This document shows, in pieces, positions 1 to 48,181 of a stretch of DNA of 48,181 nt. Numbering within the stretch: position 1 is the first letter of the stretch; each line of letters starts with the position of its first letter. Origin of the DNA: Candidatus Latescibacterota bacterium (lineage in GTDB: Bacteria > JAAXHH01 > JACQVL01); NCBI GenBank assembly GCA_016209865.1, contig JACQVL010000205.1, forward strand, positions 1 through 48,181, written 5' to 3'. The notes beneath the pieces are model-generated. The model made no database searches. It was not told the origin of the DNA and saw only the letters and a list, made by a program, of their open reading frames with translations. Made by a program: the position numbers and the translations under genes.

Positions 1-185
1 CCGCCGACGAAGACGGTGTCGAACGTGACGTCGCGCCAGTCCGGCTCCGCAGCCCGGTGCCCCAGCTCGACCGTCAGCGCCTCGAGAAAGCGCCGGGCCA
101 GGTCGCCGCGCCACAGCTCGAACGAGAAGTCGCAGTACGGGCAGGCATGGGCGCAAAAAGGGATGTGAAGGTAGAGGCCAGACAT
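1..185 (-). CDS. hemW: HemW-like radical SAM protein (N-terminal fragment; gene runs off the window start)
   Basis: Reverse-strand translation from ATG at 185: MSGLYLHIPFCAHACPYCDFSFELW..., with the radical SAM CxxxCxxC motif in the HemW-typical GLYxHIPFC..CxYCDF context. Lies next to lepB/lepA. Not in the ORF track because it is truncated. Confidence 0.85.
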   Translation of the reverse strand, partial: MSGLYLHIPFCAHACPYCDFSFELWRGDLARRFLEALTVELGHRAAEPDWRDVTFDTVFVG

Positions 186-192
186 AAAAACG

Positions 193-285
193 ATTTTGGA
201 TTTTAGATTTTAGATTTTGGATTATTCAGGATCGACGAGGCCATAAAGTGTGTCGTGTCCCAATCCAAAATCTAAAATCCAAAAT
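193..285. repeat. Short-word inverted repeat (ATTTTGGATTTTAGATTTTGG / CCAAAATCTAAAATCCAAAAT)
   Basis: Left arm about 193-223 and right arm about 262-285 are reverse complements built from the word GGATTTTAGATTTT. The right arm abuts the lepB stop codon. Confidence 0.85.
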
Positions 286-1103
286 TACTCGATCAGATGT
301 CCGATCCGCCCCCAGCGCACCCGCCAGGGGATATGGACGAGATCGAAGGCGACCTCATACAGGATGGAGGTGAGACTGCCGAGGGGATCGTCCAGCGTCC
401 AGAGCACCTCCGGGTCGCCGGGCTGCTCGTCCCATGACATGTAAATGATCAGGGCCTTGCCTCGGACGAGCCGCCGGTCGAGCGGCCCCCAGAACCGGCT
501 GTCCTTGCTGTTGTCGCGGTTATCTCCCATCATGAACAGGGTCCCGGCGGGAATCTTCACCGGCCCCCAATCATCGCGGGGCCCCTGAGCACGGGAGAGC
601 AAATCCGGGTCGATATGCTTGGCGAGCGGGGGGAGCGGTTGCTTCACCCCATCCACGTCCACGACTTTGTCCCGAACCTCGACCGTCTGCCCGCCCACGG
701 CGATGCACCGCTTGATGTAGTCCTTCGTCGGGTCTTCCGGGTACTGAAACACGATGATATCCCCTGGCTTCGGCTCTCGAATCGCGGGCAACCGGACGTC
801 GGAGAGGGGAATCCGCGCCCCGTAGATGAACTTATTGACGAGGAGAAAATCCCCGATCAACAGGGTATCTTCCATCGACCCGGAGGGAATCCGGAACGCC
901 TGGATGAAGAAGGTCTTGATGAGGAACGCGGCCACCCCGGCGATGATCAGGGCTTCTGCATACTCGCGGATGACCGATTTGGAGGCGGCTGGACTCTGCG
1001 CCGTCGCGCCCGAGACCGCTGGCTTCCGCTTGCTCCCAGGCTGCGAGCGCGTCCGTCGCTGTTCTTTGATGACCGCGCGACTTGAGCCGGATGACCGGGC
1101 CAT
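285..1103 (-). CDS. lepB: Signal peptidase I (copy 1)
   Basis: FRIPSGSMEDTLLIGDFLLVNKFIYG (Ser box), DYIKRCIAVGGQTVEV (Lys box), MGDNRDNSKDSRFWG; N-terminal TM segment. Confidence 0.95.
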   Translation of the reverse strand: MARSSGSSRAVIKEQRRTRSQPGSKRKPAVSGATAQSPAASKSVIREYAEALIIAGVAAFLIKTFFIQAFRIPSGSMEDTLLIGDFLLVNKFIYGARIPLSDVRLPAIREPKPGDIIVFQYPEDPTKDYIKRCIAVGGQTVEVRDKVVDVDGVKQPLPPLAKHIDPDLLSRAQGPRDDWGPVKIPAGTLFMMGDNRDNSKDSRFWGPLDRRLVRGKALIIYMSWDEQPGDPEVLWTLDDPLGSLTSILYEVAFDLVHIPWRVRWGRIGHLIE

Positions 1104-1113
1104 GAGGCCACTC

Positions 1114-1216
1114 CGATTTTGGATTTTAGATTGGCGATTTTGGATTATTCAGGATCGGCGAGGCTATAGAATGTGTCGTGTCCTAATCCAAAATCCAAAA
1201 TCTAAAATCCAAAATT
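1114..1216. repeat. Short-word inverted repeat, second copy, same word family and same loop as 193-285
   Basis: Left arm 1114-1145 gattttggattttagattggcgattttggatt; right arm 1185-1216 aatccaaaatccaaaatctaaaatccaaaatt. The loop is near-identical to that of the 193-285 element. Confidence 0.85.
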
Positions 1217-1922
1217 ATTCAATCAAATGTCCGATCCGGTTCCACCGGACGCGCCAGGGAGTATGGACGAGGTTGTACCCGACGATCGTGGTGAGGGATG
1301 AGAAACTCTGAGCGGGCTGCGACCAGGACCAGGTTAACGTCGGGTCTTCGGGCTGCTGATCCCACGACCAGTAGATGATCAACGCTTTTCCTTTCACCGT
1401 CCGCCCATCCACAAACCCCCAGAATCGACTGTCCGAGCTACTGTCCCGGTTATCCCCCATCACAAACAGATGCCCCTTCGGGACGACCTTCGGGCCCCAG
1501 TGATCCCGTGGGTTCTGCTGGGCCGGGACGATCATCGGGTCGACATGCTTCGCGTTCGGGGGATCGGACACCGGGCGGCCGTCGACGTAGACGACCTTGT
1601 CCCGAACCTCGACCGTCTGGTCCTCGATGGCCACACACCGTTTGATGAAATCTTTCGTCGGGTCTTCCGGGTACGGGAAGACGATCACGTCCCCCGGTTG
1701 CGGGTCGCGGAGGCCGGGGAGTTTGATGTCCGTGAACGGGACTTGCGGGCCGTAGATGAATTTATTGACGAGGAGAAAATCCCCGACCAACAGGGTATCT
1801 TCCATCGACCCGGAGGGAATCCGGAACGCCTGCACCACATCCGTCTTGATGACGACGAACAGCAAGACGGCAAACACGATCGTCTCGACGTATTCGCGCA
1901 CGATGGATTTCTGTCGAGCCAC
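1215..1922 (-). CDS. lepB: Signal peptidase I (copy 2, tandem paralogue)
   Basis: FRIPSGSMEDTLLVGDFLLVNKFIYG, DFIKRCVAIEDQTVEVRDKVV, MGDNRDSSSDSRFWG; same C-terminal PWRVRW.RIGHLIE as copy 1. Confidence 0.95.
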   Translation of the reverse strand: MARQKSIVREYVETIVFAVLLFVVIKTDVVQAFRIPSGSMEDTLLVGDFLLVNKFIYGPQVPFTDIKLPGLRDPQPGDVIVFPYPEDPTKDFIKRCVAIEDQTVEVRDKVVYVDGRPVSDPPNAKHVDPMIVPAQQNPRDHWGPKVVPKGHLFVMGDNRDSSSDSRFWGFVDGRTVKGKALIIYWSWDQQPEDPTLTWSWSQPAQSFSSLTTIVGYNLVHTPWRVRWNRIGHLIE

Positions 1923-1938
1923 GCGACACCCCCTGTTT

Positions 1939-2008
1939 TGATTGCGGATTGGCGATTGCGGATTGCGGATTGAACATCCAGTCTGTCAAATCGGCAATCG
2001 GCAATTCC
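1939..2008. repeat. Short-word repeat (GATTGCGGATTGGC words with a partial inverted arm)
   Basis: attgcggattggcgattgcggattgcggatt followed by aatcggcaatcggcaatt, between lepB copy 2 and lepA. Confidence 0.7.
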
Positions 2009-2010
2009 TC

Positions 2011-3837
2011 TTACCGCCGTTCGACCAGCTCGCCCTCTCCCCCGCGGATGCCCAGAACGGCTAAGAACGCCTCCTGGGGCACCTCGACGTTCCCAACCTG
2101 CTTCATCCGCCGCTTGCCTTCTTTTTGCCGTTCCAGCAGCTTCCGCTTCCGGGTAATGTCTCCCCCGTAGCACTTGGCGGTGACGTTCTTCCGCAGCGGA
2201 CTGATCGTCTCGCGGGCGATGACCCGGCTTCCGATCGCCGCCTGGATGATCACCTCGAAGAGCTGGCGCGGGATCAGACGGCGGAGCCGGTTGCACAGCT
2301 CCCGGCCCCACTCATACGCTTGCTCCCGGTGGAGGATCATCGACAGCGCATCCACCGGGCCCCCGTTCAACAAGAGGTCCAGCTTGACCAGGTCCGACTC
2401 CCGGTAATCGAGGTACTCATAATCGAACGACGCATACCCCCGGCTGATCGATTTCAATCGATCATAAAAATCGAAGACGATCTCGGACAGAGGCAGCTCG
2501 TAGTGGAGGTCGACGCGGGTCGGGTCGAGGTACTCCATGCTCTTGTAGATGCCGCGCCGCTCTTTCGTCAGTCGCATGATGTTCCCGATGTACTCCGCCG
2601 GGACGACGATCTGGGCGCGGATGAACGGCTCCTCGACCATCAGGATCGAGCCGGGATCGGGCATCAGCGCCGGGTTGTCCACCTCGATGAGCGTCCCGTC
2701 CGTCTTCGTCACCCGGTACTCCACGCTGGGAAGGGTGGCCAGGATGCTCAGCCCGTACTCCCGCTCTAAGCGCTCCTGGACGATCTCCATGTGGAGCAGG
2801 CCCAGGAACCCGCACCGGAAGCCGAAGCCGAGGGCGACCGACGTCTCCGGTTCGTAGACCAGGGCGGCGTCATTCAGTCGGTACTTCTCCAGTGCCTCCT
2901 TCAGCGCCTCGTAGTCCTCAGTGGCGGAGGGATAGAACCCGCTAAAGACCATCGGCTTCGCCTCGCGGTAGCCGGGGAGCGGGATGGCGCAGGGCCGGTC
3001 CGCATCCGTGATCGTATCCCCGACGTTGGTATCCCCGACGTTCCGGATGTTGGCGATGACGTACCCGACTTCTCCGGCGTTGAGTTCGGACACGACCGCT
3101 TTATTGAGCCGCAGGACGCCGACTTCGGCAACCTCGAACCGCTTGCCGTTCGAGCACATCTGGATCTTCATCCCCGGCCGGACCTGCCCTTCAACGACCC
3201 GGATGTACGGCACCGCGCCCCGGTACTGGTCGTAGATCGAATCGAAGATGAGCGACCGGAGCGGCGCGTCGGTGATGTCGGGCGGGGGCGGAATCCGGTC
3301 GATGATCGCACACAGGACGGCATCGATCCCGATCCCCGCCTTGGCGCTGACGCGCAGGATGTCCCCCTCCTCGACGCCAAGAAGGTCGACGATCTGTTTC
3401 ATGACCATGTCGATCTGCACGTTGGGCAGGTCGATTTTATTGATGATTGGGACGATCGTCAGGTTGTTCTCGACGGCTAACATCAGGTTGCTGATCGTTT
3501 GCGCCTCGACGCCCTGCACGGCATCGACGACGAGCAGCGCCCCCTCGCACGCCGCCAGGCTCCGGGACACCTCGTAGGAAAAATCCACGTGCCCCGGCGT
3601 GTCGATCAGGTTCAGGACGTACAGGTCTCCGGCCGGGGTCGAGTATTCCATCCGGATGGCGTGCGCCTTGATCGTGATTCCCCGTTCCCGCTCCAGGTCC
3701 ATATCGTCGAGCACCTGAGCGCGCATGTCCTTCGGGGAGACGGTGCCGGTTCGCTCCAGCAGCCGGTCAGCGAGCGTCGACTTGCCGTGATCGATATGCG
3801 CGATGATGGAGAAATTCCGGATGTGGCTTGTTGCCAT
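2011..3837 (-). CDS. lepA: Elongation factor 4 (LepA GTPase)
   Basis: [68 protein letters not shown]; LepA C-terminal domain present. Start taken at MATSHIRNF (3837), not the ORF-track extension to 3954. Confidence 0.97.
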
Positions 3838-3901
3838 TAGACAGGCACGATGGGAAGGTGGTGGTGATCGAAGGGGAGCCGCAACGTCATCGAGGAAAGC
3901 C

Positions 3902-4492
3902 TCAGGAGTACGATTCGTCCGGAGCCGACTCGAACTCGGCGGTTTGGAATCCATCGATCATCTTCAGGATGACAAACGCCACCCCGACGGCGATCAGCAC
4001 TGAGACGATCGGTTCGAGCCGTTGGGGCTCAGGCAGCACCGGGAACCGGTATCGCAGCCCCTCCAGGCTGGCACGCAGGGTGTTGACCACGAACTGGAAT
4101 GGCGCGGCCATGGCCTTGGTCCCGGCCGTCATCTCCGGCACCCCCTGGAACCCCCGGATGATCGCCGTGCGGTACACCCATGCCACGGTTCCGGTCAGGC
4201 TCCCCAGGACTCCGACGATCGCCCAGAGCACCCTGACCGGCACGCGGCCGAAGACCAGCACCGGGGCAGGCAGCCGGTCGAGCACCTTGATCGTAAACGC
4301 CGGGGATGGCTGGAGCGGCGGTGCGTCCGCCACCGCCTGGACGACCGCACGGAGCACCGTGTAATCGGTCTGGCACGCGCGACAGTGAGTGAGATGACGG
4401 TCGAGAACGGCCCGCTGCTCATCGACGAGCGTCCCGCTCAGAGCTTCATGCATCAGGGGGTGGATCTGACGACATTCCATAAAAGTCATCAC
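3902..4492 (-). CDS. Putative anti-sigma factor, N-terminal zinc-finger (zf-HC2-like) plus TM segments
   Basis: [35 protein letters not shown]; hydrophobic segments; directly downstream of an ECF sigma gene on the same strand. Confidence 0.75.
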
Positions 4493-4501
4493 CTTTTTAA
4501 G

Positions 4502-4605
4502 AACGTTGGCACGTTAGCACATTAGCACGTTAAAAGATAGAGTCATACTACCTCTTTGTCAACAACGTTCTCACGTGTCAACGTTCCAACGTGTCAACGC
4601 GTCAC
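4502..4605. repeat. Short-word inverted repeat (ACGTTnnCACGTTAGCAC / GTGTCAACGTTCCAACGTGT) between sigma and anti-sigma genes
   Basis: aacgttggcacgttagcacattagcacgtt on the left; aacgttctcacgtgtcaacgttccaacgtgtcaacg on the right. Confidence 0.7.
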
Positions 4606-5186
4606 TGGAGTTCTTGCGGCTCAAGCGCTTCAAGAGCACGACGTTTCAGCGCCTCACGCGCCCGGAAGAGATGGGCCTTCACCGTCCCGATCGGCAGGTT
4701 GAGGATCTCGCTGATTTCTTCGTACGAACAGTCTTGAATGTGATAGAGCATCAACACGGCGCTGTATTTCGGGGAGAGCGAGGCGATGAGCGCGTGAACC
4801 CGTTCCCGGAACTCATTCCGCTCGACGAGCCGGTCCGGGCTCTCCCCCCGGTCGGGCAACTGCAGCGGGACGCTCTCCTCGTCCTCCTCCATCGAGGCCT
4901 CGATCGAGGTGGCATCGAACCGGGTCTGTTTTGCTTTCGTCAGGCAGACATTCATGGCGATCCGGTACAACCAGGTGCTGAACTTCGAGTCGCGCCGGAA
5001 CTGATCCAAGGCCCGGTAGGCACGGATGAACGCGTCTTGAGCGGCTTCTTCAGCATCTTCACGCTTGCCGATGATCCGGCACGCCATGCTGAAGACGGCC
5101 GTCTTGTGCCGTTCAACGAGGGTGGCGAACGCCGACCGGCTTCCCTGCTGAGACAGCTCGACGAGTTCCTCATCGCTCAGGTCCAT
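4602..5186 (-). CDS. RNA polymerase sigma factor, ECF family (sigma-70)
   Basis: DEELVELSQQGSRSAFATLVERH, EEAAQDAFIRAYRALDQFRRDSKFSTWLYRIAMN (region 2), region 4 KYSAVLMLYHIQDCSYEEISEILNLPIGTVKAHLFRAREALKRR. Confidence 0.95.
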   Translation of the reverse strand: MDLSDEELVELSQQGSRSAFATLVERHKTAVFSMACRIIGKREDAEEAAQDAFIRAYRALDQFRRDSKFSTWLYRIAMNVCLTKAKQTRFDATSIEASMEEDEESVPLQLPDRGESPDRLVERNEFRERVHALIASLSPKYSAVLMLYHIQDCSYEEISEILNLPIGTVKAHLFRAREALKRRALEALEPQELQ

Positions 5187-5251
5187 GCTCCTCTCTCGCC
5201 GCTCAAGACCCCGATCCGGTCATTTCAAACATAAGACTACGGAGCAAGGAA

Positions 5252-5376
5252 GAATGTTTCATGACTGCAACGATGAACGATGAATGATGAAGAAAAGACC
5301 CATCTTACGAAGATTTTTTGGGGTTCATTCCTCATCCCGCATTCATCATCCATCGTGGCTGTTACATTCATCATTG
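5252..5376. repeat. Short-word inverted repeat (CGATGAACGATGAATGATGA / TCATTCATCATCCATCG)
   Basis: Left about 5252-5292, right about 5323-5376, in the divergent gap between the sigma gene and the 5525 gene. Confidence 0.7.
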
Positions 5377-5524
5377 CCCTGCAAACATGCAAGAAGAAAA
5401 TGCGGGAGCGGTGAAACATTCTGTCAGGACGCCAGGTCGTACCAGTAGCACGAGCGAAGCGGTCATGCTTCAGATGGGGTGACGTCGTCGATCGCAGATT
5501 TTCTTTCAAGAGGAGGCGCTTCAC

Positions 5525-6004
5525 ATGGGAAGGTCGGGGATCTGGATGCCTCTGAATGCCTGGCCGATGCTGTCCTTCTTCCAGGGGACTGATCCGTTCG
5601 GGTCGATCGGAGGGAAGGACGGAATGAGCGGGATTACAGGCCTCATGGCGGTCATCCTCTCGACGACCTGCGCGATGATTATCTGCGCGGGGCTGGTCAT
5701 CTATCTTCTCCGGCACCAGAAGATGCGACACCAGGAGAAGCTGGCGATGATCGAGAAGGGGATTTATCTCGAAACACGGAGGCAGGAGGCCGGGGTTCCG
5801 TCGCTCGCCATCATCATCCTGGTCGGGATCGGCCTGGCGACGCTCGCCTCGAACGAGGAGCCGTTCCTCGGGTTCGCGCTCTTATTCATCGGCGTCGGGC
5901 TGATCGTCCGTGACCGGCTGCTCCGCCATAAGAAGCGGACGACGGGCCGGTTGTCGACGGGGCCGTTGGAGGACAAGCCGAAACAGCAAGAGCCCTGGCA
6001 ATAA
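5525..6004 (+). CDS. Membrane protein, DUF6249-like
   Basis: TM segment then RHQKMRHQEKLAMIEKGIYLE and two further hydrophobic stretches; strong SD (gaggagg) before ATG 5525. Confidence 0.6.
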   Translation: MGRSGIWMPLNAWPMLSFFQGTDPFGSIGGKDGMSGITGLMAVILSTTCAMIICAGLVIYLLRHQKMRHQEKLAMIEKGIYLETRRQEAGVPSLAIIILVGIGLATLASNEEPFLGFALLFIGVGLIVRDRLLRHKKRTTGRLSTGPLEDKPKQQEPWQ

Positions 6005-6047
6005 TGCGTCACAGTCGAGACCCAGCAAACGAAGGAGGGATTCACGC

Positions 6048-6221
6048 ATGCCCGATATCTTCTGGATCTTTGCAGGGATTGCGCTCGTCATCTTAGCGAG
6101 CGGGTATATGAAGACGATGAAATATGCGCACGGCGGTCATGGGACGAGCGCCGAGTTGGATGAGATCAAACGGCGACTGGACCGAATCGAAGAACATTTG
6201 GACCTCAAAGAGAGTCGTTGA
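6048..6221 (+). CDS. Small single-TM protein with coiled-coil tail
   Basis: MPDIFWIFAGIALVILASGYMKTMKYAHGGHGTSAELDEIKRRLDRIEEHLDLKESR; SD gaaggaggga just upstream. Confidence 0.65.
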   Translation: MPDIFWIFAGIALVILASGYMKTMKYAHGGHGTSAELDEIKRRLDRIEEHLDLKESR

Positions 6222-6237
6222 AGGGGGGGATGTGACG

Positions 6238-6894
6238 ATGAACGAGAAGCGGTTGCATAAATCAGCGCATGACAAGATGATCAGCGGGGTGTGCGGGGGG
6301 CTCGGTCAGTATTTCGGGGTCGACCCGACCCTGGTCCGGATCGCCTGGGTGGCGATCTCCCTGATCTCCTTCCCGGCTGGCCTGGTGATCGGGCCGCTCG
6401 CCTACCTGGCCGCCATGCTGATCATCCCGCGGGACCCGGAGGAGATGACGCTTCCGACGGACGAGCCTCCGGCGGAACCGGAGTACAAGAGCAACAACCT
6501 GCTCTGGGGGGTGGTGCTCATCCTTCTGGCGCTCGTCGTGCTCCAGTGGCAGCGAGATCTCCTGCCCTTCCCTTTCCACCGGGGACGGGGCAATTTCTTG
6601 CCCCCCCTTGTCTTGATAGGAGTCGCGATCGTGTTGATGCTCAGATATCGGCCAGAGATGGCGGACAGACTGCGCACGATGGCAGGAGAGCGGCGGCTCT
6701 ACCGCTCGGAGACGGACAAGAAACTGTTCGGGGTGTGCGGCGGGCTGGCGGAATCGTTCAACATCGACCCGACGCTCGTCCGGCTGGCCTGGGCGTTCGG
6801 CACCCTGTTGTCATCCGGGATCGGCTTGATCATCTATGCGGTCATGGCCTGGGTGCTCCCGGTCGGTCGTCCGGGGACGATTAAACCGTTGTGA
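6238..6894 (+). CDS. PspC-domain membrane protein with two PspC modules
   Basis: RLHKSAHDKMISGVCGGLGQYFGVDPTLVRIAWV and RLYRSETDKKLFGVCGGLAESFNIDPTLVRLAWAF, each followed by TM. Confidence 0.9.
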   Translation: MNEKRLHKSAHDKMISGVCGGLGQYFGVDPTLVRIAWVAISLISFPAGLVIGPLAYLAAMLIIPRDPEEMTLPTDEPPAEPEYKSNNLLWGVVLILLALVVLQWQRDLLPFPFHRGRGNFLPPLVLIGVAIVLMLRYRPEMADRLRTMAGERRLYRSETDKKLFGVCGGLAESFNIDPTLVRLAWAFGTLLSSGIGLIIYAVMAWVLPVGRPGTIKPL

Positions 6895-6910
6895 GTCTGT
6901 CTGTCGTTCC

Positions 6911-6976
6911 AAGCGCGAGCGTGAGGGCAGCGGGTCTGCAGAGGACAGGAAGCCGCTGCCCGGCCTCGCGCTTTTT
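6911..6976 (+). terminator. Rho-independent terminator after the PspC gene
   Basis: GCGCGAG (6913-6919)/CTCGCGC (6965-6971) and GGGCAGCGG (6925-6933)/CCGCTGCCC (6953-6961), then TTTTT. Confidence 0.75.
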
Positions 6977-7003
6977 GTGTGTGGTCATTTTCCTGTTAAA
7001 GAC

Positions 7004-7032
7004 TTGACATCTTATGGTCTCTCTTGTATCAT
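7004..7032 (+). promoter_or_regulatory. Sigma-70-type promoter for the PP2C/kinase/VWA/FHA operon
   Basis: TTGACA (7004-7009), 17-nt spacer, TATCAT (7027-7032). Confidence 0.75.
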
Positions 7033-7148
7033 CAACGCAGGTTAAACCGCGTGTGCTCTACGCGGGGCGCGAGAGCCCGGATGGGTTGTGGCAGCGCATG
7101 CATGGCCGCTGGCGGCGCGCGCGGGCGTTGTGGGGGGGGAGACCACCG

Positions 7149-8879
7149 ATGCGATGTCCAGGGTGCGGAGCGGAAATCTCGGAGACTGACCAGGAACAGT
7201 GTCCGTCGTGCCAGACCCCTTTGCTTCAAGCCGGGACGTTTCCTCCGGAGACGGCACCAGACTTCACGGCGCGACCGGCACCCCTTGCAGCCGGGACGCT
7301 CGTCCGGGAACGGTACACGATCCTGGATGTCCTGGCGCGTGAGGAAGACCGGACCGTCTATGTCGCGACCGAAGGGGGAAACATCCGGCGGTGTGTGCAA
7401 TGCGGTACGTCGACGCAGGGGGCGGAGAGCGAGTTTTGCGATGAATGCGGGGCCGAGTTGTTGCCCGGACGGTACCGGGTGACCGAATGGTGGACCGGGG
7501 TGGACCTGGCGGGCCTGGACGCGTTGACCCGGTCCGGTCTGACCCATGACGGCTGGGTCGCCCCGATCGATTGGTTTATCTGGGATGGACGCCGGTACAT
7601 GGCGCAGGTCGACCGCGACGGCCAGTCACTGCTGGCGATGAGCCGCCCGTCCGATTGCCTGGAGGTGCTGACCTGGGGGTTGACGCTCGGTGAAGCCATC
7701 AAGACGCTGCATACAAATGGGTTTGCCGGTCTGTTCCTCCATCCGAAGGATGTGATCGTCACCCCAGACCGCCGGATCAAGATCGTGGATTTTCGAGATA
7801 TCGTCGTCTATCCGGGCGGGCCGTCACTTCCTCAGGAGGCGGTGACCGCGGCCCAGCAGCAGGACATCCAGAATCTGGGGATGATTCTCACATTTCTCTT
7901 GAGTAACGGGCACGATCACCCGGAGACGCCCTGCGACACCCCGTCGTTTCAGTCCATCGTCACACGGATGGCATCGAACGGGTACCCTGAAATCCAGACC
8001 GCGCTCGATGACCTCCGGGGACTGCTCACGCCGACGCCGGTGACTGTGCCTCCTGCCGTCGAGCGCCCCCGGCCGCGGCGGAAGGGTTTGCAGTACCTGG
8101 TGGCGAGCCGGTCCGACATCGGTCAGGTCCGGGGATTGAACGAGGACAGTCTCATCACCCTCGACCTCTCCACCATCCGGGAGTCGAGCAACGAAGCGGT
8201 GGGGGTGTACATCGTGGCGGATGGGATGGGGGGCCATGAAGGGGGTGAGGTCGCCAGCCGGATTGCCGTGGGCACGATCATCTCCCACCTGGTTCACCCG
8301 GCCCTCCAGCCAACCCTCGCCGGGGGGACAGAGGGGCTGGATGAAGAGGTGTACGCGACCGCCCTCAAGGACGCCATCCATGCCGCCAATCAGGCAATCC
8401 TGGCCGCGCGACGGGAGAATTATACCGATATGGGCGCGACGGTCACGGCCGCCCTCGTCGTCGGGTCGTTCGCGTGCGTGGCCAACGTCGGGGACAGCCG
8501 GGCGTACCTGTTCCGGGAGGGGCGGCTCAAGCAGGTGACGATCGACCATTCCTTAGTAGCCAGGATGATCGCAGTCGGGATGGTCCGGCCAGAGGAGATC
8601 TATACCCATCCTCAGCGGAACCAGATCTACCGGGCCTTAGGAGACAGCACGAAGCTGGAGGTCGATCTGTTTCGGCTCACCTTGGTGCCGAGCGATCGTC
8701 TGATCCTGTGTTCCGATGGGCTGTGGGAAATGGTCCACGACCCTACGTTCGAGGCGATCCTCGGCGAGGCGGAGTCGCCCCAAGATGTGTGCGAGACGCT
8801 GGTGGCGGTTGCCAATGCGCATGGCGGGGAGGATAATATCTCAGTCATTGTCGTACAGGCGGTCGAGTGCGAACACTGA
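7149..8879 (+). CDS. Zinc-ribbon/kinase-like (probably inactive)/PP2C Ser/Thr phosphatase fusion
   Basis: MRCPGCGAEISETDQEQCPSCQTPLL zinc ribbon; a second CxxC pair ribbon (CVQCG..CDECG) inside a kinase-fold-like region; PP2C motifs SDIGQVRGLNEDS, VYIVADGMGGHEGGEVAS, VANVGDSRAYLFREG, LCSDGLWE. Start moved downstream of the promoter. Confidence 0.9.
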   Translation: MRCPGCGAEISETDQEQCPSCQTPLLQAGTFPPETAPDFTARPAPLAAGTLVRERYTILDVLAREEDRTVYVATEGGNIRRCVQCGTSTQGAESEFCDECGAELLPGRYRVTEWWTGVDLAGLDALTRSGLTHDGWVAPIDWFIWDGRRYMAQVDRDGQSLLAMSRPSDCLEVLTWGLTLGEAIKTLHTNGFAGLFLHPKDVIVTPDRRIKIVDFRDIVVYPGGPSLPQEAVTAAQQQDIQNLGMILTFLLSNGHDHPETPCDTPSFQSIVTRMASNGYPEIQTALDDLRGLLTPTPVTVPPAVERPRPRRKGLQYLVASRSDIGQVRGLNEDSLITLDLSTIRESSNEAVGVYIVADGMGGHEGGEVASRIAVGTIISHLVHPALQPTLAGGTEGLDEEVYATALKDAIHAANQAILAARRENYTDMGATVTAALVVGSFACVANVGDSRAYLFREGRLKQVTIDHSLVARMIAVGMVRPEEIYTHPQRNQIYRALGDSTKLEVDLFRLTLVPSDRLILCSDGLWEMVHDPTFEAILGEAESPQDVCETLVAVANAHGGEDNISVIVVQAVECEH

Positions 8880-8975
8880 GCGGCCAGGAGCGCATGACGG
8901 ACGGACGGGAGCGGGACGGTGCCAGAGGATCATCCTTTCCGACGGATCAGGGGCGCGGCGACGAGGTGAGGGGCG

Positions 8976-11882
8976 GTGAACAACCTCTTAAAATCTGGGA
9001 CAGTCCTGCAGAGCCGGTACCGGATTCTGCGCGTCATCGACCAGGGGGGCATGGGGGCCGTCTACCTGGCGGAGAACCTTCGGCTGTTCAACAAGGTCTG
9101 TGCCGTCAAGGAAATGCTCGACAATTTCTCCACCCCGGCAGAACGGCAAGAGGGTATCCGGCAATTCGAGCAAGAGGCGAAAATCCTCTCGTCCCTGCGC
9201 CATTCGAACCTCCCTATCGTCCAGGACTACTTCAGCGAGAGCACCCGGTATTACCTCGTCATGGACTACATCAAGGGGAGAACCCTGGAAAGTCTCGTCG
9301 AGACGACGCCAGACTTTCTCCCCGAATCGGTCGTCCTGAAATGGTGCGCCTCGGTCTGTAACATCCTCGAATACCTCCATGCCCAGCGCCCGCCGATCAT
9401 CTTCCGGGATCTCAACCCGCGCAACATTATGGTTGAGGACGGGACGGGAGAGGTCAAGCTGATCGACTTCGGCATCGCCCGGCTCTTCAAGGCGGGCAAA
9501 AGCTCGGACACCCTCAGCCTCGGCTCGCCCGGCTATTGCCCGATCGAGCAGTACGGCCGCGGGCAGACCGACGCCCGGTCGGATGTCTACACCCTGGGCG
9601 CGACGATGTACCATCTGCTGACGAAGAAAGTCCCGGTCGCCGCTGTGGAGCGCATCAAGCCGACCCCAGCGCTGCTCCAGTCGCCCCGCCAGATCAACCG
9701 GCGTCTGTCCCCGGAGGTGGAACAGGTCATCCTGAAGGCGATGGAGATCAGCCCGGACAAACGATTTCAGACGGTCGCCGAGATGCGGCAGGCGCTGTCC
9801 CATCCTCAGGCGCAGGCATCCGCCGCCCCGCGGCCAGCTCCGCCGCCGCCCCGGCAACAACCGGCTGCCCAGCCGCCCCCGCGGCCCCAATCAAAGACCA
9901 TCCCCAAGTCCGCGCCCCAGCCGCCGTCGAGGCCGCGCTCACACGGGATGCTCTGGTTTATCTTGCTCTTCATCATCAGCGCGGCGCTCGCGAACTGGCT
10001 CAACGACTGGCAGAACCGGCGATCCGGAGCGGATGCCCGGCCGCGAGGTGCCCGGAAGCTCGACGTGCCCGGATCAGCCACCGACCGGGTGAGCTTGATC
10101 ACCGGGGACCGGACAGACTGGTGGCGGATGGACGTCGACCATCCCTGCACCCTCAAGGTGACGGTCATCCCCTTAGATGCGGCGGGCAGGGTCCGCCTGG
10201 CGGTGTACGCGGACAACGGCCGGACGGTGCTCGATAAAGGAACCGTCCGGGCGAACCAGGCCGAAGCGATCGTGGCGGCGGATAGCCAGCACCCCCTGCT
10301 CGCCCAGGTGATGGCGCCCCGGCTGTGGGACTGGACCCGGTACACGATCAAGACCGAATTCACCCACGAGCGTCCGACCGGACTCTCCACGGCGTTGTTG
10401 CTCAGTCGCTCGCCCTCAGTTCCGCAGCCCGGAAGCAACACGACCCCGGAGGGCGCGCAGCCGCTGGCCGTCGGGACGGCGGTCCAGGGGAGCCTCGACC
10501 CGAGCCGCGGGCACGGGACGACGTGGTGGCGCGTCCGGGTCCCGACGACGGGGACGCTCACGGTCATGCTCAACCCCGGTACCCCTTCTCCGGTCGCCTT
10601 AGCGGTGTATGGGCCTGACGGGGCTGCACGATTGACCCCCTCCGCGAGCCGGACCCCGGGGAACGTCACCGTGAGCGTGCTCGGCCCAGAGAATTATTAC
10701 ATCAAAGTATCCGCGCAGGGGGCCGGAGAAGCGGGCCCGTACACGATCACGACTCGATTTTTCGACGACCCGGAGACGTTCTCCGGCCCGGACAGGGCCC
10801 CAGCGGGCGCGAACGACCTCCCGCTTCAGGAGAGCGTCCACGATACCGTCGCCTACGCGCAGGGGGACCGGACGGACTGGTGGCGGATGGAATTCCCCGC
10901 CTCCGGGCGGCTGACGGTCGACCTGCGGGCCGACAGTCCGGACGCGGTCCGGATGCGCGTGTACCGGGCGGTCGCCGTCCGCCAGCGCCAGCCGGACGAC
11001 TACGGCCTTCCGTTGAAGGAGATTCAGGGTAACGATGAGGTCTCGGTCGAAGGGAAAGCTGGAACCGTCTACTACGCCGCCGTATCGGGGGATCGCCCGA
11101 CCGACGCCAGCCGGTACGAACTCAGCGCCGACTTCGAGATCGACCCGGAAGCCAACTCTGGCCAGGATGCCCAGCCCGCCGGAGCCAGGCCGCTTCCGCT
11201 CAACGGCAACGGCCGGGGCAGCGTGGATTACGGCCGGGGAGACCGGTCCGACTGGTGGCGGGTGGTTCTTCCCGGCAAAGGGACGCTGACGGTCACCCTC
11301 ACCGGGTACCGGGCGTCGGCGGACCTGCAACTCGAACTCTACGACCGGACCGGGACGGCCAGGCTGGGCGAATCGACGGCGGACCGGAGCAGTCGTGAGG
11401 AACTCTCCCTCGACCTGGAGGACGGCGGCCCGTACCTGGTCAAGGTCTACGCGGACGCCTCAGACGATGCCAGCCCGTATGAGTTGAGCACCTGGTACAC
11501 GGTCGACCCGGAAGCCCGCTCAGGCCTGGATGCGACCGAAACGGGCGCGACCGAGCTTCGGCTGGGGAAACCGGTGACTGGGAGTGTGGATTATGACGCC
11601 GGGGATCGGACGGACTGGTGGAAAGTGCGAGTCCCCGCCGCCGGGACCCTGACGGTTGAACTCAAAGGGGCGCAGTTCATGATGGACCTTGACCTCAAGG
11701 TCTACGACAGTGCCGCCTCCGCTGTGCTGGCCGAGTCTTTGGCACGCCGGAGCAGCCGGGAACGAGTGTCCATCCCCGTCAAGACGGCAGGATGGTACTC
11801 CATCGAAGTGTACGCGAACGAGCCGGGCGATAGCAGCGGGTACACCCTGACTGCGGCGTTCACGCCAGGGAAAAATAAGTGA
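8976..11882 (+). CDS. Transmembrane Ser/Thr protein kinase with about five tandem PPC-like extracytoplasmic domains
   Basis: YRILRVIDQGGMGAVYLAEN, VCAVKEML, IIFRDLNPRNIMVE, KLIDFGIARLF, SPGYCPIEQYGRGQTDARSDVYTLGATMYHLLT; TM MLWFILLFIISAALANWL; repeated GDRTDWWR motifs. GTG start. Confidence 0.93.
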   Translation: MNNLLKSGTVLQSRYRILRVIDQGGMGAVYLAENLRLFNKVCAVKEMLDNFSTPAERQEGIRQFEQEAKILSSLRHSNLPIVQDYFSESTRYYLVMDYIKGRTLESLVETTPDFLPESVVLKWCASVCNILEYLHAQRPPIIFRDLNPRNIMVEDGTGEVKLIDFGIARLFKAGKSSDTLSLGSPGYCPIEQYGRGQTDARSDVYTLGATMYHLLTKKVPVAAVERIKPTPALLQSPRQINRRLSPEVEQVILKAMEISPDKRFQTVAEMRQALSHPQAQASAAPRPAPPPPRQQPAAQPPPRPQSKTIPKSAPQPPSRPRSHGMLWFILLFIISAALANWLNDWQNRRSGADARPRGARKLDVPGSATDRVSLITGDRTDWWRMDVDHPCTLKVTVIPLDAAGRVRLAVYADNGRTVLDKGTVRANQAEAIVAADSQHPLLAQVMAPRLWDWTRYTIKTEFTHERPTGLSTALLLSRSPSVPQPGSNTTPEGAQPLAVGTAVQGSLDPSRGHGTTWWRVRVPTTGTLTVMLNPGTPSPVALAVYGPDGAARLTPSASRTPGNVTVSVLGPENYYIKVSAQGAGEAGPYTITTRFFDDPETFSGPDRAPAGANDLPLQESVHDTVAYAQGDRTDWWRMEFPASGRLTVDLRADSPDAVRMRVYRAVAVRQRQPDDYGLPLKEIQGNDEVSVEGKAGTVYYAAVSGDRPTDASRYELSADFEIDPEANSGQDAQPAGARPLPLNGNGRGSVDYGRGDRSDWWRVVLPGKGTLTVTLTGYRASADLQLELYDRTGTARLGESTADRSSREELSLDLEDGGPYLVKVYADASDDASPYELSTWYTVDPEARSGLDATETGATELRLGKPVTGSVDYDAGDRTDWWKVRVPAAGTLTVELKGAQFMMDLDLKVYDSAASAVLAESLARRSSRERVSIPVKTAGWYSIEVYANEPGDSSGYTLTAAFTPGKNK

Positions 11883-12027
11883 CGAGTGACAAGTGACGAG
11901 TAGAGATAAAGAGAGAAATCTCTGGGGTGCTGAGAGCCGTTTGGGGTCGTTATTCTGATCCCTGGTCATTCTCCATTGATCGCTGATCTTTTCGCTCGTC
12001 ACTTGTCACTCGTCACTTGTCACTGAC
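11879..12027. repeat. Short-word inverted repeat, GTGACGAGTGACAAGTGACGAG family
   Basis: Left 11879-11903 gtgacgagtgacaagtgacgagtag; right about 11995-12026 ctcgtcacttgtcactcgtcacttgtcactg. Confidence 0.8.
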
Positions 12028-12052
12028 TTCACTTACTCTACGGAGGACACGT

Positions 12053-13303
12053 ATGGCTGGAGAGGTCACACTCCACTGTCTCATCAACCGGCCGATCTTT
12101 CCGACGACGCCAGGCCCGCAGTCGGTGTACGTCCTGATGGAAATCAAGCCGGCCACGAACCAGGTGTTCAGTCGCACCCCGGTGAACTTCAGCCTGGTGC
12201 TCGACCGCAGCGGGTCGATGGTCGGTGAGAAGATCGAGAACGTCAAACAGGCGGTCGGGCATGTTCTCGACCATCTCGCGCCAGACGACCTGATCTCGCT
12301 CGTCCTGTTCAACGAGCGATCCCTCGTCTCCCTGCCCGCGCAGCACATCCAGGACGTCGCCCAGCTCAAAGCGCGGGTGAACGCGTTGAAGGCGGAGGGA
12401 GGCACGTCGATGTCGAAAGGGATGCAGGACGGGTTGAACGAGCTGAAGAAGCACACCGGCCCCACCCGGATCAGCCGGATGCTGTTGTTGACCGACGGCC
12501 AGACCTGGGACGATGAGGCGGACTGCCAGCACTTAGCGTCGGAGGCGAAGCTGAGCGGGGTGACGATCACCGCCTTAGGGGTCGGGGACGACTGGAACGA
12601 GACGCTGTTAGACGCGATCGCCCGGAACAGCGCCGGGCGGGCGGACTACATCGACTCCCCCGCGAAGATCGTCCAGCTCTTCAAGGATGAGGTGCGCCAG
12701 CTCCAGGACGTCGTCGTGCAGGGAGTGAAGGCGGCCTTACGGCTGAGCAAGGGCATCGAGCCCCGCCGGATTTACCGGGTCATCCCGGACATCATCGACC
12801 TGAGCCACACCGCGCTGTCTGACCGGGATGTCGTCGTCGACCTGGGGGCGCTCGACAAGCAGCACGGTCAGACCCTCCTGATCGAGCTGGTGTTCCCGTC
12901 CCGGTCGGCGGGCCGGTACCGCGTCGCCCAGGCCGAGGTCTCGTACACCGTCCCCGGCGCTCCGGTGGGGAGCGAGACGGTCAGAGCCGACGTTATCATC
13001 ACGCTGTCTGACGATCAGACGCAGACACGCCAGCAGGTCGGGGCGGTGATGAACATCGTCGAGCGGGTGACCGCTTACCAGCTCCAGCTCGAAGCCAAAG
13101 AAGCGGCGGCGGCGGGCAACATCGCCCGGGCCACCCAAAAGCTCCGGGAGGCCGCCACCCGGCTGCTCGACATGGGAGAGGCGGAACTGTCTCAGGCGGC
13201 CACCCAGGAGGCGAAGAACCTGGAGCAACAGGGCCAGATGTCCTCGACCGGGACGAAGAAGCTTCAGTATGGGACGAGAAAGTTGACGCAGCGGTTAGAA
13301 TAA
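12053..13303 (+). CDS. VWA-domain protein
   Basis: FSLVLDRSGSMVGEKIENVKQAV (MIDAS DxSxS), LLLTDGQTWDDEADC; SD ggagg before ATG 12053; no obvious signal peptide. Confidence 0.9.
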   Translation: MAGEVTLHCLINRPIFPTTPGPQSVYVLMEIKPATNQVFSRTPVNFSLVLDRSGSMVGEKIENVKQAVGHVLDHLAPDDLISLVLFNERSLVSLPAQHIQDVAQLKARVNALKAEGGTSMSKGMQDGLNELKKHTGPTRISRMLLLTDGQTWDDEADCQHLASEAKLSGVTITALGVGDDWNETLLDAIARNSAGRADYIDSPAKIVQLFKDEVRQLQDVVVQGVKAALRLSKGIEPRRIYRVIPDIIDLSHTALSDRDVVVDLGALDKQHGQTLLIELVFPSRSAGRYRVAQAEVSYTVPGAPVGSETVRADVIITLSDDQTQTRQQVGAVMNIVERVTAYQLQLEAKEAAAAGNIARATQKLREAATRLLDMGEAELSQAATQEAKNLEQQGQMSSTGTKKLQYGTRKLTQRLE

Positions 13304-13386
13304 GGCAAGGACGAAGTACGAAGGACGAAAGGGATAAAACAGCCCGTATTTTCGTACTTCGTACTTCGACCTTCGTCCTTGCTCTT
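13303..13386. repeat. Short-word inverted repeat (AAGGACGAAGTACGAAGGACGAA / TTCGTACTTCGACCTTCGTCCTT)
   Basis: aaggcaaggacgaagtacgaaggacgaa (13303-13330) against ttcgtacttcgtacttcgaccttcgtccttg (13351-13381). Confidence 0.8.
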
Positions 13387-13406
13387 TATGACAAGGAGGT
13401 TCAGAC

Positions 13407-13865
13407 ATGGCAACCTGTCCAGCATGTGGCGCGCAGAATCTCGACAGCGCGAAGTACTGTGATGATTGCGGGGCGGAACTCCCTGCTCCCGCCGCCAGCC
13501 AGCCGTCCGAGTCAGCCCCGCCCGAGGCCGCGCCGGCGGCCGCGGCCTCGGGCGCGCACCTGGTCGTCGCCAGCACCGGTGTCACGATCCCACTCTCGAA
13601 GCCGGAGACCGTCATCGGCCGGGAAGACCCGGTCAGCAACATCTTCCCGGACATCGATACCACCCCGTTCGGCGGCCTCGAAGGGGGGATCTCCCGCAAG
13701 CACGCGAAGATCACCGAGCAGGGCGGACAGTACCTGATCGAGGACCTGAACAGCACGAACTACACCTTCGTCAACAAACAACGGCTCGACCCTGGCCAAC
13801 CTCAGCCGCTGTCGCCGGGAGATGAGATCCGGCTCGGCCGCCTCGTGTTCACATTCATGGTCTAA
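13407..13865 (+). CDS. Zinc-ribbon plus FHA-domain protein
   Basis: MATCPACGAQNLDSAKYCDDCGAELP; FHA core IGRED...GISRKHAKITEQGGQYLIEDLNSTNYTFVNKQRL; SD aaggagg. Confidence 0.92.
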   Translation: MATCPACGAQNLDSAKYCDDCGAELPAPAASQPSESAPPEAAPAAAASGAHLVVASTGVTIPLSKPETVIGREDPVSNIFPDIDTTPFGGLEGGISRKHAKITEQGGQYLIEDLNSTNYTFVNKQRLDPGQPQPLSPGDEIRLGRLVFTFMV

Positions 13866-13912
13866 GTCGGTGGCCGGTAAAGACCATTCTCCAAGATGAG
13901 GAAGAGCCATTC

Positions 13913-15034
13913 ATGTCCCAGCCGGTCCGTCTGGCCTTCGTCGGATGCGGGCATTGTCTGTCCATCAGTTTCGGGCCGGTCCTGCCCTTCGTGGACGGCC
14001 TGGAGGTGGTGGCGGCGGTCGATCTGGATGACCGCGCTTTAGCGCGGGCGAGGGACGAGTACGGCATTCCCAACGGCTACCACACCCTCAAGGAGTGCCT
14101 GGATACGGAGCGCGTGGATGCGACCCTGATCGCAACCCCGGTCTATGAACATTGCGCGTTGGCGGTGGACTGCGCGCGGCGCGGGGTGCACGTCCTCCTG
14201 GAAAAACCGATGGCGCGGACGCCTGCGGAATGTGACGAGATCATCGCCGCCCACAAGAACGCGGAGACCGTCCTAATGGTCGGGTTCATGAAGCGGTTCA
14301 ACCGCTCGATGCTGAAGGCGGCGGAATTGCTGGAGCAGGGCGCGATCGGGCAGATGATGGGCATCCGCCATAACTGGGACTGGGGCGGGAACGAGAGCGC
14401 CCGGTTCGGTCCCCACTGGCGCGGGAAGCGGCAGACGTGGGGAGGCCAGTGGCAGGACCACGGGTCGCACAGCGTCGATCTGGCTCACTGGTGGGCTGGG
14501 CCGATCCGTTCGGTCATCGCCACGTTCGATATCACCGAGCCGTTCCATGAAGTCGAGAACGAGTACAACGTCATCTGTACGCACGCGTCGGGGGTTCGCA
14601 GCGTCCACCAGAGCACGAAATTCTTCCACCGGGAGAACGAAGAGCACTACCTGATCTTCGGGGAGACCGGCACGATCGAGCTCCGGCATGCGTCCGGGGT
14701 GTGGCAGCATACCACTCCCTACGAGCTGTACCTCCACCGCTACGGCCGGGTGCGGGAGAACCACCGGCCGCCGTTCAGCACGAACTGGCTGGAAGAGGGA
14801 AAACGGTTCGGTCAGTATAAGGTCGAGCTGGAGCACTTCGTCGAGTGCGTGCGGACGCACGCCCAGCCCCTGGCCAGCGGGGAGAGCGGCCGCGCGGTGG
14901 TGGAAGTCCTCAGCGCGGCATACCTCTCCGCGCAGGAAAAGCGCGAAGTGACGCTGCCCCTCACCGAGACCCTGGATTATGAGGAATTCTTCCGGAGCAT
15001 CATTCCCCGGGTTCCACCCCGGTATCATGGGTGA
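13913..15034 (+). CDS. Gfo/Idh/MocA-family oxidoreductase
   Basis: LAFVGCGHC nucleotide-binding start, ..HVLLEKPMARTPAECDEI, WGGQWQDHGSHSVDLAHWWAG. Confidence 0.9.
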   Translation: MSQPVRLAFVGCGHCLSISFGPVLPFVDGLEVVAAVDLDDRALARARDEYGIPNGYHTLKECLDTERVDATLIATPVYEHCALAVDCARRGVHVLLEKPMARTPAECDEIIAAHKNAETVLMVGFMKRFNRSMLKAAELLEQGAIGQMMGIRHNWDWGGNESARFGPHWRGKRQTWGGQWQDHGSHSVDLAHWWAGPIRSVIATFDITEPFHEVENEYNVICTHASGVRSVHQSTKFFHRENEEHYLIFGETGTIELRHASGVWQHTTPYELYLHRYGRVRENHRPPFSTNWLEEGKRFGQYKVELEHFVECVRTHAQPLASGESGRAVVEVLSAAYLSAQEKREVTLPLTETLDYEEFFRSIIPRVPPRYHG

Positions 15035-15082
15035 GAGTAACGAGGAAACGGTTTTTGTTTCATTCGTAGTCCGCGAAACGGC

Positions 15083-15111
15083 TTGACAACCTTCAGACTC
15101 TTTCCTACTAT
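15083..15111 (+). promoter_or_regulatory. Sigma-70-type promoter
   Basis: TTGACA (15083-15088), 17-nt spacer, TACTAT (15106-15111), upstream of the 15220 gene. Confidence 0.6.
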
Positions 15112-15219
15112 TGCAGCGGAAGGGCGATTCCCCCGAGTCGTGCTCCAACGATCTCACGGTCGGTGGCTGATCGCTTTGTGTCTGTTCTTCGGCTTCCTTG
15201 ACTACGGTGAGGTGACTCG

Positions 15220-16245
15220 ATGTCCCACCTCCGCGTCGGATTGATCGGCTGTGGGTTCATTTCACGGTCGCATCTGACTGGATGGCAGGGGGTGGAGGAT
15301 GCTCAGGTCGTCGCCGTGTGCGATGTGAACCATGGTCGTGCGGAGGCACGAGCGGCGGAGTACGGGATTGGGGTGATCTATCCTGACTATCGGGCGATGC
15401 TTGCCGCGGAGCGACTGGACATCGTAGACCTCGCAACGCCTGCACACACCCATCGTGGGATCGTCGAGGCGGCGGCGGCGGGTTGTCATATTCTCTGTCA
15501 GAAACCATTCGCGGAGACACTGGTCGATGCGTGCGCGATGGCGGACGCGGCTGAGTGTCATCGTGTGACGTTAATGGTCCATCAGAATTTCCGGTGGCGG
15601 TTTCCCTATCCGACGATCAGGCATGCCATCGTCACGGGGTTGATCGGAACTCCCTTCTATGGCCGGATCACGCAACGTATCGGTTACATGCTCCCCCGTC
15701 CGGACGACGGGCGTGTGCCAGGCCTTGAGAACCAGCCGCAGTACCGGAACCAGCAACGGTTGATCACGTTTGAAATGGCACTCCATCACGTCGATCTCAC
15801 GCGATATCTGTTCGGTGAACCGGAGAGTGTCTACGCCCAGATCAGGAATATTGCTCCATATACCGCGGGAGACGATTGTGTCCACATCACCCTGCGGTAT
15901 GGTCGGGTGATTGCTCTCGTCGACGATAGCTGGTGTTCTCCAGGGCTTCCGGTCGGGGAAGGATGTCGCGTGGAAGGGGATCATGGAGTTCTCTCTTGGG
16001 ACGGCGCGCAGTTGCTCCTTGCCCAGGATGGACGACCTCCCCAACCCCTTCCCCCTGTCGCGGGAGATGGCGTTCGTGATGAAGGGGCTGTCTTCTCGGC
16101 AGTTCAGCGGTCGTTCGTCTCGTGTCTCCGCACCGGAGCCATCCCACCGACCAGCGGGCGGGATAACCTTCGGACCCTGGCTGCTGTGTTAGCCTGCTAC
16201 GATTCGGCGGAGCAGAAGACGATTATCCCACTTCTTCAGGATTGA
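15220..16245 (+). CDS. Gfo/Idh/MocA-family oxidoreductase
   Basis: LRVGLIGCGFISRSHLTGW, GCHILCQKPFAETL, FEMALHHVDLTRYLFGEPESVYAQ. Confidence 0.9.
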   Translation: MSHLRVGLIGCGFISRSHLTGWQGVEDAQVVAVCDVNHGRAEARAAEYGIGVIYPDYRAMLAAERLDIVDLATPAHTHRGIVEAAAAGCHILCQKPFAETLVDACAMADAAECHRVTLMVHQNFRWRFPYPTIRHAIVTGLIGTPFYGRITQRIGYMLPRPDDGRVPGLENQPQYRNQQRLITFEMALHHVDLTRYLFGEPESVYAQIRNIAPYTAGDDCVHITLRYGRVIALVDDSWCSPGLPVGEGCRVEGDHGVLSWDGAQLLLAQDGRPPQPLPPVAGDGVRDEGAVFSAVQRSFVSCLRTGAIPPTSGRDNLRTLAAVLACYDSAEQKTIIPLLQD

Positions 16246-16249
16246 CGTG

Positions 16250-16384
16250 ATGGCTCGTCTCTTGCGGATTATCCAGTACGTCAACGGCGCGATCGCGTTC
16301 CTGGCGATCTCGCTGGTGTTCCGGGGTCTCATCCCGCTCTGGCGTCTGACGAAACGGTACCTGGCGGGTGGATCGGCGGGTTAA
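16250..16384 (+). CDS. Possible small single-TM protein (44 aa)
   Basis: MARLLRIIQYVNGAIAFLAISLVFRGLIPLWRLTKRYLAGGSAG, 4 nt after the preceding stop; weak SD only. Confidence 0.4.
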   Translation: MARLLRIIQYVNGAIAFLAISLVFRGLIPLWRLTKRYLAGGSAG

Positions 16385-16396
16385 CTCAAAAAATCC

Positions 16397-16424
16397 TTGA
16401 CAAGGGGGAGAAGCCTCGTATATT
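16397..16424 (+). promoter_or_regulatory. Sigma-70-type promoter of the ilv leader
   Basis: TTGACA (16397-16402), 16-nt spacer, TATATT (16419-16424). Confidence 0.75.
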
Positions 16425-16479
16425 AGCTGATGTTTTCTCTTCTCGTTTCTGATTTGTCTGATTGCCTTGAGGAACCAGC

Positions 16480-16584
16480 ATGATGCCGCGCAAGCCCTCC
16501 ATTCCCACGATCGCCATTCTGTCGGGCGCTATGATCATCACGATTCTAGCGCCCATGACCCGGGGAGGGGACTGCGTGCGCTAA
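16480..16584 (+). CDS. Predicted attenuator leader peptide, Ile/Leu-rich
   Basis: MMPRKPSIPTIAILSGAMIITILAPMTRGGDCVR*: 34 aa with 6 Ile, 2 Leu and 1 Val. SD-like gagga lies about 7 nt upstream. Confidence 0.75.
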   Translation: MMPRKPSIPTIAILSGAMIITILAPMTRGGDCVR

Positions 16585-16610
16585 GAAGACAGTGCACTCA
16601 CCATCACACG

Positions 16611-16694
16611 GGCCATGGGCGAAGCGGTTGTCCATGGCCTGTGTTCGTTTTGTCTGTTGCGGCCATGGACGCTTCTTTGTCCATGGCTTTTTTT
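16611..16694 (+). promoter_or_regulatory. Transcription attenuator with mutually exclusive hairpins upstream of ilvH
   Basis: A GGCCATGG 16611-16618; B GTCCATGGCC 16630-16639; C GGCCATGGAC 16661-16670; D GTCCATGGC 16679-16687 followed by T7. A:B, B:C (10 bp perfect) and C:D (9 bp perfect) are alternative stems. Confidence 0.82.
16662..16694 (+). terminator. Rho-independent terminator (C:D hairpin of the attenuator)
   Basis: GCCATGGAC-gcttcttt-GTCCATGGC-TTTTTTT. Confidence 0.85.
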
Positions 16695-16714
16695 ATGCCG
16701 GCAAGGAGTCGGTC

Positions 16715-17236
16715 ATGCAACAGACGTTCTCCATCGTATTGAAGAAGAAAGATGACGCATTGGCGCGGTTGTACGGATTGCTCTGCGGCCGCGCGTTCCG
16801 CATCCAGAGCACGACCGTCGGGGCGACGGAAGACGATCGGTACTGGCGGGTGACGTTGGTCACCAGTCCTGAGGAGATGAAACTCGATAAACTCGTCAAG
16901 GAATTAGGACGACTGGTAGACGTCGTCGAGGTGACGAACCTGACGGACACGACGCATGTGAGCCGCCAGTTTGCGCTCATCTGGGTGCAGAGTCGGCCGG
17001 AGCATCGTCCGTCGGTCGAGCGGCTCGTCTGGCGAGACGGCGGGCAGGTGATCCAGGACACCCCGGCGGGCCTGACGATCCAGGTCATGGGCTGCCAGGA
17101 GGACATCGAGACCCTGGCACAGGCCCTCCGGTCCTACGGGCCGATCCGGATGACGTGGGTCGGACTGGTCGCCGTGAACACGTCCTCCGTCCTCACAGAC
17201 GAGCAGCCGGTCTATCAAGCGGCCGGGATGGCGTGA
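16715..17236 (+). CDS. ilvH: Acetolactate synthase small (regulatory) subunit-like ACT protein
   Basis: MQQTFSIVLKKKDDALARLYGLLCGRAFRIQSTTVGATEDD, LVDVVEVTNLTDTTHVSRQFALIWVQ, GGQVIQDTPAGLTIQVMG: collinear with IlvH/IlvN. SD aaggag at 16703. Confidence 0.82.
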   Translation: MQQTFSIVLKKKDDALARLYGLLCGRAFRIQSTTVGATEDDRYWRVTLVTSPEEMKLDKLVKELGRLVDVVEVTNLTDTTHVSRQFALIWVQSRPEHRPSVERLVWRDGGQVIQDTPAGLTIQVMGCQEDIETLAQALRSYGPIRMTWVGLVAVNTSSVLTDEQPVYQAAGMA

Positions 17237-17246
17237 TAAACATCGC

Positions 17247-17329
17247 AGGGGAGCAGAAGAACAAGGGGGCAGCGGGGGAAAATTTAATCCCCTCTGCTCC
17301 TCTGCCCCTCCGTCCCTCTGTCTCTCTTC
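17247..17329. repeat. Short-word inverted repeat (GGGGAGCAGAAG...GGGGGCAGCGGGGG / CCCCTCTGCTCCTCTGCCCC)
   Basis: Purine-rich left arm 17247-17280 and pyrimidine-rich right arm 17288-17329, between ilvH and the convergent DUF5683-like gene. Confidence 0.65.
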
Positions 17330-18245
17330 ATTCCAATCTCACCCGCGCCACCACCCACACACTCCCGTCGGACGGGACGATCAGGTCGAACAAAAGTCCC
17401 TGCTCCCCCTTTCGGCCTCGCACGTTCATCGCTTTCACGGCGTCGACCGCGCTGGCCAGCCGATTGACGATGGCCAGACCGACCAGATAGCCACTCCGGA
17501 CCCGGGCGCGTTCGCTCGACCGGCGGATGGAGAGGTACATCTTGCGGGCGGCGGCGCTGTCCCACGTCCAGGCGGCGTCGCCCGTGTAGAGCCGGGCGTG
17601 CTCCCGCTGGGTGAGCTGCTGCTCTTCGTTGTAGACCGCGTTGCTGGGATAACTCCCGATGATCCGAAAGTAGGAATCGGGTTTTCCGCCCAGACTGACG
17701 CTCGCATGCTCGGCGGCGTAAACCCGGGCGTCGTTCGTCCGCCAGCGGCCGAAGACCCGGAACACCGTGAACCCCGTCCAGGCCGCCGCCTCTGCGACGA
17801 AGAACACGCGCGCACGGCCCCAGTCGCCCGCATACCCCTCGCCCAGGCCGGGGACGAGCAGGGACAGGAAGACGGCTTTGCGGAGGGATTGGTGTGAGGC
17901 GGAATCGGTCAGTGACGAGTGACGAGTGACGAGTGACGAGCGGTCAGGGGTGCGAGCTGAATCAGGCATAGCCGATGAGGGACGCAGGGTGGTGTGAGTC
18001 GTGTCTGCTGTTTCCTGACCGAACGCAGGGGATGTCAAAAGGCCCGCCGCCAGGAGCGCGAGGAGGAGAAGTGCGATTTTGGATTTTGGATTTTGGATTT
18101 TGGATTGGAGAGTGCCAGACACGATGACAGTATCCTCAGAAGGTAAACCACACGGTTGCCCAGGAGGAGAGCGAGAGTGGATCTCCATCGAACTGCAATC
18201 GCAATCGTGACTCGCCTGATGCCCCCCGGCCTGATCGTGCCGCAA
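17328..18245 (-). CDS. DUF5683-like membrane protein (start uncertain)
   Basis: Signal-like IALLLLALLAAGLLTSPAFGQ then KAVFLSLLVPGLGEGYAGDWGRARVFFVAEAAAWTGFTVF. The N-terminal part of the ORF overlaps word-repeat DNA. Confidence 0.65.
   Translation of the reverse strand: MRHDQAGGHQASHDCDCSSMEIHSRSPPGQPCGLPSEDTVIVSGTLQSKIQNPKSKIALLLLALLAAGLLTSPAFGQETADTTHTTLRPSSAMPDSARTPDRSSLVTRHSSLTDSASHQSLRKAVFLSLLVPGLGEGYAGDWGRARVFFVAEAAAWTGFTVFRVFGRWRTNDARVYAAEHASVSLGGKPDSYFRIIGSYPSNAVYNEEQQLTQREHARLYTGDAAWTWDSAAARKMYLSIRRSSERARVRSGYLVGLAIVNRLASAVDAVKAMNVRGRKGEQGLLFDLIVPSDGSVWVVARVRLE
18072..18110. repeat. Tandem GGATTTT word tract
   Basis: gattttggattttggattttggattttggattgg; same word family as 193-285 and 1114-1216. 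Confidence 0.8.
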
Positions 18246-18846
18246 GCGCCGCGTCGATCGCGCTGACCAGATGGTTGACGAGCACCGCGCTCACCGAGTA
18301 CGTCGCCCACTTATACGCCTGGTTCATGTCATGCCGCATGGCGACGTACGACCGCCGGTTGGGCGACAGTCCGTTGAGCGCCGGGTCGTCGTCGTCCCAT
18401 CCGCGCCGGAATTTCTCGTACTTGCCGATTTGTTCATAGTACTGCTGGCTGCCATGCGGCCCGAGCGGCTCTCCCACCGAATTGTCCGTACATTCCGGCA
18501 TGCACCGTGTGCTATCCCAGTGCGCGTCCGCGAACGCGTACACCGTCCGTTTCCGGCTGTTCCCCGTCCGGTTGAGGAGGACGTACGCGGTGATCCCGCC
18601 GAGTTCGAGCGCGCTGAGCGCGAGTCCCCGTTTTTTCCCGACGTAGAGTTGTCCGGCGCCCGGAAAGATCGCAGACAGTAGGAACGCTTTCCCCGGACTC
18701 TTCCCCGCCGGTCGTTCGACCGCGGTCGTCGAGTCGGGCGTCTGGACGAGTCGGAGAGACTGGACGGGACGGAACGGTTGACCGGACACGGAGCCGGCGG
18801 AAAAGACGATCACGGCGGTACAGAAGAGCACGACGCCCTTTAACAT
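18136..18846 (-). CDS. DUF5683-like membrane protein, signal peptide-bearing
   Basis: MLKGVVLFCTAVIVFSAGSVSG..., KAFLLSAIFPGAGQLYVGKKRGLALSALELGGITAYVLL. Confidence 0.7.
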   Translation of the reverse strand: MLKGVVLFCTAVIVFSAGSVSGQPFRPVQSLRLVQTPDSTTAVERPAGKSPGKAFLLSAIFPGAGQLYVGKKRGLALSALELGGITAYVLLNRTGNSRKRTVYAFADAHWDSTRCMPECTDNSVGEPLGPHGSQQYYEQIGKYEKFRRGWDDDDPALNGLSPNRRSYVAMRHDMNQAYKWATYSVSAVLVNHLVSAIDAALAARSGRGASGESRLRLQFDGDPLSLSSWATVWFTF

Positions 18847-18889
18847 ACCTTTCTCCCTGTTTTTACCGATCACCGACCACCGACCACCG

Positions 18890-21800
18890 TCACTTCACCA
18901 CCGCAATCTTACAGAACACCGCATCCCCGCCCGCGCTGTCCCGCGCTTCCACCCGGCACAGGTAGACGCCGCTGGCCGTCCCCCGGACATCCCATCGGAT
19001 CTCGTTCTGGCCGGGGTTTCCAGGCCCCTCGAATTCATCGACGACCTCGCCCGTGAGGGTGTAGATCCGGAGATGGATACTCGCGCTGCGGCCAAGCCGG
19101 TACCGGATGCCCGCCGATCCGCCGTTCACCGGGTTGGGGTAGCAGTAGACCGACGCGGCGGCTAACAGGTTCCCCGGCGGCGTGGTACGATGCGACGGCG
19201 CGGCCATCGCGCCCGTCCGCCGGACATCGTGGGCGAGCATCGGCCAGGGCAACTGATCCGGGTTGCCCCGGAACGTCCACAGGTAGACGTACCCATCGTC
19301 GGCGCCGACGATGACCGCGATATCCCCGTTGCCCGTCAGGTCGCCTAACGCCGGGGAGGAGAGGACCGGCCCGCTCGCTCCCACCGGAAACCCGGCGGCC
19401 AGCCGGCCATCATGATGATACGCGGCGACCGTCCCGTTGGGCAGCCCGACCACGACCTCCGGGATGGCGTCCCCGTCCAGGTCCCCGATGGCCGGCGCGG
19501 AGCTGATCAGCCCGACCGGGTTCGCCCGGTCGATGACGACCGGGAAGTTCGTCACCGGCGCGCCGTTCCCGTGCCAGGCGAACACCCGGTTGGAGCCGGA
19601 CACGACCACCTCCGGGAGGCCGTCTCCATCGAGATCCCCCACGGCGGGCGGCGCGATAATTTCTGCCTTCCCATCGACCGGCCAGCCGGGCAGAGGAGAG
19701 CCGGACTGATCCCAGGCGGCGACCGTCCCGTCCGCGCCCACGACGACGACGTCAAACCGGCCGTCCCCGTCTAAGTCGGCCACGACCGGGGCGGACGCGC
19801 GGCCGAGCAGGCCGGCCGGCCGGGTCCACAGCGCGTGCCCCGTCGCGTCGACGACGGCCACCCGGCCTGCGCCGGGGGTGGCGAGGGCGACGATCAGCTC
19901 ATCACGCCCGTCCCCGTTCACGTCAGCGGCGGCCGGGGGCACGGAGAGCCGTTCGTTCAGCGTCTGGCTGAGGGTGACCGCAAACAGCGTCGTCCCGTCC
20001 GGACGGAGGGCGATCAGCCCGCCGGAGGACGTCCCGACGGCGATCCCGAATCGTCCGGAGTCGACCCGGAACACGGTCGGGGGGGTGAGGACGCTGCGAT
20101 CGGCCTGTCCGGTCGCGGGCGGCTGGATGAGGCGGACGGGGAACCCTGGCTTCGGGTCGGCCCGCCCGTCGAGGTTCGCATCCACTGGCTTCCAGGCGTA
20201 CACGCTCGACGCATCGGTGGTGATGACCTCGACCGCTCCGTCGCCGTCGAGGTCGGCGATGGCAGGCGCGGAGAAGAACGACCCGGCGGCCTCGGCAAAC
20301 ACCGCGGCCGGAGCGACGAGCGTATCTCCCCAGAAGGCGACCGTCCTGACGACATCCCCGTTCGGGATGAGCTTCGAGCCGTCGGCGCGCCAGGCGTACA
20401 ACCGTCCGTCCCCTGCCACGATGAACGCCTCAGCCTGCCGGTCCCGGTCCACGTCCGCCAGGACGGGGGACTGGACGGAGATGGGAGTCCCCACCGCGAC
20501 CGGCCAGCCGGCGCGGGTGTGACGGATGTCGACCGCCACGCGCATGACCAGGATGGGCGCGCTCTCGACCCGGATCGTCACGTGACTGTCCGCGCCGGAG
20601 TTGCTCCGGCTGTCCGGCGTCGTCGCCGGCCCGAAGATCGTCGTGTTCCCCCTGTAGAAGAGGTCTTCCGCCCGCTCTGTCTGAGAGGTGAACCCGATGT
20701 CCTGGATGCCGTCCGCCTCCTCCAGGTCGAGGAACCGGTGGTGCTCGTCCCACTGGAGCGCGTTCTCTTCCCAATTGCTGATGCCGTTGCGGTCGAAATC
20801 CCCGAACGCCACCCGCTCGTCCACGTGCCAGATCAGCACCCCGGAGCCGGGCAGGAGATAGTCGTATTCCTGATTCGGGCGTTTGCTCGCGTCGGACGGG
20901 CCGATGATGATCCCGTCCTGGAAGTGGAGGAACGCAGCGCCGTCCCCGTCCAAGTCGGTCTGCCGGTTCTCGATCAGGAAGTATTCCGACGGGGTGATCA
21001 GGGCTTTGATGACCTTCGTGCCGGTCGTCGACAGCCCGACCGCGATCAGGGGGATCAGGGCGGAATCGGCGACGACGTCCTGCGGGGTGACCCATCCTAA
21101 GAACGCCCGGGACCAGGCGCTGAATTCGACGGGCAGGGCGCCGGTGACGATCTGCTTCGTCGATCCCTCGCCGATGTCCACCGTCCCGCTCTCCCGGTCC
21201 ATCAGGTCGAACGGGCCGACCCCGGTGACCGAATTGAACGTGTTGTACAGGTCGGGCAGGCCGAGCTGGTGGCCGAACTCATGCGCTAAGGTCACGTTGA
21301 GCGCCCCGATGTTCTTGTCCTGGGAGGTCGTCTCCGGTATGATGATCGTCTCCCGGATGGAGACCGCGCCCCCGTCGACGACGATCGCCGGGCGTTCGTC
21401 CCCGATCCGGAGAAACCCGGACACCAGGTCGCCCGGACTGTTGCGGAGCCGGTCATGCTGCAGGTCGGAGCCGGCATGGAAGATGAGGTAGGCGTCGTAG
21501 TCGGCAAACCGGATGGCCGGGTCCTGGTCGGCCGCGGCGAACGCATCGTGCAGGAACTCCACCAGCCGGTCGAGTCGCTGCGGGTCGAACAGATCGACAT
21601 CCGGGCTGTAGTAGGCCATCTGGTGGGGCAGGGTATACGCCTGCCGGAGGCCGGCGGGGAAGACGTAGGCGGTCGTCTTAAACTGTCGGTAGGAGACTGT
21701 CTGGTAGTACGTGCTCATCGCTGCCAGGTGGCGCTCGAAGTAGAGACGGTCGTGGGGGGCCTGATCGATGATGTGGCCTTCTGCCCGCTCAAACTCCTCC

Positions 21801-22195
21801 GGAGTCCGATAATCGAACTGGCCGGTCCCGGTCGTCTTCGAGGTGGTGTCCGGGAGGAATTCCACGCGGATGGCCAGGATGCGAATCGTGGATGGGATGA
21901 CGGGGCCGGTGGGTCGGGGCAGGCTGAAGGGCGCCGGTCGCTCAAGACGGAGCAGGTTGCGGGCGGAGACGTGATGGCGTGGAAACCTGGATGGCGTCTC
22001 CGATCCGGCTTCTGAGAGCGGGGTCACCCGTCTGGCTGGGAGCAGGTGGTCTCCGTGTGCGCTGGAGGCCAGGAGACAGAGACTCCCCAGTGCGCATACC
22101 CAGAGGCCCATCCGCGCCAACCAACCGATCCTCACGCGACCCCCAGAGGGAAGATCAGTGATGAGTGACCAGTGACGAGTGACGAGTAAGAGCAA
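18890..22195 (-). CDS. Secreted M6-family metalloprotease with FG-GAP/VCBS repeats and FlgD/T9SS-type C-terminal domain (start uncertain, perhaps 22111 or 22135)
   Basis: TLAHEFGHQLGLPDLYN zinc motif; about seven xxDxDGDGxxEVVV repeats; C-terminal YCYPNPVNGGSAGIRYRLGRSASIHLRIYTLTGEVVDEF...GVYLCRVEARD. Confidence 0.9.
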   Translation of the reverse strand: MLLLVTRHWSLITDLPSGGRVRIGWLARMGLWVCALGSLCLLASSAHGDHLLPARRVTPLSEAGSETPSRFPRHHVSARNLLRLERPAPFSLPRPTGPVIPSTIRILAIRVEFLPDTTSKTTGTGQFDYRTPEEFERAEGHIIDQAPHDRLYFERHLAAMSTYYQTVSYRQFKTTAYVFPAGLRQAYTLPHQMAYYSPDVDLFDPQRLDRLVEFLHDAFAAADQDPAIRFADYDAYLIFHAGSDLQHDRLRNSPGDLVSGFLRIGDERPAIVVDGGAVSIRETIIIPETTSQDKNIGALNVTLAHEFGHQLGLPDLYNTFNSVTGVGPFDLMDRESGTVDIGEGSTKQIVTGALPVEFSAWSRAFLGWVTPQDVVADSALIPLIAVGLSTTGTKVIKALITPSEYFLIENRQTDLDGDGAAFLHFQDGIIIGPSDASKRPNQEYDYLLPGSGVLIWHVDERVAFGDFDRNGISNWEENALQWDEHHRFLDLEEADGIQDIGFTSQTERAEDLFYRGNTTIFGPATTPDSRSNSGADSHVTIRVESAPILVMRVAVDIRHTRAGWPVAVGTPISVQSPVLADVDRDRQAEAFIVAGDGRLYAWRADGSKLIPNGDVVRTVAFWGDTLVAPAAVFAEAAGSFFSAPAIADLDGDGAVEVITTDASSVYAWKPVDANLDGRADPKPGFPVRLIQPPATGQADRSVLTPPTVFRVDSGRFGIAVGTSSGGLIALRPDGTTLFAVTLSQTLNERLSVPPAAADVNGDGRDELIVALATPGAGRVAVVDATGHALWTRPAGLLGRASAPVVADLDGDGRFDVVVVGADGTVAAWDQSGSPLPGWPVDGKAEIIAPPAVGDLDGDGLPEVVVSGSNRVFAWHGNGAPVTNFPVVIDRANPVGLISSAPAIGDLDGDAIPEVVVGLPNGTVAAYHHDGRLAAGFPVGASGPVLSSPALGDLTGNGDIAVIVGADDGYVYLWTFRGNPDQLPWPMLAHDVRRTGAMAAPSHRTTPPGNLLAAASVYCYPNPVNGGSAGIRYRLGRSASIHLRIYTLTGEVVDEFEGPGNPGQNEIRWDVRGTASGVYLCRVEARDSAGGDAVFCKIAVVK

Positions 22196-22247
22196 AAGAG
22201 AACGGTATCAGGTTTGACTCGTCACTTGTCACTTCCCACTCGTCACT
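22157..22247. repeat. Short-word inverted repeat, GTGACGAGTGAC family
   Basis: gtgatgagtgaccagtgacgagtgacgagtaag (left) and gactcgtcacttgtcacttcccactcgtcactgcc (right). Confidence 0.8.
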
Positions 22248-22251
22248 GCCT

Positions 22252-23259
22252 TTAAAACCCCGCCGTGATGGAGAATTTCGTGATGTTCTGGAGGACCGCG
22301 TTGCTCCCGCCGGTCATGTAGCTGAAGTCGAACCGGTACGTGCGCCACTGGAGGCCGCCGCCGAACGTCGGGGTGAGGGTCATGGCTCGCTTGCCGTTCG
22401 AGTTGATCTTCCCCGCCATGTCGGCGATGGCGCCAGTTCGGAGCGCGATGAAGTTGGCGTACCAGTATTCGCCCCCGACGTTCCACACCGACTCGCTCAA
22501 CGAGCTGACGGTCTGTTTCGTGACGAGCGATTTATTGAAATCAGAGGCGATCGTCAGTCGATTGTACTTCCCGTCCAGCGCCTTGAGGGCGAACCCGACC
22601 TTGAGGTTCCGGGGCAACGGGTCGGCCTGGTCGGCGTCGATATACGTCACCTTCGGCCCTAAGTTCTGGACGACCCCGGCTAAGGTCAGGCGGCGGTGAA
22701 TTCGGTACATCGCCCCGGCATCGACGGCGAAGGTCGTGGCGATCCCCTTCCCCACCTCCGCCCCCGCGCCGACGTTCGACAGGTTGCTCCGGATGATCTT
22801 CACGTTCGACCCGACGGCCAGGACGTTGGCGATCTTCGTCCCGTACGACAGGACGACGGCCACGTCGAAGCTGCTGAAATTGCCCAGCTCATCCCCGATT
22901 TCGTTCGTCCTGGTCTGTTCGCCGAGCGACAGGTAGGGAACGCTGATCCCGATCGTGCCCAATCCTTTGACGGGCTGGACGTAGGAAAAATAGAGGTAAT
23001 AGAGATCGTCGGCCAGTTCCGGGAGCCATTTAAAGTAGGTGAACGTCAACTCTTTATGGTCCGCGTAGCCGAGCGCTCCGGGGTTCCATGCCGTGGCCAT
23101 CGCGCCGTCCACGATGGCAACCGCGGTTTCGCCCATGCCGGTCGAGCGCGCGTCGGGCGAGATCCGCAAGAAGAGCACCCCCGATTCACTGACGGCGAGC
23201 GCGCGGCTCATCGGACAGATCAGGAGCGCAAGGACGAGGGACAGAGTCAATCGTTTCAT
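22252..23259 (-). CDS. PorV/PorQ-like outer-membrane protein
   Basis: Signal peptide; ESGVLFLRISPDARSTGMGETAVAIVDGAMATAWNPGALGYADHKELTFTYFKWLPEL; beta-rich remainder. Confidence 0.85.
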   Translation of the reverse strand: MKRLTLSLVLALLICPMSRALAVSESGVLFLRISPDARSTGMGETAVAIVDGAMATAWNPGALGYADHKELTFTYFKWLPELADDLYYLYFSYVQPVKGLGTIGISVPYLSLGEQTRTNEIGDELGNFSSFDVAVVLSYGTKIANVLAVGSNVKIIRSNLSNVGAGAEVGKGIATTFAVDAGAMYRIHRRLTLAGVVQNLGPKVTYIDADQADPLPRNLKVGFALKALDGKYNRLTIASDFNKSLVTKQTVSSLSESVWNVGGEYWYANFIALRTGAIADMAGKINSNGKRAMTLTPTFGGGLQWRTYRFDFSYMTGGSNAVLQNITKFSITAGF

Positions 23260-23287
23260 AGTGAAACCTCCTTATGATTCAAAGCAC

Positions 23288-23408
23288 GTATAGGAGTATG
23301 GGGGTATGAGACAAAACCTGTATGGGAGTATGGGGGTATGGGAGCAAGATCGACTCCCGTCATCGTCTTCTCTCCGTTTTTTCTCCCACACTCCCACACT
23401 CCCACACA
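23288..23408. repeat. Short-word inverted repeat (GTATGGGAGTATGGGGG / CTCCCACACTCCCACAC)
   Basis: Left about 23288-23347, right about 23382-23408, between the PorV-like and PorU-like genes. Confidence 0.7.
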
Positions 23409-23428
23409 TCATTACTCCCTCAGAAGAT

Positions 23429-26400
23429 TCATCGCATCACGATCATCCGACCGACTACGGCGACGGTTTTCCGGTCCGGAGAGCGTGATCGGGCCGTGAC
23501 CCGGTACAGGTATGTCCCATTGGCCAGCCGGTCTCCATCCCGGTCGAGGCCGTCCCAGTCGATCTGGTTGAATCCCTGATGTCCTGTGATGCCGTCGAGC
23601 GTCTGGATGAGCGTCCCGGCGACCGTGTACACCCGGACGGTCACGTCCGCGTCCTGCGTCAGCTCGAACGTCAACGTCGTCTTGTCGGTGAACGGGTTGG
23701 GATAGTTCATCGCGTTCGTGATGCGCAGATCCGTGTCCGCCACGACCGACAGGACGAGGGTGACCGCCGAGGGGTTATTGACGTTGTCCCAGGCCTTGAT
23801 CGTCACCGTATGCGTGCCGGGGGTGAGCAACGGAAGCCGGGCGGTCAGGCTTCCGCGCTGATAATTCCCCGTCTCATAGACGAACAGGCCCGTCACGTCC
23901 CGCCGGGTCCGGGCATCCCCGTCCGTCTGCACGGTGATCTGATGCCCGACTTCTCCCGTGATGTTGATCCCGCTCTCATCGAACAAAACGATCGTCAGCG
24001 CCGGGGTGGATGAGACGAAATCGTCCGACACGAACGGCCGTCCATCGACGGACACCTCGATCGCCGGTCCGGTCGAGTCCCGCACCGCCTGGCTGGAACC
24101 TCGGAGGGGGAGGAAATCTATCGCCCCGCTCCCGTCCGTCTGCCCATCCCACGCGTAGACGCTCACCCGTCCCCGGTCCCCGCCGTACGTGATGTCCCGT
24201 GGGACGATAAACGAAGCGGCGAACGTCCCCCGCTCGACCGCGACCGATCCCCGGAACACCGACGAACCCGGTAGTTGATACACAATCCGGCCGCCCTCTG
24301 CTGTAATATACGTCACGTCTCGCGCAGAATCCAGGGTCTGGACGAAGGCCGTCCCGGTAAACCCCGTGTCCGTCGCCCCGTCCCGGATGACCTCACCGTG
24401 GACGGCGGCGGTCTGGAGCACCCGCAGGGTATCGGTGGAATCGGGGGTGAACCGGATGGCGTGTGCGGGAGCGCCCAGGGCCATCGTCGGGTCGCCGAAG
24501 AGGAGGTATTTTTCGCTGTTCTCCCGGTTCCCCGTCTGGATCTTCGCGGCCATCAGCGCCGACCCGATGGGCAGGCGGCGTTGCAGGATTCCCTCGTAGA
24601 AAAACCGGTTCAGGATGATATTCGGCGAGGGAAACGACAGCCGGGTGGCCCCGACGAACGCGACCGCCCCCCGGTTCTCAGTCCGGAGCAGTTCCTCAGC
24701 CATCGCGTCATCCGTCACTAAGTCAAACCGCCCGGCCGTGCAGGTCGCCGTGAAGAACATCGGGAGTCGGTTGCCGTTGGCCAGCGCCGGCAGGTCCCGG
24801 ACGAGGTTGAACACATGCTCGTGGGCCCACAGGGTGGCCGACCCGTGTCCGACGTAGTTGACCAGGAGCGCGCCGTCGTTGAGCCGGGCGAGCAGCGCGT
24901 CGCGTGCCGCGGGCTTTTCCCCGGCGGCGTCGAGCGGGTACTCCGTCAGGTAGACTTTCTCGACGTTGAACGACCGCGGGATCCATTCCTGTGCCAGTCG
25001 TTCCGTATCCCCGGTGTGGTAAGGCTCCCCGAACGGTTGGCCGGGCGTCCGCTCGTCATCCGCCGTCAGCACGATCGTGTTCCGCCAGACCCCGAACTCC
25101 GGATGTGTTTCGTAGTCGACGATCTTCCTGACCGCGATGTCCGCCTGAGCGCGGGACTGTACGGCGAGCCGGCCGATCGCCATGTCGGGGTAGATATCAT
25201 CATCAAATGCCAGGTTTCCGTTCCCGTCGAAGTAGACGAACCAGTCGTCCGTACACCGGTCCCCGCTCTCGAACGGCGGAACCCAGTTCCCCCGGCTGTT
25301 CTTCGAATGGTTCTTGTAATCGTACGTCCCATCCCCGACGAGGAGCACGTACGCGGGCCGCCGGCCGGTGGACGACCAGATGAACGTGGCGTACCGCAGG
25401 AAATCCCGGATGGCTGTCGGGTCGAACAGTCCCCAGGCGAATTCGTCGTAGATGTCCGACGTACGGGCGACGAACACCTGGAGGCCGTTTTTCGTCTCGC
25501 GCAGCGTTTTGAGCGGCGTCACCATGTCGACGAACTCGTCATGGGCGACGATGAGGTAGTCGGCGGAGTTCGTGACAGACCGGAGGTTCGACCCGCTGTC
25601 CCGCTCGACCGCGACCGGCTGCTTCCAGCGAGCGGGCGTCGTCAAATGATATTGCGTCGGGTTGCCCGTCCTGACGGAATCCTGAAACCCGCCGGCCGCA
25701 TCCGTCGTGATCCGGACGATATCGAGCGGGTCGGTCACGTCATAGACCTGGGCGTCTGCGCCCGCGCCGGTGATCTGGTAGCGCACCGTCGGGCCGGTCG
25801 CCTGGGGGTCCTGGGCGAACGCCAAATCGCCGGCCCCCGCCTCTAAGGGTTTCCAGAACGACAGCTCGAACCAATCGAAGTAGAGGTGGTCGGGCCGGTT
25901 CGGGTCCTGGTTCTCGCGGGGGACGACGATCCGGATGTCGTTCGTCCCGGTCTTCAGCCACGGGCCGATGCCGGTGATGATGACGGGGATCGACTCCCCG
26001 CCCCATCGTTGTTCCCCGGCGAAGGTGCCGTTGATGAATACCTGGACGTAGTGGGTGAACTGGGTCTTGCCCTGGAACCGGAACCGGGCGGTGACGAGTC
26101 CGTTCCGGCTCACGGTGCCCAGGTCGACCCGGTACGTGGCTTCCTCCCGGAACCCGCCGTCGAACAGTTGCCAGAACCACTCCGTCCCGGAATCGAGCGG
26201 GTTGACCAGTTCGCGTTCCTCATGCCGCCGTACCGGCGTGTCCGTCTGGACGACCCCACCAGCGGCCTGGCCGCTGCGCGGCTGGACCCGCTTGCCGTTC
26301 GTCCCGTCGCCCGCCGTGAGCCAGTAGACGTTCGTGTCCGTGTACGGGTTCTGGTAGAACGTGTACGTCCGCGACCCCGACTGGAAGTCCCACCCACTCA

Positions 26401-27484
26401 ACGCGACCCCGTAGAAGAGGATGGAATCAGTCGAATCAAACCGCCCGTCCTGCTCGCCCGCGACGACGATCGGGACCTCGGTCAGGACTGGCCGGGGGGC
26501 GTCGAGGTCCTGGGGGAGTGCCCGGCTGCCGCCGTTGTACAGCCGGATCGTCCGCGGGTCGACGCCATTCACGTCGAACCCGGCGGCCTGGAGCGTGTTC
26601 GTATCGAGCCGGTAGAACCCGGTCTCCGTGAGTTGAACCTTGAACCAGTCGCCGGGACCGAACGCAGTCAGCCCACTAACGGGTTTGGTGATCGGGGGAC
26701 TTGCCGGGGAGGTCCACGGCGCGGCCGCGTCGGCGTTGAGGACGATCGACCGGTAGACCGGGTCGAGGAGGTCGGGGTCTGTCCGCCGGGCGGGCTGACC
26801 GGGCCCGGCCGGGAGGTTGAACCGGACCTCGACCCGGATGCGGTCGTAGAGCCGGACCCGTCCCGTGGCCGGACTGTAGGCGAGGGGCGCGATGAAGAGC
26901 GGCAGGACGGCGCGCCCGCGGAGGATGGCGGGACGGCCGATCGTGACCCGCTGTTCCGGGATGAACGCGACAGCGGCGTACGTGTTTCGATCCGGCCTCT
27001 CGTTCCTGAATCGTGGTATCCCGTCGAGCTCCTCGCGCTCGTGGATGAGGCCGGGCGCGGGCGCAAGCCGGTAGCCGGACTGCTCCCGGTAGGGCGCGTC
27101 GAGCACCGTGACTGACGGCGCTGCACCGGGTGGAAGGCCGATGAGGACGCGGCGTTCCGGCATCTGGGGACGGCCAGGGTCGGTCGTCGATGGACAGCGA
27201 GAGATCGTCAGCACGTCGAACCGTTCTCCTCCGATGGACACCGTATCGCGCTGAACGGGGTCGGGGACGTACTCGAACACCACACCCACGAGGTCGGCAC
27301 GCACCAGCCGAACATCGGGATCATCGGGTGGGGTTAACGCGCTGAGGGGAACAGGGAGTGCCGTGAGGATGAGCAGGCTGAACGCCAGGCTGGGGAGCAG
27401 CAGCGCTCGCAAAAAAACCGGATGCCATCGTGCAGAATTTCTCTCCTGGCGATCCGGCAGCGTCTGCCGTCTGAGCGTATCCAC
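23429..27484 (-). CDS. PorU-like C25 (gingipain-type) cysteine protease with FlgD-like C-terminal domain
   Basis: LLVNYVGHGSATLWAHEHVFNL...LPMFFTATCTAGRFD (His/Cys of C25), VAFVGATRLSFPSPN; C-terminal NYPNPFTDKTTLTFELTQDADVTVRVYTVAGTLIQTLDG...LANGTYLYRVTA. Confidence 0.9.
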   Translation of the reverse strand: MDTLRRQTLPDRQERNSARWHPVFLRALLLPSLAFSLLILTALPVPLSALTPPDDPDVRLVRADLVGVVFEYVPDPVQRDTVSIGGERFDVLTISRCPSTTDPGRPQMPERRVLIGLPPGAAPSVTVLDAPYREQSGYRLAPAPGLIHEREELDGIPRFRNERPDRNTYAAVAFIPEQRVTIGRPAILRGRAVLPLFIAPLAYSPATGRVRLYDRIRVEVRFNLPAGPGQPARRTDPDLLDPVYRSIVLNADAAAPWTSPASPPITKPVSGLTAFGPGDWFKVQLTETGFYRLDTNTLQAAGFDVNGVDPRTIRLYNGGSRALPQDLDAPRPVLTEVPIVVAGEQDGRFDSTDSILFYGVALSGWDFQSGSRTYTFYQNPYTDTNVYWLTAGDGTNGKRVQPRSGQAAGGVVQTDTPVRRHEERELVNPLDSGTEWFWQLFDGGFREEATYRVDLGTVSRNGLVTARFRFQGKTQFTHYVQVFINGTFAGEQRWGGESIPVIITGIGPWLKTGTNDIRIVVPRENQDPNRPDHLYFDWFELSFWKPLEAGAGDLAFAQDPQATGPTVRYQITGAGADAQVYDVTDPLDIVRITTDAAGGFQDSVRTGNPTQYHLTTPARWKQPVAVERDSGSNLRSVTNSADYLIVAHDEFVDMVTPLKTLRETKNGLQVFVARTSDIYDEFAWGLFDPTAIRDFLRYATFIWSSTGRRPAYVLLVGDGTYDYKNHSKNSRGNWVPPFESGDRCTDDWFVYFDGNGNLAFDDDIYPDMAIGRLAVQSRAQADIAVRKIVDYETHPEFGVWRNTIVLTADDERTPGQPFGEPYHTGDTERLAQEWIPRSFNVEKVYLTEYPLDAAGEKPAARDALLARLNDGALLVNYVGHGSATLWAHEHVFNLVRDLPALANGNRLPMFFTATCTAGRFDLVTDDAMAEELLRTENRGAVAFVGATRLSFPSPNIILNRFFYEGILQRRLPIGSALMAAKIQTGNRENSEKYLLFGDPTMALGAPAHAIRFTPDSTDTLRVLQTAAVHGEVIRDGATDTGFTGTAFVQTLDSARDVTYITAEGGRIVYQLPGSSVFRGSVAVERGTFAASFIVPRDITYGGDRGRVSVYAWDGQTDGSGAIDFLPLRGSSQAVRDSTGPAIEVSVDGRPFVSDDFVSSTPALTIVLFDESGINITGEVGHQITVQTDGDARTRRDVTGLFVYETGNYQRGSLTARLPLLTPGTHTVTIKAWDNVNNPSAVTLVLSVVADTDLRITNAMNYPNPFTDKTTLTFELTQDADVTVRVYTVAGTLIQTLDGITGHQGFNQIDWDGLDRDGDRLANGTYLYRVTARSRSPDRKTVAVVGRMIVMR

Positions 27485-27761
27485 CTATCACTCACCAGAG
27501 GTTCTTGGCTGGCGGGCATGCCGGTCCCCGATACTCCACGATGACCACACGAGACCCCAGGACACACCAACACCCCGATTCAACGCGGACCAGAAAACTC
27601 TAGCGAGTCTGTATAGGCGAACCTCCTGACGCAGGACGGTGACATGCAAAGCAGGAAAAACGCAGACCAATATAGGGGAGAAGAAGCGTTTTGTCAAGTG
27701 GTTTATCGCCGGTTCAGACGAAGGGGTTCTCCTTCGTCCTGGCGGGATGGCGACGATGACC

Positions 27762-28133
27762 TCAAAAACGCTCGAGCTGTCCGAGCGCCCACCAGGTCCC
27801 GATGAGGATGAGCAGGCCGAGGAATATCAGGAGGAGCGCGCTTCCGATCGTCAGGCTATGCTTCCGGTACAGCCAGCGTCCCAAACGGGCGACGCTCGGC
27901 TCGCGACTCCTGTTCCGTCTGGGCCGTGAGCGGGGGGCTGGCGGCGCGGGTCGGACGAGCTGCGGGCTGGACGGAAAACGTGAGTGCCCATGCCGGTTGT
28001 CCCAGAACCGGTGGTTGCAGCGATGGCAGCGAAAAGGCCGCAGTCCCGGCCGCGCCAGAGTGATGACGTGTTCGTACCAGCGCCGCCGTGAACGGTAGAC
28101 CTCCTCGCTCGTACAAGTCGGGCAGGTGCGCAT
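27762..28133 (-). CDS. Zinc-ribbon plus C-terminal TM protein
   Basis: MRTCPTCTSEEVYRSRRR...FRCHRCNHRFW; C-terminal TM IGSALLLIFLGLLILIGTWWAL. Confidence 0.65.
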   Translation of the reverse strand: MRTCPTCTSEEVYRSRRRWYEHVITLARPGLRPFRCHRCNHRFWDNRHGHSRFPSSPQLVRPAPPAPRSRPRRNRSREPSVARLGRWLYRKHSLTIGSALLLIFLGLLILIGTWWALGQLERF

Positions 28134-28176
28134 GGGGGATTAGTGGTCTGTGGTCGGTAAAGACAAGGAACAGGAG

Positions 28177-28440
28177 TCAGGGGGCAGGAACCTCGCCGGG
28201 ATCCTCGCCCTCGTCGGGGCGTCGCAGATTCCGCGAACCGTGGGTACACCACAGCCGGCGGTCGGGTGGGCGGTGGCCGAGCGCGTCATACACATCAGCC
28301 TCACATTCGACCTCCACCATCCGCCGGTCGACGGAGACGACCGTTCCCCACACCCATCCCCGGACTCGATGCCCCTGGTCCTCCCATTCACAGTACACCT
28401 GGACCCGCTCCCCCGTTCGAAACTTCCGGTGTCGTGCCAT
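28177..28440 (-). CDS. Hypothetical small protein, possible SH3-like fold
   Basis: MARHRKFRTGERVQVYCEWEDQGHRVRGWVWGTVVSVDRRMVEVECEADVYDALG. Confidence 0.45.
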   Translation of the reverse strand: MARHRKFRTGERVQVYCEWEDQGHRVRGWVWGTVVSVDRRMVEVECEADVYDALGHRPPDRRLWCTHGSRNLRRPDEGEDPGEVPAP

Positions 28441-28461
28441 CGGCGCCCTACGGATCGCAGG

Positions 28462-28524
28462 TCATTCCCGCGACAACTTGTCCTCGCGAAACTTGTCCCC
28501 GTGAAAACGGAGAGCGGAATCCAT
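28462..28524. repeat. REP-like palindrome, degenerate long form
   Basis: tcattcccgcgacaacttgtcctcgcgaaacttgtccccgtgaaaacggagagcggaatccat. Confidence 0.65.
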
Positions 28525-28732
28525 CTGTTATCGCGTCTGTTCAAAAAGAACTCGATCAGCGATGGAGAACAATACCACAACCCATCTTTTCTGTCAAATT
28601 GTTTGATCAGCGCCTCGACCTGTGTCCGCATCTGAGCCGAATGGGGTCGCGCACTTTTAACTTGACAGAACAGGCTTCTCGCGGGTACACTATAAAGCGC
28701 CCACCGGTAGTGACTCAGGAGGAGATCAACCT

Positions 28733-29458
28733 ATGGTTCGAGCCAATTGTCGCGTTCAGTTCACGAAAGCCGACATCGAGTTCCTGTTGTCCGCCGCGTC
28801 GAAGGAAACACGAGCGCGAGTCGGTGCCCGGAGTGACCTGAATTCTTTCAGCATCGATCAACTCGTCGATGACGAACACGTGTTCCGGCAGATGTACAGT
28901 CATCGAGAGTTCTTCCGCGTGTCCCCTCATTTCTTCTTCTATCTGGGAACGCGCTGGTGCATGAGAGCGTATGGCCTGGACGACCGGGACCTGGCGGACT
29001 ATGTCGCCAGTATCCTGTGTGCGTTCCTCCGCACCGAGGACCTGTACCGGTCCTCCATCTCGGGTGAGCAGTTCGTCTATCTGGTGGACATGGTCGAAGC
29101 CCTGAACGAGACCTCACGCTATGAGGACATCTTCGACCACCATGCGCACATCGGGAACTATACCCTCTTCCTGGTCGGTATATTCCCGGATTACTTGGAG
29201 TATCTGTCGACCTACAAACGGCGACTGATCACGCGACACTACTACGAGATGATGGGACAGACGCATTACAAGATGGCCTCATCGCACGAAGTGGCCCGGA
29301 AAGAGCAGCTCGACGAGATCCTGTCGGCGCTGTCCAGCCAGTTCATCCCTGTCCGCCGGGCGCTCAATCGGCTCTCGATCCAGTACCTGATCTTCAACCG
29401 GTCGGAGGCGCAACGGACGTATCTGACGATGCTGAATGAGAATGAGTGGGATGTTTAA
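28733..29458 (+). CDS. Conserved-looking alpha-helical protein of unknown function
   Basis: 241-aa ORF with even codon use; SD aggagat; upstream TTGACA with a plausible -10 (TACACT) near 28660-28690. Confidence 0.7.
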   Translation: MVRANCRVQFTKADIEFLLSAASKETRARVGARSDLNSFSIDQLVDDEHVFRQMYSHREFFRVSPHFFFYLGTRWCMRAYGLDDRDLADYVASILCAFLRTEDLYRSSISGEQFVYLVDMVEALNETSRYEDIFDHHAHIGNYTLFLVGIFPDYLEYLSTYKRRLITRHYYEMMGQTHYKMASSHEVARKEQLDEILSALSSQFIPVRRALNRLSIQYLIFNRSEAQRTYLTMLNENEWDV

Positions 29459-29466
29459 GGCAGGGG

Positions 29467-30831
29467 TCAGACTTTCACCCGATCCGCTCGTCCGTCCTGC
29501 GCTCGAAAACCGGGGAATGCCGTCGTCGTTCCCGCCACGGTTGCCACGGCCACGCCACAACTGATCCCCAGGGCAAGAGGAGCACCGAACATCGTCGTGA
29601 GCGCGCCGATTTGCAGGTTGCCGGGCGGTCCACCGCCGATCGCCAGAACGAGCGCGCCCATCACCCGGTTCCGCATCGCGTCGCTCGACGAGACCAACAG
29701 GATCGAGGTCTGCATGACGCTGAACCCCGCCATCCCCATTCCTCCACAGATCAGGATCGCCACCGATAACGGATAAGACTTAGACGCAGCGAAAAGGATC
29801 AGGGCGGTCGAGAGCAGGAGCGATCCTCCGGCAAACACCCAGCCACTCCGGCGAAACCGCTTGACCCAGTTGACGACCAGCACGCCCAGGAACGACCCGA
29901 TTCCGCCGCTCGCGCCGAGCACGCCCAGGCCGAGTGGCCCTCGATGCAGCACGTCACGGGCGAAGACAGGCAGGAGTGTCTGGTAGGGGAAGGCGAGCGC
30001 GTTCATGAATACGGTGATGAGCAGAACCGCCGTGATCCGTTCGTTGCCACGGATATACCGGAGGCTCTCCTTCAGGTCGCCCCAGGGTGATGCGATCCTG
30101 GTGGTTCGTCCTCCTCCGTTCGATTGAACCGCCAGGCGGCTCAACGCCGCCAACCCGGTCAGATAGAGCACGATCAGCGCGAGAAAGCAGCCCTGTACGT
30201 CGAACGTGTCGAGGAGCACGCCCCCGACAAACGGCCCGGCAATGCTGGAGAGGTTCTGCGAGAAGTTGCTGATCATCAGCGCGTCGAGGGTCTGTTCCTT
30301 GCCCACCAGGTCGGGGACGAGCGCCTGTCGCGCGGGCCAGTCGAGCGTCCAACTCGTGCCGATCAGGAATGCGCCGACTGCCACATGCCAGAGCCGCAGA
30401 TGGCCGGCCCAGAGGAGCATGAACAGAGTGCCGATGACACTCAGGCTCAGGGTCTGCGCGAACAGGATCGTCCGGCGGTACCCGAACCGATCCGTGAGAA
30501 CCCCCATGAAAAACCCGAAGATCAGGTAGGGGGCGGAACGGTAGAACCCGACCAGCGCCACCTGGCCGGGGGAGTTCGTCATCTCTAAGACGAGCCAGCC
30601 GATGCTGATCTGCTCCATCCATCGCGCCTGCCACCAGACCGTGTTGGCCAGCCAGAGCCGCCGGAAATCCGGGATGGTGAGCGGAGCGAGGACGTTCCAG
30701 CGGGTTGCCAGTCCTCTCCAGAATTCCCCCGTCGTCAGTGTCGAGTCTCCTCCGTGATGGTCGGTGGTTGAGGTTTTGTTTGCCACTGTAATGGGGTCAT
30801 TCCCGCGAAAGCGGGAATCCATTGTCCTCAC
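29467..30831 (-). CDS. MFS transporter (true start downstream of 30831, possibly GTG 30786)
   Basis: LTIPDFRRLWLANTVWWQARWMEQISIGWLVLEMTNSPGQVALVGFYRSAPYLIFGFFMGVLTDRFGYRRTILFAQ; 10-12 TM pattern. The first residues MDSRFRGND are repeat-derived. Confidence 0.88.
   Translation of the reverse strand: MRTMDSRFRGNDPITVANKTSTTDHHGGDSTLTTGEFWRGLATRWNVLAPLTIPDFRRLWLANTVWWQARWMEQISIGWLVLEMTNSPGQVALVGFYRSAPYLIFGFFMGVLTDRFGYRRTILFAQTLSLSVIGTLFMLLWAGHLRLWHVAVGAFLIGTSWTLDWPARQALVPDLVGKEQTLDALMISNFSQNLSSIAGPFVGGVLLDTFDVQGCFLALIVLYLTGLAALSRLAVQSNGGGRTTRIASPWGDLKESLRYIRGNERITAVLLITVFMNALAFPYQTLLPVFARDVLHRGPLGLGVLGASGGIGSFLGVLVVNWVKRFRRSGWVFAGGSLLLSTALILFAASKSYPLSVAILICGGMGMAGFSVMQTSILLVSSSDAMRNRVMGALVLAIGGGPPGNLQIGALTTMFGAPLALGISCGVAVATVAGTTTAFPGFRAQDGRADRVKV
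30796..30823. repeat. REP-like palindrome, short form
   Basis: gtcattcccgcgaaagcgggaatccatt. Confidence 0.85.
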
Positions 30832-31978
30832 CCATCACAATCCGTCCTTGTTCCAACTCCTCAATCTCCGTCTGCGTATATCCGAGTTCCTGCAGGATTA
30901 TCCGTCCCTGTTCGCTCAGTCCCGGCGGCGGGCCGGCGAGGTCGACGGCCATCGTCGAGCATCGAAACGGGAGCGCCACCTGCCGGGAGATCGTTCCGTC
31001 TGGCGAGGCGAGATCTCGAAACACGCGACGATGGGAGAGTTGAGGGTCGGCGGGTAATTCGTCGAGGCGGTAGACCGGCCCGCATGGCACATCCGCCTCG
31101 CAGAGCAGGCGGTCCCATTCGTCACGGGATCGGGTTCGGATGATCTGTTGAAGCCGTGTCCGGATTTCATCCGTGCGCCGCGTGCGTTCAATGGTCGTCA
31201 ACTCACGCCATTCGGCCAGACCGAGGGCGTCGCAGAGACGTCCCCAGAAATGGTCCTCGTACACGATGCCGATCGTGAGGAATCGCCCGTCCGCCGTCTC
31301 AAACACGTCGTAGTGGGGGAGTCCGCTCAACAGGGGATGGTCAGGGACGCGCCCGCTGGCGAACGCCCGCGCGACCTCCGGGGCGATGAGCGCGGTGACA
31401 CTCTCCGTCATCGACAGGTCGATCCATTGGCCGTGGCCGGTCGCCTGCCGGTAGGCCAGGGCGGCGAGCACCGCGACGGCGGCGTACAGGCCGGAGACGA
31501 AGTCGGAGATGAGGACGGGTGGGACGACCGGCTTCCCGGCGGGCCGGTCCGCCAGGCCGAGCAGTCCGCCGAGCGCCAGGTAGTTGATGTCATGTCCCGG
31601 ACGGTCACGGTACGGGCCGTCCTGACCGAACCCGGAAATGGAGCAAACGATGATGGATGGGTTCGCCGTTCGGGATGTCTCATAATCAGCGCCCAGACGG
31701 GCCGCGACTCCGGGCCGGAAGCCTTCCAGGAGGATGTCAGCGCCGGCGGCGAGCTTCATCAGGATCGTTCGGCCTCTCTCCGTTTTCAGGTCGATTCCGA
31801 TACTGCGCTTGCCGCGATTCACGCTGGCGAACATCGGTGGGAACGCCCGGAGAGGGTCCCCGCCCGGCGGCTCGACCTTGATGACGGTCGCCCCCAAATC
31901 CGCCAGGAGCATCGAGCAGTACGGGCCGGGGATTTGGGTGGTCAGGTCGATGACGGTGAGGTCGGTGAGCGCGTTCAT
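30797..31978 (-). CDS. CaiB/BaiF (class III) CoA-transferase
   Basis: VIDLTTQIPGPYCSMLLADLGATVIKVEPPGGDPLR, RGKRSIGIDLKTERGR, DILLEGFRPGVAARLG, GYGxDGP-like SGFGQDGPYRDRPGHDINYLAL. Confidence 0.95.
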   Translation of the reverse strand: MNALTDLTVIDLTTQIPGPYCSMLLADLGATVIKVEPPGGDPLRAFPPMFASVNRGKRSIGIDLKTERGRTILMKLAAGADILLEGFRPGVAARLGADYETSRTANPSIIVCSISGFGQDGPYRDRPGHDINYLALGGLLGLADRPAGKPVVPPVLISDFVSGLYAAVAVLAALAYRQATGHGQWIDLSMTESVTALIAPEVARAFASGRVPDHPLLSGLPHYDVFETADGRFLTIGIVYEDHFWGRLCDALGLAEWRELTTIERTRRTDEIRTRLQQIIRTRSRDEWDRLLCEADVPCGPVYRLDELPADPQLSHRRVFRDLASPDGTISRQVALPFRCSTMAVDLAGPPPGLSEQGRIILQELGYTQTEIEELEQGRIVMGEDNGFPLSRE

Positions 31979-33561
31979 CTCCGTTCCCGTAGCTCCACTC
32001 GACGAATCTTCCCACTGATCGTCTTCGGGAGTTCGGCCACGAATTCGATCTCGCGGGGGTATTTGTACGGCGCGGCGATCTTCTTCACATGTTCCTGCAG
32101 CTCGTGGATGAGCGCATCGGACGACTCGAACCCTGGCGCCAGCATCACGAACGCCTTGACGATCTGGCCGCGGACCGGGTCGGGCGCCCCGATGACGGCC
32201 GCCTCCGCGACCGCCGGATGCTCCAGGAGCGCGCTCTCCACTTCGAACGGCCCGATGCGGTATGACGCACTGATGATCACGTCGTCCGCCCGGCCGACGA
32301 ACCAGAGGTACCCGTCATCGTCTGTGTACGCCCGATCCTTCGTGATGTACCAGTCACCCCGCTCACAGTCCGCGGTCGCCTCGGCGGTCGCCCAGTATCC
32401 GGTGAAGAGGCCGACCGGCCGCTCTGGCCGGATCCGGATGGCGATGTCCCCTTCTACGCCGGGAGAAACAACCTTCCCGTCCTCATCGACAACGGCCACG
32501 TCGAACCCCGGCGCGGGGACCCCCATCGACCCCGGCTTGACCGTCATCCCTGGGAACGTGCCGACGAGGAGGACGGTTTCGGTCTGACCGTATCCTTCAT
32601 GGATCATCAGCCCCGTGCCGTTGCGCCAGACCTCGATCACTTCGGGGTTGAGCGGCTCGCCCGCTCCGACACAGTGACGGAGATGGGGGAACTGGCGCCG
32701 TGTGAGGTCCTCCAGGATGAGCAGCCGGTACGCGGTCGGCGGGGCGCAGAAAGTGGTGATGGGATAGTGAGCGAGCAGGTCCAGGGTGGTCGTGGCGCTG
32801 AATTTGCCCCGATGATCCGCGATGAAGACGGCGGCTCCCATATTCCATGGGGCAAAGATGGTCGTCCACGCCGCCTTCGCCCAGCCGGTGTCGGAGAGCG
32901 TCCAGTGCAAATCGGACGGTGTGAGTCCGAGCCAGACCTCGCCGGTAATCCTGTGACCGATCGGATAGCTTGCGTGCGTGTGGACGACCATCTTCGGTGG
33001 TCCTGTCGTCCCGGATGTGAAGTAGATCAGGCATGGATCGTTGCTGCGGGTCGGGACGGAGTCGAACTCCGACGACGCCAGGGATACCCGGCGGTCGTAG
33101 TCTGTCCAACCCGACCGCTCCCAGCCCACCACGACTCGATGCCGGAGGGTCGGACACGCGGCGGCGATCTCGTCCACCTTCGGTGCGTTCTCCACGTCGG
33201 TGATGGCGACGGTCGCGCCGGAGGCGCTGATCCGGTATTGAAGGTCTTTCGCGGTCAAGAGAACGGTACCCGGGACGGCGATCCCGCCGACCCGCATGAT
33301 GCCCAGGATCGTCTCCCACCATTCTGGAATGCGCGGCAGGACGACCACGATCCGGTCGCCCGGCTTCACGCCGAGGTCGCGGAGGAGGTTCGCCACCTGG
33401 TTCGACCGGAGTTGAAAATCTCGGAAGGTGAGCCGGCGTTCCTCTCCTTGCTCATTCACCCAGAGCATAGCTAATTTGCCCGGGTCTTCTGCCCATCGGT
33501 CAACAACGTCAACCGCAAAGTTAAATGTTGGGGGAACGGTCAGTGAGAAAGGCTGAGTCAT
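31975..33561 (-). CDS. Acyl-CoA synthetase (AMP-forming)
   Basis: LIYFTSGTTGPPKMVVHTHASY, HEGYGQTETVLLVGTFPG, YLWFVGRADDVIISASYRIGPFEVE, PKTISGKIRRVELR. 4-nt overlap with the CoA-transferase gene. Confidence 0.95.
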   Translation of the reverse strand: MTQPFSLTVPPTFNFAVDVVDRWAEDPGKLAMLWVNEQGEERRLTFRDFQLRSNQVANLLRDLGVKPGDRIVVVLPRIPEWWETILGIMRVGGIAVPGTVLLTAKDLQYRISASGATVAITDVENAPKVDEIAAACPTLRHRVVVGWERSGWTDYDRRVSLASSEFDSVPTRSNDPCLIYFTSGTTGPPKMVVHTHASYPIGHRITGEVWLGLTPSDLHWTLSDTGWAKAAWTTIFAPWNMGAAVFIADHRGKFSATTTLDLLAHYPITTFCAPPTAYRLLILEDLTRRQFPHLRHCVGAGEPLNPEVIEVWRNGTGLMIHEGYGQTETVLLVGTFPGMTVKPGSMGVPAPGFDVAVVDEDGKVVSPGVEGDIAIRIRPERPVGLFTGYWATAEATADCERGDWYITKDRAYTDDDGYLWFVGRADDVIISASYRIGPFEVESALLEHPAVAEAAVIGAPDPVRGQIVKAFVMLAPGFESSDALIHELQEHVKKIAAPYKYPREIEFVAELPKTISGKIRRVELRERR

Positions 33562-33580
33562 AGAGATACTCCTCAATCCG

Positions 33581-34552
33581 TCATCGATAGAGCACTCGCT
33601 CAGTGAAGAGTGTGAGGAAGGCCTCTGCGTTCACGTCCACGCACACACGGGCGTTGGCCCCGGCTGGCGGAAGCCGGCCGGGCCGCAGATCGGCGACGGT
33701 CATCCCGATCGTCAGGTCGCCCGCCGTCTCCACGTCCACCCGCGCGTCGACCATCTCGACCAAATCCGGCCGGAACGCGACCGCCACGGCTAACGGGTCG
33801 TGCATGAAGCAGCCATCCACGTTCCGGCGCTGGCGGTGGAAGTCGACGTAGTGCGCGGTGCAGTCCCGGACGAACGCGGCGACCGGGCCGCCTGTCGCCG
33901 CCCCCTGGGTGATGCGCTCCGCCGTGAGAATCGCCTGCATCGTCACGTCGAGCGGGACGAAGATGAGCGGAATTCCCGTGTCGCACACCACTTGCGCCGC
34001 GTGGGGATCGACGAAGATGTTGAACTCGGCGACTGGACTGACGTTGCCGTAAACCCGGAACACGCCACCCATGATGACGATCTGTCGCAATTTCCGCATC
34101 CGCGACGGGTTCTTAATAATCGCGCGTGCCACGTTTGTCAACGGACCAACCGCGATGAGCGTGATCTCATCAGGGTACATACCAATCCGGTCGAGGATCA
34201 GGTCAACCGCAGAGACGGGACTCAGCCGATCGGCCGGGTCGGGGTACAGGCGGGAGCCGTCGGGGTTGAGCAGTCCGGTGATCCCACCGATCCCGTCCTC
34301 GCCGTGCACCTCCCCGGCGATGAACGGGGGCTTGACGAGCGGGGCGGCCTCCCCCTTCGCCACATCAGGGATAGCATCGAGGTCGAGCCGCTCCAGCGTC
34401 AGCAGAATGTTCCGGGCGCATTTGTCCACGTGGACGTTCCCGCTGACGGCGGTGATCGCCTCGACGTGCAGTTCCGGGGAGCGCATGGCGAGCAGGATGG
34501 CTAACGCGTCGTCAACCCCGGTGTCGGTGTCGAGAATGATGCGAGTGGGCAT
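33581..34552 (-). CDS. Nucleoside hydrolase (inosine/uridine-preferring type)
   Basis: IILDTDTGVDDALAILLAMRSPELHVEAITAVSGNVHVDKCARN; EFNIFVDPHAAQVV. Confidence 0.93.
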   Translation of the reverse strand: MPTRIILDTDTGVDDALAILLAMRSPELHVEAITAVSGNVHVDKCARNILLTLERLDLDAIPDVAKGEAAPLVKPPFIAGEVHGEDGIGGITGLLNPDGSRLYPDPADRLSPVSAVDLILDRIGMYPDEITLIAVGPLTNVARAIIKNPSRMRKLRQIVIMGGVFRVYGNVSPVAEFNIFVDPHAAQVVCDTGIPLIFVPLDVTMQAILTAERITQGAATGGPVAAFVRDCTAHYVDFHRQRRNVDGCFMHDPLAVAVAFRPDLVEMVDARVDVETAGDLTIGMTVADLRPGRLPPAGANARVCVDVNAEAFLTLFTERVLYR

Positions 34553-34560
34553 AGAATAGT

Positions 34561-34593
34561 GGTGACGAGTGACAAGTGACGAGTGACGAGTAA
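34561..34593. repeat. GTGACGAGTGAC word tract (single arm)
   Basis: gtgacgagtgacaagtgacgagtgacgagtaa upstream of the nucleoside hydrolase start. Confidence 0.8.
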
Positions 34594-34633
34594 AACCATT
34601 GTGCTTTGAAGATCACGCATCACAGTGAGCAGT

Positions 34634-34685
34634 GTCATTCCCGCGAAACTTGTCCTCGCGAAAGCGGGGAGCGGGAATCCATTTT
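34634..34685. repeat. REP-like palindrome, long form
   Basis: gtcattcccgcgaaacttgtcctcgcgaaagcggggagcgggaatccatt. Confidence 0.8.
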
Positions 34686-34693
34686 GTCTTTCA

Positions 34694-35845
34694 CTACAGC
34701 CCTAACGATTCATTCAACTCCCGCTGGTACGTGTCAACCTTGCCGTCGAGCACGTCTTGAACTTTGATCGGCTGGCCGCCGGCGGCGTTCGATTCGTACA
34801 CGGCGTAACAGATCGCTTCTGCTTTCAGGCCGATGTGCCCATCGATTTCCGGAGTCCCGCCGTGCTGGATGCACTCGAAGAATTCGTGTTGTTCGAGCGT
34901 GACCGAGTTTTTGATGCCCATCGGGAAGAGGGCGTCGGGCTTGTACTGGGCGACGAGCGCCTCACGCTCGGTCTTCACGGGCTTTCCGTCCGGACCGTCT
35001 ACATTGATTTCACCGTTATTGATGCTCCCTTTACTCCCGAAGATGATGGTGTGACCGAACGGCTGGCCGTGCATCGCCCAGCTTTCGGTCCACTGTCCGA
35101 TGCAGCCGTTGGCGAACCGGACGAGCGCGATGCCGGTGTCGTCGGCGGTCGGGTGGATGGTGGCGACCTCGCCGGTCGTCGTCTTGCCCGTGCGGGTCTT
35201 CTCGAACGTGGTGGCCAGGGCCATGACTTCGTCGACTTCCCCGATCCAGTATAGAAAGAGGTCGGCGTCGTGGACACCATTGTCGAGCATCGGACCGCCG
35301 CCGACGTCTGCTTTGGAGTGCCGCCACGGGGTGCCGCAGAAGATGCTGCTGCCGACCCCGCCGCTCTGCCGGAAGATCATGTACGGAGTCCCGATCACGC
35401 CCGCGTCGAGGGTGGCCTTGATCGCGCGCGGTTCTTCCCCGCGCCGGTACTGTTCGGCCACGGCGAAGATGCGGTGGTGTCGCTGCGCGGCGTCGATCAT
35501 CGCCCGGCCCGCCTTGATCGTGATAGCGATCGGTTTTTCGACCATGACGTGGCAGCCGGCTTCTAAGCAGGGGATGGTCAGGATGTGGTGGAGACGATGG
35601 TCGGTGGCGATCAGGACAGCGTCGAGGCGGCTGGCGTCGAGCATCGCCCGGTAGTCGGTGTAGACGGTGGGAGTCGTCCCCATTTGCTCCGTTGAGATGC
35701 TGGCGAACTCGGCGGCGCGGGAGGCCATCGCGTCACAGACGGCGGTGAGCCGGAGGTCGTACTGGTGTGTGTGGAGTTCGATCAGCCCGTTCAGGTGGCC
35801 GCGGGCCATCCCGCCGCAGCCGATCATGCCGATGGAGAGGGACAT
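34694..35845 (-). CDS. Gfo/Idh/MocA-family oxidoreductase
   Basis: SIGMIGCGGMARGHLNGL, GCHVMVEKPIAITIKAGRAMIDAA, GGGPMLDNGVHDADLFLYWIG. Confidence 0.92.
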   Translation of the reverse strand: MSLSIGMIGCGGMARGHLNGLIELHTHQYDLRLTAVCDAMASRAAEFASISTEQMGTTPTVYTDYRAMLDASRLDAVLIATDHRLHHILTIPCLEAGCHVMVEKPIAITIKAGRAMIDAAQRHHRIFAVAEQYRRGEEPRAIKATLDAGVIGTPYMIFRQSGGVGSSIFCGTPWRHSKADVGGGPMLDNGVHDADLFLYWIGEVDEVMALATTFEKTRTGKTTTGEVATIHPTADDTGIALVRFANGCIGQWTESWAMHGQPFGHTIIFGSKGSINNGEINVDGPDGKPVKTEREALVAQYKPDALFPMGIKNSVTLEQHEFFECIQHGGTPEIDGHIGLKAEAICYAVYESNAAGGQPIKVQDVLDGKVDTYQRELNESLGL

Positions 35846-35910
35846 GGGAGGAAACCCCTTTCTGGCTGGGATGCTGAGGTGGTGAATGGTTGGTTTTGTT
35901 GTTTGCCACT

Positions 35911-36090
35911 TTCTTTAGAAGAAAGTGGCGCAAAGAAGCGCCCGTGTCCAGGCTCGCGGCGACGGCTTCGCATGGCTCTGCCATCGGGAGACTCCCCACT
36001 CCCTTCCCCTGCGCGGGCGGCTGCCTGCGGCACCCGCCCATGCCCACCCCGTCGTGCCTCCTCGTTGCCGCCAATCGCATGGACACGGGC
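35911..36090. repeat. MITE-like element with perfect local hairpin and 11-bp terminal inverted repeat
   Basis: GCCACTTTCTT-tag-AAGAAAGTGGC (35915-35939); GCCCGTGTCCA (35940-35950) / TGGACACGGGC (36080-36090). Confidence 0.6.
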
Positions 36091-36127
36091 AGAGAACGGG
36101 ACACCTGTAACGCATCGATTCCAGCAT

Positions 36128-36176
36128 GTCATTCCCGCGAAACCTGTCCTCGCGGAAGCGGGGAACGGGAATCCAG
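36128..36176. repeat. REP-like palindrome, long form
   Basis: tcattcccgcgaaacctgtcctcgcggaagcggggaacgggaatccag. Confidence 0.8.
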
Positions 36177-36247
36177 TCTGACATTTTTTCCAAGAGTGTG
36201 TAATTTGAATATTGGATATTCAATCTGCAAAGACCCTGTGATTCCGA

Positions 36248-37060
36248 TCATCCTTTCAGGCCAGTCAGGGTAATCCCCTGGATAAAGTAGCGTTGCGTGA
36301 AGAAGAAGACGATCACCACCGGAACCGTCATCATCGTCGAGGCCGCCATCAACAGTCCCCATTCACTCCCGTGCGTCGCTTGGAGCAGCCGGAGGCCGAT
36401 AGCAAGCGTCATCCGGTCGAGCGAGTTCAGGTAGATGAGGGGATGGAGAAAATCGTTCCAGTTGGCCATAAACGTAAAGATGGCGACGGTCGCTAAGGCA
36501 GGTTTGATGAGCGGGAGCATGATCGTCCGGTAGATGTTGAAGTACCCGGCTCCGTCGACGAGCGCCGCCTCCTCCAGCTCGCGCGGAATCGTCAGGAGGA
36601 ATTGTCGGAGCAGGAAAATATGGAACGCGCTGCCGAACAGGGACGGCACCCAGAGCGGCTTGAACGTGTCCACCCAGCCGAGCCGGGCGAACAGGAGGTA
36701 GATCGGGATCATCGTCACCTGGGCGGGCAGCATCATCGTGCTGAGCATCACGACGAACAGGGTGTCGCGGCCCGGCCACCGGAGCCGGGCGAACGAGTAC
36801 GCGACGAGGGAACAGGAGAGGAGGGTTCCCGTGATGTTGAGCCCGGTCACCAGAACGGTATTCCCGATCAGCCGGAAGAACGGGATGTACTCGAACACTA
36901 AGCGGAAGTTCTCCCAGCGCACGGGATGGGGGAACAACACCGGAGGAAACACGAAGATCTGGTGATCCGGCTTGAGGGAGGTGGACACCAGCCAGGCGAA
37001 CGGGAAGAAAAAGACGAGTGCGCCGATACCGAGCACGATGTGGGGAATGATCTGCTTCAT
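36248..37060 (-). CDS. Carbohydrate ABC transporter permease (MalG-like)
   Basis: Six TM; EAA-like loop LEEAALVDGAGYFNIYRTIMLPLIKPALATVAIFTFMANWNDFLHPLIY. Confidence 0.93.
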   Translation of the reverse strand: MKQIIPHIVLGIGALVFFFPFAWLVSTSLKPDHQIFVFPPVLFPHPVRWENFRLVFEYIPFFRLIGNTVLVTGLNITGTLLSCSLVAYSFARLRWPGRDTLFVVMLSTMMLPAQVTMIPIYLLFARLGWVDTFKPLWVPSLFGSAFHIFLLRQFLLTIPRELEEAALVDGAGYFNIYRTIMLPLIKPALATVAIFTFMANWNDFLHPLIYLNSLDRMTLAIGLRLLQATHGSEWGLLMAASTMMTVPVVIVFFFTQRYFIQGITLTGLKG

Positions 37061-37962
37061 CGGGCTTCTACCTCATAGTACACCCAATGTCGCGCCATTT
37101 TAAGCTGCAAGAGCGTGACCGCCAGGATGATGACGAACAAGACCCACGCCTGCGCGGAGGCATAGCCCATTCTCAGGTACCCGAACGCGTTGTTGAACAG
37201 GTAGTACACGTAGAACAGCGTCGAATCGACCGGCCCGCCGCCGGTCATCACGTACGCCTGGGTGAACACCTGGAACGACCCGATGATGCCCATCGTCGTC
37301 GTGAAGAAGAGGGTCGGAGTGAGCATCGGGATGGTGATGTGGATGAACCGGCGCCACCGGTTCGCGCCGTCGACTTCCGCGCTCTCGTACAGATGCCTCG
37401 GGATGCCCTTCAGTCCGGCCAGGTAGATGAGCATCGTCGATCCGGAGCCCCACAATCCCATCAGGATGATGCCCGGCTTCGCCCACGTTTCGCTCGCTAA
37501 CCAGGACGGCCCGTTGATGCCCATCCCTTGCAGCGCGGCGTTCAGCAGGCCGAACTGCGGGTTGAGAATCCACGTCCACAGGATCGAGCTGGCCACGACC
37601 GGGACGATGGAAGGAAGGTAGTAGATCGTCCGGTACCACGTCAGCCCGCGGACGTTCAGGTTGAGGAGCATGGCGAGCGACAAACCGGTCAGGACGCCCA
37701 ATGGCACCCCGACGACCGTGATGTAAAGCGTATTGGCGAGGGATTTCCAGAACAGCGGATCGCCGGTCAGCAGCCGGGTATAATTCTCCAGCCCGACGAA
37801 CGCCGGCCGGTTGAGCACGTCGTACCAGGCGAAGCTCAGTCCGATCGACGTCAGGATCGGCCCGGCGGTGAACAGGAGAAAGCCGAGCAGCCACGGGAGG
37901 CAGAAGAGGAGGCCTGCCCGGCGCTCGGCTTGACGCAACGGTGTGGCTCTGGTAGGGGTCAT
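37057..37962 (-). CDS. Carbohydrate ABC transporter permease (MalF/UgpA-like)
   Basis: LLFCLPWLLGFLLFTAGPILTSIGLSF, GLKGIPRHLYESAEVDGANRWRRFIHITIPMLTPTLFF. 4-nt overlap with the downstream permease gene. Confidence 0.93.
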   Translation of the reverse strand: MTPTRATPLRQAERRAGLLFCLPWLLGFLLFTAGPILTSIGLSFAWYDVLNRPAFVGLENYTRLLTGDPLFWKSLANTLYITVVGVPLGVLTGLSLAMLLNLNVRGLTWYRTIYYLPSIVPVVASSILWTWILNPQFGLLNAALQGMGINGPSWLASETWAKPGIILMGLWGSGSTMLIYLAGLKGIPRHLYESAEVDGANRWRRFIHITIPMLTPTLFFTTTMGIIGSFQVFTQAYVMTGGGPVDSTLFYVYYLFNNAFGYLRMGYASAQAWVLFVIILAVTLLQLKMARHWVYYEVEAR

Positions 37963-38084
37963 GTATCAGAAACGAGGCATCAGTGATGGAAGCTCTGGAC
38001 ACAGACTCTCATGCTGCAACGTTATCGTCTGCCTCCAGAAAAGGCAAGGAGTTTTCAAAATGCGATCGTGCTTGACCGATCGGC

Positions 38085-38127
38085 ACAAAACAAGAAGGGA
38101 GGGTAATCAGGATGAGATCACCCTCCC
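38085..38127 (-). terminator. Terminator for the minus-strand island
   Basis: On the minus strand GGGAGGGT...ACCCTCCC then TTCTTGTTTTG (arms at 38120-38127 and 38097-38104). Confidence 0.6.
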
Positions 38128-38169
38128 ATCACTCCTGACGATGACACGACCTGCCAACCTATGGGGGTG

Positions 38170-40023
38170 TTATAAGATAATGGGAGGCTCGATGAGTTCC
38201 GGGGGAGTTGCCTGAGGATCATCAGGCACCAATTCTGGTCCTGTCTCGCCCGCAGGGCGTGCTTTCCAGTTGCGTGCGACTCTCCGGATACCGATAGGGT
38301 AGATGGTCAGGTTTCCGCTCGTATCGATCCTGAGTCGGAGAAAGTTTTTCCAGTCCGGGATGGCGAGGGATGAAAATGCCTCATTCGTATGGCGGCCGAA
38401 GATGTTGAGGGAGACCCAAAGATACACCCCCATGATGAACGATCCGATGATCCATCCGCCGATGAAGATCAGTGCTCCAGCGAGTATGAGTTGAGGAGAG
38501 TGCTTAAAATCAAACGACCATGTATACGGATGGCCCAACAGATGAAATTTCCAGCTCACCAAGACTGACACGCCGAGGTAGGTCGCGCTCCACCCGATAA
38601 AGAAGGTGGCGATCACATGCGCGAATCCGTGGAGGAACCCCGCGATCCTCCGGTACCACTTGGAGTGGGTATCAGTAAAGAGCCAGAAGCCGCCGAATAA
38701 CGCCAGCACCCAGAATACGGCGACCGGGCTGATGAGCGTGTCATGAAACGCCCGGTTCATCGCGGTCCCAGTCTGGCTCATCCCATAGTGTCCGATATCG
38801 GCCATGACCGCCCACGAGGTCAGCATATAGAGAAGGCCGGTCAACAGCCCGAACTTCGGGTTGAGGAACGGAAAAATCAGATTGTACCGACACAACTTCT
38901 TCGACGTCGTCACGTCCGGAAAACTCGATTGTAGCGTGTACCCTCCATTCAACATCGAGACATCCGAACCATGGGTCGGATGGAGGAACGCACCGCCGCC
39001 GCCCGCTGTGATCTTCTCGCGCGTGGTACCATCCTTCTCCTTGACTTCGTGACGGCGGTAGTGGTGGAGATCGCCAGCAAGAAACACCGTCACCTTTCGT
39101 CCCAGGACTTTATCCTCAAGGAATGCGAAGTTATTCTCATTATACACTGCTGAATCATATTTCCCATAGGTCTTCGCGTAAATCCAATGGGGTTCGGCGT
39201 TGCAGAGGATGATGCGGACACGGGTCTTCTCCTGCGTCTCCTGGAGCCGCATCTGTTCGGCGACCTTGCGGAAATAGCCAACCTGGGGTTCGTCGATGTC
39301 CGACCCGAGTTGTACATCCGTGCTGAGAAGCCACCATCCGTGCGGCAGTTTCAGCGCAAAGTAGCTACGGCTCTGAGGAGCCCACCAGCCCGCAAACCAG
39401 TGTTTCGAGATGAAGAGTCGAGTGAACGACACGAGACTGTCGTACCAATCGTGGTTCCCAGGAATCGCGAACACGTGGGGATGTGGAGGGGGGGTGCACC
39501 GCAACGCCGTCTCATACGGCTGAATCAATCGCTCGTTATAGAGCTTGCGGCTTGGGGTCGGATAGACCTCATCGCCCCCGAAGACAAGGAGATCTCCCTG
39601 CTTCGTTTGGTGCTGATTCCCATCTGGATCGTTGAGCGTCAGTTGAGGCTGGGAGACGCAAGACGCGACCGTGTAGGTCGAATTCCATCCATCGCCGGTG
39701 TCGGCCACATAATCGATCCATATCTCCTGTCGCGGCCGCTTCTCGTCCACGATATCCTGTCCCTGCCTGTCCTCTTTGTAGTAGAAGGTGTAGTCATAGA
39801 TCGTATCCGACCCGGCCACCAAGGACTCCATGAGGCGATGATCGGAATGTCGTCCAAAGATGGTTGATATCAGCACTTGCTGGGCAGTCTGAACAAGCTG
39901 CCCGGGATCATACCAGCCGACCATCTTCGCCCGGGTGTTGAGATCGACGGTGGGATGCGTTTGGCCATTGCCTCCGTGATCTGACACCCCTGGAGTGGAA
40001 GAAGGTTCACGCTGATTCTCCAT
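38170..40023 (-). CDS. Calcineurin-like metallophosphoesterase with C-terminal multi-TM region
   Basis: VADTGDGWNSTYTVA, DLLVFGGDEVYPTPSRKLYNERLIQPYE, FAIPGNHDWYDSLVSF, VFLAGDLHHYRRHE; about 4-5 hydrophobic helices in the C-terminal third; SD aggagg. Confidence 0.88.
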   Translation of the reverse strand: MENQREPSSTPGVSDHGGNGQTHPTVDLNTRAKMVGWYDPGQLVQTAQQVLISTIFGRHSDHRLMESLVAGSDTIYDYTFYYKEDRQGQDIVDEKRPRQEIWIDYVADTGDGWNSTYTVASCVSQPQLTLNDPDGNQHQTKQGDLLVFGGDEVYPTPSRKLYNERLIQPYETALRCTPPPHPHVFAIPGNHDWYDSLVSFTRLFISKHWFAGWWAPQSRSYFALKLPHGWWLLSTDVQLGSDIDEPQVGYFRKVAEQMRLQETQEKTRVRIILCNAEPHWIYAKTYGKYDSAVYNENNFAFLEDKVLGRKVTVFLAGDLHHYRRHEVKEKDGTTREKITAGGGGAFLHPTHGSDVSMLNGGYTLQSSFPDVTTSKKLCRYNLIFPFLNPKFGLLTGLLYMLTSWAVMADIGHYGMSQTGTAMNRAFHDTLISPVAVFWVLALFGGFWLFTDTHSKWYRRIAGFLHGFAHVIATFFIGWSATYLGVSVLVSWKFHLLGHPYTWSFDFKHSPQLILAGALIFIGGWIIGSFIMGVYLWVSLNIFGRHTNEAFSSLAIPDWKNFLRLRIDTSGNLTIYPIGIRRVARNWKARPAGETGPELVPDDPQATPPELIEPPIIL

Positions 40024-40061
40024 GATCCGGCTCCTCCTTTCGCATGGGTGTGCTCATACGC

Positions 40062-40499
40062 TTAGAACAAAATCACCGCCAGAAAACCACAGGGAATCGT
40101 GATGAACAGGCCGTGCGACATCCATCCGATATCGGCGCCCTCTGTGTCATGACGAGCAAGGCGGGTGAGTGTGCCGCCGATATACCAGACCACATAGAAC
40201 GCCGCAGCGACTCCGAGGTTGAACCACGCTCGCTCGGGGTAACGATAGCCAGCGTAGAGCAAGACGACTCCCAGGATGACCGCTGGCAGCAGCGTGAGCA
40301 CGTTGATGATGACGTGGGTGACGACCGATCGGGTGTATTCGACCATGAGGGCCGTGCGCACAAAGTCGTTCATAAGTATCAGCGCGGCGAGCAGGATCAA
40401 TGAGGCGATCAGCCGTTCCGGGGCCAGGCTCAGCAGTTCCAGAAGATTGTGGAATGGGCCGACCGTCATGCCTGAGAGAAAACGTGCGATGAGATCCAT
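40062..40499 (-). CDS. Four-TM small membrane protein of unknown function
   Basis: Hydrophobic segments LIASLILLAALILMNDFV, VIINVLTLLPAVILGVVLLYAGY, LGVAAAFYVVWYIGG, FITIPCGFLAVILF; SD aggagg. Confidence 0.7.
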   Translation of the reverse strand: MDLIARFLSGMTVGPFHNLLELLSLAPERLIASLILLAALILMNDFVRTALMVEYTRSVVTHVIINVLTLLPAVILGVVLLYAGYRYPERAWFNLGVAAAFYVVWYIGGTLTRLARHDTEGADIGWMSHGLFITIPCGFLAVILF

Positions 40500-40538
40500 A
40501 GCAGAGTCCTCCTGCTCATGAGGTCACAGGGTTGAAGA

Positions 40539-41648
40539 TCATACCACCGTTGATCGATACCAGATCACTCTTTTCCTTTGAGCCAAGTCTTCTCCAAAAA
40601 GCTCCAGTTGTGCGAGCGTGTCATCAGAGAGGCCATAGCGTGGCTGGACGAAGCCGTCCAGGAAGTGAGGACGCCCCGCCTCTCTGTAGATCAGGTAGAA
40701 CCAGAGCGAGAAAAGCCGTGAAGGCTCCCACCCGATATGCGCGAAGGCCCTGACCCCCACCACATTCGCGCCGCATCGTTGCACCCATCGCACCAGCATC
40801 GCCTGACTCCGCCGCCACGCGCCACGACAGACATTGAGGACGGCGACATCTCGCCCCTCAAAGATGGCACGGTTCGCCGGGTCCTGGAAGACAGCCTCCA
40901 CAGGGGCCGACATCCCAACCAGCCATGTCTGTGACTCGACGACGATCAGGTCGTAGGGATGATTGGCCGGAATCCCGAGTGGCGTAATGTGCGCCGGACG
41001 GCGGAAGATCGCCCGGATCACGATTTGCACAAAATCCAGGACGGACATGGGAAAGTGGAAGATATGTTCTCCTGATTCGATAGAAGCGATGTCCACATGG
41101 TATCCATGTCGTTCCAGGCCGGTCTTGATGCGCTCCATCCCGGATCGGCCTGTTCCGGTCAGGGAGAAAACGAGAAAGAGCGCTCTGTTCGTCTGCTCGC
41201 GCTCCAGGCCGATGAAGACATCACCGCGATTGAAGTTAGTAAGGTCCGGAGACAGCAATTGGATAAGGAAGAGAAAGAAAATGACCACGTAGACGGCGTC
41301 CCAAATGCCAAAAATCAGATAGAACCAGTGGAGGTGTCCAAAGACATAAAAATAGAACGTAAAGAACGCATAGATGCCTTTTCCGATAATACCTATCGTG
41401 AGAAGGTTCACGTTCTTCTCAGGGTTGAGGAAGACGAGGAATGCCAGCACTCCCACGGTGAACGAAAAGCCAGCCACAAACGCAAAACTGTGTATGTCTT
41501 GGGGCAAAGGAACGCCTAACCACTCGAAGAGGGGTCGGTAGAACACCAGGAGAAAGAGGTTCCCGAGGCCATTGGCCAGTGCGGTGAACAGGCAGAGGTA
41601 ACGGAACGCGTTGCGAGGTAGCGGAATGAGTTGTCGTAGAGATGACAT
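40539..41648 (-). CDS. N-terminal four-TM region fused to a flavodoxin-like domain
   Basis: TM-rich residues 1-130, then ALFLVFSLTGTGRSGMERIKTGLERHGYHVDIASIE and YDLIVVESQTWLVGMSAPVEAVF, typical of flavodoxin/dialkylresorcinol condensing enzyme-like folds. Confidence 0.6.
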   Translation of the reverse strand: MSSLRQLIPLPRNAFRYLCLFTALANGLGNLFLLVFYRPLFEWLGVPLPQDIHSFAFVAGFSFTVGVLAFLVFLNPEKNVNLLTIGIIGKGIYAFFTFYFYVFGHLHWFYLIFGIWDAVYVVIFFLFLIQLLSPDLTNFNRGDVFIGLEREQTNRALFLVFSLTGTGRSGMERIKTGLERHGYHVDIASIESGEHIFHFPMSVLDFVQIVIRAIFRRPAHITPLGIPANHPYDLIVVESQTWLVGMSAPVEAVFQDPANRAIFEGRDVAVLNVCRGAWRRSQAMLVRWVQRCGANVVGVRAFAHIGWEPSRLFSLWFYLIYREAGRPHFLDGFVQPRYGLSDDTLAQLELFGEDLAQRKRVIWYRSTVV

Positions 41649-41662
41649 AAGACCCTCCTCCT

Positions 41663-43321
41663 CTAAGGAAACCGCTCGGCAAAGATTTCAGCGAGTGCGG
41701 CAATCGTGAGCGAGGGATTCGGGCCAATAGAAGTCGGAATAATGCTGCCATCCACGACATAGAGCCCTTTATGCCCGAATACCTCACCCGTCCTCGCATC
41801 GACGACCCCATCGTGTTCTGAATCCCCCATTGGACAGCCACCGAGCGGATGCACAGAAATATACTTATCCAGAAAGCTGAGCGGGTCCGCCAGGAAGGTA
41901 CCCCCCAATGCGACGCTCAGCCGCTGCATCTCATCACGCATCCGGTCAAAATGGAGCTGACTAGGACGGCTATCCCAGGCTAAATGAATCTCGCAATCAT
42001 CTATCCAGTTCAGCGGGGTTCTTCCCTTCTTCCGCAATTGTATCATGCCGCTGGATCGGTCTCGACCCATTCCTAAGAAGACTAAAGTCCGGCTGACGAG
42101 CTTACTCTCACGAAAGAGTAGTGGCCCCAAATCATCACCGATATTGGATTCGCGCCGTCCCAGGAGTACGCCCTGCAGGTAACGCCAGGCGCCTTTAAGG
42201 CCACTGAGGAAGGATTGCGTCATCGGGGTCATGGCAGTGAGGTACCAGGCCAACATTGTGGGGATTCCTGCATCCTCAATATACAGGCCATGCGGGAATC
42301 CATCCGGGTAGTGAGCATGAAAGAAACGGACGGCGCCAGTAATGACTGGACCGGTGCTCGGATAGACCGGAGCCGCGCTGTTGCGGCAGAGGCCGAGGAA
42401 GTCTCCGTTCCCCGACCATCTGGTCCCCAGGGCCGCACTCAGATTGGGGAGTTGCCCACTGTGCCGCATGCGAAGGAGCAGTTTCGTCGAGCCTAAAGAC
42501 CCGGCGGCAACGATCACATACTTCGCTTCGATCCTCTCCATCGCCGATCGATTCCCGGGGGTACTGTAGACCACCGTATATCCTGAGTGATCCGCCTTCG
42601 GGAGAATCGCACGAACCTCGGCGTTCGTACGAATGATCGCCCCGTGATTCGCGGCTCGCGCGAGGTAGTTCAGGTCGAGGGTATTTTTTGCATGATAATT
42701 ACAGCCGATGTTACATTCTCCGCACATGATACAGGTTGTTTGCGGCACTCCTTGCTGGTTTGCTTTTTCTTCTCCTGGCCTGGGTCCAAACTGGATAGCA
42801 AGCTTGGGCCATTCGAGCCGGGCAGCCGGATGCCCCAGGGGATGGGCTGATATGCGATCATACGCCCGTTGAAGGGCTCTGGTCTTGGGGGTCTGGGCGT
42901 AGGGCCAGGTCGGTTGGTCAACAGGATAGGAACGGGCCTCCATCATGTTCTGGACTCTTTGATAGTACGGATTCAGTGTCTGACGGGTGATTCCGCCGGG
43001 CCAGCCTTCAAAGAATTCGGCAGGCATTTCATAGAGAACGTTCGCGTAAATGAGGGACCCCCCACCGAGTCCGCTCGCCGTCAAGACATCAATATCAGTT
43101 CTATCAAAAGACTGATACTCAAACATCCCGAACTTTCCATCCGCAGGATCCCAAAACGCTTCACGCAATTGATCCGGACGACGGGGAAACTCGTTCCGAC
43201 CGTACTGGCGGCCTCGTTCGAGGACGTATATGGTGAATTCCTGTCGCTCCGCCAATCGGCACGCGAAGACAGATCCGCCAAAGCCCGATCCAATCACCAC
43301 CACCGTCGGTTTCTCGCTCAT
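41663..43321 (-). CDS. GMC-family (cholesterol oxidase-like) FAD oxidoreductase
   Basis: TVVVIGSGFGGSVFACRLAE (FAD GxGxxG), GLGGGSLIYANVLYE, CIMCGECNIGCNYHAKNTLDLNYL, VHPLGGCPMGDSEHDGVVDARTGEVFGHKGLYVVDGSIIPTSIGPNPSLTIAALAE. Confidence 0.92.
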   Translation of the reverse strand: MSEKPTVVVIGSGFGGSVFACRLAERQEFTIYVLERGRQYGRNEFPRRPDQLREAFWDPADGKFGMFEYQSFDRTDIDVLTASGLGGGSLIYANVLYEMPAEFFEGWPGGITRQTLNPYYQRVQNMMEARSYPVDQPTWPYAQTPKTRALQRAYDRISAHPLGHPAARLEWPKLAIQFGPRPGEEKANQQGVPQTTCIMCGECNIGCNYHAKNTLDLNYLARAANHGAIIRTNAEVRAILPKADHSGYTVVYSTPGNRSAMERIEAKYVIVAAGSLGSTKLLLRMRHSGQLPNLSAALGTRWSGNGDFLGLCRNSAAPVYPSTGPVITGAVRFFHAHYPDGFPHGLYIEDAGIPTMLAWYLTAMTPMTQSFLSGLKGAWRYLQGVLLGRRESNIGDDLGPLLFRESKLVSRTLVFLGMGRDRSSGMIQLRKKGRTPLNWIDDCEIHLAWDSRPSQLHFDRMRDEMQRLSVALGGTFLADPLSFLDKYISVHPLGGCPMGDSEHDGVVDARTGEVFGHKGLYVVDGSIIPTSIGPNPSLTIAALAEIFAERFP

Positions 43322-43422
43322 GGCGTTCACTCCTGAGAACAAGGCTTGAGTCCTGTTTCAACTGTATGTCGCTCTATGTACTCTTGGAGATAGCACATGA
43401 GGCCTGTCCTCCTGATTTAGGT

Positions 43423-44247
43423 CTATGAGGCGGGCAACGTCAGGTCCACTGACGTCATGGTATTTGGCTGAACCTCGACCACTTTAGAGTCCTTCACCTC
43501 TTTGTCCCCTTTCTTGCTTATGGCGGTAATTTCGTAGTGTCCCGGCGGGAGACGATCAAGGATGCCTTCGGTCACCCCGACAATCTCTTTTACCTGACTC
43601 TCATTGAGTTGTAGAGCAACCCTCTCAAATTCTCTGGCGTTGGTCACTGTAACTTTGATGCTGCCCAGTTTCCTTGTTTCTACTTCAGTCTTTAACAATT
43701 TCTCCAGTTCAGCAAGATTACTCTGAAATTCAGTGACCCAGGCATCTGTTTCTTGTCTGACTAAGGCATCAACCTGAAGGCTGAACTCTTTGAGCCGTTG
43801 CAGGAGGATGCGTGAACGATCCTGCGGCGGTTGGAGTCCCTGGTGCTGAGCGAGCAGGATAGCCCAATCATACTGGAGCTCGTTTAACGCCTTCTCCAGG
43901 GACATCTGCGTGATGATATTCCGCATCCACCCGGTTGAGAGGCCGAAGTACCGATCATAGGAGACAAAGGCCGCCGCCAACGCTAACGAGACATACCCCC
44001 ATTGGCCTAACGATAGGGTGTTCTGCACGATCTTCGTCGCATCGATTAACGGACACAGCGCTCCAATGGCGGTGAACAGAATGGTGAGAATCCGTAGCCA
44101 TTGGGAGCCGACCCTTTTGGCCCATCTTCTATTTTCGTACCAGTGAATCTGGGCCCGAGCTTTCTGGATCGTCCACTGATAAACGAGCATGAGCGACTCA
44201 GCCGGTTTAGCCTGATCCCAGAGAGGAAATTCCTTCTCAGTTGCCAT
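43423..44247 (-). CDS. SLATT/DUF4231-like two-TM protein with C-terminal PEGA/Ig-like domain
   Basis: LVYQWTIQKARAQIHWYENRRWAKRVGSQWLRILTILFTAIGALCPLI...LGQWGYVSLALAAAFVSYDRYFGLSTGWMRNIITQMSLEKALNELQYDWAIL; C-terminal LPPGHYEITAISKKGDKEVKDSKVVEVQPNTMTSVDLTL. SD aggagg. Confidence 0.75.
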   Translation of the reverse strand: MATEKEFPLWDQAKPAESLMLVYQWTIQKARAQIHWYENRRWAKRVGSQWLRILTILFTAIGALCPLIDATKIVQNTLSLGQWGYVSLALAAAFVSYDRYFGLSTGWMRNIITQMSLEKALNELQYDWAILLAQHQGLQPPQDRSRILLQRLKEFSLQVDALVRQETDAWVTEFQSNLAELEKLLKTEVETRKLGSIKVTVTNAREFERVALQLNESQVKEIVGVTEGILDRLPPGHYEITAISKKGDKEVKDSKVVEVQPNTMTSVDLTLPAS

Positions 44248-44314
44248 AGCGAGACCTCCTGTAGTTGAGATCAAGCTCTGCTCGTCTTGTATTGAGCTGA
44301 GAAGCCGCTGCTCG

Positions 44315-45217
44315 TTACGCCGGCGGAGTCCAGCTCTCCTTGCCCAGAATGCCGCGCTTCTGAAGGAGTTTTCGGAGATGCGGTTCGACTCCCACTTCCT
44401 GTGCCTTCTCGCGGATTCTCCGGGTCAGTTCATCGTAGGCCGGCTGGTCAGGAATCTTGTGGATTTGATACGTGAGGACCTCCAAGATTTTCCGGTAACG
44501 CCACCCGCGCGCAAAGATGAGCCCGCCCAAAACCAGGAGCAGCGCCACGATCCCACCGGCAGTCCATAGCAGTTTGGTGACATGCTTTTTGAGAAAGCCC
44601 TCTTCTTCCCTCACACGGTCTTTGAGGAAGTCCGCGTCCTCCCTCAGACGAGGCCGCCATTGCGCTTCATAACCCTCCGCTGACGTTTTGACGGCGCTCG
44701 CCACGATGGCGTCGAGAGCCTTGCGCGTCGTCGAATTCAGCAGTTCGTCTCTCAACAGGGTGGCCAACGCCACGGCTTGCATGCGTGTCGCGTCTCCGAG
44801 CAGGTCATCGCGAATGTTCCCAAGAAGCGCGCGGGTTTTCTCACCCAGCAGATCGGCTCGAATCGCTCCCAATCGCTGTTTCGTAGACTCGCCGAGCAGA
44901 TCTTCTCTCTGTTGTCGAAGCCACAATTGTGTGTAATCTCCGAGCAGAGAATCACGGAGAGCGGTCACCCGTGGCGTCAACCGATCTCCCACTCGATCGA
45001 CGAGAGCCGTCAATCGTTCTTGCGCCGTCGTGTCGGCTGCTCCTCTCACCAACCCCCGACCCACTTTCGTGGCTAAGCTGTCTATCTGGCCTCTCGCCTG
45101 GAGTCCCTCGACGGCCCCTCGACCTAATTTTTTACCCATCCCCTGGAAGCATCCGGAGACGATCAAGCTGAAAGCGAGCCCGAGCGCGCTGAACGCAACC
45201 CATTGTGAGCGTCTCAT
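44315..45217 (-). CDS. Lipobox-bearing, repeat-containing coiled-coil membrane protein
   Basis: N-terminal LGLAFSLIVSGC lipobox; repeats DLLGESTKQRLGAIRA / DLLGEKTRALLGNIRD / DLLGDATRMQ...; TM LLWTAGGIVALLLVLGGLIFA. Confidence 0.65.
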   Translation of the reverse strand: MRRSQWVAFSALGLAFSLIVSGCFQGMGKKLGRGAVEGLQARGQIDSLATKVGRGLVRGAADTTAQERLTALVDRVGDRLTPRVTALRDSLLGDYTQLWLRQQREDLLGESTKQRLGAIRADLLGEKTRALLGNIRDDLLGDATRMQAVALATLLRDELLNSTTRKALDAIVASAVKTSAEGYEAQWRPRLREDADFLKDRVREEEGFLKKHVTKLLWTAGGIVALLLVLGGLIFARGWRYRKILEVLTYQIHKIPDQPAYDELTRRIREKAQEVGVEPHLRKLLQKRGILGKESWTPPA

Positions 45218-45276
45218 CGGTATCGTTGCCTTTCTCTGTGTTCAGATGCAGGACATCATATCCGATAGTAGACCCT

Positions 45277-48181
<2,905 letters not shown>

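Follow-up and report, generated by a model that had tools for sequence, protein, structure and literature searches.

Introduction

Much is known about the ribosome-mediated attenuators of Proteobacteria and Actinobacteria. In the ilvGMEDA, ivbL-ilvBN and leu attenuators of E. coli a BCAA-rich leader peptide is combined with an antiterminator and a terminator. The his attenuator comprises six segments, of which E:F forms the terminator. In the untranslated leader A:B blocks B:C, and the presence of A:B together with E:F results in termination, while a stalled ribosome gives rise to B:C and D:E and thereby to read-through (PMC4046918). Ribosome-mediated leaders in front of ilvB have been reported from several phyla (PMC10272879). 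In the literature we found no description of a ribosome-mediated attenuator from Latescibacterota.

The locus considered here is situated on contig JACQVL010000205.1 of a Candidatus Latescibacterota bacterium (assembly GCA_016209865.1), whose 48,181 nucleotides are referred to as the window. In an earlier note a four-segment ilv attenuator had been proposed for it. Ribosome-mediated attenuation is still the best reading, although not in the four-segment form, since six segments are needed. Nor is the target an ilv operon: downstream there is one diverged ilvN only, while the canonical operon is found on another contig. We consider it likely that transcription is attenuated in this region by a six-segment, ribosome-mediated device of the his type which senses charged tRNA-Ile and precedes the gene of a solitary IlvN, the regulatory subunit of acetohydroxyacid synthase (AHAS), with which isoleucine and valine synthesis begins. 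The six-segment layout resembles that of the his attenuator of Salmonella and E. coli (hisL, stems A to F), from which the locus differs in that its control codons are dispersed Ile codons instead of seven consecutive His codons, in that its target is a single regulatory-subunit gene and in that it stems from a different phylum. With the E. coli ilvGMEDA, ivbL-ilvBN and leu attenuators and with the Corynebacterium ilvBNC leader (ilvB-II motif; PMC10272879) it shares the BCAA-rich leader peptide, the antiterminator and the terminator in front of AHAS genes. The E. coli and Corynebacterium leaders, however, precede the catalytic subunit or the whole operon, whereas here an Ile-dominated leader precedes a solitary regulatory subunit. 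The mechanism is already known, whereas its target here is unusual.

Results and Discussion

Promoter, leader peptide and hairpins

The region, all features of which lie on the forward strand, begins with a sigma70-type promoter (16397-16424) whose elements TTGACA (16397-16402) and TATATT (16419-16424) are separated by a 16-nt spacer, just as the earlier note had it, and match the consensus at 11 of 12 positions. It is followed by a leader ORF of 34 codons (16480-16584; ATG at 16480, stop codon TAA at 16582-16584) which encodes MMPRKPSIPTIAILSGAMIITILAPMTRGGDCVR and is preceded by a GAGG Shine-Dalgarno site about 8 nt upstream. Isoleucine accounts for six of the 34 amino acids (binomial P = 0.002 compared with local proteins), and five of these are found within a core of 13 amino acids (P = 1e-4, the core having been picked post hoc). 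The ORF and its Ile-rich core are as previously described. Leucine contributes two codons only; control mainly by isoleucine with a minor share of leucine is the best reading. No homologue of the leader peptide is known.

Between the leader and the gene the previously proposed segments A (GGCCATGG, 16611-16618), B (GTCCATGGCC, 16630-16639), C (GGCCATGGAC, 16661-16670) and D (GTCCATGGC, 16679-16687) as well as the T7 tail (16688-16694) are all found, yet two further pairing segments within the leader ORF had been missed. These are segment 1 (GGGCGCTA, 16524-16531) and segment 2 (TAGCGCCCATGACCCG, 16547-16562). The others are numbered accordingly: segment 3 (16606-16622) is an extended A, segment 4 (16628-16644) corresponds to B, segment 5 (16661-16671), which serves as antiterminator or terminator arm, to C, and segment 6 (16678-16694) to D with the T7 tail, forming the intrinsic terminator. 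Segment 2 is able to pair either with segment 1 (16524-16531 with TAGCGCCC at 16547-16554, present in the MFE structure) or, save for one mismatch, via CGCCCATGACCCG (16550-16562) with positions 16609-16621 of A. The A:B pairing is real but longer than had been supposed, as the 3:4 stem of the MFE structure comprises 17 pairs. Both the perfect 10-bp B:C antiterminator and the perfect 9-bp C:D terminator exist as claimed, the stem of the latter amounting to 9-11 bp followed by T7. Hence, all pairings of a his-type layout are present, 1:2, 3:4 and 5:6 on the one hand and 2:3 and 4:5 on the other, with duplex energies of -20.9 (1:2), -25.0 (2:3), -31.0 (3:4), -22.8 (4:5) and -19.6 kcal/mol (5:6).

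With enough isoleucine, or if the leader is not translated, 1:2, 3:4 and 5:6 would pair, and formation of 5:6 would end transcription 20 nt short of ilvN, at the T7 tail. Upon isoleucine shortage the ribosome would stall at Ile13 to Ile20 and thereby cover segment 1, allowing segments 2 and 3 to pair and thus freeing segment 4 for segment 5; with 4:5 paired no terminator would form and ilvN would be transcribed. Promoter use, translation of the leader, ribosome stalling and the kinetics of the switch are predicted in this scheme.

Hairpin formation in the region downstream of the leader, which comprises A to D, is far beyond chance. The fold of 16585-16698 reaches -52.7 kcal/mol, whereas shuffles average -33.3 (z -5.85) and none of 200 is as good. 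Within 16600-16695 the MFE structure (-48.3) and the best fold which shares no pairs with it (-46.8) each outperform every one of 500 shuffles; together with the perfect 10-bp B:C pairing this indicates a mutually exclusive antiterminator. In 190 kb made up of the window and further loci, no other terminator hairpin was found whose arm has a perfect competitor of 8 bp or longer. Segments 1 and 2, in contrast, are individually only weakly above chance. The 1:2 hairpin is not unusual (58 of 500 synonymous re-draws are as good, P ~0.12), and duplexes as good as the best one between the leader and A (2:3) arise in 62 synonymous re-draws and 23 shuffles, out of 2000 each (P 0.01-0.03), so that the case for these two segments rests on their position and on the mechanism's need of them. 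We would like to note that segments 3 to 6 (16606-16690) may also adopt a giant hairpin in which 3:6 encloses 4:5 (-46.8 versus -48.3 for the terminating fold), and that the hairpin region contains four CCATGG palindromes. The latter may originate from a hairpin duplication which would supply the B:C pairing for free.

This leads to the best surviving alternative, according to which the region consists of constitutive tandem terminators or of a duplicated palindromic hairpin that senses no amino acid, the small ORF being incidental. A:B and C:D do resemble two copies of one CCATGG hairpin, the giant hairpin would be accessible to them as well, and the comparative searches yielded no support for sensing. 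However, promoter, Shine-Dalgarno site and Ile-rich ORF come in order before the hairpins, and the terminator ends 20 nt from the start codon of a gene belonging to the Ile pathway, without any promoter-like site found in between. We therefore regard this explanation as improbable. As the only promoter-like site found for ilvN sits 5' of the terminator, expression of the gene needs read-through.

Ribosome position and folding

In the four-segment attenuator as originally proposed the RNA of the leader ORF plays no part. Although its pairings A:B, B:C and C:D do exist and each of them is strong, nothing would connect stalling with read-through. A starts more than 20 nt 3' of the leader stop codon, and a ribosome residing at this codon (which ends at 16584) covers the RNA up to about 16596-16599, while the A:B stem begins at about 16606. 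A ribosome translating the leader can therefore never shield A, and with high or low isoleucine alike both A:B and the terminator would form. Masked folding agrees: with every footprint tried, A:B and C:D remain paired when the ribosome is placed 3' of the Ile codons. The mechanism in this form cannot respond to the ribosome, which renders it very improbable. In the six-segment attenuator it is the pairing of segment 2, inside the leader ORF, with A that provides the otherwise missing link between stalling and terminator.

To which codons this link would respond was derived from masked folding with three ribosome footprints, including -17/+14 and -14/+17. As long as segment 4 has yet to be transcribed, a ribosome positioned at Ile13 to Ile19 leads to a 2:3 probability of 0.83-1.0, and a stall at Ile20 frees 2:3 in two of the three footprints. 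From Thr21 on, the 2:3 probability is about zero until the ribosome comes close to the stop codon. Once segments 1 to 5 have been made, 2:3 together with 4:5 is partly kept upon a stall at Ile13 to Ile19 (0.3-0.8 with footprint -17/+14), while it is absent for later ribosome positions as well as for untranslated RNA. With footprint -14/+17 the stall window shrinks and Ile19 and Ile20 are lost at the later stage. Ile codons 8, 11 and 22 are not, or not fully, within the stall window. Accordingly, Ile13, Leu14, Ile19 and Ile20 (16516-16539) are the putative control codons.

The stall-dependent choice of the antiterminator is seen in masked folding up to a transcript end at 16675 but not at full-length equilibrium. 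There, the terminator is preferred or, for early stalls, shared with the giant hairpin, whatever the position of the ribosome. As the equilibrium of the full transcript favours the terminating fold, read-through has to be kinetic, as it is in other attenuators.

Least probable of all is that the leader ORF acts mainly via translational coupling, Rho-dependent termination or the binding of a protein or ligand to the hairpins, for while codon mutations in the ilvB leader of Streptomyces coelicolor left regulation unaffected (as cited in PMC1262725), the present locus possesses a canonical intrinsic terminator with T7, the Shine-Dalgarno site of ilvN lies outside the hairpins, and the Rfam covariance models, including T-box and riboswitches, yield no match to a known family in the window.

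The solitary regulatory subunit

The gene downstream of the attenuator (16715-17236) encodes a solitary, diverged AHAS small subunit of 173 amino acids and is preceded by an AAGGAG Shine-Dalgarno site; its start codon lies 20 nt past the T7 tail. As the next gene is convergent, it constitutes a single-gene unit, and no ilvB adjoins it. The protein matches TIGR00119 over residues 1-155 of 173 with 95.9 bits (cut-off 56.9), while it falls below the stricter cut-off of NF008864 (111.6 versus 119). It shows full-length matches to the ACT and C-terminal domains (Pfam ACT_5 and ALS_ss_C) and thereby resembles the IlvN/IlvH small subunits; among its relatives, the structures of E. coli IlvH (2f1f) and of plant subunits have been solved.

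From its relatives the solitary IlvN is set apart by an identity of about 30%, also to the canonical IlvN of its own genome, by the lack of an adjoining ilvB and by exchanges at four positions. In the numbering of E. coli IlvH (the sequence used being consistent with the 2f1f alignment) it carries Lys11, Asp14 and Arg29 where Asn11, Gly14 and Asn29 are present in 95, 95 and 98 of 100 aligned sequences, respectively, and Trp149 likewise occupies an otherwise near-invariant position. Changes of Gly14 and Asn29 in E. coli IlvH presumably give rise to valine resistance. Asn11 and Asn29 of this protein have been reported to participate in valine binding (PMC11893703). Since both contact residues are replaced in the solitary IlvN, by lysine and arginine, the loss of valine sensing is predicted from its sequence. 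Alternatively, the protein may be a decaying, dispensable paralogue.

If the prediction holds, isoleucine shortage might turn on a valine-blind IlvN which replaces or competes with the canonical, valine-sensing IlvN and thereby frees the single AHAS from inhibition by valine, a tentative suggestion that we consider possible but rather doubtful. The solitary IlvN would then be the regulatory-subunit counterpart of IlvG, the valine-resistant isozyme of enteric bacteria, and isoleucine synthesis would continue in the presence of abundant valine. Via the regulatory subunit present, the attenuator might set the response of AHAS to valine rather than its amount, which would solve in a simple manner the long-standing problem of isoleucine starvation induced by valine.

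Among the complete, strong TPP-enzyme matches, to which the scan was confined, only the canonical IlvB passes TIGR00118, and on this basis the idea that a second catalytic subunit of AHAS serves as partner was discarded.

Comparative searches and neighbouring genes

The canonical ilvB-ilvN-ilvC-leuA operon of the same genome, located on another contig, lacks such a terminator. A TTGACA-N16-TATnTT layout also precedes ilvB in this genome and in relatives, yet no terminator-type attenuator was found before canonical ilvB in either. Nor was a leader peptide combined with a terminator found in this genome before the genes of the ilvD family, hisG and the genes of chorismate-binding enzymes. A Leu-rich ORF of 25 codons (MPIGRTLVLLLPLLLWSLVGFPVPL, positions 6106-6183 of the respective locus) occurs 5' of the canonical operon; it has no terminator and a weak Shine-Dalgarno site, was not seen in relatives and possibly represents a second BCAA leader.

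No orthologue of the solitary IlvN was found in the other contigs of the genome, in 15 further genomes from the phylum or among 288 relatives, where the best match is 34% identical and the top three matches read as canonical IlvN. An orthologous leader on which covariation or peptide conservation might be assessed was likewise found neither in these 15 genomes nor among the 288 relatives. The oxidoreductase gene upstream is also without an orthologue in the phylum genomes searched. The 77 regions upstream of ilvB inspected from other phyla contain scattered ILV-rich ORFs or terminators, both together in a single locus (L129) and nothing evidently homologous. ILV-rich short ORFs without terminators are present 5' of ilvB in Rhodothermus (L071) and in Rhodothermales MAGs (L125).

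Misbinning of the contig was ruled out, as LepA encoded in the window is 78-80% identical to that of the phylum; among named relatives, those that match best belong to Candidatus Latescibacterota. Beside lepA, two adjoining signal-peptidase-like genes which appear alike by eye are located on the minus strand (285-1103 and 1215-1922). Inspection by eye also suggests a cluster encoding a PP2C phosphatase, a Ser/Thr kinase with repeated C-terminal domains, a VWA protein and an FHA protein (7014-13865) as well as, on the minus strand (23429-27484), a large gingipain-like peptidase (C25) that carries a C-terminal sorting domain.
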